The position numbers and the translations under genes were made by a program. A DNA stretch of 64,000 nucleotides from Nitrospirota bacterium. Lineage in GTDB: Bacteria; Nitrospirota; Nitrospiria; Nitrospirales; Nitrospiraceae. Below, in pieces: positions 1 through 64,000 of this stretch; within the stretch, counting starts at the first letter, position 1; each line of letters begins with the position of its first letter. Where the stretch lies: assembly GCA_040755395.1 (NCBI GenBank), contig JBFMAX010000011.1, positions 62,001 through 126,000 on the forward strand, given 5' to 3'. The notes below the pieces were generated by a model that searched no databases, had not been told where the DNA came from, and saw nothing but the letters and a program-made list of their open reading frames with translations.

Positions 1-98
1 GGTTCTGCGGCAACGGCCCATCCGACCAACGCCAAGAACGCGAGCACCGCCGACCCTCGACCCACCTTCCGTTCTCCGGATTCAACTTCCGAACGCAT
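1..98 (-). CDS. N-terminus of an exported protein, cut by the window edge
   Basis: An ATG on the minus strand at 96-98 follows a strong ribosome binding site (AAGGAGGGGG). It opens a frame of about 32 codons that runs off the left end. The visible residues have a charged start, then a hydrophobic stretch (about residues 17-30) ending in Ala-Ala-Glu, which looks like a signal peptide. The mature protein lies outside the window, so the function cannot be named. Confidence 0.55.
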   Translation of the reverse strand, partial: MRSEVESGERKVGRGSAVLAFLALVGWAVAAE

Positions 99-168
99 GA
101 ACCCCCTCCTTGCGAGAACAATGCATAGGTGGAAGGCATTGTAAGGAAAGGCCAAAGGTTTTTGCAAT

Positions 169-358
169 CTAGGAGCCTGTCCGACATTACCGTTCGTCGC
201 GAGGCGAAGGAGGCGTGAGCAGATGCGCGGCCGCAGGACCCGAAAAACCGGAGGCGTATTCGCTGGAATACGTTGAGGATTTTTCGGGGCCGAGAACAAA
301 GCAGATGCTCCTGCATCGTTCGCCATAGCAGAATGGGTAATGTCGGACAGGCTCCTAG
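169..358. mobile_element. 190-bp foldback MITE-like element, copy A
   Basis: Both ends carry the perfect 19-bp inverted repeat CTAGGAGCCTGTCCGACAT (169-187 and, inverted, 340-358). The interior folds on itself and has a central hairpin GTATTC-GCTG-GAATAC. A second copy of identical length lies at 26360-26549, about 88% identical by hand count. No coding frame is evident inside, so it would be non-autonomous. The CTAG at each end could be part of the repeat or a target duplication. Its right end supplies the stop codon of the maf gene. Confidence 0.8.
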
Positions 359-987
359 TCCGCGAAGCGCCCCCAATTGGGGTAGGGTTTCGTCCGATAC
401 AAGATCTCGACATCGACCGGCACTTCGACCCCATAAGCTCCGAGGCGATCAGCCACCAGCCGTAACGGCAATCCCACCGCTGCGGTATAATCGCCGGAGA
501 TTTCTGCAATCAGCCGGCTTCCTTCGCCTTGAATGGAATAGGCGCCGGCCTTCCCCAGACTTTCGCCGGTGTCGAGGTAGCGTTCGATCTCTTCGGCTCC
601 GAAATTCCTCATCCAGACCCGCACGCTCGTTTCAACCACTTCATCAACGCCGTCGCAGAGCCGCCTGCAAGCGACCGCGGTATGGATCACATGTTCGCGG
701 CCGGACAGGCGCCGGAGCATGGCGCGAGCTTCCGGCAGATCGACCGGCTTGCCCAGCACCGCGCCGTCCAGGTCGATCAGCGTGTCACAGCCGAGGACCA
801 GCGAGTCGGAAAAGCGAACGGCGCACGCCTGCGCCTTACCCCGGGCGAATTCCTTCGCCATGGCTTCGGCGCGCACACCGAGGCGCACGTGTTCTTGAAA
901 CGACGGCGGCTCGACCTTGAACGGAACTTGGAGAAGGCTCAGGAGTTCCGCCCTGCGGGGAGAGGTTGACGCGAGGATCAGCGGCAT
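355..987 (-). CDS. maf: Maf-like nucleoside triphosphate pyrophosphatase
   Basis: The 210-residue product begins MPLILASTSPRRAELL, the Maf/HAM1-fold start with the S-x-S/T-P-R-R phosphate-binding motif. It continues with the family's DTLIDLDG and GKP segments and the SIQGEGSRLI region. Maf proteins hydrolyse non-canonical or modified nucleotides (dTTP/UTP or m7GTP, depending on subfamily) and were first linked to septum inhibition. It is the last gene of a minus-strand operon, starting 3 bp after the stop of the dihydrouridine synthase. Length is normal. The TAG stop (355-357) lies inside the terminal repeat of the 190-bp element, so the last residues may have been altered by its insertion. 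Confidence 0.9.
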   Translation of the reverse strand: MPLILASTSPRRAELLSLLQVPFKVEPPSFQEHVRLGVRAEAMAKEFARGKAQACAVRFSDSLVLGCDTLIDLDGAVLGKPVDLPEARAMLRRLSGREHVIHTAVACRRLCDGVDEVVETSVRVWMRNFGAEEIERYLDTGESLGKAGAYSIQGEGSRLIAEISGDYTAAVGLPLRLVADRLGAYGVEVPVDVEILYRTKPYPNWGRFAD

Positions 988-990
988 GCG

Positions 991-2175
991 TCAGGTGGCC
1001 GAGAGTACGGGAGAAGATCTCGCGTGTACCCAGGAATCGGACCGAGAATCGCGGCCGACGCATGCCGCTGGCGCGAACTCGGCGACGATCCGCTCCACAT
1101 CGGCCGGACTGGATGCCTGGAACATCTTCGCCCGCATCGCGGCGGCACCGGGGAAGCCTTTGCAATACCAGCCCAGGTGCTTGCGCATGCGTCGAAACTG
1201 CTCGGACCCGCATAGCGCGTGGAACTGGCGGGCATGGGCCATCATTACCCGAAACCGCTCGTCCACACTCATTGCGACATCGAGCGCGCCGGGAAGCAGG
1301 TCATTTCCGTCCCTCTCGGACCAGATCTTGCGTTTCACAAAGTCCTTCGTGCGGAACAACCAGGGCCCGCCCAAGGCTCCTCTCCCGATCAGCACGCCGT
1401 GCACTCCGCTCTCGCGCACGCGTCGGACGACGTGCTGCATGGACATGACGTCGCCGTTTCCCAGAAGTAGCGTTCCGCTTCCGGACACGATCCGTGCGGC
1501 CTTGGCAATGGCATTCCAGTCCGCTTCGCCGCGATACATCTGCCGCAGCGTCCGACCGTGAACGGAAATGACCGCCGGCCGCTCTTCCAACAGATCGGCG
1601 ATCCAGTCTTCGACCACCACGCAGTCATAGCCCAGGCGTGTCTTCACCGAAAGCGGAATGACCCGGCGAGGAACCGTCGGACGCCCGTTTCTGGCAACAT
1701 TCATCTTTCTGAGCAATTCCGCGCGAGCCGGTTTGAGTCCCGCCCCCTCTGGCGTCTGACCTGCCGACCAGTCCAGAATGCCCTGCCGCGCGGCGCGGAC
1801 AACGGCGCGAGCGAGCTCCGGCGTGCGGATCAATCCTGCGCCGGAGCCCGAAGAGGCGACATTGCGCGAAGGACAGCCCATGTTGATGTCGAGCCCGTCG
1901 AATCCGAGCTCGCACACCGCATGCGCAGCGACATAAAACAGCTCGGGGTCCTTGCCGTACAGTTGCGCCACGATCGGCCGCTCGACTTCGCTGTAGAGGA
2001 GCGAATCCACCAAGCAATCAGGCCCCCTGCAGATGTCATTGACATGCGTGAACTCCGTGAAGATGACATCGGGACGCCCCTGTGTCGCGACCAGCCTCCT
2101 GAAGGTCGCATCTGTCACGCCGTCCATGGGAGCCAGCCCGATGATCGGCTGGGGAAGCGAATCCCAGAAACTCAT
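991..2175 (-). CDS. dus: tRNA-dihydrouridine synthase
   Basis: The 394-residue protein has the Dus TIM-barrel pattern: LAPMDGVTDATFRRL at the N-terminus (FMN binding), DINMGCPSRNV (family motif with the catalytic Cys), PLSVKTRLGYD, ISVHGRTLRQMY and the GNGDV and GVLIGRGALGGPW phosphate-binding segments. Dus enzymes reduce specific uridines in tRNA D-loops using FMN and NADPH. The family is certain; the DusA/B/C subtype is not. The ATG overlaps the stop of the upstream MNIO-like gene by 4 bp, so the two are translationally coupled. The C-terminal 20 or so residues look unlike the family and may be a poorly conserved tail. Confidence 0.92.
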   Translation of the reverse strand: MSFWDSLPQPIIGLAPMDGVTDATFRRLVATQGRPDVIFTEFTHVNDICRGPDCLVDSLLYSEVERPIVAQLYGKDPELFYVAAHAVCELGFDGLDINMGCPSRNVASSGSGAGLIRTPELARAVVRAARQGILDWSAGQTPEGAGLKPARAELLRKMNVARNGRPTVPRRVIPLSVKTRLGYDCVVVEDWIADLLEERPAVISVHGRTLRQMYRGEADWNAIAKAARIVSGSGTLLLGNGDVMSMQHVVRRVRESGVHGVLIGRGALGGPWLFRTKDFVKRKIWSERDGNDLLPGALDVAMSVDERFRVMMAHARQFHALCGSEQFRRMRKHLGWYCKGFPGAAAMRAKMFQASSPADVERIVAEFAPAACVGRDSRSDSWVHARSSPVLSAT

Positions 2176-3635
2176 GCCTTCACCCCGTCTTCCGTCACCG
2201 GCTCGTTGGCAATCTGATAGGCAGTCCGCAGACCCTCAGCCTCGCGCTCTGCAGTCGGAACTGCGGAGGGAAGCCGGTCTCGGACAAATTCGACAAACCG
2301 CTCGATCTTCAGCAGAAAGAAATCATACGGAACCGTCGCCGGGCGGGGCGTTCGAAACCAGTGGAACACGAACTCCTCAAGCTCGACGCCCTGTCCATCC
2401 AGCAGCTGATGGGTCTCCGGAAACATGTCGCGCAGATCTCCACCCCAACGAAGAATCTCGTTCGGCAGATACCTGCGCCGATAGCGGTCCACGCCGTCGT
2501 GATCCCCGACCAGACACAGCGATTCCGCCGCAAGTTGATCGGCGACGCCCGAAACGATCCCGACATATCGCGCGTAGTCGAGAAGGAGCCGGGTTTTCTC
2601 GGTCTGGCAGCAAGACACCGCCGGACTTTGGCTCTCGAACGTTGCCCCACGCTCATGCTCGGAGGGCGGCGTGCTCCGCTGGTCGAAGGCCCTGTTAAAC
2701 TCTTTTCGGAACCGCCGATATTCCCGGATGGTCTGCGGAATCGGCTTATTGTCGACCTCCAGGGCGATCCCTCTGAGATGGACCAGGTCAGGGCGCGCCA
2801 ACACCTGCGCGAGCAAGTCGAACAGCATATCCGGGATCGGCGCCGCATGGTCGTCGAGCAGATACGGAGGGGTTGCGCCGTCCGTTGCTTCGCCTTCACC
2901 CTCCGCCGAGAGACCGGCCACGTGAATTTCCACCACACGCTCGACCGGGAACATGTCCAGGAAGTCCTCTGCGAATCGCTCCACATTCGAACGTCGCCAC
3001 GCGCCCGAATACCGGTAGACCGTCCAGAGGTGGCCGATGTCGAGCACCAGGCCGCAGGCCGTGCGATCGGCGATCAGTCGAAAGAACCGCGCAATCGGAA
3101 GCGCCCCGAACCCGAAGTAGGTGAGCGGAGGCATCTCCAGCAGAAAGAGCGGCCCCATACCTCTGGTCATCTCGCAGTGCTCGTCGAGATATCGCTGAAC
3201 CCGCGTGATGTGCTCGGCGGTCACCGCCGCGCTGGTCTCGGTGAACAGAGGCGGCAGATAGGTGCCGAAGGCATAGCCCGCCATTTGCTTGCTCGCGCAT
3301 TCGTGAGTCATCCAATAGCTGCCCAGCGTCCGTAGGTGCGCCACCGCCGCCTCCAGTTCCAGCCTATAGGGATACTTCTCACACCAATCCGGCTGCGTGA
3401 CCCACAACCCTTCCCCATGATAAGCCAGACCGACCGACGGCAGTCGGCGCCTGACCGCGGCGAGCGCCGAGTCATTCGCTTTGAAGAGCTCCACAAAGCC
3501 CAGGTCCGGCGGGTAGCCGTCCAAGGCCTCGAGCAGTTCACCCACGTCGGGACAATACACATCCGCCGAGAGGCCGAACCCGTGCATCGGGATCGCGGTG
3601 ATGCGTTTCAAGAATTCCTGGTCAACTGCGCCCAT
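2172..3635 (-). CDS. DUF692/MNIO-family (multinuclear non-heme iron oxidase-like) protein with extra C-terminal domain
   Basis: From the ATG at 3635 (487 aa) the first 320 residues follow the DUF692 barrel. Candidate metal ligands are H73 (YHGEG), H111 (MTHEC), E167 (LLEMPP), D199/H202 (LDIGHLW), H238 (EIHVAGL), D261 or D262 with H263 (LLDDHAAP) and E293 (ALEVDNKP). Known members (MbnB, TglH, ChrH, BufB) modify Cys- or Asp-containing peptides with an iron cluster and usually need a partner protein. Here no short precursor gene is adjacent. Residues about 320-487 form an extra domain I cannot name; a fused partner is possible. The frame stays open upstream to 3728, so the start is uncertain. 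The gene is coupled to dus by a 4-bp overlap. Confidence 0.72.
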   Translation of the reverse strand: MGAVDQEFLKRITAIPMHGFGLSADVYCPDVGELLEALDGYPPDLGFVELFKANDSALAAVRRRLPSVGLAYHGEGLWVTQPDWCEKYPYRLELEAAVAHLRTLGSYWMTHECASKQMAGYAFGTYLPPLFTETSAAVTAEHITRVQRYLDEHCEMTRGMGPLFLLEMPPLTYFGFGALPIARFFRLIADRTACGLVLDIGHLWTVYRYSGAWRRSNVERFAEDFLDMFPVERVVEIHVAGLSAEGEGEATDGATPPYLLDDHAAPIPDMLFDLLAQVLARPDLVHLRGIALEVDNKPIPQTIREYRRFRKEFNRAFDQRSTPPSEHERGATFESQSPAVSCCQTEKTRLLLDYARYVGIVSGVADQLAAESLCLVGDHDGVDRYRRRYLPNEILRWGGDLRDMFPETHQLLDGQGVELEEFVFHWFRTPRPATVPYDFFLLKIERFVEFVRDRLPSAVPTAEREAEGLRTAYQIANEPVTEDGVKA

Positions 3636-3818
3636 TATCCCTATACTCGATTGAACCGGGAACACGAAGCCGCCGGGACGCCAGTCTAATCGGCCGAGGG
3701 CCTCCCTGGCAAGGGAACGACGCAGCATTCCGCGGAGTTCCTGTCTGCTATACTTCCTGTGCGTTGCGCTCCCGGAACCTCGAACGCCACGTAAACCGCT
3801 TGATCGATTGAGGTCGCG

Positions 3819-4586
3819 ATGAGAGGCACCGGGGACAAGGCTCGCGACGCCGCATCCGACTATTCGTCAGCAATGGTAGCCCAGATGATGACACCCGGCG
3901 TCATTCAAATTCCGGGCGATGTGCTAGTCAGCGAAGCCGCGCTGGTCATGCAACGCGAACAGGTGCCGTGCCTCCTGGTAAAAGACACCGAGACCTTGAT
4001 CGGCATCGTCACCCCGAGCGACATCGTCAAGAAAGTCGTCGCACAAGGGTTGGAGCCTCACAACATCGAGGCCCGCGCGATCATGTCCAGACCGGTCCGC
4101 TCGATCGAATTCGACCGCCCCATCGAAGAAGCCACGACGCTCATGGCTTCGACCGGAGTGCCGTTGCTGATCGTCACCCACCAGGATCAACCCGTGGGAA
4201 TTTTGACGGCCCATGACCTTGTGTTCCGGCCCAAGCGATGCCACACGCAGATTCCCGCTTTCGTCCGCACCTCCGACGGGCGCGAGCGGGGCGCCGATCA
4301 CAAGGCCACGATCACCCAGTTGAGCCACGCGGGCGCGTTCGTCGAAACGTCGAGTCTGTTGCTGCCCGGGACGGACGTCACGCTTTCGTTCTCCCTGCCC
4401 GGCTCGAGGGTTCCCATCCACGTGAACGGCGCGGTCGTCGCAAGCTATCAACCGCCCCATCAGTCCGAGGGCGAACGGCACCGTCGGCCTCCCGGGGTGG
4501 AAATTCAGTTCACCGCTCTGTCCGACGAAGACCAATCGCGTATCAGCGCATGGGCCGTCCAGAATCTCTACAAGAAATCCTGCTAG
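3819..4586 (+). CDS. CBS-pair protein fused to a C-terminal PilZ-like domain
   Basis: The 255-residue protein has two CBS motifs in tandem (residues about 22-140; MMTPGVIQIP, LIGIVTPSDIV, IMSRPVRSIEF, VGILTAHDLVF), a fold that binds adenine nucleotides. Residues about 145-250 resemble PilZ: a basic start (KRCHTQIPAF), an LSHAGAFVE turn where canonical PilZ has DxSxxG, and a terminal helix. The Asp of the DxSxxG motif is Gln here, so cyclic-di-GMP binding is not assured. No membrane segment is visible. The gene is divergent from the MNIO-like gene. Inference: a cytoplasmic regulator that combines adenylate sensing with a PilZ output. Confidence 0.75.
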   Translation: MRGTGDKARDAASDYSSAMVAQMMTPGVIQIPGDVLVSEAALVMQREQVPCLLVKDTETLIGIVTPSDIVKKVVAQGLEPHNIEARAIMSRPVRSIEFDRPIEEATTLMASTGVPLLIVTHQDQPVGILTAHDLVFRPKRCHTQIPAFVRTSDGRERGADHKATITQLSHAGAFVETSSLLLPGTDVTLSFSLPGSRVPIHVNGAVVASYQPPHQSEGERHRRPPGVEIQFTALSDEDQSRISAWAVQNLYKKSC

Positions 4587-4695
4587 GGTCAGCGGTCCTC
4601 CCCACGTTGGCCTTTTGACCAGCCGCCGACTGCTTGGTAGAATTCGCGCTCTGCGTCGGTCTTGCTGTTTCTTCCAACGCAAAGGAACCAAATCG

Positions 4696-5757
4696 ATGGC
4701 GCAAACCCGAAGCCGCCCGACTCCGACCAAAGAAGAGGTCCTGGCCCAGGTGCACAGCCTGCTGGACGGACCGGACGACGACCTGTCCAGCGTCCTGATG
4801 AAAGAAATCCTGGTGGGCGTCCTGCGGCTGCGCGAATCCCGCCTGGATCTGCTCGATCTCAAGATCGTCAACCGGGCGATGAAAGAGCTTCGCCACGCCT
4901 TTGGCGTGTTCCAGGCCTATCGCGACCGCCCGAAGATCAGCATCTTCGGTTCGGCCCGTACTCAACCGGACGATCCCAACTACCAACTGGCGTACCGATT
5001 CGCCCGCCTGATCGTGCAACACGGCTTCATGGTGATCACCGGAGGGGCTGACGGCATTATGCGGGCCTGTCAGGAAGGAGCCGGCCGGGAGAACAGTTTC
5101 GGAGTCAATATCCTGTTGCCGTTCGAACAGGGACCGAACGCCGTGATCGCCGACGATCCGAAGCTCATCACGTTCAAGTATTTCTTCACGCGGAAGCTCA
5201 CCTTTCAGAAGGAAGCGAACGCGATTGCGTTGTTCCCAGGCGGCTTTGGCACGCACGATGAAGGCTTCGAAATCCTGACCTTGACGCAGACCGGCAAAAG
5301 CGACCCTCAGCCGATCGTCTGCCTTCAGGCGCCGGGGTGCGACTATTGGAATCATTGGTACGACTTCATCGCCGACCAGTTGTTGGGGCGCGGCCTCATC
5401 AACCAGGAGGATCTGAGCCTGTTCAAAATCTTCGACAGCGAGCAAAAAGCGGTGGCGGAAATCCTGACGTTCTATCGCCGTTATCACTCCATCCGGTTCG
5501 TAGGTCGTCAGTTGGCCATGCGCCTGAAGCATCCGCTCTCCGATGTACAGGTGGCCGACGTGAACGACCGTTTCAAGGACCTGCTGACAGAAGGTGTATT
5601 CGAACAGCGGGGTCCTCTCCCGGAGGAACTCGACGAGCCGGCCGTGAAGGACCTGCCTCGCCTGGTGTTTCTCTTCAACCGAAGGAGCGCCGGCCGGCTT
5701 CGCCAACTCATCGACCATCTGAATACGTTGCCGGGGCCGGTGCTCCCGGCCGAGTGA
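4696..5757 (+). CDS. LOG-family (TIGR00730-like) protein
   Basis: The ATG at 4696 gives 353 residues. The central Rossmann domain has ISIFGSARTQPDDP, VITGGADGIMRACQEGA and the diagnostic PGGFGTHDEGFEILTLTQTGK-type motif (PGGxGTxxE). Family members cleave nucleoside 5'-monophosphates (cytokinin-releasing phosphoribohydrolase) and are often misannotated as lysine decarboxylases. N- and C-terminal extensions (about 90 and 100 residues) make it longer than the plain LOG fold of about 190 aa, as in the longer PpnN-like bacterial proteins. An in-frame upstream start (4615) is possible but lies close behind the preceding gene. Confidence 0.8.
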   Translation: MAQTRSRPTPTKEEVLAQVHSLLDGPDDDLSSVLMKEILVGVLRLRESRLDLLDLKIVNRAMKELRHAFGVFQAYRDRPKISIFGSARTQPDDPNYQLAYRFARLIVQHGFMVITGGADGIMRACQEGAGRENSFGVNILLPFEQGPNAVIADDPKLITFKYFFTRKLTFQKEANAIALFPGGFGTHDEGFEILTLTQTGKSDPQPIVCLQAPGCDYWNHWYDFIADQLLGRGLINQEDLSLFKIFDSEQKAVAEILTFYRRYHSIRFVGRQLAMRLKHPLSDVQVADVNDRFKDLLTEGVFEQRGPLPEELDEPAVKDLPRLVFLFNRRSAGRLRQLIDHLNTLPGPVLPAE

Positions 5758-5836
5758 CCCCGGCGCCGCTCCTCCCGCGTTCCCGTCGAAAGACTCTTTG
5801 GCCTCCGTCGCCAGACATGGTATTCTGTGACGCGAA

Positions 5837-6736
5837 ATGTCGGGCCTGTCTCGCCACAGATCGGACCAGCCGCCCAGCCTGGTGCTCTATCATGCGGAAT
5901 GCGCGGACGGATTCGGCGCGGCCTGGGCCATTTGGAAGCGCTTTCCCTCGGCGCAATTCATCGCCGTCAAGCACGGCGACCCTCCGCCCGGCAACCTGGC
6001 CGGCCAACGGATCGTCATCGTGGATTTCAGCTACTCGAGACCGATTCTCGAGAACATGGCCCGCGAGGCCTCCCGCTTGCTGGTGCTCGATCATCACATC
6101 ACCGCCGAGAAAGCGCTGGCCGGGCTGCCTTATGCCTATTTTGACCTCAAGAAGTCGGGAGCCGTGCTGGCATGGGAGTGGGCCCACGACGAGCCGGCCC
6201 CTTGGCTGCTGGAATACATCCAGGACAAGGACCTGTGGCAGTGGGCGCTGCCGGGCAGCCGGGAAATCAATGCCGCGCTCGCATCGTACCCCTTCGATTT
6301 CAAACTCTGGGATTCATTTCGACAGAAAGAACTCGAACAGGAAGGTCGTGCGATTCTCCGGTACGAAAATGAGCTGGTCGGCAAGCTCGCGGCGCACGCG
6401 ACCATGGTCTCGTTCCAGGGCGAAGTCGTCCCTGCCGTACAGAGCCCGGTCTTGACCAGCCAGATCGGCGAACGGCTCTCGCCTCACTATCCCTTCTGCA
6501 TTATCTGGCACGACAAGAACGGCCGCCGTTACTACAGCCTGCGCTCCCGCGAAGACGGGACCGATGTGGGCGGCATCGCGGCCGCGTTCGGGGGGGGCGG
6601 CCATACCCACGCCGCCGGGTTTTCGGTCCCCTTGCCTCCGGACGCCCCGTCGCCGCTAGCTCCGCTTGAGCGTGTCGCGGGCGAGAGGCGAGAGACGAGG
6701 GACGAGGGGCAAAACTCCCAGAACATGCCGACCTGA
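5837..6736 (+). CDS. DHH-family phosphoesterase
   Basis: The 299-residue product carries the DHH signature as LVLDHHITAE, an upstream HAECADGFGAAWA motif (metal-binding H and D), VDFSYSR, and the DHHA1 motif GGGGHTHAAGFSVP near the C-terminus. These proteins are Mn-dependent nucleases or phosphatases of the NrnA/RecJ class; the exact substrate is not clear. The last 20 or so residues (after PLAPLERVAG) are written by the left arm of the intergenic quasi-palindrome at 6676-6791, so the native C-terminus was probably different. The rhomboid gene follows 58 bp downstream. Confidence 0.8.
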   Translation: MSGLSRHRSDQPPSLVLYHAECADGFGAAWAIWKRFPSAQFIAVKHGDPPPGNLAGQRIVIVDFSYSRPILENMAREASRLLVLDHHITAEKALAGLPYAYFDLKKSGAVLAWEWAHDEPAPWLLEYIQDKDLWQWALPGSREINAALASYPFDFKLWDSFRQKELEQEGRAILRYENELVGKLAAHATMVSFQGEVVPAVQSPVLTSQIGERLSPHYPFCIIWHDKNGRRYYSLRSREDGTDVGGIAAAFGGGGHTHAAGFSVPLPPDAPSPLAPLERVAGERRETRDEGQNSQNMPT

Positions 6737-6791
6737 GTCCATGACTGCACTGGATCACCCCTCGCCCCGAGCCTCTCGTCTCTGACCCGCG
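6676..6791. repeat. Intergenic quasi-palindrome of GAGGCGAGAG/ACGAGGG words
   Basis: The left arm (6676-6710) is made of reiterated purine-rich words (gcgagaggcgagagacgag, then ggacgagggg). The right arm (6758-6791) holds the same vocabulary in inverted order. The arms are imperfect and scrambled rather than exactly complementary. The left arm lies within the end of the DHH gene and the right arm directly precedes the rhomboid ATG. Similar structures occur in other gaps of this window. Confidence 0.65.
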
Positions 6792-6794
6792 ACC

Positions 6795-7517
6795 ATGATC
6801 CCGCTGCACGACGACAATCCTACCGAAATCACGCCGATCATCACGGTGTCGCTTATCGCCGCCTGTGTATTGGTGTTCCTCTACCAAGCCTCCCTGCCGG
6901 CCGGCCCGGGAGAGGCCTTCATCTACGCGTACGGCGCTATTCCGGCTGCGGTGTTCGGCCGCGCTTCGCTTCCGCCGGACGTGGCGGCCATCCCTCCTTC
7001 GCTCTCGCTCCTGACCAGCATGTTCCTGCACGGAGGGTGGATGCATCTGATCGGCAACATGCTGTATCTGTGGATCTTCGGCAATAACGTCGAAGACGTC
7101 ATGGGACACGTCCGGTTCGCGATCTTCTACGTGACCTGCGGGGTTCTCGCCGCCGTGAGCCACGCGCTGACCGATCCGTCTTCCACCATCCCGATGGTCG
7201 GCGCCAGCGGGGCGATTTCCGGCGTGTTGGGCGCCTACCTGCTTTTGTTCCCCCGCGCGCAGGTGCTGGTGCTCATTCCGCTGGGGTTGTTCTCACGCAT
7301 GATGTACGTGCCGGCGGGGTTCGTCCTCGGCTTTTGGTTTGTGATGCAGGCGCTGAGCGGCTGGTTCAGCCTCGGACGGCAGGGCGGCGGGGTCGCCTTC
7401 TTCGCCCACATCGGCGGGTTTCTCGCGGGCATGGCCCTGATTGGAATTTTCAAACGTCGGGATGTCCGGTTGTTTGCCCCGCGCCGGCATCGATCCTGGC
7501 GGTATGAAGACTGGTGA
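6795..7517 (+). CDS. Rhomboid-family intramembrane serine protease
   Basis: The 240-residue polytopic membrane protein starts MIPLHDDNPTE, as many bacterial rhomboids do. It has the catalytic Ser in GASGAISG and the catalytic His in AHIGGFLAG, the dyad of the family, plus the upstream HGGWMHLIGNMLYLWIFG motif in the first transmembrane region. Six hydrophobic segments are visible. Such proteases cut membrane proteins within or near the bilayer; the substrate here is unknown. The insertion between helices 1 and 2 (about residues 33-65) is typical of the DUF-rich environmental family. Confidence 0.9.
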   Translation: MIPLHDDNPTEITPIITVSLIAACVLVFLYQASLPAGPGEAFIYAYGAIPAAVFGRASLPPDVAAIPPSLSLLTSMFLHGGWMHLIGNMLYLWIFGNNVEDVMGHVRFAIFYVTCGVLAAVSHALTDPSSTIPMVGASGAISGVLGAYLLLFPRAQVLVLIPLGLFSRMMYVPAGFVLGFWFVMQALSGWFSLGRQGGGVAFFAHIGGFLAGMALIGIFKRRDVRLFAPRRHRSWRYEDW

Positions 7518-7558
7518 GCGGAAGGGAAATCCGATGAGCGCGCCCGCCGCTCATGGCC

Positions 7559-9523
7559 TCACGCGTCCAATACCTCGCGGACTTTCTCAACCAGCGCCGA
7601 TTGGGCGTACGGCTTCCGGAGATAGCGCTTCCGATCGATCCGGTGATGGTTCATGGTCTCCTCCGCATAGCCGGAGATGAAGAGGGCCTTGAGACTCGGG
7701 TGCTGGACCATCAACCGTTGGACCAGGTCCCGCCCGCCGAGATCCGGCATGATCAAATTGGTCACCGCCACATGGACGGCTCCCGTGTGTTGCTGACCCA
7801 CCAACATGGCTTCGACGGGAGAACCGGCGACCAGGACGTGATACTGATAGCGGCTCAGAGTCGCGCGTGCGAGCGTTCTCAGTACTTCGTCCTCTTCGAC
7901 CAGCAGGATTGTTTCAGCGCCTTTCGCGCACAAAGCCCGGTACGATCCCGCACCCGATGGCGGCGCCTCCCGCTCGGCCTGCGGGAGATAGACGGTCACG
8001 ACCGTCCCTTGCCCCGGGCTGCTGTGCACCTCGACAAAGCCGCCGTTCCGCCCCGCCAGGGCATAGATCGTCACCAGCCTCAGCCCGCGACTCGCTCCCT
8101 TCCCTTTGATTGATGTGGCTGAGATGAACGGCTCGCAGAGGCCGGCTCGGGTTTCTTGGTTCATCCCGCTTCCGTTGTCGCTGACCACCAAGGCGACCGC
8201 CCGACCGCCGCGGATCGCCTCTGGCTGCCAGGCTCCGCTCGGTTCCACGGTCATGTTCTTGGTTTCGATCGACAAACGGCCGCCCCGCGGCATGACCTCA
8301 CGCGCGTTGAGGGCTAAGCGCAGGAGTATCTCCTCGATCTGCCCGCGATCGGCCCGCACCGAACCGGCGTCCGGCGCCAGCACCAGGCGGCACTCCACCG
8401 TCGAAGGCAGCAGCTCTTGGACAATGTCCTGCAATTCGGTGACGATCACGTTCACGGGCAGAAAGTCTCGGCTCACGCTTTCCGATTGGCCGAGCGACAA
8501 GATCTGCGCCGTGAGTTCGGCTGCCCGGTCGCCGGCATTGAAGACCTCTTCCACCGGCCGGCGAAGCGGATCGTTCAACTTGAGCTTCGACAGCAGGAAC
8601 CCCGTACGGCCACCGATGACGGACAGCACGTGGTCGAACTCCTGCGCCAGTCCACCCGCAATCCGACCGATCGCCTCCAGTTTCTGCGCATCGCGGAGCT
8701 GCCGCTGCAGTCCCGTTCGCTCGACGGCGCCCAGACGCAGCGTTTCGTTCACCGTGGACAGCTCGGCCCGCAGACCCTTCATCCGCGCCTCAAGCTGGTC
8801 GCGGCCGGCCCGCAAGGCGGCTTCCATCTCCCGCAGCTCGGCGATCTCCCCCAACAGGCTCGCCTTCTGATCCCGTTCCTCGGACAGGCTCTCAAGGGTC
8901 ACTCCGTAAAAAACGGCCATAATCAGCAGAACCGGAACGCCCAGAAGATGACCGGCCGAGACCTGGCCTGTTTCAATGACCCCTTCGTACAACACCGCGC
9001 CGTAGGCCGCACAGAGCACCACCGACAACCCCAACATCTGTTTGAGCGTGCGGACGGATGCGGCGATCAGCATGAGCAAAAAATACGACAGATACAGCTC
9101 CGACCGCGCACTGCCGGAAAGGTAAATGACGGCCGTGACGACCGTCGTGTTGCAGCCGACGAGCGACCACGAGAACCAGCGCGCCTCCAACAGATTCGGC
9201 GGCAGCGCCAGCAGCCCGGCGACCATCACCAGCAGGCCCAGGGCCAATAGATCCGCCGTGCCCGGGCCGATCAGGAAATGCTCGCCGAAGCGCAATTGAC
9301 ACGACAGGATGATTCCGACGAGACTCTGTAAGAGCACGATCCGGAAGCGAGGCGCCGTCAACCAACGGGTGAGGCCCGCCGTCTGGGGCAGGATCGCGGA
9401 GGCTGTCGGACACTTCGTTGTGCTCACGGATCGGATGCCGTGCAGATGACCGATAGGTGCCGGATCAGCAATTTTTGTACCGCAACACATTCGACAAGAT
9501 TCACGGTATTCCTCGACAAACAA
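7559..9523 (-). CDS. Degenerate hybrid sensor histidine kinase lacking both phospho-acceptors
   Basis: The longest frame is 654 aa; a GTG inside the first 40 codons is an alternative start. About six hydrophobic helices (residues 50-210) lead into a coiled coil (215-285). The dimerisation box, normally GGIAHDFNN, reads GGLAQEFDH, placing Gln294 at the phospho-acceptor His. The N-box (LALNARE) and G1 box (DNGSGM) are kept, but the G2 glycine box is eroded (GASRGLRL). The C-terminal receiver domain has VTNLIMPD, with Asn589 instead of the acceptor Asp; its KP lysine is present. Inference: a pseudokinase that may bind ATP and sense a signal without relaying phosphate. Confidence 0.82.
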   Translation of the reverse strand: MFVEEYRESCRMCCGTKIADPAPIGHLHGIRSVSTTKCPTASAILPQTAGLTRWLTAPRFRIVLLQSLVGIILSCQLRFGEHFLIGPGTADLLALGLLVMVAGLLALPPNLLEARWFSWSLVGCNTTVVTAVIYLSGSARSELYLSYFLLMLIAASVRTLKQMLGLSVVLCAAYGAVLYEGVIETGQVSAGHLLGVPVLLIMAVFYGVTLESLSEERDQKASLLGEIAELREMEAALRAGRDQLEARMKGLRAELSTVNETLRLGAVERTGLQRQLRDAQKLEAIGRIAGGLAQEFDHVLSVIGGRTGFLLSKLKLNDPLRRPVEEVFNAGDRAAELTAQILSLGQSESVSRDFLPVNVIVTELQDIVQELLPSTVECRLVLAPDAGSVRADRGQIEEILLRLALNAREVMPRGGRLSIETKNMTVEPSGAWQPEAIRGGRAVALVVSDNGSGMNQETRAGLCEPFISATSIKGKGASRGLRLVTIYALAGRNGGFVEVHSSPGQGTVVTVYLPQAEREAPPSGAGSYRALCAKGAETILLVEEDEVLRTLARATLSRYQYHVLVAGSPVEAMLVGQQHTGAVHVAVTNLIMPDLGGRDLVQRLMVQHPSLKALFISGYAEETMNHHRIDRKRYLRKPYAQSALVEKVREVLDA

Positions 9524-9719
9524 GCAGGAGCCACGACAGCGGTGAAGGGAACGTCCCTACAGTGAGGTCACAAAAAAGGACGGGCGACACGGGAAGTCTT
9601 GGGAGAAAACGGCTTGCAGGCTGGTACCCGACAGAACACGGGACAGCCGGCGCCGCGCGCGGGGGAATGTGGAGCGCAGCTTGGAGCGATCGTTACCGTA
9701 TGGCGTGACTATGAAAAGT

Positions 9720-10898
9720 CTAGATCGGTGATGAAGGAGAAAGGTCGGCGAGCTTACGTCGCAACGCCATGGCGGCTTTCCACGCCTCCTCCGGCTTTTC
9801 GGCTAGAAAAGTGACATGGCCCATCTTGCGGCCGGGACGCACGGCTCGTTTCCCGTACAGATGCAGCGCCGCGCCCGCCGTCCCGAGCAACTCGACTTGC
9901 CCTGTCCCCGCGCCGACTTGCAGCGCATCGTCGCCGATGAGATTGACCATCACGGCGGGGCTCAACAGCCGGACTTCGCCGAGCGGGAGACCGCACAGCG
10001 CGCGCACCTGTTGTTCGAACTGCGACACCGTGCACGCGTCGAGCGTGTAATGGCCGGAGTTGTGCGGCCGCGGCGCCACTTCGTTGATCAGGAGGCGGCC
10101 GTCGGGCATGAGGAAGAGCTCCACGCAAAACACTCCAATCCCATCGAGCGCTTCGACGACGTCTCCGGCCAGTGCCGCGGCGCGCTCCGCAGTCCCGGGA
10201 TCCACCGAGGCCGGCACGCGGGTGGTCCGCAGGATGCCGGCTTCATGGATGTTCTCCACGACCGGATAGATACGGCGGTCTCGGTCTGCTCCGCGCACGA
10301 CCAGCACCGACAGTTCCCGCTCGAAACGCAGGAACATCTCGACAATCCATCGGCTGCCGCCTCCCGCGGTCTCCCGCAGCCGACGGCACAGGATATCCAG
10401 TTCGTCCCGATTCTGGATCTGCCATTGGCCTTTCCCGTCGTAGCCGAACGTCGCCGTCTTGCAGAGACAGGGGAAACCCACTTCCTCCGCCAATGCCAGC
10501 TCGTCGGGCGACCGGATCGCGCGAAACGCCGGCACGGGTAGTCCCCGGGCCGCCAAAAATTCCTTTTGCGTCAACCGATCCTGGATCAACCGCAAGATCC
10601 GACTACATGGCCGAACCGGGACCTTGCGCTCCAAGGCCTCACACAGAGCCGCCGGCACGTTCTCCCACTCGTACGTGGCTGCGCTGACCAGATCGGAAAA
10701 CTGCGTCAGGGTGAGGGGATCGGAAAACGGGGCGGCAAACGTGTGGTCGGCGCTCCGATGGGCGGGCGCCTCGGGATCCGGATCCCAGACGGCGATACGG
10801 TAGCCCAGACGGCGGGCGGCCTGGGCGAACATAGCCCCGAGTTGTCCACCGCCGAGGACCCCCAACACGGAACCGGATTCGATCGGCACCACAGTCAC
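9720..10898 (-). CDS. purK: N5-carboxyaminoimidazole ribonucleotide synthase
   Basis: The 392-residue ATP-grasp enzyme starts with a Rossmann-like [20 protein letters not shown]. It has [18 protein letters not shown] (ATP-binding loop), [29 protein letters not shown]-like segments (metal and ATP binding, E and N) and the CTVSQFEQ element typical of PurK. It converts AIR, bicarbonate and ATP to N5-CAIR in purine synthesis. Its ATG overlaps the purE stop by 4 bp, so purE-purK are coupled. The start of the mature frame is clear and length is normal. Confidence 0.95.
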
Positions 10899-11458
10899 GC
10901 CTTGCGTGTCTTCCCCGTTCGCGGCGACGGGGTCGGCAAGGGCCCTTGGGATGCGATGACCGCGCGCGTCTGTTCGGCGCGGAATTGTTGCAGGCGTTGA
11001 CGGATGACCGGATACCGCCCCGCAAGAATCTGCGCGGCAAGGAGGCCTGCATTCTCGGCCCCACCGATGGCCACGGTCGCGACCGGTACCCCTCGTGGCA
11101 TTTGCACGATGGAGAGGAGCGAATCCAGGCCGCGCAGATGTTCCGTGGGAATCGGCACGCCGATGACCGGCAAGTGGGTTTTGGCCGCCAGCATCCCGGG
11201 CAGATGGGCGGCGCCTCCTGCGCCGGCGATGATGACCTCGATGCCGCGGCTCGCCGCCTGTTCGGCATAGGCGAAGAGGCGATCGGGCGTCCGGTGAGCC
11301 GAGACGACCAGCAACTCGTTCGGCACGCCCAACTCGGTGAGGATCGCGACGGCCTTTTCCAGGGTAGGAAAGTCGCTCTTGCTCCCTCCGAGCACCCCCA
11401 CCAGCGGCCGGATGCGTCCCTTGCCGTTCCTCGATAGACGTTGGCGCGAACCAGCCAT
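10895..11458 (-). CDS. purE: N5-carboxyaminoimidazole ribonucleotide mutase
   Basis: From the ATG at 11458, which follows a good GGAGGAG site, the protein is 187 aa. It shows the PurE class I motifs [47 protein letters not shown] and [21 protein letters not shown]. It moves the carboxylate of N5-CAIR to C4 of the ring, the step after PurK. It is the first gene of the two-gene unit and diverges from the membrane-fusion protein gene at 11707. The frame is open further upstream, but the RBS supports this start. Confidence 0.95.
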
Positions 11459-11706
11459 ATGCTCTCCTCCGCCGCCTTCAGCCCGAGCCATGAACCTGCG
11501 GGTGGCCATCTCGTTATCCCTCGCCCCGGGCCCTTGCGATCCCGCACGGATCGAACCACGCCCACCTTAGCCGTTCCGAGAAAGAGGGTCAAGGTACAAG
11601 CGTCCCGAAGTACAAGCGTCCCGAGGAAACACCGGAGCCGTTTGACCCTCTTATCCGAATTCCTTTATGATACACGTGACTTCCGTCCCGATCATCGGAG
11701 GCCGCG

Positions 11707-13143
11707 GTGCAGCGCCTGGGAGAGGGGTTGAAAGCCAAGGTTCAGTCGTTTGTCAACCAACCCACCGGCTTGGACGAAATCACCGTCGACGACCTCGCCA
11801 CCTCATCCAAGCTGCAATCCTGGGAAGCGGTTCAGATCCCCGAACGACTGAAGTTTTCCTCGCGGCTCGCCATCAAGCTGGTTCTGCTCTTTACGCTGAT
11901 CATCGCCTTCGTCCCCTGGACCCAGACCATCACGGTCACCGGCCAACTCTCCGCCTATTCGCCGTATGAGCGGCCGCAGGATATCGAGGCGCAGATCACG
12001 GGACGCATCAAGAAATGGCACATCTTCGAAGGTGTGCGGGTCAAGCAGGGAGACCTCATCCTCGAGCTGGAGGACGTCGATCCGAATTTCATGGCGCCGG
12101 ACCTGCTCTCCCTGCTCGAGCAGCGGAAGGTTGCGCTGGAGCAAACCCGCAAGGCCGCCCTGGAACGGGCCGAGCAGTTGGACAAGCGGATTAAGGAAAT
12201 GCAGAACCTGGTGAGAGCGGCCGTGCCGTCCGCTCAGGCTCGGGTCGTGGAGGCCGAAAACAAGGTCCGCGAGGCCCAGCAGAAGGTCGCCGCCGCCAAG
12301 ATTGCCGTCGACACGGCCGAGTTGAACGTCGATCGCCATCGACAACTAGCCGAGCGGGGCCTGGTGTCGCAACGCGAACTCGAACTGACGATTCAGGCAG
12401 CCATCGCGAGCAAGGCGGAGTTGCAGGCAGCCCAAGCTTCTTTGAAAGCCGCCCAGCAGGCCATGATGGCGTTGAGTTACGGCCGCGACCAGGTCAGCGC
12501 CGAAGTGCTGCAACGCTTGATCGACGCGGAAGCGGCCCGGGACGGCGCCTTCGCCGACGCCGCCAAGGCGGCTAACGAACTGGCCGATGTCACGCTCCGT
12601 TTGTCGAATGCCACGCAGCGGCGCGTAGCCAGCCGGATTCTGGCGCCGATCGACGGCACCGTCGTCCGGATGGCCGAAGTCGGCCCCGGGGAAACGGTGC
12701 GGCCCGGAGATAAGCTCGTCCGTATTTCGCCCGCTAGCATGGACAAGGCGATCGAGATGGTGGCCGACGGTCTGGACGCTCCCTTGCTGAACGTCGGGAG
12801 AAAAGTTCGAATCCTGTTCTACGGCATCCCGGCGATCCCGCTGCCGGCCTGGCCCGAGCTGATGGCCGGCACGTACGGAGGCGTCATCAAAGTGATCGAC
12901 CAGGTGGACGACGGCAAAGGCAACTTCCGCTTCTGGGTCGTGCCCGACCCCGAGGACCGGCCCTGGCCCGATCAGGCCCACGTCCGGCAAGGGACAAAAG
13001 CCATGGGATGGGTGATCCTCAATCGCGTCCCCCTCTGGTACGAACTCTGGCGTCGTTTCAATCTGTTCCCGCCCGACTATCAAGAACGGCCGCCCAGCCT
13101 GATCGATACGCTCCTGCCCAAGGCCGGCCGCGGTGCCAAGTAA
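11707..13143 (+). CDS. HlyD-like membrane-fusion (periplasmic adaptor) protein
   Basis: A GTG start behind CGGAGG gives 478 aa. A cytoplasmic N-terminus of about 50 residues precedes one transmembrane helix (residues about 58-75). Then come a lipoyl-like half motif (ITGRIKKWHIFEGVRVKQGDLILELED), a long Ala/Glu-rich coiled hairpin (about 125-300), the second lipoyl half (ILAPIDGTVVRMAEVGPGETVRPGDKLVRI) and beta domains. This is the layout of adaptors in type I secretion and efflux systems. It opens a plus-strand locus with a TolC-like protein and two ABC half-transporters, which points to an envelope-spanning assembly. Confidence 0.85.
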   Translation: MQRLGEGLKAKVQSFVNQPTGLDEITVDDLATSSKLQSWEAVQIPERLKFSSRLAIKLVLLFTLIIAFVPWTQTITVTGQLSAYSPYERPQDIEAQITGRIKKWHIFEGVRVKQGDLILELEDVDPNFMAPDLLSLLEQRKVALEQTRKAALERAEQLDKRIKEMQNLVRAAVPSAQARVVEAENKVREAQQKVAAAKIAVDTAELNVDRHRQLAERGLVSQRELELTIQAAIASKAELQAAQASLKAAQQAMMALSYGRDQVSAEVLQRLIDAEAARDGAFADAAKAANELADVTLRLSNATQRRVASRILAPIDGTVVRMAEVGPGETVRPGDKLVRISPASMDKAIEMVADGLDAPLLNVGRKVRILFYGIPAIPLPAWPELMAGTYGGVIKVIDQVDDGKGNFRFWVVPDPEDRPWPDQAHVRQGTKAMGWVILNRVPLWYELWRRFNLFPPDYQERPPSLIDTLLPKAGRGAK

Positions 13144-13265
13144 GCGTCGTTCTCCCGGCCTTTGCCCTGGGCGTCGTTCGTGTCGTCTCGCCTCCGGCAT
13201 GCGATCCGTTGTAGCAAATCAGTCGATGGGCGCAGCTTCTGCCCGAACAGAAAGGAGTGTGTACG

Positions 13266-14744
13266 ATGAGTCGCCTGTTTGCCGTCGTCGCCTGCTTCAT
13301 CTTGGCGACCTGGTCCGCGTCGAGCCAAGCGCTCGCCGCCGACGCGGCCAAGTCGAAGCCGTTGCCCCCCATTCCGCTCTCGCTGGACGAAGTGTTGGCC
13401 TGGGTGGACCGTTCGCATCCCCTGCTCAAAGGCGCCGGCACCGAGAAGGTGACCGCCAGAGGCAAATTGCTCAAGGCCCTGGGCGCCTTCGAGCCCGTCC
13501 TGGTCAACGACACGGAACTTGAGCGATTCATTCCCAGCGGGACGACCGACACCAGGACCGCCGGGTTCAACGACACGCTCATGGAGGTCCGGCATCCTTC
13601 CGGTCTCAGAGGGTCGGCCGGCATCCGGCAAGTGCTCGGGGGCCCCGCCAAAATTCCCGACCTGGCGTTCAGCGGGGACACCAATCAGGTCATTCTCGGC
13701 GGACTCATTCCGCTGTTGCGCGGCCTGATGATCAATCCTGAGGCGGCGGAACTCCAACGGTCGCAGTTGGCCGACCCGATGGCGGACGTCAAGATTTCGC
13801 AGACCCGCCAGGACCTCTTCCTGGCCGCCGCCACGCAATACTGGGATTGGGTCGCCGCCGTGAAGCTGGCCGACATTCAGAAACGCGCGCTCGGCGTCGC
13901 AGAGGATCGGGCGAAGCAGGTGGAGGGACGCGCCAAGGCCGGCGCCGTCGCGCCGCTCGACGTCGTCGAGGCGAATCAGGAGGTGCAGCGCCGCAGGGAA
14001 ATTTGGATCGCCGCCCAGCGCGCCGTCGAGCAGGAGCAATACAGATTGTCCATGTTCCTCTGGGAAAATCATGCCCCCGTGACGCCGCCGGCCGAGCGGG
14101 CGCCGGACCTGCCATCGCAAGCCGTCGTGCCGCCGCCGGAAACGGTGCAAGCCCACAAGCTTCAGGCCAAAGCCAATCGCCCGGAAGTCCGGCAGATCGG
14201 GATCGAGGCAAAGCTCAACAATATCGATCTGGAACTGGCCAAAAACAATCTGTTGCCTAGTTTGGACGTGGAGGCGGCGCCGGCGCGCGCCCCGGAAAAG
14301 TTCGTGCTGGGCCTCGGCTATCGATTCGGCGCCGAACTCCGCATTCCCATCTTCCAGCGCCGCAGCCGCGGTGAGGTGCTGGAAGCGCAGGGGAAGGCGG
14401 ATCGGCTCGTCCTCGTCCAGAAGTTCCGCGAACAGCAGGTCGTCGTCGATGTGGACAACGCGCTGTCCGCCGTCGAACGGGCCAAGGAGCGCATCGCCGC
14501 CGCCGCCGACTCGTTGCGGCTCGCCAAGACGCTCGAGGAGGGTGAACGCTTCCGCTTCAGCCTGGGCGCGACCAGCGTGCTCTTCGTGAACTTGCGGGAG
14601 CGCAATTCCGTAGACTCGGAGAACCAACTCGTCCGCGCCAAGGCGGATTACCAGAAAGCCCTGGCCTTCTATCAATGGGCGATCGGCGCGTGGGCAAAGA
14701 GCGAGGCGTCGGCCGTTCCGGTCACCTACCGGGCGCGCGAATGA
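13266..14744 (+). CDS. TolC-like outer-membrane factor
   Basis: The ATG at 13266 follows AAAGGAG (a GTG at 13257 is less likely). The 492-residue protein begins with a signal peptide (hydrophobic residues 5-20, cleavage near ALAADA). It has the OEP pattern of two alpha-helical repeats: LSLDEVLAWVDRSHPLL opens the first, and the second has ELAKNNLLPSLDV followed by GLGYRFGAELRIPIFQRRSRGEV. Such proteins form trimeric outer-membrane tunnels. Placement directly after the adaptor gene supports a shared machine. Confidence 0.85.
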   Translation: MSRLFAVVACFILATWSASSQALAADAAKSKPLPPIPLSLDEVLAWVDRSHPLLKGAGTEKVTARGKLLKALGAFEPVLVNDTELERFIPSGTTDTRTAGFNDTLMEVRHPSGLRGSAGIRQVLGGPAKIPDLAFSGDTNQVILGGLIPLLRGLMINPEAAELQRSQLADPMADVKISQTRQDLFLAAATQYWDWVAAVKLADIQKRALGVAEDRAKQVEGRAKAGAVAPLDVVEANQEVQRRREIWIAAQRAVEQEQYRLSMFLWENHAPVTPPAERAPDLPSQAVVPPPETVQAHKLQAKANRPEVRQIGIEAKLNNIDLELAKNNLLPSLDVEAAPARAPEKFVLGLGYRFGAELRIPIFQRRSRGEVLEAQGKADRLVLVQKFREQQVVVDVDNALSAVERAKERIAAAADSLRLAKTLEEGERFRFSLGATSVLFVNLRERNSVDSENQLVRAKADYQKALAFYQWAIGAWAKSEASAVPVTYRARE

Positions 14745-14875
14745 TCGCCGGAGGCAGTGGTATTTTTCTCCGTGCTTTGATAGGGTTAGACGATTCATCG
14801 GGCGAGCGGGCGGCGGGTCGGCATCCGCCGTCAACCCGCCGCCCGGTCTGTTGAGCACCTCCCAGCGAGCGAGGC

Positions 14876-16546
14876 ATGGATCCAAACCGCTCCGAGAGCC
14901 ATCCTGTCACGCTCCAGTCGATGATCGGCCGTCTCGGCCTACTCCTGCGTCTGGAACGCCGGGTGCTCGGCCTGATCGGTTCCTACTCGGTGGCGATCGG
15001 GCTCTTCTCGCTCATCGTCCCGTTGACCGTTCAAGAGCTGGTCAACACCTTCGCGTTCGCCATCCAACCGATCACGATCGTGACGCTGGCCGCCGTCATG
15101 GTGCTGACCCTGTTGTTCGTCGGCGCCTTCCGCGCATTGCAGTTTTTCGCCGTCGAGATTTTGGAACGACGGGTTTTCGCGCGCGTCGCCCTGGCGATGA
15201 CCGAGCACCTGCCTCACCTCAAGTCCCAAGGCTTCAAGCCGCGCTACGCGAATTATTTTCTGGAGACGGTGCTGATGCAACGCGCCCTCTCGGTGCTGCT
15301 CATCGACGTCGTCAACGTCGTCGTCGGGGGCGCCATCGGCATGACGATCCTGGTCTTCTACCATCCGTATTTTTTGCTGTTCAACGCGGTGCTCCTCGCC
15401 GGCTTCGGCGCGATCATGTTTCTGCTCAGCCACGGAGGCCTGCGGGCGACGATCCAGATGTCCCACGCCAAGTACGACACGCTGCACTGGATGCAGGAGA
15501 TTGCGTACAACCTGCTGCATTTCAAATCGACCGTCAGCGAACCGCTGCTGATCAAGAAAACGGACGAACTGGTCAACGCCTATGTCGCCGCGAGACGCAC
15601 GCGCTTCCACGTCCTGATGCGGCAGTATCTCGGCTCCGTCGGGTGGCAGGCGTTGGGACACAGCGGTCTGATCGCTACGGCGGGGTGGTTGCTCTCGATC
15701 GGTCAACTGACGTTGGGCCAGTTGGTCGCGGCCGAGGTCGTCGTGGGCACGCTGCTGCTGAACTTCGACGCCGTCGTCAAGCGCATGAGCCACATCTTCT
15801 ACTTCTTCACCGCGCTGCACGAGCTGGATTTTCTCTTCTCATTGCCCAAGGACGAAGACACGGCGACGCTGTCCGTGCCGCTGCCCGATCCGACGATTCA
15901 CGGCATTCGGGTGACCTGCAAGGACCTGACGTTCGTCCATCATGCGGGGGCTGTGCCGATTTTCCAACGCTTCAACCTTGAAGTGACGCCGGGAGAGAAG
16001 ATCGGCATCTATGCGACCAGCACCATCGCCAAGACGACGCTGGCTCGTGTCCTGGCCGGCATCGAGTCGCCGACCTCCGGCGTGATCCGTTACAACGGGG
16101 TCGATCTGCGCCATCTCGATTTGCAGACGATCAACAAATGCCGCGGGTTCGTGCTCGATTCCCAACTCTCGCTGTTCGAAGGGACGCTGGAGGAGAACAT
16201 CGTTCTGGGCCGCACCAATATCCCCTACAGCGACGTGCGATGGGCTCTGCGGTTCGCCGAACTGGAAGAAGAAGTGGACGCCCTCCCGCAGGGGCTCAAG
16301 ACCCACGTTCGGGCTCCCGGCATGATCTTCGCCCCGACCCATATTCTCCGCATCTTGGTCGCCCGCGCGATCCTGTCGAGGCCGCAAATCCTGATCTTCG
16401 ACGGCATCCTCCACAATATGCAACCGACCGTTCGGGAAACGATCCTGCGGCGCCTCTGTTCGAAAGAAGAACCATGGTCGGTCATCTTCGTTTCCAACGA
16501 TCCCAACCTCACCCCCCACGTGGATCGCCGCATCGTCCTGGACTAA
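14876..16546 (+). CDS. ABC half-transporter with degenerate nucleotide-binding domain (paralog 1)
   Basis: The 556-residue protein has about five to six membrane helices (residues 25-320) of the type I secretion exporter kind, then an ABC domain. In that domain the Walker A glycines are Ala (A380xxxxA385-K386-T387), the signature LSGGQ is replaced by FAPTH (485-489), the catalytic Glu after Walker B D509 is Gly510, and the switch His is Asn541. The LSLFEGTLEENI segment and the Walker lysine remain. ATP hydrolysis by this subunit therefore seems unlikely. It is followed at 96 bp by a close paralog with the same losses, so a stable non-hydrolysing or regulatory heteromer is plausible. Confidence 0.85.
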   Translation: MDPNRSESHPVTLQSMIGRLGLLLRLERRVLGLIGSYSVAIGLFSLIVPLTVQELVNTFAFAIQPITIVTLAAVMVLTLLFVGAFRALQFFAVEILERRVFARVALAMTEHLPHLKSQGFKPRYANYFLETVLMQRALSVLLIDVVNVVVGGAIGMTILVFYHPYFLLFNAVLLAGFGAIMFLLSHGGLRATIQMSHAKYDTLHWMQEIAYNLLHFKSTVSEPLLIKKTDELVNAYVAARRTRFHVLMRQYLGSVGWQALGHSGLIATAGWLLSIGQLTLGQLVAAEVVVGTLLLNFDAVVKRMSHIFYFFTALHELDFLFSLPKDEDTATLSVPLPDPTIHGIRVTCKDLTFVHHAGAVPIFQRFNLEVTPGEKIGIYATSTIAKTTLARVLAGIESPTSGVIRYNGVDLRHLDLQTINKCRGFVLDSQLSLFEGTLEENIVLGRTNIPYSDVRWALRFAELEEEVDALPQGLKTHVRAPGMIFAPTHILRILVARAILSRPQILIFDGILHNMQPTVRETILRRLCSKEEPWSVIFVSNDPNLTPHVDRRIVLD

Positions 16547-16642
16547 GGGCTTGCGTGTCACTCCGGTGAGCGTCCATACTTCGGCCGAATCCCGCCTCCG
16601 CGCCGTACAGCCGCGGCGGAGATTCGCCAAGGACTCCGGTGA

Positions 16643-18322
16643 ATGAGCGCCGACGGCTCTGAGCGTCATCCTCCGCACGTCTCCCAGGCCGTGGCGACGC
16701 TCGCGCGCCTGGTGTTGCTGCTCGGGTTGGAGAAGCGCATCCTCGCGATCATCCTGACCTATGCCGTCGCCATCGGGCTGTTTTCCCTCATCGTCCCGCT
16801 GACCGTCCAGGAGCTAGTCAACACCTTCGCCTACTCGATCCAACCGATCATGATCGTGACGCTCGCCGGCACCATGCTGGTGGGCCTCCTGTTTATGGGC
16901 GCGTTCCGCGTGCTCCAGGCCCGCGCGGTCGAAATTCTGCTTCAGCGCCTGTTCACCAGAATCGCGCTGGCCATGACCGAACACCTGCCGCGCTTCCGCG
17001 AAGAGGCGTTTTCACCTCGTTACGCCAACTATTTCATGGAAGCGGAACTGCTCCCCCGGGCGACGGTCGCCATGCTGGCCGACATCGTGAACGTGCTGAT
17101 ATCCGGTTCGCTGGGCATGCTCATTCTCGTCACGTATCACCCCTATTTCCTCGGCTATAACATCCTGCTAGTCAGTGGCTTCGTCTTTCTGATCGCCGTG
17201 TTCGGCCGAGGCGGATTCGAGATCACGCGGAAGGTTTCCCGACTCAACTACGACACCTTTAGCTGGCTGCAGGACATCGCCCACAACCGGCTGCACTTCA
17301 AGGCGACGGCCAGTCGGTCGTTGCTGCTCAGGAAAACCGACGAACTCGTGCGGGCCTACGTCATGGCGCGGCGGATACGGTCCGACATCCTGACCGGCAG
17401 CCAATACAAGAGCGCCGTCATCTGGCAGGCGTTCGGGCACAGCGGCATGATCGGGCTGGGCGGCTGGTTGCTGTCCATCGGCGACATCACGCTCGGCCAG
17501 TTCGTGGCGGCCGAGCTCATCGTCGGCGCCTTGCTCATGAACCTTGATACCGTCGCCAGGCGGATGTACGCCGTGTTCTATGCCTTCACGTCACTCTCGG
17601 AACTGGCCACGTTCTTCGGCCTGCCGAAGGAACGCCCCAGCGGGCTGGTGTCCGTGTCCCCGCCCGATTCGGTCCTGTTCGGGGTCAGGCTGACCTGCAT
17701 CGACGTGTCCTTCGCCTATCCGGGCCAATTGCCCGCTTTTGAACACTTCAACATCGAAGTGGCGCCCGGCGAGAAAGTCGCCGTCTTCTGCGGCGACAGG
17801 GTCGGGAAAACGTCGTTGGCCCTGGTACTGGCCGGGCTCTATCTTCCGACATCCGGCGTGATCCGCTACAACGACGTCGACCTGCGCGACGTCAGCTTGG
17901 AGTTCATCAACGCCTGCCGAGGACTGGTGTTGGATTCCCACCTCTCGCTGTTCGAGGGGACGATCGAGGAAAACATCACCCTTCGTCGCGAATCCGTGCG
18001 TTTCGATGATCTGCAATGGGCGCTGCGGTTCGTCGAACTGGAGGACGAGGTGGACGCGATGCCGCTGGGACTGCAAACGCCGGTGGACGCGCGCGGCAAG
18101 AACTTCACCAAGAGTCAAATCCTGCGGATTCTCGTGGCGCGGGCGATCGTCGCCCGGCCCCAGCTTCTGATTCTGGACGGCACGCTCCACAATATGGAGC
18201 CGGCGACCAGGGACATGATCCTCCGCCGGCTGTGCTCCAAGGAGGAGCCCTGGTCGGTGATCTTCGTGTCGAACGACACGACGCTGGCCGCGCGCGTGGA
18301 CCGCCGGATCACGCTGACCTGA
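16643..18322 (+). CDS. ABC half-transporter with degenerate nucleotide-binding domain (paralog 2)
   Basis: The 559-residue protein is paralogous to the preceding gene throughout: IGLFSLIVPLTVQELVNTF and RILVARAI are shared. Its Walker A is nearly intact (C383xxxxG388-K389-T390). The signature is FTKSQ (488-492), Walker B D512 is followed by Gly513 instead of Glu, and the switch His is Asn544. Loss of signature, catalytic Glu and His in both paralogs indicates shared ancestry of the degeneration rather than decay of one copy. The membrane region again has five to six helices. No peptidase (C39) domain is present. Confidence 0.85.
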   Translation: MSADGSERHPPHVSQAVATLARLVLLLGLEKRILAIILTYAVAIGLFSLIVPLTVQELVNTFAYSIQPIMIVTLAGTMLVGLLFMGAFRVLQARAVEILLQRLFTRIALAMTEHLPRFREEAFSPRYANYFMEAELLPRATVAMLADIVNVLISGSLGMLILVTYHPYFLGYNILLVSGFVFLIAVFGRGGFEITRKVSRLNYDTFSWLQDIAHNRLHFKATASRSLLLRKTDELVRAYVMARRIRSDILTGSQYKSAVIWQAFGHSGMIGLGGWLLSIGDITLGQFVAAELIVGALLMNLDTVARRMYAVFYAFTSLSELATFFGLPKERPSGLVSVSPPDSVLFGVRLTCIDVSFAYPGQLPAFEHFNIEVAPGEKVAVFCGDRVGKTSLALVLAGLYLPTSGVIRYNDVDLRDVSLEFINACRGLVLDSHLSLFEGTIEENITLRRESVRFDDLQWALRFVELEDEVDAMPLGLQTPVDARGKNFTKSQILRILVARAIVARPQLLILDGTLHNMEPATRDMILRRLCSKEEPWSVIFVSNDTTLAARVDRRITLT

Positions 18323-18435
18323 CAGCAGGCCGAGGAGCGGCGCGCCGCGATTCCTTTCCAGGATCGAATTTGCTAGACTGGCTTGCAAGTGCTCCCGCCT
18401 TGGCAAGGCCGCACCGCGGGAGAGGAAGGCGAACC

Positions 18436-19221
18436 GTGCTCGGTCGGCTTCGCATCACATGGCCCAGCGGGTCGCAGCTTTTGATCAGCGCGCTGATCGC
18501 AGGGCTGGGCTGGGTCAGCGGCCAGGCATTGAGCCAAGTCGATCAAGACCTGCGCGTCATGTACACCGAGTACACGCTCGGCGCGGCCGACTTGGCTCAC
18601 ATCTCCGCCGATGTGATGCGGTACCGGAATACGATCATCCGCGCGCTGGAAGCCCCCAACAAGAAGGAATTCGAGCGCATTACGGAGTCCCTGCCGTACC
18701 AGCGGGCCCGCATCCAACACGCCATCGACCGTTACGCCGCCGCGAGCCTGCGGGTGTCGCGCAGCGGACGCAGCGAGCCTCGTGACCTTCAGGCGGTCCG
18801 CGACAGTCTCGACCAATACTTCTCCGCAGCCAGCTTGACGATTCAACTGCTGACGCAGGAATGGAACGCTCCTTCGGCCAAGGAAGCGACCGAGCTCCGT
18901 CGCAAAGCCGAAATCCACGCCGCGGACAATTCCGGCCCCAAGATGATTCAGGTCAGCCTGGCGTTGGATCGACTCATCGAAACCGTCGCGGACGTCGCCA
19001 AAGACATGCGGGATGAGGGCACCAGGACCATCCGCAGCACCAGTGCGATGCTGGTCGGCGGGAGTTTTTTCATCGCGTTGCTGAACTTGTTCCTCACGCG
19101 GTCGCCGGGATCGCGGCTTCAGGCTGCCCCCCCGCCCGCACGACGCGAAAAGCAGGAACCGACCATTTCGCCGATCGCCGTCCCCGCCGAAAGCCCCAGC
19201 TCGGTCTCCCGAAGCGACTGA
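18436..19221 (+). CDS. Four-helix-bundle-type membrane protein
   Basis: A GTG start behind GAGGAAGG gives 261 aa. One membrane helix near the N-terminus (SQLLISALIAGLGWVSG) and another near residue 205 (AMLVGGSFFIALLNLFL) flank a 170-residue helical, periplasmic-like region. That region (DQDLRVMYTEYTLGAADLAHI and following) resembles the 4HB ligand-binding module of chemoreceptors. No HAMP or signalling domain follows; the short tail is Pro/Ser-rich. It comes 113 bp after the second ABC gene and may belong to the same locus, perhaps as its sensor. Family assignment is tentative. Confidence 0.6.
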   Translation: MLGRLRITWPSGSQLLISALIAGLGWVSGQALSQVDQDLRVMYTEYTLGAADLAHISADVMRYRNTIIRALEAPNKKEFERITESLPYQRARIQHAIDRYAAASLRVSRSGRSEPRDLQAVRDSLDQYFSAASLTIQLLTQEWNAPSAKEATELRRKAEIHAADNSGPKMIQVSLALDRLIETVADVAKDMRDEGTRTIRSTSAMLVGGSFFIALLNLFLTRSPGSRLQAAPPPARREKQEPTISPIAVPAESPSSVSRSD

Positions 19222-19258
19222 CAAGAGCGCTTCTTCGCGTTGCCGGATTCTTCGGCGT

Positions 19259-19978
19259 TCACGATCGCTTGCCTTCCGTTTCTGTCCTTCCCAGTGTGCG
19301 GAACAGTTCCGACCGTTCTTGCTCGGTGAGATTTTTCCATTGGCCCGGTCGCAGGCCGTGGAGCGTGATGTGCATGATCCGGACGCGCTGGAGGCTGACG
19401 ACCCGATACCCGAGGGCTTGGCACATGCGCCGGATCTGCCGATTGCGGCCCTCGGTCAGCACGATGCGGAAGCGCCGCGGGCCCAGTCTCGCCACGGTGC
19501 AGGGCTTGGTCCGTTTCCCGAGCACCACCACTCCGCCGGCCATGCGTTCCAGGAACCGCCCATCAAACTCCCGGTCGACTTGGACCACGTACTCCCGCTC
19601 ATGGCCGTGTTCGGTCCTGAGGACCTCGTTCACGATGTCGCCGTCGTTGGTCAACAGGATCAAGCCGGAGGAATCTTTGTCCAGACGGCCGACCGGAAAG
19701 ATGCGCGCGGGATGCCCGATTTCGGCGACGATGTTGCGCTTCACATGGGGCTCGCTGGTCGTGGTGACGCCGACCGGCTTGTGATACTTGATATAGACCG
19801 CCGCGGCACCCCGGCGAATCATCTGGCCGTCCCTCGCGACGACGTCGTCGGGCCCAACTCTGTCGCCCAACCGGGCGATCCGTCCGTTGATCGAGACACG
19901 GCCTTCTTCGATGAGCTGATCCGCTTCTCGGCGGGAGCAGATGCCCTGTTCGGTGAAAAATTTATTGATCCGGATCAC
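19259..19978 (-). CDS. RsuA/RluF-type 23S/16S rRNA pseudouridine synthase
   Basis: The 239-residue protein has an N-terminal S4 RNA-binding domain (IRINKFFTEQGICSRREAD) and the catalytic motif VGRLDKDSSGLILLTNDG with the essential Asp. It also has EGRNRQIRRMCQALGYRV, diagnostic of the RsuA/RluB/E/F class. The HEREYVVQVD spacing looks most like RluF, but the exact target uridine cannot be told from sequence alone. It lies downstream of speB on the same strand, 70 bp away. Confidence 0.9.
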   Translation of the reverse strand: MIRINKFFTEQGICSRREADQLIEEGRVSINGRIARLGDRVGPDDVVARDGQMIRRGAAAVYIKYHKPVGVTTTSEPHVKRNIVAEIGHPARIFPVGRLDKDSSGLILLTNDGDIVNEVLRTEHGHEREYVVQVDREFDGRFLERMAGGVVVLGKRTKPCTVARLGPRRFRIVLTEGRNRQIRRMCQALGYRVVSLQRVRIMHITLHGLRPGQWKNLTEQERSELFRTLGRTETEGKRS

Positions 19979-20048
19979 GGTCGATCGCTCGCGGGCACGA
20001 GTGTACCAAGAACAGAGGGTCGGCGGGGAGAAGGGAGGAAGAGCCGGG

Positions 20049-20981
20049 CTATGTCACGCGGCGTCCCGCGCGAACGCGGCCCAGGATGCGGTAGACCAGG
20101 CGCGCGACGGCGAACTGCGGCGCCACAAACCCTTCGATCGGCGCGATCTCGCTGACGTCCATGCCGACGATGCCCGGCCCCTTGGCCAGCGCCGTGACCA
20201 AGGCCAGTGTGTCGTACCACCCGAGCCCGCCCGGCTCCGGCGTGCCCAGCGCCGGGACAAGCGAGGAATCCAAGCCGTCGCAGTCGAACGTCAGATAGAC
20301 GGGCCCCTTGCAGGCCTTCACCACGTCTGGCACCCATCGCGCGGCGCGCCCTTCATAGGGACCGGCCGGGTCCAGGATGTGGCACGCGAAAAACGTGGTC
20401 ACGGAGGGAGTCCGATTGATCAAGTCGATCTCTTCCGGCGAGATCGACCGGATCCCGACCTGCACCAGCGGCAATCCGTCGTCGACCACGCGGGCCATGA
20501 CGCTGGCATGGCTGTAGGGGTTGTCCTGGTAGGCCTTGCGCAGGTCCCCATGAGCGTCGATCTGTACGACACAGAGGTCGGGATAGCGTCTCGCGTGGGC
20601 GCGGATTGCGCCGAGCGCGCCCGTATGTTCTCCGGTCAGGGTGAGGACGAACCGACCAGGGGTCACGTAGGGACCGACAAAGGCTTCAATAGCCTCCACC
20701 GCCTCCCGGTCGACTTTTCCCTGAAGCGCCAGCGGGGCGGCGGTCGCAATCCCGCCCCATTCCCGGTAGGTTTCGCAACCCAGGGTCTCGTCGTACAGCT
20801 CGACTTGTCGGGACGCCTCAATGATCGCCAACGGTCCCCGGTCCGAACCGCGAACGTAGCTGGAGGTGTGTTCGTAGGGCGCCGGAAGGACATAGACTCC
20901 GGCGTGATCCGGATGGCACCAGGGTTCGCCGATGCCGAGAAAGTTCTGCTCCTGGCCGAGCCAGCTATGAGGAAGGGCCAT
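20049..20981 (-). CDS. speB: Agmatinase/ureohydrolase family protein
   Basis: The 310-residue protein keeps the manganese ligands of the arginase/agmatinase fold: GEHTGALG (usually GGDHS), DAHGDLR (DxHxD), SHASVMARV and FDCDGLDSSLVPALGTPEPGG (DxDxxD). It would hydrolyse agmatine to putrescine and urea. It follows a pyruvoyl-dependent arginine decarboxylase by 57 bp, which supports agmatine rather than arginine as substrate. The Asp-to-Glu change in the first motif and a Ser in place of Pro after DxDxxD are mild departures. Confidence 0.88.
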   Translation of the reverse strand: MALPHSWLGQEQNFLGIGEPWCHPDHAGVYVLPAPYEHTSSYVRGSDRGPLAIIEASRQVELYDETLGCETYREWGGIATAAPLALQGKVDREAVEAIEAFVGPYVTPGRFVLTLTGEHTGALGAIRAHARRYPDLCVVQIDAHGDLRKAYQDNPYSHASVMARVVDDGLPLVQVGIRSISPEEIDLINRTPSVTTFFACHILDPAGPYEGRAARWVPDVVKACKGPVYLTFDCDGLDSSLVPALGTPEPGGLGWYDTLALVTALAKGPGIVGMDVSEIAPIEGFVAPQFAVARLVYRILGRVRAGRRVT

Positions 20982-21038
20982 CGCTTACCCGCTGGCCTGT
21001 ATACCGCCGGGCGGCGCGCAGCCGATGCGCGTCGACGC

Positions 21039-21614
21039 TTACGGACGGCGGCGGACCTTCTTGGGCAGATTCTCCGGCGGAATGAAGACGGCCAAGGCCA
21101 CGACCGTGGTCCATCTGTTGGGCCGCCCGATCGCGGACTGGGTGATGTTCAACGTCCTGACGATCTTGCCGCCCATTTTAAAGACCTGTTCCCGCTCCTT
21201 CCAGGCCTGATTGGCATCGAACTCGATCCCCAACGTCGTGGCCAGCATCTGGGCCGCCAGGTCTTCCGTATACTCGCCGGATTCCTCGTCTGTTTCGCCG
21301 TAGGCATGGTGTTCCGACAGATACCCGTAGGTGCGGCGGTCCGTCGGAATCGCGAGCCCGATGGAAGCGGAGATCAACCGGTTCCGCTCGTTGGTCTCCG
21401 AGCGAGCCATCACGCAGAACGTGATCTCGCCTGGGTTGAGCAGCTTCTCCCCGCGTTTGCGCGGGATGATCTTGCAATTGGGCGGGAGAATCGACGACAC
21501 GCTGACGAGATTGCAATACGCCACGCCCGCGCTGCGAAGGGCCTGTTCGAAGGACGCCAACTTTTCCTTGTGTACCCCGACACCCCTGGTCAAGAACATG
21601 TGAGTCGGAACCAT
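21039..21614 (-). CDS. pdaD: Pyruvoyl-dependent arginine decarboxylase
   Basis: The ATG at 21614 follows GGGGGAAG and gives 191 aa. The family self-cleavage site lies in [11 protein letters not shown]: cleavage between Ser40 and Ser41 would create the pyruvoyl group on the larger chain. Downstream [15 protein letters not shown] and [17 protein letters not shown] match the family; PvlArgDC is best known from archaea and chlamydiae. It makes agmatine from arginine, the substrate of the adjacent agmatinase. An upstream in-frame start adds 18 unlikely residues. Confidence 0.92.
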
Positions 21615-21775
21615 CGTCGCGCTTCCCCCTTCGTCCGTGCGAACGCGATCGTCGCGTCCGCTGCCCACCGGATTTCATTCACGCGCCGCTCCCGACCACC
21701 GGCGCACAGGGCCGGTGTTGTACCAAGTTGAGGACGATTCCGCAATATGCCGGAGGGATTTTTTTACGATGTGAT

Positions 21776-23203
21776 TCACTGGCGGAGGTTGAGGACGAGC
21801 AGCCTGGGTTCCGTCATTTCCTCGATGGCGTACCGTACCCCTTCTCGCCCGAGGCCGGAATCCTTGACTCCGCCGTAGGGCATGTGATCCGCGCGGAACG
21901 TCGGGATTTCATTCGCCAACACCGTGCCCACGTCCAAGTTCCGAAAGGCGTGAAAGATCCGGCCCACATCTCGGGTGAAAACCCCGGCCTGCAAACCGTA
22001 GGGCGAGTCGTTCACAGCCGCCAATGCGTCCTCGAAGCGTTGATAAGGCGAAACGGTCACGACGGGCCCGAACACTTCCTGGCAGGACACCTTCATGGTG
22101 GGCGCAACGTCGCCCAAGACCGTCGCTTCCACCACCGAACCGGACCGCTTGCCGCCGAGCAACAGTTTCCCGCCCTGCGCCACCGCCTCGCCGATCCAGT
22201 CTTCCACCCGCCGGGCGGCGGCCTGGTCGATCAGCGGGCCGATGACCGTGTCGTCCTTGGCCGGATCGCCCGCTTTCAACGCAGCCACCCGGGCCAGGAG
22301 TTTCTCGGTGAACGGCTGGAGCACCGACTGATGGACGAAGATCCGTTGGACCGAGATGCACGTCTGGCCCGCATAGGTATAGCCGCCCGTCGCGCACCGC
22401 TGCGCCGCCACGTCCAGGTCCGCATCCGGCTCCACAATCACCCCTGCGTTGCCGCCCAGTTCGAGCACCACCCGTTTTTTCCCGGCTTTTCCTTTGAGCA
22501 TCCATCCCACAGCCGCGCTGCCGGTGAAGCTCAGCATCCTGAACCGATCGTCGACGACCAGGCGCTCCGCCACCGCGTTGTCGCACGGCACGACGCTCAC
22601 GGCGCCGATCGGCAGGCCGGATTCCAGCACGATCTCACCGAGCAGCAACGCCGTCAACGGTGTCTGCGGCGCCGGCTTGATCACGATCGGATTGCCCGCA
22701 GCCAAGGCCGGAGCGACTTTGTGCGCGACGAGGTTGAGCGGGAAGTTGAAGGGGGTGATACCCAGAATCGGCCCGATCGGGAACCGGCGAACGATCCCCA
22801 GGTAGGACTCGGTTCCCGGCGTCCAATCCATCGGCACGATCTCGCCGGGAACCCGCTTGGCCTCCTCGGCGGCGACGCTGAATGTCTGGACGGCGCGCGC
22901 CACTTCGCGGCGGGAATCGGTGATCGGCTTTCCCGCCTCGGCCGTAATGGTGCGCGCCGCTTCTTCCTGCCGTGCACGCAGCGCCACGGCGATCTTCAGC
23001 AGCGCTTCGGCGCGGGCGTGGGCCGGCAGCTCGCGCATGGCGGCCGTCGCCGTCACCGCCGTCTGCACCGCCGCCTCCGCTTCCGTCCGTTCTGCCCGGC
23101 AGATTTCGGCGATCGTCTCGCCGGTGAAGGGATTGATGACCTTGGCGGTCGAAGCCGATCGCCGCCACTGACCGCCGATGAGAAATGGGCGTGCCGCTTC
23201 CAT
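21776..23203 (-). CDS. NAD(P)-dependent aldehyde dehydrogenase
   Basis: The 475-residue ALDH-superfamily protein has ITPFNFPLNLVAHKVAPALAAGN (cofactor site), FTGSAAVG, ELGGNAGVIV (general-base Glu) and YAGQTCISVQR (catalytic Cys), followed by EVFGPVV. The overall pattern resembles lactaldehyde/GAPN-like or phosphonoacetaldehyde-type members. Its position between the polyamine genes suggests an aminoaldehyde (for example 4-aminobutanal), but the substrate is inference only. Length is normal. Confidence 0.88.
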   Translation of the reverse strand: MEAARPFLIGGQWRRSASTAKVINPFTGETIAEICRAERTEAEAAVQTAVTATAAMRELPAHARAEALLKIAVALRARQEEAARTITAEAGKPITDSRREVARAVQTFSVAAEEAKRVPGEIVPMDWTPGTESYLGIVRRFPIGPILGITPFNFPLNLVAHKVAPALAAGNPIVIKPAPQTPLTALLLGEIVLESGLPIGAVSVVPCDNAVAERLVVDDRFRMLSFTGSAAVGWMLKGKAGKKRVVLELGGNAGVIVEPDADLDVAAQRCATGGYTYAGQTCISVQRIFVHQSVLQPFTEKLLARVAALKAGDPAKDDTVIGPLIDQAAARRVEDWIGEAVAQGGKLLLGGKRSGSVVEATVLGDVAPTMKVSCQEVFGPVVTVSPYQRFEDALAAVNDSPYGLQAGVFTRDVGRIFHAFRNLDVGTVLANEIPTFRADHMPYGGVKDSGLGREGVRYAIEEMTEPRLLVLNLRQ

Positions 23204-23238
23204 CGGGCAGATCCCCTACGAGTCGGACATGAGGAGGA

Positions 23239-23517
23239 TTAGTCTGCGGACTCGACGGCGGACAGACCGCTGGGCGCCGCCTGCGGCGCGTCGTCCTCGG
23301 CCTGAGCGACAACGGCCTTGGCGATCAGTTCTTCCGTTCCCCAATCCCGAATCGCCTCGAGCGTGAATGCCTCGTAGGTGGACACCCCGTGGCAGGTGGG
23401 GCAGTCCGGCTTGGGGACTTTGCGGCGGAAGACTTCGTTCAGGCACGACATGCAGACCCACAGATCCGGTTCACCGTCCTCACAGGGTATGGACCAAAAC
23501 GCTTGTGCGGATGACAT
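23239..23517 (-). CDS. Small zinc-ribbon (rubredoxin-like) protein
   Basis: From the ATG at 23517, preceded by AAGGA, the protein is 92 aa. It has two CxxC pairs, C22-C25 (VCMSCLN) and C39-C42 (DCPTCHG), which would bind one zinc or iron. The tail is acidic and Ala-rich. The function is unknown. It lies between the DsbA-like and aldehyde dehydrogenase genes, 35 bp before the latter, in the same direction, so it is probably co-transcribed. A longer frame upstream has Arg-rich low-quality sequence and no RBS. Confidence 0.7.
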   Translation of the reverse strand: MSSAQAFWSIPCEDGEPDLWVCMSCLNEVFRRKVPKPDCPTCHGVSTYEAFTLEAIRDWGTEELIAKAVVAQAEDDAPQAAPSGLSAVESAD

Positions 23518-23578
23518 AGGCAGTTCCTTACCGACCATGTAAATGCGTGGACGAATGTGGCCGAACGGCGCAGCGCCG

Positions 23579-24286
23579 TTACGCGCCGCTCTTGCCTCGC
23601 GGGTGCGTCCGCGCCAGCAGCCGTTCGATCTCTTCTTCAAACACCTGATAAGGGAACGCCCCCGGAATCGTGACGGCCGCGTCTCCGCCGCGCCCGTCCC
23701 TCGTCAACATCAGGACGAAGCCCGGCGTCCCGCGGAATCCCCAACTGGTTCCCTCCTGCCGATCGTGGAAGATCGAATCCACATGCCGGCCGTCGCGCAT
23801 GCAGGTCGAGAAACTCGCGGCATCCAACCCCAGCGCCTTGGCGTGCCGGTCGAACGTCGCGGCGTCGAGCCGTCCGCCGTCCGCAAATAAGCGATCGTGC
23901 ATGGCCCAGTAGCGGCCCTGATCTCCGGCACAACGCGCGGCCACCGCCGCATCCAGTCCCGGACCCTGGTCGGCGCGGGGATAGTCCCGATAGACGAATC
24001 GGACCTTGCCGGTCTCGACATACTTGGCCTGAATACGGGGCCAGGTCTCGCGGAAGAATTTGAGGCAGTACCCGCAGGTGAAATCCGAGTATTCAATCAA
24101 GGTCACCGGCGCATCCGAATTCCCGCGGACCCGAAGATCCGCACCCGCCGCGTCGTTCCGCAAAACGCCGCCGACCGACAGCAGCAGCGTCAAGCAGGCC
24201 AACAGCGCAGGCCAGGGTACCCCCACCGCTCGTCCCGCTGTCGAGACGGTCGGTTCACTCGATCCCTGTGGGGATCGCGCCGTCAC
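23579..24286 (-). CDS. DsbA-like thiol-disulfide protein, exported
   Basis: The 235-residue protein has a membrane anchor or signal segment (residues about 24-42), then a thioredoxin fold with C71-G-Y-C74 in YSDFTCGYCLKFF. The insertion of helices (GRYWAMHDRLFAD, HAKALGLDAASF) and the cis-Pro region GTPGFVLM are typical of the DsbA/BdbD (Thioredoxin_4) group. It would catalyse disulfide exchange in the periplasm. Its start overlaps the stop of the deoxyhypusine-synthase-like gene by 4 bp. Confidence 0.85.
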   Translation of the reverse strand: MTARSPQGSSEPTVSTAGRAVGVPWPALLACLTLLLSVGGVLRNDAAGADLRVRGNSDAPVTLIEYSDFTCGYCLKFFRETWPRIQAKYVETGKVRFVYRDYPRADQGPGLDAAVAARCAGDQGRYWAMHDRLFADGGRLDAATFDRHAKALGLDAASFSTCMRDGRHVDSIFHDRQEGTSWGFRGTPGFVLMLTRDGRGGDAAVTIPGAFPYQVFEEEIERLLARTHPRGKSGA

Positions 24287-25386
24287 GCGGGCTTCCCCTT
24301 CTGCCCGAACCGCTCCATCAACCCCATCATCAGCAGCGGCCAGACCACCGTGGCATCGCTCAACACCTCGGCGAAACGGCCGCCTTCCTCGGGAGGCACG
24401 AACTTTCCCCAGGAGATCCCCTCCTGATACGTGCAGCCGCTCAACCCTCCCCAGTAATCGGGCTCAGGGCAGATCCGCACCCCGTACTGGAATCGCGGCG
24501 GCTTGACGTTCAACCCCAGCCGCATGTTCCCGATCTCGATATACGGCCCGACTTGCTGCGCCCAGTTCCGCGGCACCCCGCCGCCGATCGTGAAAATGCC
24601 CAGCCGCTTGGCCGAAAGGACGTGGTCCGTGTAGCTGTTCAAATCCAGATAGGGATTGAATGCCGGGCATGACCGATGAAGCGCCCGCAACACCGCGAGA
24701 TCGCCGCCGCCCTGCGCCTGAGCTCGAGCCAAATCCGCGGCTTTGCCCATCGCCCAGGTGCCCACATCCAGCCCCATTTCAGAATCGGTGAAGGCCGGGA
24801 TATACACCGGGACGTTCTTCAGATACGCGCTTTTCAGAATGCCGCTGCCTTCATACTCCTCGGCCAACGTCCGCCCCAATTCATGGGTCAGGATTTCCGA
24901 GGAAAGCGGCTGATCGGCGTTGATCCGCTTGAGCGTCTGCGACACCACGTGTTCCACGTAGTTGAGGTTGGCTTCCATCTCCAAAGTATCGTACACCCGA
25001 TTATAGCCCTTGCGAAACAACTCCTCATCGCTCATCGACGGACGGTGACGATAGTGCACCTTGCCGATGGACTCGCTGAGTCCGTGGGCGATCAACGCGC
25101 CGGTCGAGACGATGACCTGGACCATCCCATGATCGATCATGCTGCTGATGATCTTGCCCATTTTGGCGATCGTCATGGCGCCGGACAGCGTCAGGACGAC
25201 CGAACACTCCGGATCCTCGATCATTGCCACCAGCACCTCGAAGGCTTCGCCCAAGCGCCTGCCTCCGAAGGCGGTCTTCCGCATGGCGGCCAGGAGGTCC
25301 GAAAAGGATTTGATGTTGTCGGGATCAAGAGGCTCGAGCGCCTCCAACCCGTCTTTCGCGCCGTCGTGGAATTCACGTGCGGGCAT
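24283..25386 (-). CDS. Deoxyhypusine synthase-like protein (probable homospermidine/aminobutyl transferase)
   Basis: The ATG at 25386 gives 367 aa. Family landmarks are LTLSGAMTIAKMGKII, VSTGALIAHGLSES, YIPAFTDSEMGLD, FTIGGGVPRNWAQQ and GISWGKF, whose Lys matches the active-site lysine of eukaryotic deoxyhypusine synthase. Bacteria lack eIF5A, and bacterial homologues have been linked to homospermidine synthesis from putrescine or spermidine. The downstream arginine decarboxylase and agmatinase genes would supply putrescine, which supports that role. It is the first gene of the minus-strand cluster. Confidence 0.85.
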   Translation of the reverse strand: MPAREFHDGAKDGLEALEPLDPDNIKSFSDLLAAMRKTAFGGRRLGEAFEVLVAMIEDPECSVVLTLSGAMTIAKMGKIISSMIDHGMVQVIVSTGALIAHGLSESIGKVHYRHRPSMSDEELFRKGYNRVYDTLEMEANLNYVEHVVSQTLKRINADQPLSSEILTHELGRTLAEEYEGSGILKSAYLKNVPVYIPAFTDSEMGLDVGTWAMGKAADLARAQAQGGGDLAVLRALHRSCPAFNPYLDLNSYTDHVLSAKRLGIFTIGGGVPRNWAQQVGPYIEIGNMRLGLNVKPPRFQYGVRICPEPDYWGGLSGCTYQEGISWGKFVPPEEGGRFAEVLSDATVVWPLLMMGLMERFGQKGKPA

Positions 25387-25578
25387 GCTGCCTACTCCTG
25401 CTCGAACCAAGGGGACACGACACGAAAAACGCCTCCCTTATACACAACCTTTCGTATAGGCGTCAATTCGCGAGACTTCGGAAGAGGGACACGATACCGC
25501 AGTCGCCTTGCGCGTTGAGGGGGATTGATTAATCGACGGTACGTGCGGGACGAAGCACCCGAAGGCGACAGGACGGAG

Positions 25579-26328
25579 TCAGTCTTCAGAGAGCGGAAAG
25601 TCCGAAGACGTTTCAACCTGGAGCGGCCGGTCGGTCAACGCCTCGTAGGCGGTCGTGACGCTTCCCACAGGAGATACCTGCAACAGGAAGGGAGTCTCCC
25701 AATCGCCATCAGCGACGTCATACTCCTCCGGCACCAGGACCCGACGCAGGTTCTGATCCCGCGCGGCCGCCAACTTGAGCGAAATGCCGCCGACCGCGCC
25801 GATGTGCCCGTCCCGGGTGACGGTTCCGGTCAGCACGCGGGCCGGCTGAACGAAATCGCCTTTCGCCAAGGCGACCACCGTCAGGCCGACCATGGCGGAC
25901 AGACTCTCGCCGTAGATGGTGACCCCTTCATATGGCACGGTCAACGAAACACTCCAGGAATCCGTATTCAGACCGGCCAGCCGAGCCGCCCGATTGATCG
26001 CGGTCACAACGGCCACCTGCGCCCGAATCGAAAATCGTCCCGGATTGGACTCAAAGGTGACCTCCATCCCGTTGCGGTCCTTGCGGCTCGCCAGGGAAAC
26101 CTGTAGTTGGGCGACCACCCCGATCGGTTTTCTGTCACGATCGAAGGCGGTGCCCAGGATCGGAATGATTTGCTTGCGGAGCTGGACTTCGTCCTGAAAC
26201 GACCGCGCCAGAGCAGGTGAGCTGATCGCCACAATGAGGCATGCCGCGATCCCTCCGAGTCCGAGAACCCCTCGCCGAGCCCTCTCCCGGTATGAGCACG
26301 TGCTGTTCTCTCGCCCCTGGCCGATCAT
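25579..26328 (-). CDS. Exported Lon-like (S16) peptidase-domain protein
   Basis: The 249-residue protein has a signal peptide or anchor (hydrophobic residues about 22-40, then ALA-R). The C-terminal part resembles the Lon proteolytic domain: YGESLSAMVGLTVVAL in the place of the catalytic-Ser strand, then TGTVTRDGHIGAVGGISLKLAAA with the candidate Lys of the Ser-Lys dyad and VLVPEE after it. There is no AAA+ module. The 190-bp foldback element sits 31 bp upstream of its start. Protease activity is inferred only from the retained dyad; a non-catalytic fold is possible. Confidence 0.7.
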   Translation of the reverse strand: MIGQGRENSTCSYRERARRGVLGLGGIAACLIVAISSPALARSFQDEVQLRKQIIPILGTAFDRDRKPIGVVAQLQVSLASRKDRNGMEVTFESNPGRFSIRAQVAVVTAINRAARLAGLNTDSWSVSLTVPYEGVTIYGESLSAMVGLTVVALAKGDFVQPARVLTGTVTRDGHIGAVGGISLKLAAARDQNLRRVLVPEEYDVADGDWETPFLLQVSPVGSVTTAYEALTDRPLQVETSSDFPLSED

Positions 26329-26359
26329 GGAAAATGTCCTCTGACGATTGCTACGCTTT

Positions 26360-26549
26360 CTAGGAGCCTGTCCGACATTGCCGTTCGTGACGAGGCGAAG
26401 GAGGTGCCGGCAGATGCAAGGCCGCAGGCCGCGAAAAACCGGAGGCGTATTCGCTGGAATACGTTGAGGATTTTTCGGGGCCGAGAACGAAGCAGATGCC
26501 GGTACATCGTTCGCCGCAGTAGAAAGGTCGATGTCGGACAGGCTCCTAG
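26360..26549. mobile_element. 190-bp foldback MITE-like element, copy B
   Basis: Terminal inverted repeats at 26360-26378 and 26531-26549 are identical to those of copy A (169-358), and the copies have equal length. About 23 of 190 positions differ by hand count. Several differences are paired across the stem: gtgccggc at 26404-26411 faces gccggtac at 26498-26505, where copy A has gcgtgagc and gctcctgc. The element lies just upstream of the Lon-like gene. Confidence 0.8.
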
Positions 26550-26833
26550 ATGGGATTATACCGCGTGATCGCCAAAAGGGAAGCCCATGGCGGACTTCCT
26601 GCCTGTTCCATCGGTTTGTGGGGAAAGAGGCTTATGTGCCTGGACGCGTGGCCGAAGAAGAACTGGTCCAATTTTCGAGAAAGGTTCGAATCAGAAAGGG
26701 GCGCACGGGAAGCCGGTTCACGTGGGAGAAACCTTGGGCCAACGGAAAAATACGCCTTTCCCCCTATGGCGCACGGACCTCAACCGCGCAGGCACGTGCC
26801 CATCGGCGGCGTCAAGGCAACGGGCAGTGTGAA
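26550..26833. other. Gap without recognisable gene
   Basis: This stretch between the foldback element and the PilZ gene has open frames on the plus strand but none with family resemblance, a good start site or a coherent composition. The region upstream of the PilZ gene would be on the other side (27203 and above), so this is a 3' region for that gene. I see nothing to annotate. Confidence 0.5.
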
Positions 26834-27202
26834 TCAGCCTGTTCCCGTTGCCACGACCAACTCCTGAAGCCGGACTCGAAGGTACCGCGGCAGGCAGACC
26901 TGCGATTCCAGATATTGCATCAAGCGCGCCTTGTCCTCGGCATCCATCATCAGGATTTCCAAGCCGACGCGGGCCCCGTGGGTCCACGTCACGGCTGCAA
27001 GGCGCACCGCGATCGATTTTTCGGGGATCGGCAAGCGGAGACGGGCTTGGACATACTGCCCAGGAACCAAAGGCTTGCGGCTGGGGCACCAACAGCCCGG
27101 CACTGACACATCAAACACACGCCCTTCGGCCTCAAGCGGCCCATCCCCCGAGCAGGACACGAGGCAATCCACTAAGTGGCGAGGACGCACACGGCAGTAC
27201 AT
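26834..27202 (-). CDS. PilZ-domain protein
   Basis: The 122-residue protein starts MYCRVRPRHLVDC, the arginine-rich N-terminal switch region of PilZ. It continues with GRVFDVSVPGCWC, an exact D-x-S-x-x-G core, then beta strands ending RLAAVTWTHGARVGLEIL. These features are consistent with cyclic-di-GMP binding. There is no other domain. It is 30 bp upstream of the secreted-protein gene's stop on the same strand side, so the order of transcription is secreted protein, then PilZ. Confidence 0.8.
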   Translation of the reverse strand: MYCRVRPRHLVDCLVSCSGDGPLEAEGRVFDVSVPGCWCPSRKPLVPGQYVQARLRLPIPEKSIAVRLAAVTWTHGARVGLEILMMDAEDKARLMQYLESQVCLPRYLRVRLQELVVATGTG

Positions 27203-27232
27203 CGCGCACCTCCTTGTTAGAACGGCTCGTTT

Positions 27233-27763
27233 TTATGGAAGGCCCGCTGAAGGACGCCCCACCTGCCCATTCATTTTCTGAGCTTCCTGAGCCAAGACAT
27301 CAACCTTATGGGAAGCGGCTTGCACCGCTTTATGGGAGAATCCGGCGAGAAGATCCGCCAATCCTTCCGTCGTGGGAGCGAAGGCGATGGTGCTGTCGAT
27401 TTGGGTCAGGCGAGTCCCTAGATAGCTCTCGAGTCGCTGCGCAGCCGCATGTTCGGCCTGGCACGGCTTGGACAGGACGCGGTCAGCGAGTTGCGCCCAC
27501 TCCATCGAGACAATCGTCAGACTGCCCGCGAGACCGGCGCTCGCCCCGGCCTTCGTCTGGACTTTCAGCACATTGAGCAGCAGGACAAAGCCGTCCGTGG
27601 AGTCCGCCTTGACCGTATAGCCCTTGGCTCGCAGCGTTTGCGCGATGGCCGACTCGACGGCTTTCGACGCCGGATCATCACCACCGTTCAGGATCGAGAC
27701 CGTCTGGCCGAACACAGACGGAATAGACGCTACGAAGAAGACGACGAAGGCGAGCAGAGACAT
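27233..27763 (-). CDS. Secreted protein of unknown function
   Basis: The start MSLLAFVVFFVAS at 27763, behind TTGGAG, gives 176 aa with a clear signal peptide ending near VFGQ. The mature part (VSILNGGDDPASKAVESAIAQ onward) is a small alpha/beta domain in which a nucleotide or sugar motif is not evident; it resembles the shape of lipoprotein-associated LPS or curli assembly domains only loosely. No family is recognised. It likely precedes the PilZ gene in one transcript. Confidence 0.6.
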   Translation of the reverse strand: MSLLAFVVFFVASIPSVFGQTVSILNGGDDPASKAVESAIAQTLRAKGYTVKADSTDGFVLLLNVLKVQTKAGASAGLAGSLTIVSMEWAQLADRVLSKPCQAEHAAAQRLESYLGTRLTQIDSTIAFAPTTEGLADLLAGFSHKAVQAASHKVDVLAQEAQKMNGQVGRPSAGLP

Positions 27764-27992
27764 GGCGGTCGCTCCAACGGCCACGGGATACGATCAGGAT
27801 AGGTTCACTTCACAAGGGTAACCTGCTCTCCGGCGGAACACTATTCTGCATTGGGGGCAAGGAGTCCCTCGTCGGTAGGGAGGAAGGCAACGGCACGATG
27901 CGTGGTCTCAGATCGATTCCAATCGCCAAGAACAATTGAACCGGACTCGCGGTCGAGGCAAGCAGGGGGTGCTGGAGCCTGTTGACACGGGT

Positions 27993-28067
27993 TCGAACCT
28001 CCTTCGAGTCACAAGGCTCCTGATCCTCGCAGTCGTTCCGCTTAAACGCCCGTCACACCCCTTGCGT
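27993..28067 (+). repeat. 75-bp island-flanking inverted repeat, left copy
   Basis: By hand alignment 61 of 75 positions match the reverse complement of 43190-43264 with no gap. The core TTCGAGTCACAAGGC (28003-28017) is identical in both, as is the inner end CCCCTTGCGT. The two copies bracket the helicase-methylase-ATPase region. It may be an end of a mobile unit or two copies of a dispersed element inserted in opposite directions. Confidence 0.7.
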
Positions 28068-28249
28068 GCTCCCAGTTGGGTTGAACTTGCGGTGGCAAGG
28101 GGGCGTGCCAGGCGCGCTCTGCCTCGGTGAGGATCGAAGCACTCTGGAGCCGCAAGGCTCATGCTCGCGGCTTTCGGGGCGCGCAGAACTTTTCGGACTC
28201 TGAGCCCACGCCGGTGAGCCCCTCCCATACTTCCGCCCCGCCCCGAATG

Positions 28250-28304
28250 AAAATGGGGACTGGCTCAGGCTCGAAAAGTCTCTGCCTGTGCCTGTCCCCA
28301 TTTT
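28250..28304. repeat. REP-like palindrome (AAAATGGGGAC ... GTCCCCATTTT)
   Basis: The arms aaaatggggac and gtccccatttt enclose about 33 bp containing ggctcaggctc and gcctgtgcc, which also pair partly. Palindromes with this tggggac/gtcccca core are common dispersed repeats, often linked to REP-associated tyrosine transposases. No transposase is present here. Confidence 0.6.
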
Positions 28305-28308
28305 CTGA

Positions 28309-28338
28309 CGCGGGAGACTGCCTCCGGCAGACTCCCGC
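28309..28338. repeat. Short perfect-stem hairpin
   Basis: CGGGAG-A-CTGCC and GGCAG-A-CTCCCG pair across the TCC loop, giving an eleven-pair stem with one A-A mismatch. There is no T-run after it, so it does not look like an intrinsic terminator. It directly follows the REP-like palindrome. Confidence 0.5.
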
Positions 28339-28602
28339 TCTTCGCCCACTAAAGGCCTGGCCTCGTGGCTCGTGCCACCAAGCCGATCTTTCGTCTCAGA
28401 TCCCCCACCCGCCCGGCTGTCTCAGTCGGGCGGCTTCAGTCCCTCCGGGTCTTCCCCTTTCACCCTTGGTGAGCCAGTCCTCCCCCATGACTTGTCTTGT
28501 GGTCCGCGCTCCGCTAGGCGCTTGCTCTCCTGTCTCTCCCTTAACACCGCTCCGTTTTGAGAATACAGCCGATTTTTATGGTCCTACCTACTCCCTCCCT
28601 CA

Positions 28603-28631
28603 TTGACAAGTGGAACAGTTTGGAATAGTTT
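28603..28631 (+). promoter_or_regulatory. Candidate promoter with 10-bp tandem operator
   Basis: TTGACA (28603-28608) is followed after 17 bp by TAGTTT (28626-28631), a strong -35 with a weak -10. Inside and overlapping this lie two adjacent 10-mers, TGGAACAGTT (28611-28620) and TGGAATAGTT (28621-28630), differing by one base. They could be the operator of the small HTH protein encoded 38 bp downstream. Confidence 0.45.
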
Positions 28632-28668
28632 GCCCTCAATTTGCGCGACCTTCTCAGGAGGCGCACTC

Positions 28669-28863
28669 GTGACCAACCACGCCCTCACTATCCGGCAGGT
28701 GGCTGAATACCTCCAAGTGACTGAAAAGACCATTTACAAACTCGCCTGGGCTGGCCGGCTCCCCGGGTTTAAGGTCGGTAACACCTGGCGCTTCAAACGA
28801 GAAGACATTGACAAATGGATCGAGTCGAATAAGCGGAAAGCAGTGAAGCCAAAGCCTCGTTGA
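28669..28863 (+). CDS. Small excisionase/MerR-type HTH DNA-binding protein
   Basis: A GTG start behind AGGAGG gives 64 aa. The whole protein is one winged helix-turn-helix of the excisionase type: LTIRQVAEYLQVTEKTIYKLAWAGRLPGFKVGNTWRFKREDIDKW. Such proteins regulate integrative elements and defence operons. Its stop overlaps the TTG start of the helicase gene, so it leads the island operon and may autoregulate from the tandem 10-mers upstream. Confidence 0.82.
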   Translation: MTNHALTIRQVAEYLQVTEKTIYKLAWAGRLPGFKVGNTWRFKREDIDKWIESNKRKAVKPKPR

Positions 28864-31800
28864 GTACCAGTTTGGCCGACAACCGTTTGATACTCCCAAT
28901 TGGACAGCGCGTCTTGCTGCCTGGCCACTTCGATGCGCCGGTGATCTTGGAAGACGCCCGGCCACTCGGCGTAGATGACTCCGCCGGCTACGAGTGTCGG
29001 GTCCGGCTGCCCGACGGCACCCTCGAGGAAGCAGTCATCTCCCAGGCGGAAGCGGCCACGCTCTTCGGCACGGACCGGGAAGCGCCGACGGCGATCAAGC
29101 CCGCCGATGCGGAACGACTCCGACTGTTGATCGAGTCCGCCCGAATCCGGCTGGCCTACGCCCACGACCGCCAGTTCGCCGTGAGCCTCTCCGGCATCCG
29201 CACACTCCCTCACCAGATCGAGGCCGTCTACCAAGCCATGCTACCGCAGCCTCGCCTGCGCTTTCTCCTCGCCGACGACCCGGGGGCGGGCAAGACCATC
29301 ATGGCCGGCCTGCTCATCAAGGAGCTCAAGCTCCGGGAGGCCATCGAACGGGTCCTGATCCTCTGCCCCGCGCCGCTCACGCCCCAGTGGCAAGACGAAA
29401 TGCTCCGCTGGTTCGGGGAGTCCTTCGACATTATTTTTTCCGCCGTTGACCAGCAGCAGCTCACAAATCCGTGGCAGCGCTCCTCGCAGGTCATCTCCTC
29501 CATCGACTACGCAAAGCAGGATGATGTGCGTGAGCGCGTGTGGCAGCAGCGCTGGGACCTCGTCGTGGTGGACGAAGCCCATAAGTGCTCCGCGAGGACC
29601 GCATCGGGAGGGCAGGGGCGGGAGCCCAAGGTCGCCACGACCAAGCGGTACGACCTCGTCACGCGGCTCACCTCCCAGGCCGACCACGTGCTCCTTTTGA
29701 CCGCAACCCCACACCACGGGGACGAGGACAAGTTTTCGCACTTCCTGCGGCTCATCGATCCCGACCTTTTCCCGGAACCGCATCGACTCGGGAAGCAAGC
29801 GACGTCGATTCGGGAGAGCGTGTTTCGCCTCGGCAAGGATTCACCATGGTGCCTGCGCCGTCTGAAAGAGGATCTCAAGGATCTCAACGGCAACCGCCTG
29901 TTTCCCGACCGGCACGCCAGGACCGTGACCTTTCACCTCAACAGCGAGGAGTACGCCCTCTACAAGTCGGTCACGGCATACATCAACGAGTTCATTCCTC
30001 AGCAGACGGGACAGCGACGGTCGTCTGCCGCGCTCACCCGCACCGTCCTCCAGCGACGCCTCGTGAGTTCGACCTGCGCCATCCACGAGTCGCTGAAGCG
30101 GCGCCTCAAGAAGCAGCAGGATCTGCTCGACGAGTTGGAGGGGCTCTCCCCGGCCCAGCGGGCCAAGCGCCTCGCCGCCCTTCAGGGACGGCTACCCGAT
30201 GCGGAGCAAGAAGAGGATGACCTTGACGAGGAGGTCCGCGATCAGCTGGTCGACGAGTACACGGCAGCCCTCGAGCTGGAGCAGCTCCGTGCGGAGATCT
30301 CCGCCCTCAGGGAGTTGGTCGAGCAGGCCCGCAGGGTGCGGGAGCAGGCGAGCGATTCCAAGTTGGCCGCGTTGAAGAAGTGCCTCAGCGAGGCGCAGTT
30401 CGTCGAACTGAAAGACGGCCGAGGGAAACTCCTGGTCTTCACCGAACACCGCGACACGCTCAATTACGTCCGCGAGCATCTCGAGCGATGGGGGTTCACG
30501 ACCTGCGAGATCCACGGCGGCATGAACCCCCACGAACGCAAGCAGGCGCAGGAACAGTTCCGGACCACCGCGCAAGTGTGTGTGGCGACCGAGGCGGCGG
30601 GCGAAGGGATCAACCTCCAATTCTGCCACCTCATGATCAACTACGACATGCCGTGGAACCCGACGCGCCTGGAGCAGCGCCTCGGCCGCATCCACCGCAT
30701 CGGGCAGGACAGGGACGTCTACGCCTTCAACTTCGTGGCCACGGATTCCGAGGACGGGCAGCCCATCGTCGAGGGACGCATCCTGCATCGCCTCCTCGAG
30801 AAGCTGGACACGATGAACGAGGCCCTCGAAGGGCGCGTGTTCGACGTGATCGGCGAGGTGCTTTCGCTGAATGACGTCAACCTTCCCGACATGCTGCGAG
30901 AAGCGGCCTACGATCCGCGTCGGCTGGACGAGTACTTGGACCAGATCGACCGCATCGACCCGGCCAAGTTAAAGGAATACGAGAACGCCACGGGCATCGC
31001 GCTGGCTCGGAGCCACGTGGACTTCACGGGCTTTCAGCGCCGCAACCTGGAGGTCGAAGAAAAGCGGCTGATGCCACGGTATGTGGAGGCGCAGTTCATC
31101 GCGGCGGCTAAGGAAATCGGTCTTCGCGTGGAGCCACGGGCGGATGGCCTATGGCGCATCGAGCATGTCCTGGCCGACTTGCGGACTGAGCGGCTGCGGT
31201 CGGTTCAGCGCCTGGGAAAGGCCGACCCCTCGTACCGCAAGGTCACGTTCCACAAACACCACCTCGAGCAGTCCGCGCACGCGGACGCCGTCCTCATGGG
31301 ACCCGGCCATCCCCTCTACGCGGCGCTTGACGAGATGCTCAACGAGAAGCTGGCGCCCCTCCAGGGAGGGATCGGGTTCTACGTGGATCCGATGACGACC
31401 GAGCCGTTCAGGCTCCACTTCTTTGAGATTTCCATCCGCGGCAAGGACTCGAAGGGCAATGACGTCCCGCTGCACGGAGAGCTCGTGGCCGTCCGCGAGC
31501 AGCGCGGGCACTTCGAGATCGTACCAAGCGATAGCCTGCTCAATCTCCCCCCTTACCCGAATCCCCCGGCCATGGCTGATCCCGTGGCAATCCAGGCAGC
31601 GTCCGACTATCTCAAGAGCACCTATCAGCTGGAATGCCGCGCCCGTTCCCAGGAGGAACGGCAGCACTTCGCCCGCATCCGCCGGGATTATTTGGAGCGG
31701 TCTTTCGATGTCCGGATCAAACGCGCCCAGGAACGCGCCATGCGGCTTCTTGCGGAAGCAGCCACGAAGTCGGAATTCAAGCTGGCGGCGGACGAGGCGC

Positions 31801-32402
31801 GCAAGCACGTGGAAGAACTGCAACGGCAGCGTGAGGAACGGATCAGCAGCCTGGGGAGGCTGGAAATCGCCCGAACGGGGCCTGTGCGGCATGTGGCCAC
31901 GGCCATTGTGCTTGCGCCCGGCGCGGACACCGAAGCCCAGCTGGCGGATCTCGCGGACGAGCTCGACCCGAACATCCGAAGGAAGAGCGAGCTGGCCGCC
32001 GAGGACATGGTCGTGGTCGCCCTCAAGGAGGAGGGATTTCCCGAGGACCGCATCGAGCGCGTCGGTCACCTCAAGCTCGGCTTCGACGTGCGCGCACATC
32101 GGATTACGGACCAGGCGACAGGGGAGGTCTTCGTGAAGCGCATCGAGGTCAAGGGCCGGAGGCGCGGGCAGGCCGTCCGCCTCACCACGAACGAGTGGTA
32201 CAAGGCCCAGCAGTTGGCGGAGACCTACTGGCTCTATGTCGTGTGGGATCCCCTTGGGCCGAACCCGGAGCTGGTCCGCATCCAGAATCCCGCCGCGCGC
32301 CTGGACCACGTCAAGCGCGAGATCGTGGCGGCGCGATTCTTTGAGATTCCTGCGGATGCGGTCGATCTTGTGGCCAAATCAGACCCCACCAGGAGGACGT
32401 AA
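28860..32402 (+). CDS. SNF2/DEAH-type helicase with C-terminal DUF3883-like domain
   Basis: A TTG start overlapping the HTH stop gives 1180 aa. The ATPase motifs are DDPGAGKT (139-146), DEAH at 238-241, LTATPHHGDE (motif III) and QRLGRIHRIGQ from 606 (motif VI); VCVATEAAGEGINLQF precedes motif VI. A coiled, acidic insertion lies near residues 410-500. The C-terminus (about 1040-1160; VGHLKLGFDVRAH, RIEVKGRR, YVVWDP) resembles DUF3883, a nuclease-like fold with E-x-K. Such helicases occur in DISARM-like and helicase-methylase-ATPase loci and are thought to move on DNA. The 1-bp overlap with the next gene indicates coupling. Confidence 0.88.
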   Translation: MSTSLADNRLILPIGQRVLLPGHFDAPVILEDARPLGVDDSAGYECRVRLPDGTLEEAVISQAEAATLFGTDREAPTAIKPADAERLRLLIESARIRLAYAHDRQFAVSLSGIRTLPHQIEAVYQAMLPQPRLRFLLADDPGAGKTIMAGLLIKELKLREAIERVLILCPAPLTPQWQDEMLRWFGESFDIIFSAVDQQQLTNPWQRSSQVISSIDYAKQDDVRERVWQQRWDLVVVDEAHKCSARTASGGQGREPKVATTKRYDLVTRLTSQADHVLLLTATPHHGDEDKFSHFLRLIDPDLFPEPHRLGKQATSIRESVFRLGKDSPWCLRRLKEDLKDLNGNRLFPDRHARTVTFHLNSEEYALYKSVTAYINEFIPQQTGQRRSSAALTRTVLQRRLVSSTCAIHESLKRRLKKQQDLLDELEGLSPAQRAKRLAALQGRLPDAEQEEDDLDEEVRDQLVDEYTAALELEQLRAEISALRELVEQARRVREQASDSKLAALKKCLSEAQFVELKDGRGKLLVFTEHRDTLNYVREHLERWGFTTCEIHGGMNPHERKQAQEQFRTTAQVCVATEAAGEGINLQFCHLMINYDMPWNPTRLEQRLGRIHRIGQDRDVYAFNFVATDSEDGQPIVEGRILHRLLEKLDTMNEALEGRVFDVIGEVLSLNDVNLPDMLREAAYDPRRLDEYLDQIDRIDPAKLKEYENATGIALARSHVDFTGFQRRNLEVEEKRLMPRYVEAQFIAAAKEIGLRVEPRADGLWRIEHVLADLRTERLRSVQRLGKADPSYRKVTFHKHHLEQSAHADAVLMGPGHPLYAALDEMLNEKLAPLQGGIGFYVDPMTTEPFRLHFFEISIRGKDSKGNDVPLHGELVAVREQRGHFEIVPSDSLLNLPPYPNPPAMADPVAIQAASDYLKSTYQLECRARSQEERQHFARIRRDYLERSFDVRIKRAQERAMRLLAEAATKSEFKLAADEARKHVEELQRQREERISSLGRLEIARTGPVRHVATAIVLAPGADTEAQLADLADELDPNIRRKSELAAEDMVVVALKEEGFPEDRIERVGHLKLGFDVRAHRITDQATGEVFVKRIEVKGRRRGQAVRLTTNEWYKAQQLAETYWLYVVWDPLGPNPELVRIQNPAARLDHVKREIVAARFFEIPADAVDLVAKSDPTRRT

Positions 32403-33181
32403 TGCCTAGAAGAGTTTTGAAGAACAAGCCGCTGGTCGAAGCCATCTTGGAGCTGAAGTGGGTGATACCCACATCAAAAGCGGGTGAAATCGAAGTAGAT
32501 CCGCACTATCGGATCTTACTCGGCCGCTTCTCGGAGAGGGTGGAGCAGGACTATCCGTTTCATGAGCCTCTGCCAAGTGCTCAGATTCCCGACATGATGG
32601 CCGCACACATGGTACAGCACCGATTCCGGATCGGACAGGGGAAATGGCCTCTCATACAAATCGGTCCCGGGATCATGACGGTCAACGAAACTGAGGGATA
32701 CATCTGGGACGACTTCAAGCGGCGCTGCGAGAAAGCTGTCAGGGATCTCTTCGATGCACACCCCGCGAAGCAGAGCTTTGCCCTACGAGATCTAGCTCTT
32801 CGATATATCGACGCAGTTGACGCGGACTTCACAAAAGAGAGCGTGTTCGATTTCCTCGATGAGAAGATGAAGACGAAAATCTCGCTTCCCGAGACATTGT
32901 TTGAGGGCGGACGGGTAAATAGGAATCCGACCGTGTTCAATTGGCAGGTGTCGTTCCAGCACGATGATCCCGGTGGGTTTCTTACCGTGCGCTTTGCTGT
33001 GGGGCAGCGGAATGGAAATCCTGCGTTGATATGGGAGACGATTGTACAAGCGTCGGGCGCCCAGATACCGCCAATTCCTGACGGGTTCTCCGCTTGGCTT
33101 AGCAAAGCCCACGACCTAACCGATGACTGGTTTTTCAAGCTGATCGAGGGTGATCTCGAAAGGAGGTTTTGCGGTGAGTAG
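32402..33181 (+). CDS. TIGR04255-like protein
   Basis: The 259-residue protein starts MPRRVLKNKPLVEAILELKW, the opening typical of TIGR04255, a sporadic family of unknown function found in accessory islands. The remainder (FSERVEQDYPFHEPLP, IGPGIMTVNETEGYIWDDFKRR, ALRYIDAVD) agrees with that family's layout. No catalytic motif is visible. Its start overlaps the helicase stop and its end overlaps the next start by 8 bp. Base composition is lower in GC than the helicase gene, suggesting a different origin. Confidence 0.75.
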   Translation: MPRRVLKNKPLVEAILELKWVIPTSKAGEIEVDPHYRILLGRFSERVEQDYPFHEPLPSAQIPDMMAAHMVQHRFRIGQGKWPLIQIGPGIMTVNETEGYIWDDFKRRCEKAVRDLFDAHPAKQSFALRDLALRYIDAVDADFTKESVFDFLDEKMKTKISLPETLFEGGRVNRNPTVFNWQVSFQHDDPGGFLTVRFAVGQRNGNPALIWETIVQASGAQIPPIPDGFSAWLSKAHDLTDDWFFKLIEGDLERRFCGE

Positions 33182-33551
33182 CGATTTGGCAACTATCGAT
33201 CTAAAGACCAGCTCGCTGCAAACAGACATATCCGCATCTGGTCACTGGAGTGAAAGCTTCGTCAAGCGGCCAGAGATGCCATGGGTGACCAACATGAGGG
33301 TACAGCTAGCCGGAATGCTCCTCGCCAATGCGACATCTCCAGCAACAGCAGCCCCAGATTACTGGTTCGTCGAGGGGCAGCGTCGTGGCACGTTGACCGC
33401 AGCATGGGTTGAAGGCGTTGTCGGCCGACGAATCACACGTTCGGAGGCGTTGCGAATCGCTGCGCAGATACTGCAACAAGCCGAACAGGAGCGATTAGAG
33501 TTCGCTGCGCGGGAGGCGGAGCGAGGCATTCAGTGGGAGGGAGGAGAATGA
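33174..33551 (+). CDS. Unknown small protein of the island
   Basis: A GTG start behind AAGGAGG gives 125 aa. A Ser/Thr-rich N-terminus precedes an Ala-rich central segment (QLAGMLLANATSPATAAPDYWFVEGQRRGTL region) and a charged C-terminal helix. No family is recognised. It is translationally coupled to both neighbours (8-bp overlap before, ATGA after), which argues that it is a real part of the operon, perhaps an accessory subunit. Confidence 0.6.
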   Translation: MSSDLATIDLKTSSLQTDISASGHWSESFVKRPEMPWVTNMRVQLAGMLLANATSPATAAPDYWFVEGQRRGTLTAAWVEGVVGRRITRSEALRIAAQILQQAEQERLEFAAREAERGIQWEGGE

Positions 33552-34204
33552 TCTACGAGTATCCTGATCAAAACGCGCCGCTTCGTCAGGGTGACATATT
33601 TGTGGGCATCCCACGGATCGAGCTTTCGCTTCGCAGTGTGGTGCTCGCAGAGGCTGACGGAGAACGCGAGGCGAGATGGGAAGATGTGGCTGGTCGAAGC
33701 GATCCATTCAACATGATCGTGCCAGTCCGTCCGGTTGCGGCCATAATAGCGACGCAAGACTGCGATACCCTTCACAGCCGTGACATCACGCTCTGCGAGA
33801 TTCGCAAATTCCGCGACGTCGAGCGAAAGAGTAAGGACACCTCTGCGGCGAAGAGCTGGAAGAACATTATCACCCAACAGGCGCGAATAAATCAGAAATG
33901 GTTTTATCTTCCGCCAGATGACAACATTGGGTTTTCGGAAAAGATGGGGGTCGATTTCCTCGTTACGCTTCGCGTGCCGAGAGCCGACCTCGAAGCGCTG
34001 CGATCCCTGAGGAAGGGCCGATTGAATGCGGTCGCCGATGAGCATTTTAGAGAGCGGATTGCTGACTTCTTCAGGCGCTACCCCTACGATGAGTGGTATC
34101 CCCTCAACAAGGAAGAGCTGCAGACCTACCTGGAAGAGTATCCCGATGCGATACCCTTCCCGTGGCAAACCACTGCAGAGGGCTCAGGAAACGGATCGAC
34201 ATGA
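33548..34204 (+). CDS. Unknown protein of the island
   Basis: The ATG at 33548 overlaps the preceding stop and follows GGAGGAG; the product has 218 aa. It begins MIYEYPDQNAPLRQGDIFVGIPRIELS and has an IIATQDCDTLHSRDITLCEIRKF-like segment; short motifs of this kind occur in proteins adjacent to DUF1156 methylases, but I cannot name a family. The last 4 bp overlap the methylase ATG. There is no membrane segment. Cys74-Asp-Thr-Leu-His could bind metal but this is speculation. Confidence 0.6.
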   Translation: MIYEYPDQNAPLRQGDIFVGIPRIELSLRSVVLAEADGEREARWEDVAGRSDPFNMIVPVRPVAAIIATQDCDTLHSRDITLCEIRKFRDVERKSKDTSAAKSWKNIITQQARINQKWFYLPPDDNIGFSEKMGVDFLVTLRVPRADLEALRSLRKGRLNAVADEHFRERIADFFRRYPYDEWYPLNKEELQTYLEEYPDAIPFPWQTTAEGSGNGST

Positions 34205-36954
34205 CAGACGACCGCAGGCTCATTGAGGACTACCTGCCCATCGAGGCCATCAGCGCCGAGGCCTCGCGGGAGAAGTCGGTGCGCAAGGGCCACATCTCGA
34301 CGCTGCACCTCTGGTGGGCGCGGCGTCCCCTGGTCGCCTGCCGGGCGGCGGTGTACGGGGCGCTGGTGCCGGCGAGTCGGTTTCGCCCGGCGAATGGGCC
34401 CGAGGACAAGCGCGAAAGCCTGACCCGTGCCAACGCGGCGAAGTTCGTGGAGCGGCTCTGCCAGTACCCGGGCTCGCCGCAGACCATCGCCGAGGCGCAG
34501 AAGCACATCCTTGAAGCCCACGCCGAACGGCTCTCGGTCGAGACCGGAAAGCCGGTCACAGTCGACGACATCGTCGAAGGGCGGGCGCCAAGGCCCAAGG
34601 TGCTGGACATGTTCGCGGGGGGCGGCGCCATCCCACTCGAGGCGCTGCGGCTAGGGTGCGAGGCCTACGCGCTCGATCTCAACCCCGTCGCCCATATCAT
34701 CGAGCTTTGCACGCTCGTCTACCCCCAGAAGTACGGGAAGCCGGACCCCAGCGCGCGAGGCATGACCGGACCCAAGAACGCCAGTGGCGAGACGACATGG
34801 GGTGGCCTGGCCAAAGAGGTCCGCTACTGGGGTGAGTGGGTCCTCACGAAGGTCAAGGCCGAGATCGGCGACCTTTACCCGTTGATCCCCGACCCAGCTG
34901 CAAAAGGCACGAAGCCGCTCCAGCAGGCGGAGATGTGGCAAGCGAAGGAAGACGTTCCGCCGGGGTACCTCGTGCCGGTCGCCTACCTCTGGACGCGCAC
35001 CGTGCGCTGCAAGAACCCGACTTGCGGGGCGACCGTCCCGCTCGTGCGCCAGACGTGGCTGTGCAAAAAGAAGGACCGTTACGTGGCGCTCAAGATGGTG
35101 GCGCCCAAGGGCCACAAGCAGGTGCGCTTCGAGGTGGTCGAGAGCCACACTGAAAAAGGTCTCGGCTTCGATCCGGCAGGCTTCTCTAAGGGCGGCAACG
35201 CCACCTGCCCGTTCTGTGGGACGGTGGCGGACAGCGATTACGTGAAGGCCGAAGGACAGGCGGGACGCCTGTCGTCCCACCAGATGATGGCCATCGTCTG
35301 CACGAGGCCCGGTGAGAAAGGGAAGATTTACCTTTCCGCCGATGACTACCCCCAGTTCCGACCGGATGACGAGGCGATCCGCAAGCGTATCCAGGCGCTA
35401 TGCCAGCGCACGGGGTTGACGGTGCCGAGCGAACTGATCGAAGCCAACCCCCGTTCAATGGATACGCAACATTTTGGCTTCGAGACATGGAGCGAGCTCT
35501 TCACCCCCCGCCAGATGCTCTGCCTGCTCAGCTTTGCCGCGGCGGTACGAGAGGCGGGAGAACAGGCGTCCCGCCTGTTACAGGACGTGATAGACAGCCG
35601 AGACGGCTGTCGTCCTTCTGAAGAGCGAGAGCGGGCGAAGGCGGTGGCAACGTGCCTTTGCCTTCCGTTGAACAAGCTCGCTGACCTGAATTGTACTCTC
35701 ACGAGATGGAAGCTTGATGCTGAGCTGTGTGTCAATGCTTTTGGCCGACAGGCTCTTCCCATGGTTTGGGACTTTGCTGAGCAAGTACCTTATTCCGGGA
35801 TTGGTGGTTCTTGGCAAAGCCAGCTTGAGCGGACAGTTGTAGGTTGGAATGACGTTTGGAGTTTGGATAAACCCGCCACCGTCACCCGCGGCTCGGCCAC
35901 CGCGCTCCCCTGGCCCGCCGGTTCCTTCGACGCCGTCGTCACCGATCCGCCGTACTATGACAACGTCTCCTACTCGAATCTCTCGGACTTCTTCTACGTC
36001 TGGCTGAAGCGCACCATAGGCCACCTCTACCCGGAGCATTTCGCAGCGGAATGCACGCCGAAGAAGAACGAGATTATCGCAGCCTTCTACCGTCATGGTG
36101 GGAGCAAAGACAAAGCGCGCGCTACCTACGAGCAGATGATGGCCCAGTCGTTTGCCGAGGCGAACCGTGTCCTCAAATCCGGCGGCTCGATGGTTGTCGT
36201 TTATGCCCACAAAACAACCCTTGGCTGGTCCACGCTCGTGGATGCGCTCCGGCAGGCCGGGTTCACCGTCACCGAGGCCTGGCCGCTTGATACAGAGATG
36301 AAATCGCGACTCCTTGCCATGGAAACCGCGTCTCTGGCTTCCAGCATTTTCCTCGTCGCCAGAAAGCGTGACGGCGAAGGGACGGTCTCCTACGAAGACG
36401 AGGTTCACCCCGAGCTGGAGAGAATCGTCCGCGAGCGGGTGGATTCGCTCTGGAAGATGGGGATCACGGGCGCGGACCTCGTGATCGCGGCTGTCGGCGC
36501 GGGGCTCCGGGCCTACACCCGCTTCTCCCGGGTCGAGTACGCCAACGGCGAAGAGGTTCCGGCCGAGAAGTTCCTCGCCGAGGTGGAAGGGGTCGTCCTT
36601 GAAACGCTACTGGAGAAGATCTTCGGCATGCCGGGCAGCGGTGTGGCCGCCGTCGACGGGCCGAGCCGGTTCTACGTGCTCTGGCGCTACGCCTACAAGG
36701 CAGCCGAGATGGAGGCCGGCGAGGCCATCGTCTTCACCTACGGGCAGAACGTGGAGCTCGACGGCCAGAAGGGGCTTTCAACCAGACGCCATGCCCTGCT
36801 CGAAAAGAAGAAGGGGAAGTACCGACTGCGGGACTTTACGGAGCGGGGGAGGACGAGAAACTGGGCTTGCCGGAAGACGGAGGCGCGCCTGCCCCCCTCA
36901 TCGACGCGCTCCACCGCATCCTGTGGCTCGTGGAGAACCAGCCCCGCAACCTGA
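34201..36954 (+). CDS. DUF1156-type adenine-specific DNA methylase, frameshifted near the C-terminus
   Basis: The 917-residue frame starts MTDDRRLIEDYLPIEAIS with KGHISTLHLWWARRPL, the DUF1156 opening. It has the AdoMet-binding motif DMFAGGG (136-142), a zinc-ribbon-like pair of CxxxxC and CPFCG, and the catalytic DPPY at 582-585. After TERG the frame turns into unrelated sequence: a G-run at 36844-36848 has five G where six restore a frame that continues to 37184. A 17-bp palindromic repeat is embedded twice, and 35660-35870 has lower GC than its surroundings. The methylase probably marks host DNA in the island's defence system. Confidence 0.85.
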   Translation: MTDDRRLIEDYLPIEAISAEASREKSVRKGHISTLHLWWARRPLVACRAAVYGALVPASRFRPANGPEDKRESLTRANAAKFVERLCQYPGSPQTIAEAQKHILEAHAERLSVETGKPVTVDDIVEGRAPRPKVLDMFAGGGAIPLEALRLGCEAYALDLNPVAHIIELCTLVYPQKYGKPDPSARGMTGPKNASGETTWGGLAKEVRYWGEWVLTKVKAEIGDLYPLIPDPAAKGTKPLQQAEMWQAKEDVPPGYLVPVAYLWTRTVRCKNPTCGATVPLVRQTWLCKKKDRYVALKMVAPKGHKQVRFEVVESHTEKGLGFDPAGFSKGGNATCPFCGTVADSDYVKAEGQAGRLSSHQMMAIVCTRPGEKGKIYLSADDYPQFRPDDEAIRKRIQALCQRTGLTVPSELIEANPRSMDTQHFGFETWSELFTPRQMLCLLSFAAAVREAGEQASRLLQDVIDSRDGCRPSEERERAKAVATCLCLPLNKLADLNCTLTRWKLDAELCVNAFGRQALPMVWDFAEQVPYSGIGGSWQSQLERTVVGWNDVWSLDKPATVTRGSATALPWPAGSFDAVVTDPPYYDNVSYSNLSDFFYVWLKRTIGHLYPEHFAAECTPKKNEIIAAFYRHGGSKDKARATYEQMMAQSFAEANRVLKSGGSMVVVYAHKTTLGWSTLVDALRQAGFTVTEAWPLDTEMKSRLLAMETASLASSIFLVARKRDGEGTVSYEDEVHPELERIVRERVDSLWKMGITGADLVIAAVGAGLRAYTRFSRVEYANGEEVPAEKFLAEVEGVVLETLLEKIFGMPGSGVAAVDGPSRFYVLWRYAYKAAEMEAGEAIVFTYGQNVELDGQKGLSTRRHALLEKKKGKYRLRDFTERGRTRNWACRKTEARLPPSSTRSTASCGSWRTSPAT
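35256..35272. repeat. 17-bp element ACAGGCGGGACGCCTGT inside the methylase gene
   Basis: A partly palindromic 17-mer with the opposite-strand form ACAGGCGTCCCGCCTGT at 35562-35578. Both are in frame in the coding sequence. They resemble dispersed palindromic repeats that insert without breaking the frame. Confidence 0.55.
35562..35610. repeat. Palindromic insert in the methylase gene
   Basis: The 17-mer ACAGGCGTCCCGCCTGT (35562-35578) is followed by ACAGCCGAGACGGCTGT (35594-35610), whose arms pair perfectly around AGA. Together they write about 16 residues (ASRLLQDVIDSRDGCR region) that look foreign to the family, consistent with insertion of a repeat cassette. Confidence 0.5.
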
Positions 36955-37184
36955 ACCGCTTCCTCGACGAGGCCCGGCCTGATCGAGAGCGCTTGCGTCT
37001 CGTGGCCCAAGCACTGGCGGGGACCGCCCTCGCGGGCAAGAAGGACGATGGCGCGGAACACACGGTTGCCACGACGGCCGCTGAGCAGGCGGCCCTGAAG
37101 AAGCTGGTCGCCAACTGGCGGACCTTGATAGACCAGCGGCTTGCGGCAGATGAGGGCACGCTCTTCGACACGGGGAGGAAGTAG
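36850..37184 (+). pseudogene. Out-of-frame C-terminal remnant of the DUF1156 methylase
   Basis: This frame reads EDEKLGLPEDGGAPAPLIDALHRILWLVE and continues to a stop at 37184. The segment DALHRILWLVENQP...LDEARPD is what DUF1156 proteins show at their C-terminus. One extra G in the run at 36844-36848 would join it to the upstream frame. Either the gene is broken, or the run was miscalled, or the ribosome slips. A TTG at 36867 could start it separately, but no RBS is evident. Confidence 0.7.
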
Positions 37185-37205
37185 GATGGGGGTCGAAGAA
37201 TAACC

Positions 37206-37907
37206 ATGCCTTACCAAGCCAGAATCGTCTGCCTCGCCAACTCGAGAAAGCCACCGTCCGGCCGCTGTGTGGCAGGACGCGAAGTGGCCAGTGGTGGGTT
37301 TGGCCGGTGGATTCGCCCAGTCAGCGCGCGGCCGACTCGCGAAGTCTCTGAAGAGGAGCGCAGGTATGAAGACGGGCGCGATGTCAGGATTCTTGACGTC
37401 GTCGAGGTTCCGCTGTTGCAGCACGAGCCAGAATGCCACCAGCATGAAAACCATGTGATCGATGCGGAACGCTACTGGCAGCTTGCCAGCCGGGTAACGT
37501 GGCGCGACATCCAAAACGCCGTTGAGGATCCTGCCGGTCCGCTGTGGCTCAACGGATACTCGAGCTCGAACGGGCTGAACGACCGAGTTCCCGAGAACGA
37601 GGCGGTCCGACTCACGCGATCCTTGTATCTGGTGCGGCCAGAGCGCCTTTCATTGGCGGTCGTAGCCGAAGGTGGAGATTTCGGACCACGGCGGCGTCGC
37701 GTGCGGGCCGAGTTTCAGCTTTGCGGACATTCCTATCGTCTCGTGGTCACAGATCCATGGATCGAACAGCGATTGCTTTCAGGTGGGCAAGTGCGAGGGA
37801 TCGACGAGGCACTTGTATGCGTAAGCCTTGGGGAAGTCTTCCACGGCTACGCCTACAAGCTCGCGGCCACTGTGATCACCTCGGACCGTGCAGATGGTAA
37901 ATCATGA
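37206..37907 (+). CDS. Dual-OB-domain-like protein
   Basis: The 233-residue protein starts [26 protein letters not shown] with [22 protein letters not shown]. This resembles the small family called dual OB-containing domain, found next to DUF488 genes. Later come [16 protein letters not shown] and [20 protein letters not shown] folds suggest nucleic acid or nucleotide binding, but no catalytic motif is evident. It overlaps the following DUF488 gene by 4 bp. Confidence 0.65.
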
Positions 37908-38524
37908 ACGACGTGCTCTACACCATCGGCCACTCGACACACACGGCGGAGAAGGTCATCGAACTCCTGCGGCAACATGGCGTTACCGCAGTGGCCGATG
38001 TGCGGTCTCAGCCGTACAGCCGGATGAATCCGCAGTTCAATCGGGAGCCGTTCAGCTCGCGGCTGAAGGATGCGGGGATTGCCTACGTGTTTCTCGGCCG
38101 GGAGCTTGGGGCGCGTTCCGAGGACCGATCCTGCTACGAGAACGGAAAGGTCCGATACGACCTCCTGGCACGTACGCCCCTCTTTGCGGCTGGGCTGGAA
38201 CGTATCCTCCGCGGCATGAAGACGCAGACGATCGCGCTCATGTGCGCCGAAAAGGACCCGATCACTTGCCATCGCGCAATTCTGATTTGCCGACATCTCG
38301 CCAGCCGTGAAGTGGAGATCGCACATATCCTCGAAGATGGACGCCTCGAGAGCCAGGACGAAGCCGTTTTGCGTCTTCTTCGGGAGCTCGGACTTTCCGA
38401 GCCAGATCTTTTTCGGAGTCGTGATGAAGCGGTTGCCGAGGCCTATGCGCGACGTGGCGAGCAGATCGCGTATATGGAATCCTGGTCGACAGAAAAGCAG
38501 AAGAGCCGAGGAGTCGCTCGGTGA
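37904..38524 (+). CDS. DUF488 protein, long form
   Basis: The 206-residue protein has the DUF488 pattern [35 protein letters not shown] and [16 protein letters not shown], the last with a conserved Cys and CHR. An extra C-terminal region of about 60 residues is Arg/Glu-rich. DUF488 proteins are common in defence islands and their biochemical role is unknown. The gene overlaps both neighbours by 4 bp, so it sits in a tight translational chain. Confidence 0.85.
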
Positions 38525-38955
38525 AGCTTTATACCATTGGGTTCACGAAGACCACAGCGGAGTCTTTTTTCACCCGGCTCACCAAGGCCGGCGTGAAGAA
38601 GGTCATTGACGTGCGGCTCAATAACGTTTCTCAGCTCGCCGCATTCGCCAAGAAAGACGATCTGCGGTATTTCCTGCGAGCCATCTGCGGGATCGAATAC
38701 GAGCATAGGCCGGAACTGGCGCCGACCCAGGACATGCTGGACGAATACAAGAAGCGTCGCGGCGGGTGGGAACGATATGAGGATAGGTTCCTCAGATTGA
38801 TGGCCGAACGCAGGATCGAGGAGACGGTTTCGCGCTCCGCGGTGGATGAAGCATGCCTGCTCTGCAGCGAGGACAAACCGCATCACTGCCATCGTCGGCT
38901 TGTCGCGGAGTATTTGAAGAAGAACTGGGGTGACCTGGAGATCATTCATCTATGA
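38521..38955 (+). CDS. DUF488 protein, short form
   Basis: The 144-residue protein has [37 protein letters not shown] and LLCSEDKPHHCHRRLVAEYL, again with the conserved Cys and CHR. It is distinct in sequence from the preceding DUF488 protein and shorter, so the two are not a recent duplication. The DUF499 gene starts 41 bp after its stop. Confidence 0.85.
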   Translation: MKLYTIGFTKTTAESFFTRLTKAGVKKVIDVRLNNVSQLAAFAKKDDLRYFLRAICGIEYEHRPELAPTQDMLDEYKKRRGGWERYEDRFLRLMAERRIEETVSRSAVDEACLLCSEDKPHHCHRRLVAEYLKKNWGDLEIIHL

Positions 38956-38995
38956 GAATTGGCAAGCTGGATCGGCCAGTTATGGAGGCACGCCC

Positions 38996-41899
38996 TTGAG
39001 CACCCGAGCCCTTCGCCCGTGGACCGATCTCGTGAAGTTGCACCCCGATGTCGAAGGAGGTGCGCTCACAGAGGCGGTCTTCGCCATCGATCTCGGGGCC
39101 ATCGCCGCGGGCGATCCGAACGTCCCCGTTGTGAACCGCGACCCTGAGGCCTTCTTCCGCGCGACCTACCTGACGGCCGACCTGCAGAAGCTCCTCGAGG
39201 AGGTGCTGGCGTCGCTCGCCGGAAAGTCGGGCTACAACCGCGTCCTCAAGCTCCGAACCCCCTTCGGAGGAGGCAAGTCACACACCCTCGCGTCGCTCCT
39301 CCATGCCGCGCGAAAGCCGGAGGTCCTCGACGGCGTCCCCGAAGCGAAGGGCTTCGCCACGCCCAAGAACGTCGCCGTTGCCGTGTTCGATGGAGAGAAG
39401 TTCGACGCCCGCAACGGGAAGGAGCTCGACGGCGGCCGGACGATCCGTACGATGTGGGGTTGGATCGCCTGGCAAATCGACCCGGAGCGGGCGTTTCCCA
39501 TCGTGGCGGACCACGACCAGGATCGCGTCGCGCCGGGCGGCGATGTAATCCGGGACCTCCTCTCCAAAGGGGCAGGTGGACGCCCGGTGCTCCTGCTGCT
39601 CGACGAGGTCCTGAAGTACATGGAGCGGGCGGCCGCTGTGAGCGTGCTCGACTCGACCCTCCAGCGGCAGGCCAAGGACTTCTTCCAGAACCTGACCGTC
39701 GAGGTCGCGGGGAGCACGAACGCGGCGCTCGTCTACTCGCTCACCTGGAGCGCCCGGGAGGCGTTGGGGAACGTCGCCTTGCTCGCCGAGATCGACAAGC
39801 TTGCCGCGCGCGTCGACCAGCTTCGGGAGCCGGTCACCGGGGACGAGATTCTACCAATCCTGCAGCGTCGGCTCCTCGGGGCTCCTCCGGACCCTATCGT
39901 CGCCACGGAGGTCGCGACCGCCTATCAAGATGTCGTCACAGGGATGAAGCGGGCCTATGCCGAAACGCCAGCCGACCGGCAGCAGGCCGAGGAGGAAGGA
40001 CGTCTCCTGCGCGACCGGATGCGCGCCGCGTACCCGTTCCACCCCGCGCTGATCGACGTGATGAGGGAGAGGTGGACGGCCGTGGATGCCTTCCAGAGGA
40101 CAAGGGGCGCGCTCCGCTTCCTCGCCTCCTGCATGCACTCGCTCAAGGCACACGGCGGTGCCCAGCCCCTCTTGGGACCCGGCGACGTGCCGCTCAAGGA
40201 TGTGGATGTCCGGGTCAAGATGCTGAAGGAACTGGGCGTCCAGAACGACTACGACCCGGTGATCACCGCGGACATCGAGGGGCCGAACGCGCGGGCCAAG
40301 CGGATCGACGAGCGGATGGCGCGGGAGACGCCCGCGCTGGCGAGCGTGAAGCCGGCAACGCGCCTTGCCACCGCCATACTTCTGTACTCGTTCGGTGGCC
40401 TTCGGCGAGAAGGAGCCGGAGACTCGGAAACGCTTCCTCCGGGAGTGACCGAGAGCGAGCTCCTCGCGGCCTGCGTGGGGCCTGACTTGGACAACATCAC
40501 GGCAACAGCGGTGCTGTCCGAGCTCCGCAACGCCTGCCTCTACCTCCACTATGACGGCGTCCGCTACTGCTTCAAGAAGGACCCCAACGTCACGAAGCTG
40601 ATCGAGGACGCGGAGCAGACCGTCTCCCGCGAGGAGGCCCAGTCCAAAGGGCGCGGCCCCGTCCGAGACAAGATCAAGGAAATGCTCGACGCGCGGCTCG
40701 CGGGACACCACACGGCCGTCGTGTGGCCTGGGAAGAGCCAGGAGATCCCTGATGAAGATCCCCGCTTCCTGGTCGTCTACCTCCCGCTGGAGTTCGCGGG
40801 GGAGAGCAAGGCCGACCAGGAGCGTCTGGCCAAGGAGTACCTCTCGAAGCATGGCGATAAGCCCAGGCGCTACCGGAACGGTCTTGGGCTCGCCATCCCC
40901 GACAAGAGGCAGATCGAGGCGCTCCGTCGAGCGGTCCGCTACCTCCTCGCCATCGAGCGGGTGGACGCGAAGAAGCAACAATTGCGCTTGACCAAGGACC
41001 AGTTGGACCAGCTAAAAGAACGGAAGCGTACCGAGGAGGCTGCGGCGGAGTCCTGCTTCCGCGACCTGTACGCGGCGGTGTGGTTGCCGCGCGTCGAGAA
41101 TGGGGGGATCGACGTCGAACGGGTGGAACGAGGGGGCCGGCCGCTTCAGGCTACCGGCATTCACGAACGGATCATGGAGCTCCTCACGAGTGTCGGGACT
41201 CCCCGCGTGCATGGCAGCGTCACGCCGCGAAAGATCGCGGATCGGGTGAAGCTGGGAGAGCCGGTTCCCCAAGGCGGGGCGCCCGTGCTGGGTCTCAAGG
41301 CGTCCGAGATCCTGGAATCCTTTTTCAGAGACATCGCTCCCCCGCGCCTGGAGTCTTCCGGCGTTCTTCGGAAGGCCATCGCCCGGGGAGTCACAGAAGG
41401 AACCTTCGCCTACACGAGCGGCCCGCAACCTGCCCTTGGCGCGGATGGAAAGTTCCAGGTGAGCCGCGATAAGGTCGTGGTCGGACGGGCCCTTGCCGAA
41501 GACGAGGTGGATTTCGAATCCGGCTTCCTGATGGTCCCTGGGGCCGTTCCTGATGCGGTGACCTCGCCGGGGGCTCCGCCGACCGTACCTGGCATGCCGG
41601 CTCCCACTCCCGGAACACCCACGCAACCTGCGGCTCCCGGCGGCGCTCCGGCCCCGATCCCGGGTGCGCCCGTCGCCGGACGGCAGAGCACCGTCCGCCT
41701 TGCCTTCAAGGCCACGAGAGACCAAATCTTCAAGGCGTTCCCGGCTATCGCCAACCTCGCCGACGAGTCGGATGAAGGCAAGGTCAAGGTGAATGTCGAA
41801 GGGACTTCTGCAAAGGGCTTCGACCCTTCATGGCTTCGCAACGCGGTCTACGAACCACTGGACGAGGCGGACATCGAGAAGCTCCCCGATGATCGATAG
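38996..41899 (+). CDS. DUF499-type ATPase
   Basis: A TTG start 8 bp after GGAGG gives 967 aa (an in-frame upstream start is less likely). Motifs are PFGGGKSHTL with Walker A Lys94, LLLLDEVLKYM with D203/E204 (Walker B), NLTVEVAGSTNAALVYSL (sensor-like) and ENGGIDVER later. A Pro/Gly/Ala-rich linker lies near residues 860-905 (PGAPPTVPGMPAPTPG). DUF499 ATPases occur with DUF1156 methylases and helicases in archaeal and bacterial islands. The protein probably acts with the methylase and helicase on DNA. Confidence 0.87.
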   Translation: MSTRALRPWTDLVKLHPDVEGGALTEAVFAIDLGAIAAGDPNVPVVNRDPEAFFRATYLTADLQKLLEEVLASLAGKSGYNRVLKLRTPFGGGKSHTLASLLHAARKPEVLDGVPEAKGFATPKNVAVAVFDGEKFDARNGKELDGGRTIRTMWGWIAWQIDPERAFPIVADHDQDRVAPGGDVIRDLLSKGAGGRPVLLLLDEVLKYMERAAAVSVLDSTLQRQAKDFFQNLTVEVAGSTNAALVYSLTWSAREALGNVALLAEIDKLAARVDQLREPVTGDEILPILQRRLLGAPPDPIVATEVATAYQDVVTGMKRAYAETPADRQQAEEEGRLLRDRMRAAYPFHPALIDVMRERWTAVDAFQRTRGALRFLASCMHSLKAHGGAQPLLGPGDVPLKDVDVRVKMLKELGVQNDYDPVITADIEGPNARAKRIDERMARETPALASVKPATRLATAILLYSFGGLRREGAGDSETLPPGVTESELLAACVGPDLDNITATAVLSELRNACLYLHYDGVRYCFKKDPNVTKLIEDAEQTVSREEAQSKGRGPVRDKIKEMLDARLAGHHTAVVWPGKSQEIPDEDPRFLVVYLPLEFAGESKADQERLAKEYLSKHGDKPRRYRNGLGLAIPDKRQIEALRRAVRYLLAIERVDAKKQQLRLTKDQLDQLKERKRTEEAAAESCFRDLYAAVWLPRVENGGIDVERVERGGRPLQATGIHERIMELLTSVGTPRVHGSVTPRKIADRVKLGEPVPQGGAPVLGLKASEILESFFRDIAPPRLESSGVLRKAIARGVTEGTFAYTSGPQPALGADGKFQVSRDKVVVGRALAEDEVDFESGFLMVPGAVPDAVTSPGAPPTVPGMPAPTPGTPTQPAAPGGAPAPIPGAPVAGRQSTVRLAFKATRDQIFKAFPAIANLADESDEGKVKVNVEGTSAKGFDPSWLRNAVYEPLDEADIEKLPDDR

Positions 41900-42047
41900 G
41901 CCTATGGGTCTAGGATCAAGCGATCTGCGGGATAGACCGCAAGATGTTGACCTGCTGTTGGTATTCAAGCTGCGGATGGAGCGACCGCTCTGTATGAAGA
42001 AGCTAGATCTGTACTGTTTTCCTTCACGCTGCCAGCGGGCCTGACCA

Positions 42048-43094
42048 ATGCCAGATCAACGCTCTCCCTCGCATGACGATCGTTGGGGCGGACATGTGCC
42101 CTGGGCGCTTCGTTATCCCGTCATCTCGACCAGGGGAGACTATCGAACGTTCCTCACGATGCTAAGCGAGAGGTTGTATCAGTTGTTTCTGTACAACGAG
42201 TGCCAAATTTCAAACGTAAGCCATTTTGGCGCTCGCTTAGCTTCTGAGTCCCTGATGCGATACCGTCATGATGCAAAACCAGCGTTCGCTCTCAGGATCA
42301 AGACCTACTTTTCGCCTGAAACGCTAGATTGTGAGGCCAGGTCCAAGTCATACGAGGATCAGGAAGAACGAGAAGTCAATAGGCTTCAACGCGAATATAA
42401 TCTCGTAGCAATTCCTGGACACGGGTACAATTCTGAGAAAGCCCAACAGCTTCACGGCGAATTGCAGATTGCTCAAATGAAAGCTTCCGTCTCGCGTACC
42501 TCACGCATCAAAGACCATTGGAATCAGTTACTCCCTGATCGTCTTGAGGTCCTGCAGTGTTTGCTATCTTTACTCGCCCAAGACGGACGCCATGAAGCTC
42601 TTGACTCATTCCAGCGTGACATTCGCCGTTTCATGGCGGACAGCGGCGTGCAGCTTAACATCAAGGGGAATCCACCCTTGATCCTACCGCTTGAAGAACC
42701 CTTGCTGCAGAAGGAAGTCCTTGACAAAGTTCTACCTCGATTGGAGGCAACATTCCCTGAAAGGGCAAGGGATCTGGGCAGCGCATACCACGACCTGCTT
42801 AAAGGAGTGGACACCAATACCGTATTCGGGAATGCCTTTAAAGCGCTCGAAGAACTTGCTCGCAACCTCACAGGTGATGGATCACTAAAGCTGAGTGATC
42901 GGGCAGCCCTTGAAAAGCACTTCCCGAAGCTACACGGAACCATCAGAGCATCCATCCTCAAGCTTGCTGGCCACAGGGGAGATGAAGGTGCACATGGGCG
43001 GAAAGGGCCTGACGAATGGGAAATCCGGTATCTGCTTCTGAGTATCTGTAACGTCGCCCTGCTACTGTTGGAGTACAAGGACCACTGTGGCTAA
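42048..43094 (+). CDS. Putative abortive-infection-like protein with HEPN-type motif
   Basis: The 348-residue protein is rich in Arg/Gln/Lys and lower in GC than most neighbours. The C-terminus has LHGTIRASILKLAGHRGDEGAHGRKGPDEW, where R310-x5-H316 fits the R-x4-6-H motif of HEPN RNases, followed by LLLSICNVALLLLEY, as in Abi-C domains. The N-terminal two thirds is not recognised. It lies 148 bp after the DUF499 gene and may be an independent defence gene. The RBS is weak, so the start is uncertain. Confidence 0.55.
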   Translation: MPDQRSPSHDDRWGGHVPWALRYPVISTRGDYRTFLTMLSERLYQLFLYNECQISNVSHFGARLASESLMRYRHDAKPAFALRIKTYFSPETLDCEARSKSYEDQEEREVNRLQREYNLVAIPGHGYNSEKAQQLHGELQIAQMKASVSRTSRIKDHWNQLLPDRLEVLQCLLSLLAQDGRHEALDSFQRDIRRFMADSGVQLNIKGNPPLILPLEEPLLQKEVLDKVLPRLEATFPERARDLGSAYHDLLKGVDTNTVFGNAFKALEELARNLTGDGSLKLSDRAALEKHFPKLHGTIRASILKLAGHRGDEGAHGRKGPDEWEIRYLLLSICNVALLLLEYKDHCG

Positions 43095-43122
43095 GTTCTC
43101 GCCATACCAGTCTGGCAGGGAC

Positions 43123-43151
43123 GATTTAAGGGGTCGAGATTTAAGGGGTCG
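43123..43151. repeat. Tandem 14-bp repeat GATTTAAGGGGTCG
   Basis: Two exact copies, 43123-43136 and 43138-43151, separated by one A. The second is followed by GGAGTCGTTTCTGAGG. Such ttaaggggtcg(g)gagtcgtt strings occur next to REP-associated transposases in other bacteria; no transposase is seen here. It marks the right flank of the island. Confidence 0.5.
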
Positions 43152-43189
43152 GGAGTCGTTTCTGAGGCGCGAGGAAGGGGAATAGGCTT

Positions 43190-43264
43190 ACGCAAGGGGC
43201 GTGACAGGCGCTCAAGCGGCGGGAAGGCGACGATCACGGGCCTTGTGACTCGAAAAAGGTTCGA
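43190..43264 (-). repeat. 75-bp island-flanking inverted repeat, right copy
   Basis: It is the reverse complement of 27993-28067 at 61 of 75 positions by hand, without gaps. Both copies lie just outside the island genes: the left one 600 bp before the HTH gene and the right one 95 bp after the HEPN-like gene. Confidence 0.7.
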
Positions 43265-43300
43265 GCGCGCTGCAAGAGGGATCCGCTAAGTGCAAGACAC

Positions 43301-43476
43301 GTGGCGGGTTTCTCCATCGGCCATCATGTACGACAAAACGACAAAGAAGCCGGCGGCGCAAGCGAAGTGCTGATGCGAGGGAAGAAACCACTGGAGGGTT
43401 TCTCCGCCCGCTACTGTTTACGATAAAGCGATAAAGAGCGGGCGGGAGGAGCGAAGCGACTGGTGGGACATAAAGG
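43301..43476. repeat. Two degenerate tandem units of about 88 bp
   Basis: Unit 1 (43301-43389) and unit 2 (43390-43476) share the pattern GGxGGGTTTCTCC, then TACGAyAAArCGAyAAAGA, then a GC-rich stretch ending aGCGAAGyG. Unit 2 also contains cgcccgct and agcgggcg as hairpin arms. No coding potential is seen. The units are adjacent to the tRNA-Glu gene. Confidence 0.5.
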
Positions 43477-43543
43477 GTTGAGGACTTTATCCCGTCGGCA
43501 AGAGCAATCACATGGCCTCCGGGTCGAGCAAGCTCGGTTTGGT

Positions 43544-43617
43544 GGTCCCAACGGGATTCGAACCCGTGTCTGAGCCTTGAGAGGGCTCCGTCCTAGGCCA
43601 GGCTAGACGATGGGACC
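43544..43617 (-). tRNA. tRNA-Glu(CUC)
   Basis: The reverse complement starts GGTCCCATCGTCTAGCC and ends CGTTGGGACC. Acceptor stem GGTCCCA/TGGGACC, anticodon stem GAGCC/GGCTC around loop CTCTCAA with anticodon CTC, and T-arm with GGTTCGAATCC are all present. The 3' end faces the accessory island at lower coordinates, the usual integration side for islands. Confidence 0.93.
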
Positions 43618-43912
43618 AGCAAAGCCGTGAACCGACTGAGTTGAATGACGAACGAAGTGTGGACGAGCGATTGCCTCTTACTTGCGCGACGGGGAGGCAC
43701 AGTACCATACGCCTCGAACTGATTGCAAACCGTCGGCCGCGGCGGTCTGCCGTCGTTTCAGAACCCCGTTCACAGCCCGATCCTCCCTCTATAGAGGCAC
43801 GATACCTACACCAGCGGTATTGTCCGCACTCAACTGTTCCCGCTAGGCTTCGCGATCGGGAAGCCGGACCCCTCCGGTCTCCATTCAATCCTTGTTACCG
43901 AGGAGCTGATCC

Positions 43913-44320
43913 ATGAAACCGGTGTTTAATCCCGCGGCCGGATCGGGAGTTCTGTTGTGTGCGTTGAGCCTCACCCTGTTCGGCTGTTCGAGCGTTTCCC
44001 CCACCAAGGCTTCGCTCCGCTGCGGCAGTTCGCCCAAGATTCGCGTCACGGCTGCCAAACCGACTGTGTCCGTCTCGTATACCGAACCGACCACCGCTCT
44101 GGACGGTCGCCCTCTCACGTCGTTAGCCAAAACAACCATCTATGTCGATACCGGTGACGGGCCCGTCACCGCGAAAGACATCCCTGCCACTAGCCCTCGC
44201 GGCGGCGGCCACATATCGCAGACCATTACGATTCCGCTGAAGCAACAGGAGACCGTTGCGTCGATCTGTGTGACCGCGACCGATCGCCAGGGGAACGAAG
44301 GTCCTCCCACTCATCAGTGA
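43913..44320 (+). CDS. Predicted lipoprotein of unknown function
   Basis: The 135-residue protein has a signal peptide with lipobox LFGC (Cys25). The mature part (RVTAAKPTVSVSYTEP, TIYVDTGDGPVTAKDIPATS, SICVTATDRQGNEG) reads as one Ig- or fibronectin-like beta domain. No family is recognised. It is single on the plus strand, 198 bp before the next gene. Confidence 0.6.
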   Translation: MKPVFNPAAGSGVLLCALSLTLFGCSSVSPTKASLRCGSSPKIRVTAAKPTVSVSYTEPTTALDGRPLTSLAKTTIYVDTGDGPVTAKDIPATSPRGGGHISQTITIPLKQQETVASICVTATDRQGNEGPPTHQ

Positions 44321-44518
44321 CGCACACTCCTCTCCCTGAAGCCCCGAAGCATGAACGCCCTGTGGAGCCCTGATCACAGACCCCGATCACGGGCTTGACT
44401 TCACTTTGAGAACGGCCTAGCCTTTGCGTGCCCGGCCCACTGCACGCGTGCCCGACCGAACCACTACACACACGCTAAGGCTATTCCGGCCGGACATCGA
44501 GAATGATCGGGAGGTCTT

Positions 44519-45055
44519 GTGGCCGAGAAGCTCGATCCCAGCGGGACGACTCCCGCGCGACCGCCTCAGGCCGTTGAAGCCAACAAGTCCAGGCCCTTGC
44601 TCGAGCTTAATATCGGCTCGAACGTCTTCCGCAACACGAACGGGGTCGTGAAACTCCAGGGCAAGGAGCAAATGGTCGTGGAGTTCCATCCCGAGGAGAA
44701 TCAACTGCTGTTGACCATGGATTTTTATGACAGCGCGGGGAGCCATGTGGCCCATCTGCGACGAAACGCGTGGGCGTTCAATACGGCGAACCGATTCGCG
44801 CTCACGACCGGTCCGGCCTCGCTGGCCCTGTTCAACGGGCCGCTGTGGCTGAAAGTGTCCGACCGAGACAGCGGCGACGTCGTCCTCGAAGTCACGGTGA
44901 CTCACAGCGGAAAAATCCAGATTCCGAACGGGAAGTTTTATACGCACAAAGGGCACCTCGTTCAGATCACCTCTCATTACTGCCGCGTCGTACCCGGCCT
45001 GACACTGTTCGGCGATGTGTTTGAAACGCGCGGCGGGGCTGCGTCGATCGGATAA
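44519..45055 (+). CDS. Protein of unknown function
   Basis: A GTG start behind GGGAGG gives 178 aa without signal peptide or membrane segment. The middle (LELNIGSNVFRNTNGVVKLQ, EENQLLLTMDFYDSAGSHVAHLRRNAWAF) alternates in beta strands, and SGKIQIPNGKFYTHKG ends it. It could be a small beta-sandwich protein. I recognise no family and no catalytic site. It converges with the PilZ gene downstream. Confidence 0.55.
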   Translation: MAEKLDPSGTTPARPPQAVEANKSRPLLELNIGSNVFRNTNGVVKLQGKEQMVVEFHPEENQLLLTMDFYDSAGSHVAHLRRNAWAFNTANRFALTTGPASLALFNGPLWLKVSDRDSGDVVLEVTVTHSGKIQIPNGKFYTHKGHLVQITSHYCRVVPGLTLFGDVFETRGGAASIG

Positions 45056-45130
45056 GCCTTGGAACCGGAGAACGGTTGATCGGTCGACGGTACGCCGAGC
45101 AAGCGTCGGCTGACAAGAGAGTACGGTCTC

Positions 45131-45448
45131 TTAAGTCCTCGGGCCCAGGTTCTTGCCGTTGAGCACCAAGCGCAACCGCTCCTTTTGCGCCGGTTGTATC
45201 TGCAGAAACTCCAGCCCAAATTCTGCGGCCTTTGTCCACCGCACAATCGCCCGCTCGATCTTGAGCGGCCAGTGATAATCTGGCGGGTACACCCACGCCT
45301 CGACTTCGGTGCCGGCCGACAATTCGGTCTCGCATTCCACTCGACAGCCACCCCGGGACAAATCAAGAACTGTGCCTTCACCCTCGATCTCGCCGCCGGA
45401 AAAGAAGATACGGATCTGGGTCTTGAACCGGGGAGCTTTCCGATCCAT
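45131..45448 (-). CDS. PilZ-domain protein
   Basis: The start MDRKAPRFKTQIRIFF at 45448 gives 105 aa. The R-rich N-terminus, GTVLDLSRGGCRVE with an exact D-x-S-x-x-G, and FGLEFLQI are the PilZ landmarks. The frame is open upstream, but that part is unlike PilZ proteins. Its start faces the start of the next gene at 45582. It is the third PilZ-like protein in this window. Confidence 0.8.
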   Translation of the reverse strand: MDRKAPRFKTQIRIFFSGGEIEGEGTVLDLSRGGCRVECETELSAGTEVEAWVYPPDYHWPLKIERAIVRWTKAAEFGLEFLQIQPAQKERLRLVLNGKNLGPRT

Positions 45449-45581
45449 CGTCGCCGCGCCTGTCGCAACGGGGTCTCCGCACGAGGAGCAAGGTGCGCCG
45501 CGCGCAAGGCGGCGGTCTTCACCCCATGCGGAAAGAGACGCCTCGTTTGACTTTGAGAAAGCGGGTCGTAGAATAGCACGT

Positions 45582-45995
45582 ATGACGGAGATCGTGAAGC
45601 CCAGCGTGCAGGCGTTCTTGGTGTGTGACACCGTGATCGAGGACAGCCTGACCAAGAAAAAGAGCCTGATCGGTATTTTCACCCACCTCCAGGCGCTGGC
45701 CTTTCCGTTCCAACATCATCAGATGGGTCTCTACTTCTGCCTCACCGATGCGGAAGGCACCTATCACTTCGACATCGAACTCGTGTACCTCAATACCGAG
45801 CAGCTCGTCTGCCGCGCCGCGCTTCCAAACGTGTACATCGCGGATCGCCTCCAAATTTCCGACTTCGGCATCAACATCCCCTCGCTCGTCTTCCCGGCGC
45901 CCGGCCGCTATGAGTTCCGATTGCTCATGGAAGGCCATCTCATCGCCCAGAAAGACTTCAACGTCATCCAAATGCCCATGCCTCAGACCGTCTAA
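45582..45995 (+). CDS. Conserved hypothetical protein (DUF6941-like)
   Basis: The 137-residue protein begins MTEIVKPSVQAFLVCDTVIED with KKSLIGIFTHLQALAFPF, and later FGINIPSLVFPAPGRYEFRLLMEG and AQKDFNVIQM. The pattern matches a small family with a beta-sandwich-like shape, sometimes listed as DUF6941, but I am not certain of the number. Its role is unknown; there is no signal peptide. Confidence 0.6.
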   Translation: MTEIVKPSVQAFLVCDTVIEDSLTKKKSLIGIFTHLQALAFPFQHHQMGLYFCLTDAEGTYHFDIELVYLNTEQLVCRAALPNVYIADRLQISDFGINIPSLVFPAPGRYEFRLLMEGHLIAQKDFNVIQMPMPQTV

Positions 45996-46120
45996 TAAGA
46001 GTGCAGGGCTCTGCAGCGGCAGCAAGGCATTTTTCCTCTCGCCCTGTCTTATGGTACAAGTGATTGTCACGAGAGGCTTCCTCGCGCTGGCAGTGCCATA
46101 AGGAGATGCGTCCCGATCAC

Positions 46121-47824
46121 ATGAACATGCCGAATGCATCAGCGCCATCGGACTTCGTGCGCGCGATCGTCGCGCAGGATCTCAAGACCGGTAAACACGG
46201 CGGACGTGTGGTGACGCGTTTCCCGCCGGAGCCGAACGGGTATCTCCACATCGGTCACGCCAAGTCCATCTGCCTGAACTTCGGCGTCGCCAACGAGAAC
46301 CCCGGCGGCGTCTGTCACTTGCGGTTCGACGACACGAATCCGACGACGGAGGATCCCGAGTACGTCCAGGCCATTCAGGAGGACGTGCGCTGGCTGGGAT
46401 TCGACTGGCGGGATAAGATGTTCTTCGCCTCGGATTACTTCGAGCGGTTCTATGACTACGCCGTCCGCTTGATCAAGAAGGGCAAGGCCTACGTGGACAG
46501 CCTCACCGCGGACGAGATTCGGCAGTTCCGCGGCACTCTGACGGAACCCGGCAAGGACAGTCCCTACCGGAATCGATCCGTCGAGGAGAACCTCGATCTC
46601 TTCAGACGGATGCGCGCGGGAGAATTTCCGGACGGCGCCCATGTCCTCCGGGCCAAGATCGACATGGCCTCGCCCAACATCAACTTGCGCGATCCGGTGC
46701 TCTATCGCATCCGTCGGGCCAGACATTATCGGACCGGCGACGCCTGGTGCATCTATCCGACCTACGACTATGCCCATCCGCTTTCGGACGCGATCGAGGG
46801 CATTACGCATTCCATTTGCACGCTCGAGTTCGAGGACCACCGGCCATTGTATGACTGGGTCGTGGAACAGTGCGAGCCCCCGCACCGTCCGCGGCAGATC
46901 GAGTTCGCGCGGCTCAATCTCACGCATACGGTCATGAGCAAACGCAAGCTGTTGGATTTGGTGGAGCGGAAGCTCGTGAACGGCTGGGACGACCCTCGCC
47001 TCCCCACGCTCAAAGGATTGCGGCGGCGCGGCTATACCCCCGAGGCGATCCGCGCGTTCTGCGAACATATCGGCGTGGCGAAGCGGGACGCCACGCTGGA
47101 AGCGGGGTTGCTGGAACACTTTGTCCGCGAGGATCTCAACAAACGTGCGCCGCGCGTGATGGCCGTGCTGCGGCCCCTGCGGGTGGTGATCGACAACTAC
47201 CCGGAGAACCGGGTCGAAGCATTGGGCGCGATCAATAATCCCGAAGACCCGTCTGCAGGGAGCAGAACGGTGCCGTTCTCGCGGGTCGTCTATATCGAAC
47301 AGGACGATTTCCGGGAGGATCCGCCGAAGCAGTTCTTTCGCCTCGCGCCCGGACGCGAGGTCCGCCTCCGTTATGCCTACATCATCAAATGCACAGGCGT
47401 GGTGAAAGACGAACGCACCGGCCGAGCAATCGAACTGCGCTGCACGTACGATCCGGAGACCAAGAGCGGCATATCTCAGGAACAACGCAAGGTCAAAGCG
47501 ACGATCCATTGGGTTTCTGCAGCCCACGCGATCGAGGCGGAAGTACGGCTGTACGATCACCTCTTCTCGAAGCCCGATCCGACCGACGTCCCGGAGGGCC
47601 AGGATTACACGGTGAACCTGAACCCGAACTCCCTGGAGCGACTCACCGCTTGTCGAGTCGAACCCAGCTTGAAAGACGCTTTGCCCGGCGCGCGATACCA
47701 ATTCGAGCGGCTGGGCTACTTCTGCGTTGATCCGGACTCTACGGCAGACCGACTGGTCTTCAACCGCACAGTTACGCTCAAGGACACCTGGGCCAAGATC
47801 GAAAAGGCACAGAAGACCGGTTAA
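46121..47824 (+). CDS. glnS: Glutaminyl-tRNA synthetase
   Basis: The start at 46121 gives 567 aa; ATGs at 46106 and 46127 are alternatives, and AAGGAG lies at 46100. The class I motifs are [15 protein letters not shown] (HIGH) and [12 protein letters not shown] (KMSKS-type). [20 protein letters not shown] and [11 protein letters not shown] are GlnRS landmarks. Most bacteria outside Proteobacteria and a few other phyla use amidation of Glu-tRNA-Gln, so a separate GlnRS here is notable and agrees with the nearby tRNA-Gln. Confidence 0.93.
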
Positions 47825-47848
47825 CGCTCGACAGCTCTGAGGCTCCTC

Positions 47849-48199
47849 GTGCGGACGACCATCCAACTCGCCGTGCTTTTCTCTCTCGTTCTTGTTTCGG
47901 CGTGCGACACGACGCGCGAGCGCCTGATGAACGAACGGTATCCCGCCTATCCCGAGACCATTAAACGCGCCATCGACCGCGGTTTCCTGATCAACGGGAT
48001 GGACCATGACCAGGTCTTTCTGACCCTCGGCGAACCGGTCTGCAAAAAGACCATCCAGCACAACGGCAGACCGGTAGAGGTCTGGCTCTATCCGCCAAGC
48101 GGAAAGAACCCCTGCACGACGGCGGAATTCAGAGTGTACTTTGAAGCCGGTGGCGTGACCGGCTGGCAGGCGGTGAAGGTGCCTTCGGAGGGAGGATAA
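47849..48199 (+). CDS. Small predicted lipoprotein
   Basis: A GTG start gives 116 aa with a signal peptide and lipobox LVSAC (Cys19). The mature part has IKRAIDRGFLINGMDHDQVFLTLGEPVC and EVWLYPPSGKN, which resembles the SmpA/OmlA-BamE-like fold (GMTxxQVxxxLGxP). It may be anchored in the outer or inner membrane. It lies 24 bp after glnS and 12 bp before the tRNA-Gln on the other strand. Confidence 0.65.
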   Translation: MRTTIQLAVLFSLVLVSACDTTRERLMNERYPAYPETIKRAIDRGFLINGMDHDQVFLTLGEPVCKKTIQHNGRPVEVWLYPPSGKNPCTTAEFRVYFEAGGVTGWQAVKVPSEGG

Positions 48200-48207
48200 A
48201 AAAAGAG

Positions 48208-48281
48208 TGGCTGGGGGACTAGGATTCGAACCTAGGTAGTCAGATCCAGAGTCTGACGTCCTACCACTAGACGATCCCCCA
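48208..48281 (-). tRNA. tRNA-Gln(CUG), CCA encoded
   Basis: The reverse complement starts TGGGGGATCGTCTAGTGG and ends TCCCCCAGCCA. Acceptor stem TGGGGGA/TCCCCCA, anticodon stem TCAGA/TCTGA with loop CTCTGGA (anticodon CTG), and T-arm GGTTCGAATCC are present. It lies between glnS and gltX. Confidence 0.93.
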
Positions 48282-48318
48282 ACCGTGCGCTCAACGTAAT
48301 ATAAGCGAAGGCGGCGAG

Positions 48319-49740
48319 TCAAGACGGGGCGGCCTTGGCACGCTCAATCCCCTTTTGCAGGCGGTGAAGCGTCCGTTCCCTGCCCAACAGCTCCATCACA
48401 TCGAACAGGCCGGGGCTGGCGGTGCGGCCGGTGAGGGCGACCCTCACCGGCTGCGCCAACTGACCCATCTTCAGGCCCTCTTCTTCGAGCACGCCCTTGA
48501 AGACTTCCTCCAGGCGGGCCTTGGAAAACTGCACGGCGCCTTCAATTCCGGCCTTAAGCTTCGTGAGGGCGGGGACGATCGCCGGCGTCAGGAACTTCTT
48601 GGCCGCTTCTTCGTCGATAGCGACGTCCTGCCCGAAATACGGTGTCGCCCAGGTCACCATCTCGACAAGGGTCTTGGTTCGCTCCCGCACCGTGACGACC
48701 AGCCTCTCCAGCCACTCCGCCGACACGGCTTTGATCTCTTCTTTCAGCCCGGCCTGCTCCAGATACGGCACGAGGGCCTGCGCGATCCGGCCCGGCGTCC
48801 CGTGTTGAATGTAGTGGGCGTTCACCCAGAGCAACTTGTCCGGGTTGAACACCGCCGAAGACTTCTGCACGTGGTCGAAAGAAAACTTTTCGATGAGCTC
48901 CTCCCGCGTGAAGATTTCCTGATCGCCGTACGACCAGCCGAGCCGCGCGAGATAATTCACCATGGCTTCCGGCAGATAGCCCATTTCCTTGTACGCCATG
49001 ATCGAGGTCGCTCCGTGGCGCTTGGAAAGCCTCGTCTTATCCGATCCCAGGATCATCGGCAGATGGCCGAACCGCGGCACCGGATAGCCCAGCGCCTGAA
49101 ACATGGGAATCTGCCTGGGTGTGTTGGTGAGGTGGTCATCCCCGCGCACGACATGGGTGATGTTCATCAGCGCATCGTCCACGACCACTGAAAAGTTGTA
49201 CGTCGGGTAGCCGTTGGACCGGAGGATGATCAGGTCGTCCAGCACGCTGTTGTCGAAGACCACGCGCCCCTTGATCAGATCGTCGATGACGGTCTGCCCT
49301 TCCTGCGGCGCTCTGAACCTCAGCGCAGCGTCTCCGGTCGGCGTCGTGATGCCGAGATCGCGGCAGCGGCCGTCGTATTTCGGCGAAAGCCCTTTCGCTT
49401 CGGCTTCCTTGCGCCGAGTTTCCAACTCCTCGGCTCGGCATACACACCAATAGGCCCGGCCTTGCTCGAAGAGCTTCATGGCATGCCGCCGGTAGAGATC
49501 CATGCGCTCGGTCTGACGATAGGGGCCTTCGTCCCAGTCCAGACCGACCCACCGCATGCCTTCAAGAATGACTTGGATGGATTCTTCCGTGGACCGGCTT
49601 TGGTCCGTGTCTTCGATGCGCAGGATGAAGACCCCTTTGTTCTGGCGCGCGAACAGCCAGTTGAACAGGGCGGTGCGGACCCCGCCGATGTGGAGATAGC
49701 CGGTCGGGCTGGGTGCGAATCGAACTCTGATATTACTCAT
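48319..49740 (-). CDS. gltX: Glutamyl-tRNA synthetase
   Basis: The 473-residue protein has RFAPSPTGYLHIGGVRTALFNW (HIGH) and DKTRLSKRHGATSIMAYKEMGY (KMSKS-type). PTYNFSVVVDDALMNITHVVRGDDHL and RIEDTDQSRS are GluRS-typical. The C-terminal helical anticodon-binding part is complete. With a GlnRS beside it, this enzyme is probably a discriminating GluRS, but that cannot be read with certainty. Confidence 0.95.
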   Translation of the reverse strand: MSNIRVRFAPSPTGYLHIGGVRTALFNWLFARQNKGVFILRIEDTDQSRSTEESIQVILEGMRWVGLDWDEGPYRQTERMDLYRRHAMKLFEQGRAYWCVCRAEELETRRKEAEAKGLSPKYDGRCRDLGITTPTGDAALRFRAPQEGQTVIDDLIKGRVVFDNSVLDDLIILRSNGYPTYNFSVVVDDALMNITHVVRGDDHLTNTPRQIPMFQALGYPVPRFGHLPMILGSDKTRLSKRHGATSIMAYKEMGYLPEAMVNYLARLGWSYGDQEIFTREELIEKFSFDHVQKSSAVFNPDKLLWVNAHYIQHGTPGRIAQALVPYLEQAGLKEEIKAVSAEWLERLVVTVRERTKTLVEMVTWATPYFGQDVAIDEEAAKKFLTPAIVPALTKLKAGIEGAVQFSKARLEEVFKGVLEEEGLKMGQLAQPVRVALTGRTASPGLFDVMELLGRERTLHRLQKGIERAKAAPS

Positions 49741-49869
49741 CTCGCCGGCTCATTGAAAATGCCTGGACACTGGCACTACGATGCGCACAGGAAAACGCGT
49801 GCCACGGGGCGCGTATCTATATCACGCTCGCCGCTTGCGAGTACAGATCGACCAGCCGGATAGCGGAGC

Positions 49870-50580
49870 ATGGGGGAACCGACACAACTGGCTCAAGTCG
49901 TAAGTGTCCGCCCGCTCACTCCTCACGTGCGCGAACTGGTGCTCGCGCCGCTGGAACGCAGCATTTCGTTCACGCCCGGGCAATGGGTGTCGCTGAAGTT
50001 GCCGGTCGGGAAACATCCTCCGCTGAACCGCGCCTACACGATGGCCGAGCCGGAACGACCGTCCGGACATCTGACATTGGTGTATGATCTCGTGCCCGGC
50101 GGGCTTGGCTCCCACTATCTCGCCACACTCAAAGCCGGCGACCGGGTCCCACTTTCAGGACCTTACGGCAACTTTGTCCTCCCTGATCCATCGACGAAAG
50201 AGTTGCTGTTGATCGCGCGCTATTCCGGCATCGTCCCGTTCCGCTGCATGCTCACCCATCTCTTTTCACGCGTTCCGGACCGCAGAGTCTCGTTGCTCTA
50301 CAGCGCCCCGGGCCAAGCCGAACTGGTGTACCACGACGAGTTCACAGCCCTCGCGTCACGGCGGGATCGCTTCAGGTACGTGCCGATCGCCTGTGCTCCC
50401 GAAACTCCGCCCCACGCAGAAGTCGAAGCGCTGATCGAACAACTGAAGCCGATCCTTGCCGACGGACGACCGGTGATCCCGATGATTTGCGGGATCAAAG
50501 CCTTTGTCCGGCCGCTACGGACCTTTTTCACCGAGCAGGGATTCGACCGGCGGGAGGTGCGGGTGGAGACGTATGATTAG
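49870..50580 (+). CDS. Ferredoxin-NAD(P)H reductase-like flavoprotein
   Basis: The 236-residue protein has the FNR-type FAD motif NRAYTMAEP (R-x-Y-T/S) and the NAD region LLLIARYSGIVPFRCML, where the usual GTGIxPF reads RYSGIVPF. The terminal part has MICGIKAFVRPLRTFFTEQGF and ends RVETYD as expected. Loss of the second Gly-Thr may alter cofactor preference. Its neighbour is a [2Fe-2S] ferredoxin on the other strand, so it may reduce it for cluster assembly, an inference. Confidence 0.75.
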   Translation: MGEPTQLAQVVSVRPLTPHVRELVLAPLERSISFTPGQWVSLKLPVGKHPPLNRAYTMAEPERPSGHLTLVYDLVPGGLGSHYLATLKAGDRVPLSGPYGNFVLPDPSTKELLLIARYSGIVPFRCMLTHLFSRVPDRRVSLLYSAPGQAELVYHDEFTALASRRDRFRYVPIACAPETPPHAEVEALIEQLKPILADGRPVIPMICGIKAFVRPLRTFFTEQGFDRREVRVETYD

Positions 50581-50589
50581 AAGACCGTT

Positions 50590-50680
50590 AACCGTCAAAC
50601 ATCATTCGTCAAACGAAAGCTTGAGAATGGCTACTCATCACGACGATTGACCAATGTCGATTGACGAGCGCTTCGCATCC
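50590..50680. repeat. Intergenic quasi-palindrome of CGTCAAAC/GATTGAC words
   Basis: The left side reads accgtcaaacatcattcgtc and the right side gattgaccaatgtcgattga, with similar words in inverted order. It separates the 3' ends of two convergent genes and could act as a bidirectional terminator, although no T-run is strong. Confidence 0.5.
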
Positions 50681-50683
50681 TTT

Positions 50684-51100
50684 TCAGTGCCCTTCCTTAA
50701 CGAGATTTTTGTTCACAGCGGGGATTTCGACCACCACGTCCATCGTGCCGTTCGGAACGCATTGGCAGCCCAAGCGCGACTGCAACGTCGTCACCGGTGC
50801 CTCTTCGAGCTGATCGAATTCATCGTCCGTCCCTTCATTGCATGACTCCAAGCCCTTCCTCACAATGACATGACAGGTTGAGCAAGCGCAGACTCCGCCG
50901 CAGACATGTTCAAGATCAACCCCGTTGCCCATCGCGATATCCAGGATGCTGCCGGGAAGCCCGGTCGCCCCATACGGAATTTTGTCCGGCTGGACCTCGA
51001 CCTTGGTCTCTGTTTTGTCCGGCATGATGAAGGTGACCGTGTACGGTTTGGTTGGTAACTCAACGTCCGTCTTTTCGATATAGGGATTGATTCCTCCCAT
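50684..51100 (-). CDS. fdx: [2Fe-2S] ferredoxin, ISC type
   Basis: The 138-residue ferredoxin has C67-x5-C73-x2-C76 (VCGGVCACSTC) and a distal C112 (RLGCQC), with an extra C71 and C114. It ends with MDVVVEIPAV. It is like the adrenodoxin-type Fdx of the ISC system, which passes electrons during cluster assembly. In the usual operon fdx is between hscA and iscX; here it is divergent from iscR, 205 bp away, so a shared regulatory region is likely. Confidence 0.85.
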   Translation of the reverse strand: MGGINPYIEKTDVELPTKPYTVTFIMPDKTETKVEVQPDKIPYGATGLPGSILDIAMGNGVDLEHVCGGVCACSTCHVIVRKGLESCNEGTDDEFDQLEEAPVTTLQSRLGCQCVPNGTMDVVVEIPAVNKNLVKEGH

Positions 51101-51213
51101 GCCCTTTTACCCTTTCTTCCGTGGTTTAGCGTCACCCGAGGAGAGGCCTCAAGACCGTGACATCTACCGCTGAATCGGCTTAAGCCCTTGAAACAAAAAC
51201 TCGGGCTCCTCTA

Positions 51214-51282
51214 TTGACAGCCCCTTCTCGGCCGTGCTAGTTTTAGTCCGACCAAAGCGATCGGAGATCATTATAGTCTCCG
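51214..51282 (+). promoter_or_regulatory. Candidate isc promoter and operator
   Basis: TTGACA at 51214-51219 is followed after 18 bp by TAGTTT. Downstream, CGGAGA-TCATTATAG-TCTCCG (51262-51282) is a perfect 6-bp inverted repeat with a 9-bp spacer. It lies before iscR and within the fdx-iscR divergent gap. It is a likely Rrf2-type operator. Confidence 0.45.
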
Positions 51283-51305
51283 ACTATTTGAATCGGCAAT
51301 AGCCC

Positions 51306-51782
51306 ATGTTGAAATTCTCCAAAAAAGCGGACTACGGGCTCATGGCTCTGCAATACATCGCGGCCGTGCAATTCGGCGATGTGACGCGCGCCCGGATCGT
51401 CAACACGAAGGAGATCGCCGAGGAGTACAACATCCCTCTCGAGCTCCTGGCCAAAGTACTCCAGACTTTGGCCCGGAGCGGGCTGATCGAAAGCCATAAC
51501 GGGCCCAAAGGGGGCTATTTGCTGGCGAAAAGTGCGCGTGACATCACCATTGCCCAAGTCTTGGAAAGCATCGAAGGGCCGCTCGGCATCACCGATTGCT
51601 ATCACGAAAAGGAGGGCGAGCCCTGTATGCAGCGCGAGCACTGCACGATCAGGACCCCGCTCCTCAAGGTCCAGGACAGCATCTATCAACTGCTTAACAA
51701 TATGACGCTGCAGGACATGATGGGCGGCACGCCGTTGATCACCGTTCAATCGATCACCACCGCGCAAGGAGTCGAGCGATGA
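51306..51782 (+). CDS. iscR: Rrf2-family regulator, IscR-like
   Basis: The 158-residue protein has the winged HTH start [19 protein letters not shown] and [34 protein letters not shown]. Three cysteines C98, C107 and C113 ([17 protein letters not shown]) match the [2Fe-2S] ligands of IscR. It probably represses the operon when clusters are plentiful. Its stop overlaps iscS by 4 bp. Confidence 0.88.
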
Positions 51783-52996
51783 AGTTTCCGATCTATCTGG
51801 ATAATCACGCGACCACGCCGATGGACCGGCGTGTGCTGGAGGCGATGCTTCCCTACTTTACAGAGAAATTCGGCAATGCGGCGAGCCGCAATCACGCCTT
51901 CGGTTGGGAGGCGGAAGAGGCCGTGGAAAATGCCCGCAAACAGATCGCCAAACTGATCCATGCCGATCCGAAAGAGATCGTCTTCACCAGCGGCGCCACC
52001 GAGTCCGACAACCTGGCGCTGAAGGGCGTCGTGGAAATGTACCACGAGAAGGGCGACCACATCATCACGTCGGCTACGGAACATCGCGCGGTGCTGGACA
52101 CGGCCAAAGCCCTCGAAGCGAAGCGCGGCGTCAAGGTGACCTATTTGCCGGTAGACAAGCACGGTCTAGTCAGCCCGGATGACGTGCGGACCGCCATCAC
52201 TGACAAGACCATCCTCATCTCGATCATGTTGGCCAACAACGAGATCGGAACGATCAATCCGATCAAGGAGATCGGCAAGATCGCGAAGGAGAAAGGCGTG
52301 CTGTTTCACTGCGACGCGACGCAAGGCGTAGGCAAGATTCCTGTCGATGTGCAGGAGATGGGGATCGACCTGATGTCGTTCAGCGGGCACAAGATCTATG
52401 GCCCGAAGGGCGTCGGCGCCTTGTACGTCCGGAAGAAGGCCCCCCGCGTCCGAATCGCGGCCCAGATGGACGGCGGCGGTCATGAGCGCGGCATGCGGTC
52501 CGGCACGCTGCCAGTCCCGCTGATCGTGGGGTTCGGCAAAGCCTGCGAACTGTGCGAGCAGGAAATGGCGGCCGAAGCCTCGCGCCTCGCGGCCATGCGC
52601 GACCGGTTGTATGCCGGGATCATGAATGCGTTGGAAGATGTGTATCTGAATGGCCATCCCACCCAGCGGCTGCCGCATAACTTGAACCTGTCCTTCGCCT
52701 ACGTCGAGGGAGAGTCGCTGCTGATGGGAATGAAGGAGATCGCGCTGTCGTCTGGGTCGGCCTGCACCTCGGCCACTCTGGAACCGTCCTATGTGCTCCG
52801 GGCTCTGGGCGTCGGGTCGGACCTGGCCCACTCCTCGATCCGGTTCGGCCTGGGCCGGTTCAACACGGAAGAGGAGATTGACTACACGATCAAGCGGGTT
52901 ATTGAAGTCGTGAACAAGCTTCGCGAGATGTCCCCCTTGTATGAAATGGCCAAAGAAGGCATCGACCTGAAATCCGTTCAGTGGGCCGCCCACTGA
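51779..52996 (+). CDS. iscS: Cysteine desulfurase
   Basis: The 405-residue PLP enzyme has [14 protein letters not shown], the Schiff-base lysine in [19 protein letters not shown], and the active-site Cys in [20 protein letters not shown]. It provides sulfur for Fe-S clusters. The ATGA overlap with iscR and the following iscU support a single operon. Length is normal for group I enzymes. Confidence 0.95.
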
Positions 52997-52999
52997 ACG

Positions 53000-53055
53000 C
53001 GTGAAGCGTGAAACGTAAGGCGTGAAGCGAACCGGACGAGATACGCTTCACGGAT
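53000..53055. repeat. Intergenic quasi-palindrome of GTGAAGCG/CGCTTCAC words
   Basis: The left side repeats gtgaagcg, gtgaaacg and gtgaagcg; the right side has cgcttcacg in inverse sense. It lies within the isc operon between iscS and iscU. It may influence read-through or transcript stability. Confidence 0.5.
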
Positions 53056-53078
53056 GACGAGAGACGAAGGAGGGTACG

Positions 53079-53477
53079 ATGGCATACAGCGAAAAAGTCG
53101 TCGATCATTTTAACAATCCGCGAAACATGGGGAGCTTCCCCAAGACCGACCAGGACGTGGGCACCGGCATCGTCGGCGCCCCGGAGTGCGGCGACGTGAT
53201 GAAGCTGCAGATCAAGGTGCAGAACGACACCATCGTGGACGCGAAGTTCAAGACGTTCGGCTGCGGATCAGCCATCGCCAGCTCGAGTCTGGCGACCGAA
53301 TGGCTTAAAGGCAAGACGCTCCAAGAAGCGGCCAAGATCAAGAACACCGATATCGTGCAGGAACTCAACCTGCCGCCGGTGAAGATCCACTGCTCGGTCC
53401 TGGCGGAGGACGCGATCAAGGCCGCGCTGGCGGACTATAAGAAGAAAGCGGAGGGAAAAGGCCAGCCATCCACGTAA
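53079..53477 (+). CDS. iscU: Fe-S cluster scaffold
   Basis: The 132-residue protein has the three conserved cysteines C37 (PECGDVM), C62 (FGCGSA) and C105 (IHCSVLAEDA) with D39, and LPPVK, the HscA recognition motif. It holds clusters while they are built from IscS sulfur. It follows iscS at 82 bp, behind a quasi-palindrome and an AAGGAGG site. Confidence 0.95.
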   Translation: MAYSEKVVDHFNNPRNMGSFPKTDQDVGTGIVGAPECGDVMKLQIKVQNDTIVDAKFKTFGCGSAIASSSLATEWLKGKTLQEAAKIKNTDIVQELNLPPVKIHCSVLAEDAIKAALADYKKKAEGKGQPST

Positions 53478-53517
53478 CCGATACCTGTAATCAGATTTCA
53501 GCAGCAAGGAGTGCGAC

Positions 53518-53874
53518 ATGGAGACACCCAACACGACAGCCCAGATCCCGGTGGTCACGCTGAGCGAGTCCGCGCTGAAGGAAGTGAAGCGGCTGATGAA
53601 CGTCCAAGGTCTGACGGAAGGCGGCCTGCGGCTGGGCGTCAAAGGCGGGGGCTGTTCGGGGCTGAGCTACACGATCAACTTCGACGACAAGATCGGCCAG
53701 TATGACACGGTGTACGAGTTCGACGGCGTCAAGGTGATCGTGGATGCGAAGAGCGCCATTTATCTGCAGGGCACGCAACTGGATTTTCAGAAGGACCTCA
53801 TGGGCGGTCAGTTCAAGTTCGTCAATCCGAACGCGCAGAAGACCTGCGGGTGCGGGGAGTCATTCTCGGCCTGA
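53518..53874 (+). CDS. iscA: HesB/IscA-family A-type carrier
   Basis: The 118-residue protein has C46 in VKGGGCSGLSY and C110-G-C112 in KTCGCGESF, the three ligands of A-type carriers. It takes clusters from IscU to apo-proteins. The position between iscU and hscB matches iscA in the ISC operon; ErpA-like use is also possible. Confidence 0.92.
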   Translation: METPNTTAQIPVVTLSESALKEVKRLMNVQGLTEGGLRLGVKGGGCSGLSYTINFDDKIGQYDTVYEFDGVKVIVDAKSAIYLQGTQLDFQKDLMGGQFKFVNPNAQKTCGCGESFSA

Positions 53875-53889
53875 TAGGCGGACAACCGG

Positions 53890-53971
53890 ATAGCTAATAG
53901 CAAGTAGCTGCTTCCCGGGTTGAAAGCACCGGCGCCCCAGGATGCGACCCCTGCTACGTGCTATTAGCTAT
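53890..53971. repeat. Perfect 13-bp inverted repeat ATAGCTAATAGCA with AGTAGC extension
   Basis: ATAGCTAATAGCA (53890-53902) and TGCTATTAGCTAT (53959-53971) are exact complements, and the inner agtagc/gctacg extend the stem partly. The spacer is 56 bp. The right arm lies within the first codons of the longest possible hscB frame, which favours a later start for hscB. Confidence 0.65.
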
Positions 53972-54010
53972 TCGCGTGTCTGGCCGGGGTTTGTGTTGTC
54001 GAAAGGCGTC

Positions 54011-54733
54011 ATGCAGCAAGGTCAGAAGGCATCCAGTCCGCGCACCGAACTCCAGATGGCGCGCAGCATGTGCTGGCACTGCCAATCGGAGATCAGCGGG
54101 GAGTATTTCTGCGAACGGTGCGTGAAGGTGCAACCTGTCTCCAAGGAGATGGATTACTTTACCTGTTTGGGTCTTCCGCGTCGTCTGAACATCGATCCCG
54201 ACCAACTTGAAGCCAAGTTTTATGAATTAAGCCGCATGTTTCATCCGGATTTCTACCAGAGCAAGACCGAAACCGAGCGGGCGATCAGCCTCAACAATTC
54301 CGCGTTGTTGAACACCGCTTACCGGACGCTGAAGGATCCCGTCCAGCGGGCCGAGTATCTGCTTCGCTTGGAAGCGGGCTCCGCGAAAGAGATCCGCACC
54401 TCCCCGCCGGCCGATTTGTTCGAAGAGATTCTGGCTCTTCAGGAAGACCTCGAAGAGTTCCGGTCCGCCTCCTCCGATCGACCGCCCGACGAGCTTGAGC
54501 CCCTGCGGGCCAAGCTGGAAGCGGACCGGAAGACGCTGGACCGACGCCGGGCCGAAATGGAAGCCCGGCTGTTCGAGCTGTTCACCGCGTGGGACGCGCT
54601 GCAGGATCGCGGAGAAGCCACCGACCAGCTCCGCAAGGAGCGGGAAGCGATCCTCAAAGAAATGCGGGAGATTCTGTCCAACCGCACGTACGTCAGCAAC
54701 ATCGTCAACGACCTCGTCGCGACCATCGGATAA
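54011..54733 (+). CDS. hscB: J-type co-chaperone with N-terminal zinc motif
   Basis: From the ATG at 54011 the protein is 240 aa. An N-terminal CWHC...CERC pair (Cys near residues 19-37) is followed by a J-domain with the HPD in MFHPDFYQSK and a long coiled C-terminus. HscB binds IscU and stimulates HscA. The zinc-binding start resembles the eukaryotic HSC20 and some bacterial HscB. A frame from 53942 would run through the inverted repeat, and ATG at 54056 is another option. Confidence 0.88.
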   Translation: MQQGQKASSPRTELQMARSMCWHCQSEISGEYFCERCVKVQPVSKEMDYFTCLGLPRRLNIDPDQLEAKFYELSRMFHPDFYQSKTETERAISLNNSALLNTAYRTLKDPVQRAEYLLRLEAGSAKEIRTSPPADLFEEILALQEDLEEFRSASSDRPPDELEPLRAKLEADRKTLDRRRAEMEARLFELFTAWDALQDRGEATDQLRKEREAILKEMREILSNRTYVSNIVNDLVATIG

Positions 54734-54742
54734 GACTTCGCT

Positions 54743-56563
54743 ATGGCACGCATCGTCGGCATCGATCTCGGCACGACCAACTCGTTGGTCGCTTACATGG
54801 ACGCCGGCCGGCCGAAGGTCATCCCCGGGCGGAACGGCCGCACCCTGGTCCCCTCCGTCGTCGCCATGACCGACAACGGGCTCATCGTCGGCGACCCGGC
54901 CAAGGACTACCTGATCCGCAGTCCGGAGCGGACGATCTATTCGGTGAAGCGCTTCATGGGGAAAGGCCTCGCCGATGTCCGGGACGAACTCGCCTACTTT
55001 CCCTACGCACTCCACGAACAGGGCGGTGTGATCCGCATCCAGATCGGCGAGAAGAGTTACTCCCCGCCGCAAATCTCCGCCATGGTCCTGAAAGAATTGA
55101 AGCAGCGGGCGGAAGCCTACTTGGGCGAGAGCATCACCAAGGCCGTGATCACCGTGCCGGCCTACTTCAACGACAGCCAGCGACAGGCGACGAAGGACGC
55201 CGGCATGATCGCCGGGCTGGAAGTCCTGCGGATCATCAACGAGCCCACGGCGGCGTCGCTCGCGTACGGCCTCCAGAAGCGGACCCAGGGAGTGATCGCC
55301 GTCTACGATCTGGGCGGCGGCACGTTCGACATTTCGATCCTCAAACTGAAGAACGGCATCTTCGAAGTGCTGGCGACGAACGGCGACACCCATCTCGGCG
55401 GCGACGACTTCGACCGCCGCATCGCCGATCTGATCCTGAAGCAGGTGCGGGAACAGCGCCGGCTGGACCTGGACGCCTACCCCGACACGATCCAAGCGGT
55501 CCGGCTGGAGGCGGAACGGGCCAAGATTCGATTATCCGACGAGCGCAAGACCACCGTGGTGATCGATCTGCCGAACGGCAGAGGACAATTCGAGTTGGAG
55601 CTGACGCGCGACCAGGTGGAATCGCTGACGACAGATCTGGTCGAGCGGACGCTCGGGCCCTGTCGGCAGGCGCTGAAGGATGCGGGGCTCACGCCGGCGG
55701 ACATCGACGAAGTGGTGCTGGTCGGCGGCGCGACACGCATGCCGCTGGTGCGCCAGCGGGTTCAGGCCTTGTTCGGCAAGGTGCCGCACAGCGAGCTGAA
55801 TCCCGACGAGGTGGTCGCGCTGGGCGCGGCCGTCCAAGCGGACATTCTGAGCGGCGGCACTCAGGACATGCTGTTGCTCGACGTCACGCCGCTGTCGTTG
55901 GGGATCGAGACGATGGGCGGGGTGATGAGCATCCTGATCCGCCGCAATACCACGATCCCGGCCAGCGCCAAGGAAATGTTCACCACTTATGTGGACGGCC
56001 AGACGTCCGTCGACATTCACATCCTGCAAGGAGAGCGGGAACTGGCCAAAGACAACCGCAGCTTGGCCCGCTTCCAGTTGAAAGTGCCACCGCTGCCCGC
56101 CGGCATTCCGCGCATCGAGGTCACGTTCCTGATCGACGCGAACGGAATTCTCAACGTCTCCGCGCGCGATGTGCGGACCGGCGAGACCCAATCGATCCAG
56201 GTGAAACCGTCCTACGGGCTCACCGATGAAGAAGTCGAACGGATGATCGGCGAATCATTCAAATTCGCGGCCGAAGATCTGAAAGCGCGCCAGGTGATCG
56301 AGGCCCGGACGGAGGCCGAGGCTATTCTCAAGGCGACCGACAAAGCCCTCAAGCATGGCGGACACCTCATCAGCGCCGATGAAATCGCCGCGATCAAGGC
56401 GGCCGTGGCGACGCTGGAGTCCGCCAAGGCGACGGAAGAACACCAAGCCATCCGCGCCCGGATTGCGGATGTCGAGAAGGCCACACACCATCTCGCGGAG
56501 GTGCTGATGGACACGGCGCTGAAAGAAGCGCTCGAAAACAAGAAACTCTCGGAGTTGCCGTGA
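54743..56563 (+). CDS. hscA: Hsp70-family chaperone HscA
   Basis: The 606-residue chaperone has VGIDLGTTNSLVAYMD, AVITVPAYFNDSQRQATKDAG, NEPTAASLAYGL, IAVYDLGGGTFDISIL and VLVGGATRMPLVRQ, the Hsp70 ATPase motifs. The context next to hscB and iscX identifies it as HscA rather than DnaK; it is shorter than DnaK at the C-terminus. It drives cluster release from IscU. Confidence 0.9.
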   Translation: MARIVGIDLGTTNSLVAYMDAGRPKVIPGRNGRTLVPSVVAMTDNGLIVGDPAKDYLIRSPERTIYSVKRFMGKGLADVRDELAYFPYALHEQGGVIRIQIGEKSYSPPQISAMVLKELKQRAEAYLGESITKAVITVPAYFNDSQRQATKDAGMIAGLEVLRIINEPTAASLAYGLQKRTQGVIAVYDLGGGTFDISILKLKNGIFEVLATNGDTHLGGDDFDRRIADLILKQVREQRRLDLDAYPDTIQAVRLEAERAKIRLSDERKTTVVIDLPNGRGQFELELTRDQVESLTTDLVERTLGPCRQALKDAGLTPADIDEVVLVGGATRMPLVRQRVQALFGKVPHSELNPDEVVALGAAVQADILSGGTQDMLLLDVTPLSLGIETMGGVMSILIRRNTTIPASAKEMFTTYVDGQTSVDIHILQGERELAKDNRSLARFQLKVPPLPAGIPRIEVTFLIDANGILNVSARDVRTGETQSIQVKPSYGLTDEEVERMIGESFKFAAEDLKARQVIEARTEAEAILKATDKALKHGGHLISADEIAAIKAAVATLESAKATEEHQAIRARIADVEKATHHLAEVLMDTALKEALENKKLSELP

Positions 56564-56572
56564 TAGGGCATG

Positions 56573-56643
56573 GGGCCAGGGGCGAGAGGCAAGGGATAAG
56601 AAGGGCGACGCCCCGGGCCTCTCGCTTCGTGCCTCTAGCCTAG
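56573..56643. repeat. Intergenic quasi-palindrome of GCGAGAGGC/GCCTCTCGC words
   Basis: The left arm ggggcgagaggcaagggat and right arm gggcctctcgcttcgtgcct are partly complementary around gacgcccc. The unit lies between hscA and iscX and resembles the one at 6676-6791 in vocabulary. Confidence 0.6.
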
Positions 56644-56651
56644 GAGTCGCT

Positions 56652-56864
56652 ATGGATCTGAAGTGGCAGGACGCAGAGGAGATCGCGATTCGCTTGTTGG
56701 AAACTCACCCGGATACCGACCCACTGACGGTCCGCTTCACGGACCTGCACGCCTGGATCGTCGCGTTACCGGAGTTCAAGGACGATCCCAAAAGGTCGAA
56801 CGAGAAAATTCTGGAAGCGATCCAGATGGCCTGGCACGAGGAATACCAGGACGCCAAGTCGTAG
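56652..56864 (+). CDS. iscX: Fe-S assembly protein IscX
   Basis: The 70-residue acidic protein has MDLKWQDAEEIAIRLLET, VRFTDLHAWIVALPEF and DDPKRSNEKILEAIQMAW, matching IscX of E. coli (LKWTDxxEI, NEKILEAI). IscX binds IscS and modulates frataxin-like regulation. It is the end of the isc operon. Confidence 0.93.
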   Translation: MDLKWQDAEEIAIRLLETHPDTDPLTVRFTDLHAWIVALPEFKDDPKRSNEKILEAIQMAWHEEYQDAKS

Positions 56865-56897
56865 CTGTTCCCGCAACCCGCCGGAGTCGCTCGCCTC

Positions 56898-59300
56898 TCA
56901 GTTCGGTGTATCAGGGTGACCGCCTTCCTCGACCGCCGGTTGTCCCTCCGGGATCTGGTCCAGCTTATAGAATTCGGTCGGATCGAGGCGCTGGGGCGCG
57001 ACCTGCGTCGGTTCCGTTCCCTTTGCAAACAATTCGACGGTGCCCTGTTCCACTTGGTCGGAGGTCAGCAGGCCGGTTGAAGGATCCACTTTCACGAAGA
57101 CCACGTCGTCCGGAATCGTGAACGGCACGACCGGCAGTTGTTTGAGCGCTTCTTTCATGAAGTCGATCCAGATCGGCAAGGAGGCATGGGCGCCGGATTC
57201 GGTCTCGCCGAGCGGTCGCCGGTCGTCGAAGCCGACCCAGGTTCCCGCCGCCAGATTCGGCGTGGCGCCGATGAACCAGGCGTCCGTGTAATCATTGGTC
57301 GTGCCGGTCTTGCCCGCCACCGGCCGGCCAATGGACTTCGCCAGCTGGCCGGTCCCCCGTTGAACGACGTCTTCCATCATATTCGTAATGAGATAGGCGG
57401 TTTCCTTGGGGATGGCCTGGCGAGGCTCAGGCACGGTTTCTTCCAACGTGCGACCGGTGTTGTCTTTCACGCTGGCAATGGCATAGGGCTCGACGCGCAC
57501 GCCCTGATTGACGAACACCCCGTAGGCCGACACCAGTTCCACCAGGCTGACGCTGCTGGAGCCCAGGGCGAGCGACAGGTCCGGGGTCAAGGGACTGACA
57601 ATGCCGACCGATCGGGCGAATTCGATCACGTTCCGCACACCGACTCTCTCCAACAGCCGGACCGTCGCCAGGTTGCGCGAGTGAATGAGCGCCTCTCGCA
57701 AGCTGATCATGCCGAAGAAGCGCCGCTCGTAATTCTCCGGCTTCCAGATTTTCTCTTCGTCTTCCTGCTCGTAGACCACCGGTGCATCGAGCACCAACGT
57801 CGCCGGGCTCATCCCTTGGCTCAGGGCCGTCGCGTAAATGATCGGCTTGAACGCCGAACCGGGCTGACGATGGGCCATGACCGCGCGGTTGTACTCGCTC
57901 CGGCTGAAGTCGAAGCCGCCGACCATCGCGCGGATGGCGCCGGTCCTGGGATCGATCGCCACGAGCCCGCCCTCGACGATCGGCGTCTGCTCCAGCCGCA
58001 GATGCACGAGGTCGCGATCGACCTTCTTGACGGCGACTTCGATCACATCTCCCGGCTTGAGCAGTTGCTTCGGGTTTTGCACCAGCACGAAGTCCTTGGT
58101 CGGATCCCGGCCCTTCAGCCGCCGCTTCGCCCACGCCATATCGTCGAACGAGAGCCGCCCAATCCCCGTGCCGATGTGGACCAGCACATGGTCTTTGCCG
58201 ACCTTGGTGACCATGCCTTCCATCATGTCCCCTTCCTTCAACATCTGGGACACGGCCGGCGGGGTTGCGGTCAACGTCGCGAGATCGACGGTCCGGAGCG
58301 GTCCGCGCCACCCCTGCCGCTTATCCAGATCGCGGAGTCCGTTGCGAACGGCGGCTTCGGCGGCCCTCTGCATCTCGACGTTCAGCGTCGTGAAGACCTC
58401 CAATCCGCCCTTGTACACCATCGCTTCGCCATACTTGGCGACCAGAAGCTGTCTGACATGCTCGATGAAATAGGGCGCGATCTGCTCCGCGCCGGGCCGG
58501 CGGAACGCCAATGGCTCCGCCGCCGCTTGTTCCCGCTCTTCGGGCGTGATGAACCCCGCTTCTTCCATGCGGGCCAGCACGTGTTCCTGCCGCTTTTTCG
58601 CCCGCTCCGGCGCTTTGAAGGGCGAATAGGCGCTCGGCGATTTAGGCATGCCGGCGAGAAACGCCGCTTCCGCGAGCGTCACTTTCGGCAGATCTTTTCC
58701 GAAATAGGTCTGCGCCGCGGCCGCGACTCCGTAAGCGCCCTGCCCGAAGTAAATCTGGTTCAGGTACATCTCCAGAATCTGTTCCTTGGTCAGCACCAAC
58801 TCCATCTTGTACGCAAGGATCAATTCCTTGAGCTTGCGCTCGAACGTCCGTTCGGACGAGAGAAACAGGGATCGCGCGAGTTGCTGCGTGATGGTGCTCG
58901 CGCCTTCGACCCTGCCGCCTCGCCGGAGGTTGGTCCAGGCCGCGCGCAAGATCCCGACGACGTCAAGGCCCGGATGCTCGAAAAAGCGCGCGTCCTCCAC
59001 GGCGATGACGGCCTGGATCAGAGGTTTGGGAATCTCCTGGAGCGGCGTCAGCAGGCGACGCTCGATGAAGAATTGTCCGATGATCTGCCGGTCATCCGAA
59101 TAGACGCGGGTGACCAGGCTGGGCTGGTAGTTCTGCAGCGGATCGAGCGGCGGCAGGTCTTGCGAAAAATACCACAGCACACCGGCGGCGGAACCGCCAG
59201 CCAGAAACACCATGGCCGTCCCAGCCAACAGGACGATGTGCCACCACGCCCATCGTCGGGGCCGCTCCCGAACCTCGATGAACCGATCGCTGTCAGGCAC
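56898..59300 (-). CDS. mrcA: Penicillin-binding protein 1A (bifunctional)
   Basis: The 800-residue protein has one N-terminal membrane helix (LAGTAMVFLAGGSAAGVLWYF). The glycosyltransferase domain has EDARFFEHPGLD (catalytic Glu) and GASTITQQLARSLFLS; the transpeptidase domain has PGSAFKP (SxxK), SRN and KTGTTNDYTDAWFIG (KTG). An OB-like domain is inserted around residue 340-440. It makes and crosslinks peptidoglycan. A long open frame on the other strand is a shadow. Confidence 0.93.
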   Translation of the reverse strand: MPDSDRFIEVRERPRRWAWWHIVLLAGTAMVFLAGGSAAGVLWYFSQDLPPLDPLQNYQPSLVTRVYSDDRQIIGQFFIERRLLTPLQEIPKPLIQAVIAVEDARFFEHPGLDVVGILRAAWTNLRRGGRVEGASTITQQLARSLFLSSERTFERKLKELILAYKMELVLTKEQILEMYLNQIYFGQGAYGVAAAAQTYFGKDLPKVTLAEAAFLAGMPKSPSAYSPFKAPERAKKRQEHVLARMEEAGFITPEEREQAAAEPLAFRRPGAEQIAPYFIEHVRQLLVAKYGEAMVYKGGLEVFTTLNVEMQRAAEAAVRNGLRDLDKRQGWRGPLRTVDLATLTATPPAVSQMLKEGDMMEGMVTKVGKDHVLVHIGTGIGRLSFDDMAWAKRRLKGRDPTKDFVLVQNPKQLLKPGDVIEVAVKKVDRDLVHLRLEQTPIVEGGLVAIDPRTGAIRAMVGGFDFSRSEYNRAVMAHRQPGSAFKPIIYATALSQGMSPATLVLDAPVVYEQEDEEKIWKPENYERRFFGMISLREALIHSRNLATVRLLERVGVRNVIEFARSVGIVSPLTPDLSLALGSSSVSLVELVSAYGVFVNQGVRVEPYAIASVKDNTGRTLEETVPEPRQAIPKETAYLITNMMEDVVQRGTGQLAKSIGRPVAGKTGTTNDYTDAWFIGATPNLAAGTWVGFDDRRPLGETESGAHASLPIWIDFMKEALKQLPVVPFTIPDDVVFVKVDPSTGLLTSDQVEQGTVELFAKGTEPTQVAPQRLDPTEFYKLDQIPEGQPAVEEGGHPDTPN

Positions 59301-59547
59301 GCGAACGAATCTCCAGAGAGGATGGACACGGGGGGATGTGAACGATAATCAACCATACAATGCATGTTCTAAAAACTCAAGCGACAGGCGGTTCCCGATC
59401 CAGTTCTGAGCGATGAGCGCTGAGTGCGGTTGACGCCCAAGAAACCCGGAAAGGCGGCCTTGTTCCGCAGGAGGCCGTTCGGGTATAGTGCTTCGACGCC
59501 TTCACTGCGAGGCGTCTTTTTTTGGAGAGAGGAGCCCGGCTCGATTC

Positions 59548-61437
59548 ATGACCCAACACGCGCCCTCCGGTGTTCAGCCAAGCGCCCGACGCGCTCCTCA
59601 CGGGCGTCGGGCCGACATCCGTAACGTCGCTATCATCGCCCATGTGGACCACGGCAAGACCACCCTGGTCGACGCCCTACTCCGCCAGACGCACGCGCAC
59701 CGCAAGATCGACGACATGGGCGAACGGATTCTCGACTCGATGGACCAGGAGCGCGAGCGCGGCATCACGATCCGCGCCAAGAACGCGAGCATCATCTATA
59801 AGGGCGTCAAGATCAATATCGTGGACACGCCGGGGCATGCGGACTTCGGCGGCGAAGTCGAGCGGACGCTGCGCATGGTGGACGGCGTGCTGCTCCTGGT
59901 GGATGCGAAGGAAGGACCGATGCCGCAGACCACCTTCGTGCTCCGCAAGGCCCTGTCGCTGGGTCACAAGGCGATCGTGGTCATCAATAAGATCGACCGG
60001 CCGGACGCGGTCGTGGATGATGTGCTCAACCGCACCTTCGACCTCTTCGTCCACCTGGGCGCCGCCGACGAACAGCTCGACTTCCCGATCGTGTATACCG
60101 CCGCCATCAAAGGCGTCGCCACCCTGGACGTCAACAAGCCCGGCTCGGACATCACGCCTCTGCTCGACACGATCCTGGACCGGATTCCCGCTCCCGCGAT
60201 CAGCGCCGATGCGCCGTTGCAGATTCTGGTCCTTGCGCTGGCTTATGACGCCTACAAGGGCAAGTTGGGGATCGGGAAAATTCAGTCCGGGTCCATCGCC
60301 CGTCGTCAGAACGTCGTCCGGATCACACGCGACGGGACCCACGTTTCCGGCAAGGTTACGGAGCTGGCGGTCTTCTCCGGTCTCGAGCGCATGGACGTGG
60401 AGCAGGCCGAGGCAGGGGAGATTGTCGCGGTCGCCGGCCTGCCCGACATCGGCATCGGAGAAACCATCGCCGACGCCGAGCACCCGATCGCGCTGCCGAC
60501 GGTGTCCATCGACGAGCCGACGGTCCAGATGACCTTCTCGGTGAACAACAGCCCCTTCGCCGGACGGGAAGGCAGGTTCCTCACGTCGCGACACCTGCGG
60601 GAACGGCTGTTCAAGGAATTGGAAACCAACGTCTCGCTGCGCGTGCAGGAAACCCAGAGCCCGGACCGGTTCCTGGTGGCCGGCCGCGGCGAGTTGCACC
60701 TCGCCGTCCTGATCGAGCAGATGCGGCGGGAAGGTTACGAACTTCAGGTCTCTCAGCCGGAAGTGATCCTGCACCATGAAGGCGGGCAGGTCTTCGAGCC
60801 CTACGAAGAACTGGCCGTACAGGTCCCGTCGGAATACCAGGGTGCGGTAATCGAAGAGATCGGCCGGCGGCGCGGCGAACTCCGACATATGAAACTGGTC
60901 CATGCCGACGGCGCCGCGAGCGAGATGCACCTGGAGTATCACATTCCCACGCGCGGCATCATCGGCCTCAAGAACGCCCTCCTGGCCAAGACCCGCGGCA
61001 CCGTCATCATGCACCATGTGTTCAAGGGTTACGAGCCGATGGACGACCGCGCGCCGGTGGTGGCGCCGCACGGATCGCTGGTCGCGTTCGAGGACGGGGT
61101 CAGCACGGCCTACGCGCTGTTCATGACGCAGGAACGAGGGACCCTTTTCATCGGACCCGGCGTCGAGGTCTATCAAGGCATGGTCGTCGGCGAGAACAGC
61201 CGCGATGAAGACCTTGACGTGAACGTGTGCAAGACCAAGCATCTGACGAACATGCGCGCCTCCGGCTCGGACGACGCGCTGATCCTCACGCCGCCCAGGC
61301 AGATGACGCTGGAGTTTGCGCTCGAATACATCGGACCCGACGAGTTGGTCGAGGTCACGCCGGCGAGCCTCCGCATCCGCAAGCACCTCCTCAATCCTGA
61401 AGACCGGCGAAAGGCCCGCAAGGATCGGAAGAGTTGA
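59548..61437 (+). CDS. typA: Ribosome-associated GTPase TypA/BipA
   Basis: The ATG at 59548 follows GGAGAGAGGAG and gives 629 aa with a short Arg-rich leader. G-domain motifs are AHVDHGKTT (G1), [13 protein letters not shown] (G3) and NKIDRP (G4). The C-terminal BipA portion includes [19 protein letters not shown] and [15 protein letters not shown]. It is an EF-G-like factor for 50S assembly and stress. Its TGA overlaps the TTG start of the next gene. Confidence 0.94.
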
Positions 61438-62204
61438 AGATCCGGCGCAAGCTCCCCAAGCTCTCCGCCGCCCGGCCGCTGTACGTGGTCGGCTACACGT
61501 TCCCGGCCCCGCCGAGCGAGGCTCTGCAGCGCCGGTATGACATGGAATACGGCGGCCCGCTCCGGCTCACACCGGAATCCGGCAGGCCCCAGATCGATCG
61601 CGCGCATGAGACGCTCGTCGCCACCCATGGACCCTGGCGCGCCCGCATCAGCCTCGCGCTCCCGGACGAGGACGCGAGCCAATGGAGCGAACGGCTGGAC
61701 TGGCGCCATTCCCACATCGGTCTCTTGGCGGCGACCGGCATGACGCCGGCCAACGCCGTGGACACGATCCTCATGACCGCGCGCTTGGCCCGGGAATTCA
61801 CCTTGCTGACCGACGGCACGGCCTACGATGTCGCCGCTCAGGCGTATCTGAATCCTTCCGATTGGAAGGACCTCGACCTGACCTCGTTCCACAGCGCCGA
61901 CCATGTCCGCGTCGCGCAGGCTGAGGCCGAGCAGCCCGGGGCCGACTGGTTTCACACGCTCGGGCTGAGCAAGTTCGGCCTGGATGAGATCGAAATGTTC
62001 CAGCCCCTCGGTCTTCCCGGCGCGCCGGTGACGGAGTTGCTGAGGGAACTCGCCGACGAACTGATCCGTCGCGGCCGGACTCCCAAGGTCGGCGACGTCA
62101 TTGAGAGCCCGTTTCTCTCCCGGTCCGTTCAAGTGGTCCGACACCGAACCGCTTCGCCCGCCGGCACGCTGTTGATTCTCCGCGAAATACAGCCGGTTCC
62201 CTGA
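61434..62204 (+). CDS. Conserved-looking protein of unknown function
   Basis: A TTG start overlapping the typA stop (TTGA) gives 256 aa, with GGAAG upstream. The protein has KLSAARPLYVVGYTFPAPPSEALQRRYDMEYGGP, then DWRHSHIGLLAATGMTP and VGDVIESPFLSRSVQVVRH. No known domain, signal or membrane helix is visible. Translational coupling to typA is the only hint to role. Later ATGs exist, so the start may be internal. Confidence 0.6.
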   Translation: MKIRRKLPKLSAARPLYVVGYTFPAPPSEALQRRYDMEYGGPLRLTPESGRPQIDRAHETLVATHGPWRARISLALPDEDASQWSERLDWRHSHIGLLAATGMTPANAVDTILMTARLAREFTLLTDGTAYDVAAQAYLNPSDWKDLDLTSFHSADHVRVAQAEAEQPGADWFHTLGLSKFGLDEIEMFQPLGLPGAPVTELLRELADELIRRGRTPKVGDVIESPFLSRSVQVVRHRTASPAGTLLILREIQPVP

Positions 62205-62288
62205 GCGGTCGCTCTAACCCCTCGGTTTCTCATCGGACTTTCCCGTTTGCGTACGGACTTCCCCTCTCAGGCTAGGGCTTTTGGCCCG

Positions 62289-62317
62289 TTGACAAACTTT
62301 CAGGCTGCGTGTTACCA
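62289..62317 (+). promoter_or_regulatory. Candidate promoter of the peroxiredoxin gene
   Basis: TTGACA (62289-62294) lies 17 bp before TTACCA (62312-62317). The leader to the ATG is about 55 bp and ends with AAGGAGG (62366-62372), a strong ribosome site. The -10 is poor, so this is tentative. Confidence 0.4.
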
Positions 62318-62377
62318 ACTTTTCATCCGCAGTTTCGGGCTTTCCCTTGAAAAGTTTAACCCGAGAAGGAGGACGCA

Positions 62378-62851
62378 ATGGCTACCGATGTGGCACCCGA
62401 GATTAAAGTGGGCGATACGGCGCCGGACTTCACCTTGAAAGATCAGGATCAGAAAGACGTGAAGCTGAGCGACTACCGGGGCAAGAAAAATGTCGTGCTG
62501 TGTTTTTATCCGCTCGATTGGAGCCCGGTCTGTACCAACGAAAACAAGTGCCTGACCGATGATTTCCCCAGCTTCCAAAGCGTCAACGCGGAAGTCTTCG
62601 GCATCAGCACGGACAGCTTCTTTTCGCACAAGGCCTGGGCGGACTCGCTCGGGTTAAAACACCGCTTGCTGGCCGATATGCACCGAGAGGTCTGCAAGAA
62701 ATACGGCCTGTATTTCGAGCCGTTGAACTGCGCAAAACGCGCGACCGTGATCGTGGACAAGAACGGCAAGGTGGCGTACGTGAAGGTGCAGGAGATCAAG
62801 ACGGCGCGCGACGACAAGGAAATTCTGGAGGCGCTCAAGAAGCTGAACTAA
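62378..62851 (+). CDS. Peroxiredoxin (AhpC/TSA, BCP-like)
   Basis: The 157-residue protein has [16 protein letters not shown]: Pro45, Ser49 and Cys52 form the active site PxxxSxxC. Cys58 lies six residues on, close to the resolving-Cys position of BCP-type enzymes (which use C-x4-C), and Cys42 and Cys118 are extra. [16 protein letters not shown] and [15 protein letters not shown] match the family. It reduces peroxides with a thioredoxin donor; a thioredoxin-like gene follows. Confidence 0.88.
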
Positions 62852-62871
62852 GTCGGGAAGGACTGCGCGAC

Positions 62872-62913
62872 GAGGACTGAGAGGGCGACGGCTCGGCCGG
62901 CCCCTCAGTCCTC
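62872..62913. repeat. Hairpin between the peroxiredoxin and thioredoxin-like genes
   Basis: GAGGACTGAGAGGG (62872-62885) and CCCCTCAGTCCTC (62901-62913) pair over about 12 bases with an inner ggctcggccgg. It ends 10 bp before the next ATG. No T-run follows, so it may be an attenuating or stabilising structure. Confidence 0.55.
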
Positions 62914-62922
62914 GGCACTGAA

Positions 62923-63246
62923 ATGGCCGTCGAAGACGTCAGCGACGCGAATTACAAAGAGTTCACCGATGCGCCCGCGGCGGTGGTCGCGTATGGGATC
63001 GCCTCCTGCGAGCCGTGCAACCAATACGATCCGATCCTGGAGCAGGTCGCCTCGCGCTTCACGGATGTGCGGATCGGCAAAGCCAAGATGCACGTCCCCG
63101 GCCGCTGCCGCGAGATCAAAAAACTCCATTCGTTCGAAACCTACCCGACCACCCACTTCTTCTCCAAAGGCAGACTCCTCCTCACCCGCGAAGGCAAGTT
63201 GGAAGCCGACGAACTCGCCGCGCTGATTTCAGACCATCTGCTTTGA
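62923..63246 (+). CDS. Thioredoxin-family protein
   Basis: The 107-residue protein has SCEPCNQYDPIL with C29-x2-C32 and the cis-Pro region FETYPTTHFFSKG. The usual WCGPC is SCEPC, so the redox potential may differ. There is no signal peptide. It is just downstream of the peroxiredoxin and may be its reductant, an inference. Confidence 0.8.
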   Translation: MAVEDVSDANYKEFTDAPAAVVAYGIASCEPCNQYDPILEQVASRFTDVRIGKAKMHVPGRCREIKKLHSFETYPTTHFFSKGRLLLTREGKLEADELAALISDHLL

Positions 63247-63251
63247 AAATA

Positions 63252-63322
63252 GGCGCGAGGCTAGAGGCCAGGGGCTAGAGGTCGGAGTCGCTACCCCCTT
63301 GCCCCGAGCCCCTTGCCTCTTA
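63252..63322. repeat. Intergenic quasi-palindrome of GAGGCTAGAGGC/GCCCCGAGCC words
   Basis: The left side contains gcgaggctagaggccagggg and aggtcgg; the right contains ccttgccccgagcccctt. The vocabulary is inverted across a gtcgctac centre. It lies between convergent gene ends and could serve as a terminator. Confidence 0.5.
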
Positions 63323-63433
63323 CCCGTTCATGATTTTCATCATGCGTGGGTGAGCGATCGCTCATGGGGACTGTTGAAGTAAAGAAAGACGGAAGGGCCG
63401 GCGGGGCTCGGACGGTCGGAAACCGATGCTGCC

Positions 63434-64000
63434 TCAGCCGGCGTATTCAAACGCCAAGTCACGGGTCTGGACGAGGCGGATGCGGTGGAGGGCGCCGGTG
63501 GGGATGGATTTGACGAGGCGGTCCCAGATGGCGCGCACAAGGTTCTCGCCGGTGATCGGCTGGCGGCCTAAGACCTGCCGCAGGTCTTGACCGTCGAACG
63601 GCCGAACCACCTGCTCGTGAACCAGCCGATCCAGCGCGACGATGTCCGTGACCATGCCGGTTTCCCGGTCGATCGGCCCGTGCACGGTCACGAAAAGATC
63701 CCAGGCGTGGCCGCTCCATGTCCCGGCCCCGCCCGATGGCACACGCTGCCCCTGATAGACGGCGGTGAACTGGTACCGTCTGGTGACGCTCGCCACGTCC
63801 AATCCGGCCGCCGCCGTCACCTCGGCATAGAGGTCTTCGTCCTCGTACAACCGGACGGCGTGGAGCGTGCCGATTTGCGGATGGGTCTCCAGCCGTCGCC
63901 ACAAGACGCGGGCGATGTTCTCGGTCGTCGGGATCAGGTCGGTGAAATACGGCGTGTCGATGTTGAGATGTTTATGGTCGAACTCTTCGAGCGCATCCTG
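63434..64000 (-). CDS. Tandem QueD/6-pyruvoyl-tetrahydropterin-synthase-like protein, 5' part outside
   Basis: The frame continues to the window end (codon boundary at 64000). The upstream part, EEFDHKHLNIDTPYF and IPTTENIARVLWRRLE, is the C-terminal half of one QueD-like domain (DHxxLN and PTxEN motifs). A second domain follows: its first zinc His is Tyr (FTAVYQG) and HGH is SGH, so the zinc site seems lost; DIVALDRLVHEQ and PITGENL remain. The second domain is probably non-catalytic. The family makes 6-carboxytetrahydropterin for queuosine or similar pterins. Confidence 0.75.
   Translation of the reverse strand, partial: QDALEEFDHKHLNIDTPYFTDLIPTTENIARVLWRRLETHPQIGTLHAVRLYEDEDLYAEVTAAAGLDVASVTRRYQFTAVYQGQRVPSGGAGTWSGHAWDLFVTVHGPIDRETGMVTDIVALDRLVHEQVVRPFDGQDLRQVLGRQPITGENLVRAIWDRLVKSIPTGALHRIRLVQTRDLAFEYAG

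Follow-up and report, generated by a model that had tools for sequence, protein, structure and literature searches.

Organization of the locus

The window, by which we mean the whole 64,000-nt stretch analysed here (Nitrospirota bacterium GCA_040755395.1, contig JBFMAX010000011.1, positions 62,001 to 126,000 of the forward strand), contains an operon with the conserved order HlyD-TolC-ABC1(-ABC2)-4HB sensor. Its features are:

11642..11671, + strand: sigma-70-like promoter match immediately 5′ of the HlyD gene (a weak match, with 0.9 expected from chance alone)
11707..13143, + strand: HlyD-like periplasmic adaptor, 478 aa (open reading frame, HlyD_3 match)
13257..14744, + strand: TolC-like outer-membrane factor, 495 aa (open reading frame, OEP 1.9e-33)
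14876..16546, + strand: ABC1, type IV ABC-exporter-like half-transporter, 556 aa, with an elbow, six TM helices and a non-catalytic nucleotide-binding domain (NBD) from about residue 345 (Walker A A380..A385-K386-T387; signature position FAPTH 485-489; Walker B D509-G510; switch N541; TM6 E287)
16643..18322, + strand: ABC2, paralogue of ABC1, 559 aa (open reading frame, Pfam, alignment)
18436..19221, + strand: 4HB sensory protein, a membrane-anchored four-helix bundle (4HB_MCP_1), 261 aa from a GTG start (Pfam, synteny)

The promoter match is the sole sigma-70-like one in the region, and an Rfam scan gave no matches. ABC1 and ABC2 lie on the same strand, contain no internal stops and are 58% identical; the initial annotation had described them as full length, stop-free, mutually similar and neighboured by TolC-like and HlyD-like genes, and its coordinates, lengths and neighbours are correct. 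The 4HB protein has no output domain, and its orthologues lie directly 3′ of the last ABC gene in the loci of 22 relatives. Two motifs mark the HlyD subfamily, FVPWTQ following the TM helix and WYELWRRFN close to the C-terminus. The AF2 model of the adaptor predicts a hairpin of two ∼87-residue helices and was used for hairpin length only because of its low confidence (pLDDT 65).

Catalytic motifs of the nucleotide-binding domains

ATP hydrolysis is the defining trait of ABC exporters. We aligned the motifs of ABC1 and ABC2 with those of 16 intact type IV exporters and one soluble ABC ATPase, all taken from this genome and related ones. The intact comparators keep LSGGQ or LSVGQ, together with D-E and H where the frame is complete. 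The LSGGQ position reads FAPTH in ABC1 and FTKSQ in ABC2, the position of the catalytic Glu is occupied by Gly510 and Gly513, and that of the switch His by Asn541 and Asn544, respectively. These losses, along with Ala in place of both Walker A glycines of ABC1 (IYATSTIAKTT), had been pointed out in the initial annotation and are confirmed by the alignment. The Walker A motif of ABC2 (VFCGDRVGKTS) has lost the first glycine, with Cys at that column, and keeps GKTS; ABC2 also keeps the A-loop Tyr. Two further changes had been missed earlier: the Q-loop Gln is gone from both paralogues (V-L-D-S, with one residue inserted), and LHNM takes the place of SALD in the D-loop. Pfam NBD scores are 39-45 bits for ABC1 and ABC2, as compared to 72-137 bits for nearly all intact NBDs of the genome. 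At the level of sequence, it is well supported that NBDs of the ABC1/ABC2 type do not hydrolyse ATP.

Conservation and selection in the Nitrospirales

In a set of 134 NBD-bearing, non-identical homologues from the Nitrospirales, the catalytic Glu, LSGGQ, the switch His and a full GxxxxGK[ST] are each retained in 0/134. The former Glu position is Gly in 130 of the 134, and H513, W534 and D542 are almost invariant. Fixation of the same losses in 134/134 homologues excludes chance, and the near-invariance of the replacement residues indicates that a new constraint took over from the old one. GK[ST] is kept in 28/134 members, the ABC1 clade carries Ala at both Walker A glycines, and the Walker A Lys is missing from a sister family. 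With both GK[ST] and the Walker B Asp retained, ABC2-type members might still bind ATP. In the membrane, the polar positions E27, Q53, E54, R243, Q250 and Q282 are invariant across the Nitrospirales.

Median dN/dS is 0.054 for ABC1 (TMD 0.053, NBD 0.057) and 0.083 for the ABC2 group; the value for TolC is 0.131 and that for HlyD, the most conserved member, is 0.051. Selection on the NBD is as strong as that on the TMD in most members, so the NBD must do something. The genomes with HlyD and those with ABC genes are practically one set, 111 of the 395 Nitrospirota genomes; all belong to the Nitrospirales, and the two genes are nearly always adjacent. Many genomes hold a single ABC copy, for which degenerate sites are the only possible outcome. 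Judged by their motifs, all NBD-bearing Nitrospirales members lack the catalytic machinery; they are under strong purifying selection, and the adaptor and channel are co-inherited. These data (0/134 catalytic, ABC dN/dS 0.05-0.08) support the earlier suggestion of an envelope assembly that is maintained although it lacks ATP-hydrolysing sites.

Members without a nucleotide-binding domain

Three related genomes (L063, L064 and L155) encode a TMD-only protein of 337-346 aa beside TolC and HlyD-family genes; the HlyD gene of L155 is broken by a stop. A tblastn search of the L063 and L064 loci with NBDs returned chance matches (E 0.07 and above), ruling out an NBD split off as a separate gene at these two loci. 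The trio nests within NBD-bearing relatives, and the loss of the NBD is therefore derived. In the TMD-only proteins, 91-100% of the positions invariant in NBD-bearing relatives are retained within the TM helices, as against 67% within ICL1 and 20% within the core of coupling helix 2. For the TMD-only genes, dN/dS amounts to 0.18 for the TM core and 0.49 for the loops, as compared to 0.09 for both in NBD-bearing relatives, and the genes evolve somewhat faster overall (dN/dS 0.23-0.29). As read from the genes, the NBD segment has gone in this lineage and the TM helices are still conserved. The decay of the NBD-docking coupling helices in these members makes another ATPase, which the initial annotation had suggested as the energy source, unlikely at least for this lineage. 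The window proteins and most members have both an NBD and coupling helix 2. The TMD-only Nitrospirales members are located beside dabAB; nhaR is another of the genes that neighbour these systems.

Occurrence in other phyla and the TM6 glutamate

The same HlyD subfamily, with an NBD-degenerate ABC protein and TolC, is also found in some Bacteroidota and sphingomonads. One such sphingomonad is Novosphingobium aromaticivorans DSM 12444, in which the system lies on plasmid pNL2 (SARO_RS19820-19810). A plasmid search with the window HlyD matched exactly 20 of 72,556 records, and each of these either holds one of the Bacteroidota or sphingomonad loci or belongs to a genus in which such a locus lies. 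The pattern spans much of one bacterial order and two other phyla, beyond the reach of the initial annotation. ABC-HlyD-TolC forms the core unit in each of the three phyla. The 4HB and kinase genes are restricted to particular lineages, with none seen in the sister family, Bacteroidota or sphingomonad loci. The Riemerella member is less degenerate, since it keeps a full Walker A and a Glu. A glutamate in TM6 (E287 in ABC1) is present in 18/18 members outside the Nitrospirales, 46/51 inside and 0/17 intact comparators, the position being Gln in the other 5/51 Nitrospirales members. This residue may be common by descent and not kept for coupling.

Relation to known transport systems

The AF2 model of ABC1 (pLDDT 80) has an elbow, six TM helices and an NBD in a type IV exporter fold matching HlyB, PCAT1 and MsbA. 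Its closest match is HlyB in HlyB/D (8dck; Z 28.9, rmsd 2.6 Å, 533 aligned residues), and the best NCBIfam models are NHLM/LssB/PrtD-type exporters, with scores far under the cut-offs. An operon of an ABC exporter fold, an HlyD-type adaptor and a TolC-type channel is the three-part gene set of type I secretion (HlyB-HlyD-TolC; PrtD and LssB types). Unlike type I systems, which use a functional NBD, no Nitrospirales member has a catalytic one and three genomes have no NBD altogether; the Nitrospira proteins also lack a peptidase-like N-terminal domain, and the HlyD belongs to a distinct subfamily. No substrate-like gene was conserved among the neighbourhood clusters; a substrate gene may lie farther away.

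Heterodimeric exporters with one degenerate site (TmrAB, TM287/288, BmrCD, TAP, ABCC) share the type IV fold and consist of two paralogous half-transporters in which the same motifs are substituted. One of their sites stays catalytic and drives transport (PMC7756269), whereas neither paralogue of the window system provides such a site, both being without Glu, LSGGQ and His. The SLiPTs SbmA and BacA are ABC TMDs that have lost the NBD and coupling helices and are proton-driven (PMC13316013). They resemble the system as proposed below in having an ABC-exporter TMD that works without an ATPase and a conserved acidic residue in the membrane, and the loss of NBD and coupling helices is matched in the TMD-only Nitrospirales, the only members to have it; of an SbmA-type glutamate ladder, the conserved TM6 Glu alone is seen. 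SLiPTs are, however, stand-alone importers with an extra TM0 domain and a YddA ancestor, whereas the window system has an HlyB-like TMD, HlyD and TolC partners and a dead NBD that is mostly retained. SbmA is absent among the fold and sequence matches listed, and the AF2 model has no TM0 helices. EmrAB-TolC, like the system as proposed below, combines an ion-gradient-driven inner-membrane transporter with an HlyD-type adaptor and TolC (PMC8277102), but its inner-membrane protein is an MFS carrier and not an ABC fold. The SecA_DEAD-associated loci of Planctomycetes, Nitrospirae and others also have type I secretion-type proteins without a normal ABC ATPase (PMC4452313). They contain several HlyD/M50 proteins and no ABC protein (PMC4452313); we therefore regard them as a different system and reject a link. 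Among the genes conserved around the operon we noticed no SecA-like one.

Discussion

The ATP-burning parts have been lost, and in one lineage the NBD is wholly gone, so the pump is probably powered by another energy source or works as a regulated gate. We give about an even chance to an ATP-hydrolysis-independent tripartite export system, probably driven by an ion gradient like SbmA/BacA, in which the dead NBD is a cytoplasmic clamp or sensor. The ABC-exporter fold, HlyD and TolC would form a conduit of type I secretion build from the inner membrane through the periplasm to the outer membrane, with the inner-membrane protein turned into a transporter independent of ATP hydrolysis. The TMD dimer would cycle on the ion gradient, with the TM6 glutamate (E287) as the most likely proton- or cation-coupling residue by analogy with the SbmA/BacA glutamate ladder, and the substrate would be carried out by HlyD and TolC, whose presence is the basis on which we infer transport itself. 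Where kept, the dead NBD dimer may act as a clamp or regulatory platform docked on the coupling helices.

Several other explanations were weighed. Gene decay after duplication, which the initial annotation had linked to intact close homologues and relaxed selection, would account for the lost catalytic motifs, and an ABC2 copy at another locus (L042) is spread over more than one reading frame. No intact homologue was found, the dN/dS of 0.05-0.08 was taken over 89 and 50 sequences, the genes are full length, and the system occurs in three phyla; with the fixed replacements and conserved synteny, this rules decay out for practical purposes. Less probable than export, but the likeliest of the alternatives, is a sensory or gating module, in line with the structural or sensory role that the initial annotation had offered as one option. 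In this reading the pseudo-ABC dimer would not pump; as a gate or co-sensor for a ligand or nucleotide, it would govern the HlyD-TolC conduit or pass a signal on through partner proteins. The periplasmic 4HB sensor directly after the last ABC gene is consistent with this, as is the strong constraint on an NBD without catalytic residues. Four orphan ABC2 genes (L027, L029, L033 and L039) are also followed at ∼100 bp by a gene for a 465-aa PAS histidine kinase, with one for a sigma54-type response regulator after it in L033 and L039. However, the unit that the three phyla have in common has the architecture of an exporter, 4HB and kinase genes are confined to particular lineages, and TolC would be superfluous in a pure sensor.

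The NBDs of ABC2 type could instead use their GK[ST] and Walker B Asp to bind ATP and would then cycle, despite lacking the canonical residues, either by taking up and releasing the nucleotide or by hydrolysing it very slowly. The 28 members with GK[ST] and the A-loop Tyr of ABC2 fit such a motor, and the degenerate sites of heterodimeric exporters hold ATP stably (PMC7756269). We consider it improbable, because the partner site is intact in those heterodimers and both are dead here, the ABC1 clade has lost both glycines and the sister family the Lys, and three genomes have no NBD. That the TMD dimer is a passive scaffold or channel that merely anchors HlyD and TolC would suit the high conservation of HlyD, but the invariant TM helices, polar positions included, exceed the needs of an anchor, and we judge this highly unlikely. 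Slightly less likely still is an intact NBD borrowed in trans. The genome has about 40 intact NBDs, and in some ABC systems ATPases are common to several importers. We rejected an intact partner ATPase in the operon, as no such gene was seen in the conserved neighbourhood clusters around it; moreover, the system's own NBD stays fused and selected and would block docking, and the TMD-only members have lost the coupling helices for engaging any NBD.

In the literature searched we found no earlier description of such a system, of degenerate or ATP-independent HlyD/TolC systems or of DabA/HlyD links, and a search with Nitrospira locus tags gave nothing relevant. We tentatively propose, at somewhat below an even chance, that the pseudo-ABC protein, the FVPW/WYELWR-type HlyD and TolC constitute an undescribed class of tripartite envelope transport systems, present in three or more phyla, whose ABC exporter has become a secondary, ion-driven transporter. 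The class would display the steps of this conversion, from a partly degenerate NBD (Riemerella), through one that is dead but kept (Nitrospira, sphingomonads), to its loss, accompanied by decayed coupling helices (TMD-only Nitrospirales). The family is also a warning that many genes carrying the annotation 'ABC transporter ATP-binding protein' do not encode ATPases. If the proposal is true, the family would represent a second route, besides SbmA/BacA, from primary to secondary transporter, with intermediate stages still alive. It would make it possible to test to what extent ABC TMDs can do without NBDs, what role a dead NBD plays, and whether an ABC fold powered by an ion gradient can operate a TolC-type conduit.

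The operon and its ABC proteins

The HlyD-type periplasmic adaptor gene, the TolC-type outer-membrane factor gene and the two ABC half-transporter genes lie in tandem on the forward strand of the window:

11707-13143, +, HlyD-like gene, upstream of ABC1 and ABC2
13257-14744, +, TolC-like gene, upstream of ABC1 and ABC2
14876-16546, +, ABC1, ORF of 556 aa
16643-18322, +, ABC2, ORF of 559 aa

The ORFs, and an alignment of both proteins to 16 intact exporters plus a soluble ABC ATPase from this and related genomes, bear out the initial annotation of two tandem ABC genes without LSGGQ, catalytic Glu or switch His beside HlyD-like and TolC-like genes. The signature reads FAPTH in ABC1 and FTKSQ in ABC2, and in both proteins Gly replaces the catalytic Glu and Asn the switch His; both Walker A glycines are Ala in ABC1 and the first is lost in ABC2. 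The damage to the nucleotide-binding domain (NBD) had been slightly understated, since the D-loop is missing from both proteins, as is the Q-loop Gln (V-L-D-S there, with a one-residue insertion). An AlphaFold2 monomer model of ABC1 (pLDDT 80) predicts a type IV exporter with an elbow, six TM helices, a coupling helix at 213-218 and an NBD fold. Among solved structures the model comes closest to HlyB of the HlyB/D complex (Z 28.9, rmsd 2.6 Å, 533 residues).

The gene order HlyD-TolC-ABC1, with ABC2 present or absent, is conserved across relatives; in one Nitrospira genus (L057, L058, L162) the order is three tandem TolC paralogues, ABC1 and HlyD. ABC (E<1e-40) and HlyD of the window type (E<1e-25) were each found in 111 of 395 sampled Nitrospirota genomes, and the positive genomes listed, all Nitrospirales, are identical except for one each way (G155, G401). 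G155 has an orphan HlyD of that type (L160, 7316-8605) whose 7-kb surroundings hold neither TolC nor ABC. The operon adjoins a cluster of agmatinase-like, pyruvoyl arginine decarboxylase, aldehyde dehydrogenase and deoxyhypusine synthase genes (20049-25410, reverse strand) in a synteny kept across genera; the last of these genes is uncommon in bacteria.

The non-catalytic NBD is under selection

When relatives were searched, most of the bacterial family proved to carry ABC homologues of 43-80% identity; by name, the carriers are nearly all Nitrospira and close relatives (N. defluvii, N. moscoviensis, N. lenta). The catalytic Glu, LSGGQ, the switch His and a complete Walker A each occur in 0/134 non-identical NBD-bearing members. 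The replacement residues are themselves conserved, with Gly at the catalytic Glu position in 130/132 members, and His513, Trp534 and Asp542 are nearly invariant. In the tree, a 100/100 branch splits the intact exporters of the same genomes from this family. The dN/dS (Nei-Gojobori, pairs with dS 0.1-1.0) was 0.054 for ABC1, 0.083 for ABC2, 0.051 for HlyD and 0.131 for TolC; within ABC1 it was 0.053 in the membrane domain (TMD) and 0.057 in the NBD, so the dead NBD is constrained as much as the membrane domain. Low dN/dS, conserved replacements and the lack of any intact homologue among the 134 exclude decay, leaving the maintained assembly that had been proposed. In one ABC2 copy (L042, 7382-9481) the TMD and the NBD are separate pieces that lie in different frames, possibly through a frameshift or assembly error. 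Members labelled Armatimonadetes (L096) and Acidimicrobiia (L124) share 71% and 61% identity with Nitrospira proteins and sit on short MAG contigs that are probably misbinned.

Natural deletion of the NBD

In a sister family of the same order, NBD-bearing members lack even the Walker A Lys, and in three genomes (L063, L064, L155) the ABC protein stops after the membrane domain, at 337-346 aa. These genes adjoin TolC and HlyD-family genes (in L155, 4419-5822, a stop breaks the HlyD frame), and a tblastn search of two of the three loci, L063 and L064, turned up no trace of an NBD. The trio is nested within NBD-bearing relatives (100/100). Of the positions invariant in those relatives, the TMD-only members keep 91-100% in TM1-TM6, 67% in ICL1 and 20% in the coupling helix 2 core; their TM core has a dN/dS of 0.18 and their loops 0.49, where NBD-bearing relatives show 0.09 for each. 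Function thus needs the TM helices and not the NBD, for which alone the coupling helices had been held. An intact NBD borrowed in trans, or energy from another ATPase as initially suggested, is argued against by this decay of the coupling helices while the TM helices are kept.

A candidate coupling residue lies in the TM6 motif VA(A/S)E: position 287 (ABC1 numbering) is Glu in 46 of 51 Nitrospirales members and Gln in 5, the equivalent is Glu in 18/18 members of other phyla, and in 17 intact comparators, from Nitrospirota only, it is L, Y, N or V. Nitrospirales members show no variation at Q53, E54, R243, Q250 and Q282.

Plasmid-borne relatives and dab neighbours

Outside Nitrospirota we sampled plasmid records only. 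ABC1 gave strong tblastn matches in Persicobacter (Bacteroidota) and sphingomonads, in ABC-HlyD-TolC operons with degenerate NBDs. Walker A, LSGGQ, D-E and H are all unrecognisable in the sphingomonads; LSGGQ, D-E and H are absent from Persicobacter and Aureibacter; Riemerella still has Walker A and a Glu but not LSGGQ, H or the Walker B Asp. The Persicobacter proteins (L186 and L189, 4470-6644) have an extra N-terminal region of ~160 residues. Window and plasmid HlyD proteins share PWxQ and C-terminal (Y/F)E(L/I)WR motifs, and the window HlyD matched 20 of all 72,556 plasmids (E<=1e-15), all in genera of these loci. In the unrooted tree, which has flagged long branches, a 100/100 branch parts all 33 degenerate proteins from the intact Nitrospira exporters.

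An NhaR-type LysR regulator gene (NCBIfam, above cut-off) flanks the operon in several sister-family loci. The TMD-only loci have dabB/dabA, the genes of a gradient-driven pump for inorganic carbon, as neighbours, and on a Sphingobium plasmid dabA lies directly upstream of the operon, independently of the Nitrospirales cases. In the window genome dabA does not adjoin the operon.

Loci with dabA (PF10070) or dabB/dabA beside pseudo-ABC-HlyD-TolC
L063, 2497-10244
L064, 4444-11731
L155, 7352-14001
L059, 15475-18723
L198, 1357-5659

Function of the assembly

In the well-known exporters that have one degenerate site, the other stays catalytic (PMC7756269). SbmA/BacA has no NBDs but acts alone, whereas here there are HlyD and TolC partners; the build is that of a type I secretion system, without the energy source that defines that family. 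The literature searched yielded no description of an HlyD/TolC system whose ABC subunit is wholly non-catalytic.

The main rival to a pump is a sensory or gating role. It is suggested by a fifth gene, 3' of the final ABC gene at 22 loci, for a four-helix-bundle protein (4HB_MCP_1) that is anchored in the membrane and has no output domain, and by kinase-linked ABC2 homologues. ABC2 homologues also occur as orphans; four of these (L027, L029, L033, L039) have a PAS histidine kinase ~100 bp downstream, with a sigma54-type response regulator as the next gene in L033 and L039, and such kinase-linked copies are possible co-sensors. Missing catalytic residues, co-inheritance, and selection that persists in the NBD-less form, all read from sequence, best support an export conduit whose ABC-fold protein would no longer hydrolyse ATP. 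In such a conduit the TMD may be ion-coupled through the TM6 Glu, for which SbmA/BacA is a precedent (PMC13316013), substrate would leave through HlyD and TolC, and the dead NBD may act as a clamp or sensor. The dab and NhaR neighbours hint at a link to pH, sodium or carbonate homeostasis.

Follow-up and report, generated by a model that had tools for sequence, protein, structure and literature searches.

An Hma-type operon of a Nitrospirota bacterium interrupted by two separable gene cassettes

The stretch of DNA analyzed here, in the following called the window, comprises 64,000 nt from a Nitrospirota bacterium and lies within a 4.1-Mb genome of 74 contigs. Between positions 28669 and 41899 it carries ten genes on the + strand, in the order HTH, hmaA, TIGR04255, U1, U2, hmaB, DuOB, DUF488a, DUF488b and hmaC. 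The genes HTH and hmaA overlap by 4 bp, hmaA and TIGR04255 by 1 bp, TIGR04255 and U1 by 8 bp, and U1/U2 as well as U2/hmaB by 4 bp each. Further downstream DuOB/DUF488a and DUF488a/DUF488b again share 4 bp each, and DUF488b overlaps hmaC by 26 bp, provided that hmaC starts at GTG. The sole real intergenic gap of the run measures 21 bp and separates the true end of hmaB (37184) from DuOB (37206). Gene order, strand and the 8-bp, 4-bp and 1-bp overlaps given in an earlier sequence-only reading of this DNA were reproduced on the ORF map. The first gene (28669..28863, +) encodes a small regulator of the HTH type (excisionase/MerR-like), which was matched by the PADLOC mad1 HMM with 42.7 bits and has a homolog at the same place in the nearest relative of the window operon (locus L006 of genome G216). 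Its start codon GTG 28669 sits behind an AGGAGG ribosome-binding site and is more likely to be used than TTG 28603.

Three genes of the run form the core. HmaA (28860..32402, +; PADLOC HmaA 634.7 bits) is an SNF2 helicase with a C-terminal PD-(D/E)XK-like nuclease domain of the NOV_C/DUF3883 type, in which Pfam recognized SNF2, Helicase_C and NOV_C (the last with 49.9 bits at 1049-1139). The Walker A motif GAGKT, the DEAH motif and the D1076...EVK signature of the predicted NOV_C nuclease are intact. HmaB (34201..37184, +; PADLOC HmaB 482.9 bits, Pfam DUF1156 88.4 bits) is a DUF1156 DNA methyltransferase with a DPPY motif and the SAM-binding motif FAGGG. HmaC (38930..41899, +; PADLOC HmaC 366.9 bits, Pfam DUF499 90.2 bits) is a DUF499 AAA+ ATPase without an N-terminal HEPN domain and carries the motifs GGGKS and LLLLDE. 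Each of the three PADLOC models was matched over most of its length. Membership in Hma was judged from HMM scores and co-location. The proposal, made from the sequence alone, that these genes form an Hma system depended on their being co-located elsewhere as well, and it holds: a dozen further genomes and plasmids carry hmaA, hmaB and hmaC together and in this order. The domain calls made alongside it (helicase, TIGR04255, methylase, dual-OB, DUF488 pair, DUF499) were likewise recovered with PADLOC, Pfam and NCBIfam HMMs.

DUF3780, PglZ and HKD domains were not matched in any protein of the operon by PADLOC, Pfam or NCBIfam HMMs, which places it in type 1 of the 2026 classification of DUF499-centered BREX-related (BR) systems (PMC12839542). 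In agreement with this type, the NOV_C score and the D...EVK motif point to a helicase with a C-terminal PD-(D/E)XK domain, and the DUF499 ATPase is accompanied neither by DUF3780 (type 2) nor by PglZ (type 3). An N6-methyltransferase with an intact frame also belongs to this type; in the window the DUF1156 match and the DPPY motif are present, but the frame is broken near 36845-36849. The operon is a genuine Hma or type-1 BR system interrupted by two cassettes. Its proteins stay below the cut-offs of the NCBIfam anti-phage equivalogs for DUF1156 (NF042963, 203.7 vs. 1000 bits) and DUF499 (NF042962, 176.9 vs. 1200 bits), and with the PADLOC HmaC model the window protein scores 366.9 bits vs. 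about 1140 bits for other Hma operons of the family Nitrospiraceae. The core proteins of the window share only approximately 30-35% identity with those of the Hma lineage prevalent in this family. Judged by these scores and identities, the window Hma represents a lineage that is remote from the PADLOC consensus.

The methylase family was correctly recognized at the outset, but the frame break in hmaB had been missed. The ORF that stops at 36954 lacks the genuine C-terminus, which is encoded further on in a different frame (36867-37184), and compared with the in-frame hmaB of L006 one base is missing in a G run at approximately 36845-36849. The break could reflect a genuine mutation or a mistake in the assembly. 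Since the frame is broken, methylase activity in the window strain is uncertain; the enzyme may be inactive, unless the assembly is at fault. Programmed frameshifting was rejected, because the L006 relative has a plain continuous frame.

Comparison with L006 revealed where the core varies. HmaA and HmaC are 83% and 80% identical, respectively, and the middle of HmaB falls to 20-47% identity vs. mostly 60-92% in its flanking parts; the extreme C-terminus of HmaC drops to 17-60%. Divergence that is limited to the center of HmaB, with motor and ATPase kept constant, is a signature of specificity switching in restriction-modification systems. The pattern is that of a swapped specificity region, and the center of HmaB would represent the variable target-recognition region. 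With this region indicated by the comparison, mapping of the target site by methylome sequencing is straightforward. In L006 DuOB-DUF488-DUF488 is missing between hmaB and hmaC, which share 4 bp, and TIGR04255-U1-U2 is present. The relative therefore has the same operon minus one cassette, which marks the latter as a clean insertion or loss, and the two operons constitute a natural with/without pair for DuOB-DUF488 at approximately 80% core identity. Directly 3' of hmaC, genome G216 encodes an AAA ATPase and an S8 protease (L006:2115-5730) that resemble the anti-phage IteA/IteS models, with 215.5 and 77.4 bits, both below the cut-offs.

The cassette in the gap between hmaA and hmaB consists of a gene encoding a TIGR04255 protein (32402..33181, +; NCBIfam TIGR04255 112.9 bits, cut-off 30), U1 (33174..33551, +; 125 aa) and U2 (33548..34204, +; 218 aa, with the motifs R-QGDIF ... 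QDCD). The trio is shared with L006, L007 and L009, where U1 has homologs at the same place and the U2 homologs are 64-68% identical; it is not mentioned in PMC12839542. U1 gave no HMM match in PADLOC, Pfam, NCBIfam or PHROGs. U2 is present in four of 175 genomes of the family and had no match in the plasmids, phages and viral contigs; its AlphaFold2 model, built from a 4-row alignment, has a mean pLDDT of 48. In L007 and L009 the three genes occur without Hma, in L009 beside an integrase. In L007 (L007:12314-16364) they adjoin genes for a C5-methyltransferase, a MutY-like glycosylase and an HNH (IscB-like) protein, a cluster which is restriction-like with the glycosylase as an unusual partner. 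A TIGR04255 gene followed by two hypothetical genes was also observed in a prophage on a Pantoea plasmid (L160:5983-7831) between lysis and terminase genes, a stretch that is the usual home of phage accessory genes. The two hypothetical genes are not homologous to U1 and U2.

The gap between hmaB and hmaC is occupied by DuOB, a dual OB-fold protein (37206..37907, +; PF22557 225.4 bits, PDC-M45A 277.4 bits), DUF488a (37904..38524, +; PDC-M45B 286.8 bits) and the N3a-like DUF488b (38521..38955, +; PDC-M45C 251.1 bits, DUF488-N3a 42.4 bits), which has the active-site sequence CSEDKPHHCHR. With M45A, M45B and M45C matched together and in order, the unit belongs to PDC-M45. That the accessory genes are not explained by the core, as the sequence-only reading had stated, remains correct; they are, however, two separable cassettes, one of them already catalogued, and not random extras. 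Both DUF488 proteins retain the motif CxE...CHR in 75 of 75 cassettes, so that two Cys-dependent enzymes are to be expected. Nucleic-acid end processing has reportedly been predicted for the DUF488 clade by Burroughs and Aravind in 2023. Sequences of the PDB yielded nothing meaningful for DuOB and DUF488b. Although bacteria commonly encode DUF488 proteins, no role has been assigned to these; a standalone three-gene unit that was repeatedly captured into one junction of a restriction-like operon offers a concrete handle on the function of the unit.

A survey of 85,000 genomes retrieved 80 DuOB loci from many phyla. The order DuOB-DUF488-DUF488 is kept in most of them, mostly with no Hma nearby, and standalone units are often found among housekeeping genes. 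Hma is consequently not required by the unit, which may not be a defense module at all. Wherever it does lie inside an Hma operon, it occupies the gap between hmaB and hmaC (the window, L051, L058/L103, L092 and L113). The unit is not mentioned in PMC12839542. Eleven of the 80 loci (L086, L088, L102, L104, L105, L106, L110, L112, L118, L119 and L128) encode nearby a related protein with Schlafen AlbA_2 and HATPase_c_4 domains, in at least L106 just upstream, and this protein is a possible fourth cassette partner.

The tree, computed from 75 units and 557 columns, places the nested copies at three positions: the window with L074, L051 with L103, and L092 with L113. A single clade for all six copies was rejected by the AU test (p=4e-5, a value which serves only as a guide, because the nested groups were named after the tree had first been seen), and a topology joining the four copies of the common Hma lineage was not rejected (p=0.10). 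The tree thus supports at least two independent captures of DuOB-DUF488 into the gap between hmaB and hmaC and suggests three. The unit closest to that of the window, L074 (79% identity in the joined alignment), has stayed intact. Behind it, at the same junction, the N-terminal part of HmaC persists as a frameshifted remnant (L074:11732-12420), from which it follows that this unit was at one time nested in an operon of this kind and outlasted it. Repeated capture in one gap suggests that the cassette works with, or backs up, the defense system.

Both gaps are variable in other Hma operons. The following counts are small and were made by hand from ORF maps and annotation tables. In 12 operons that were not picked for DuOB-DUF488 and include the window, extra genes were found between hmaA and hmaB in all 12 and between hmaB and hmaC in at least seven; in 11 plasmid operons the respective numbers are seven and four. 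The gaps contain HigBA, HicAB, Fic, MNT-HEPN, HEPN, DUF433/DUF5615, PIN and GmrSD, furthermore PRTase-CE, Schlafen AlbA_2, M78, macro, DUF1828, PDDEXK_3 and DUF3644, and those contents that belong to a known family are mostly toxin-antitoxin or conflict genes. In the window the cassette genes have a GC3 of 0.57-0.72 vs. 0.79-0.83 for the core. Effectors embedded in BREX and BR loci have already been published (PMC12839542).

Downstream of the operon, 148 bp past hmaC, lies an orphan gene (42048..43094, +) with a GC3 of 0.54 vs. 0.81. The HEPN-like assignment proposed for it from the sequence could not be confirmed: no Pfam match reached the cut-off, NCBIfam and PHROGs gave no match, and no plasmid homolog was found. 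The gene contains an RX5H motif (RGDEGAH), which alone is weak evidence for HEPN. The gene is absent downstream of HmaC in L006, and no homolog was detected in the collections searched. The island is bracketed by an inverted repeat with a left arm of 90 nt (27978..28067) and a right arm (43190..43279) to which the left is 78% complementary. Related copies elsewhere in the genome (contig C3) identify the repeat as a dispersed genomic one, and it was discarded as the boundary of a mobile element. At the right edge lies a tRNA-Glu (CTC) gene (43540..43617, -). An empty site was found in genome G077, where the left-flank gene, tRNA-Glu and glnS adjoin with approximately 170 bp from the left-flank gene to the tRNA. 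Genomes G193 and G249 harbor 30-47-nt end fragments of the same tRNA-Glu, and each locus has an ORF which by its N-terminal sequence is a candidate tyrosine integrase. Empty site, tRNA fragments and integrase-like ORFs in relatives indicate that the island sits at an integration hotspot of the family (loci L188, L190, L191 and L194). For the window island, a search for an attL copy of the tRNA-Glu end was negative; the island has lost both its integrase and its att copy.

Taken together, we favor the reading, with a probability of roughly 0.6, that a restriction-modification-like Hma system carries two independently mobile cassettes, most likely backup or guardian modules. We infer that the core defends, that the cassettes guard it, and which chemistry they use. 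HmaB would mark self DNA, the specificity being determined by the variable target-recognition region at its center. The scanning complex would be built by HmaC, whose variable C-terminus would contribute to recognition, and HmaA would translocate on unmarked DNA and cut through its C-terminal nuclease. Both cassettes would be co-expressed with the core and respond once it fails or is inhibited. For the DuOB-DUF488 unit a Cys-dependent processing of nucleic-acid ends or nucleotides appears most likely, with DuOB holding the nucleic acid. An antiphage role of HmaA has been reported by others, according to a citation in PMC12839542, and Hma occurs in 26 phyla (PMC8565338); it is widespread yet little studied.

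A more elaborate form of this reading, which we put forward only tentatively, regards both gaps as dedicated bays for interchangeable guardians, TIGR04255-U1-U2 as an undescribed three-gene defense unit, and DuOB-DUF488-DUF488 as a unit with its own nucleic-acid chemistry that would be triggered by a block of Hma. The distribution of extra genes could also arise if the operon tolerates insertions at the gaps and selection removes them from its other parts. If the gaps were neutral landing places, the cassettes would be passengers that are expressed through the operon, retained by addiction and functionally unconnected with Hma. The diversity of the gap contents, including classic addiction pairs and an IS element, and the GC3 of the cassettes, unlike that of the core, fit such passengers; however, most gap genes of known family are conflict genes and not a random sample, and a single rare three-gene unit entered one junction more than once, so that we consider this explanation unlikely. 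Improbable, too, are functional Hma subunits, of which DuOB-DUF488-DUF488 would add DNA modification or end processing and TIGR04255-U1-U2 would modulate HmaA or HmaB. Tight translational coupling, the repeated capture of DuOB-DUF488 at one junction and the catalytic residues conserved in both DUF488s would suit subunits, but the near-identical core of L006 lacks DuOB-DUF488, most copies of the unit have no Hma nearby, it outlives hmaC in L074, and at L007 and L009 TIGR04255-U1-U2 stands with no Hma. That the island is decaying and non-functional in the window strain, as the hmaB frame break and the loss of integrase and tRNA-Glu att fragment could suggest, is very improbable: the remaining nine ORFs of the operon are open, none of the catalytic motifs checked is damaged, and the loss of one base in a G run, as seen here, is a frequent assembly error.

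Among known systems, BREX type 3 and DISARM share a homologous SNF2 helicase with the window operon (DrmD 427 bits, BrxHI/II 358 bits in PADLOC), and BREX also shares a BrxC-like ATPase. Unlike both, the operon has no genes for PglZ, BrxL, DrmA, DrmB or DrmC. BREX was dismissed because its defining partners PglZ and BrxL are missing, and DISARM because NCBIfam DrmD reached 377.7 bits vs. a cut-off of 610 with no DrmB or DrmC match. The MADS set (mad1-mad8) is represented by no more than the small HTH (mad1, 42.7 bits) and one weak methyltransferase match (mad2, 38.3 bits), and this assignment was rejected as well. The PADLOC defense candidate PDC-M45 agrees with the second cassette in all three genes and their order (251-287 bits each), but it stands alone, whereas the window unit is nested in an Hma operon. 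In the type IC restriction locus EcoprrI, which is the precedent studied best, prrC encodes a tRNA nuclease that becomes active upon inhibition of the restriction enzyme (PMC12707154). As in the window, an unrelated module is embedded between the core genes of a restriction-like operon; core and modules are different, and a guardian function of the window cassettes is proposed by analogy with PrrC. The closest correspondence is with Hma and type-1 BR systems (PMC8565338, PMC12839542), with which the operon shares the helicase-PD-(D/E)XK protein, the DUF1156 methylase and the DUF499 ATPase in the same order and the absence of PglZ and DUF3780; it differs from them by an HmaC without HEPN fusion and by the additional cassettes TIGR04255-U1-U2 and DuOB-DUF488-DUF488.
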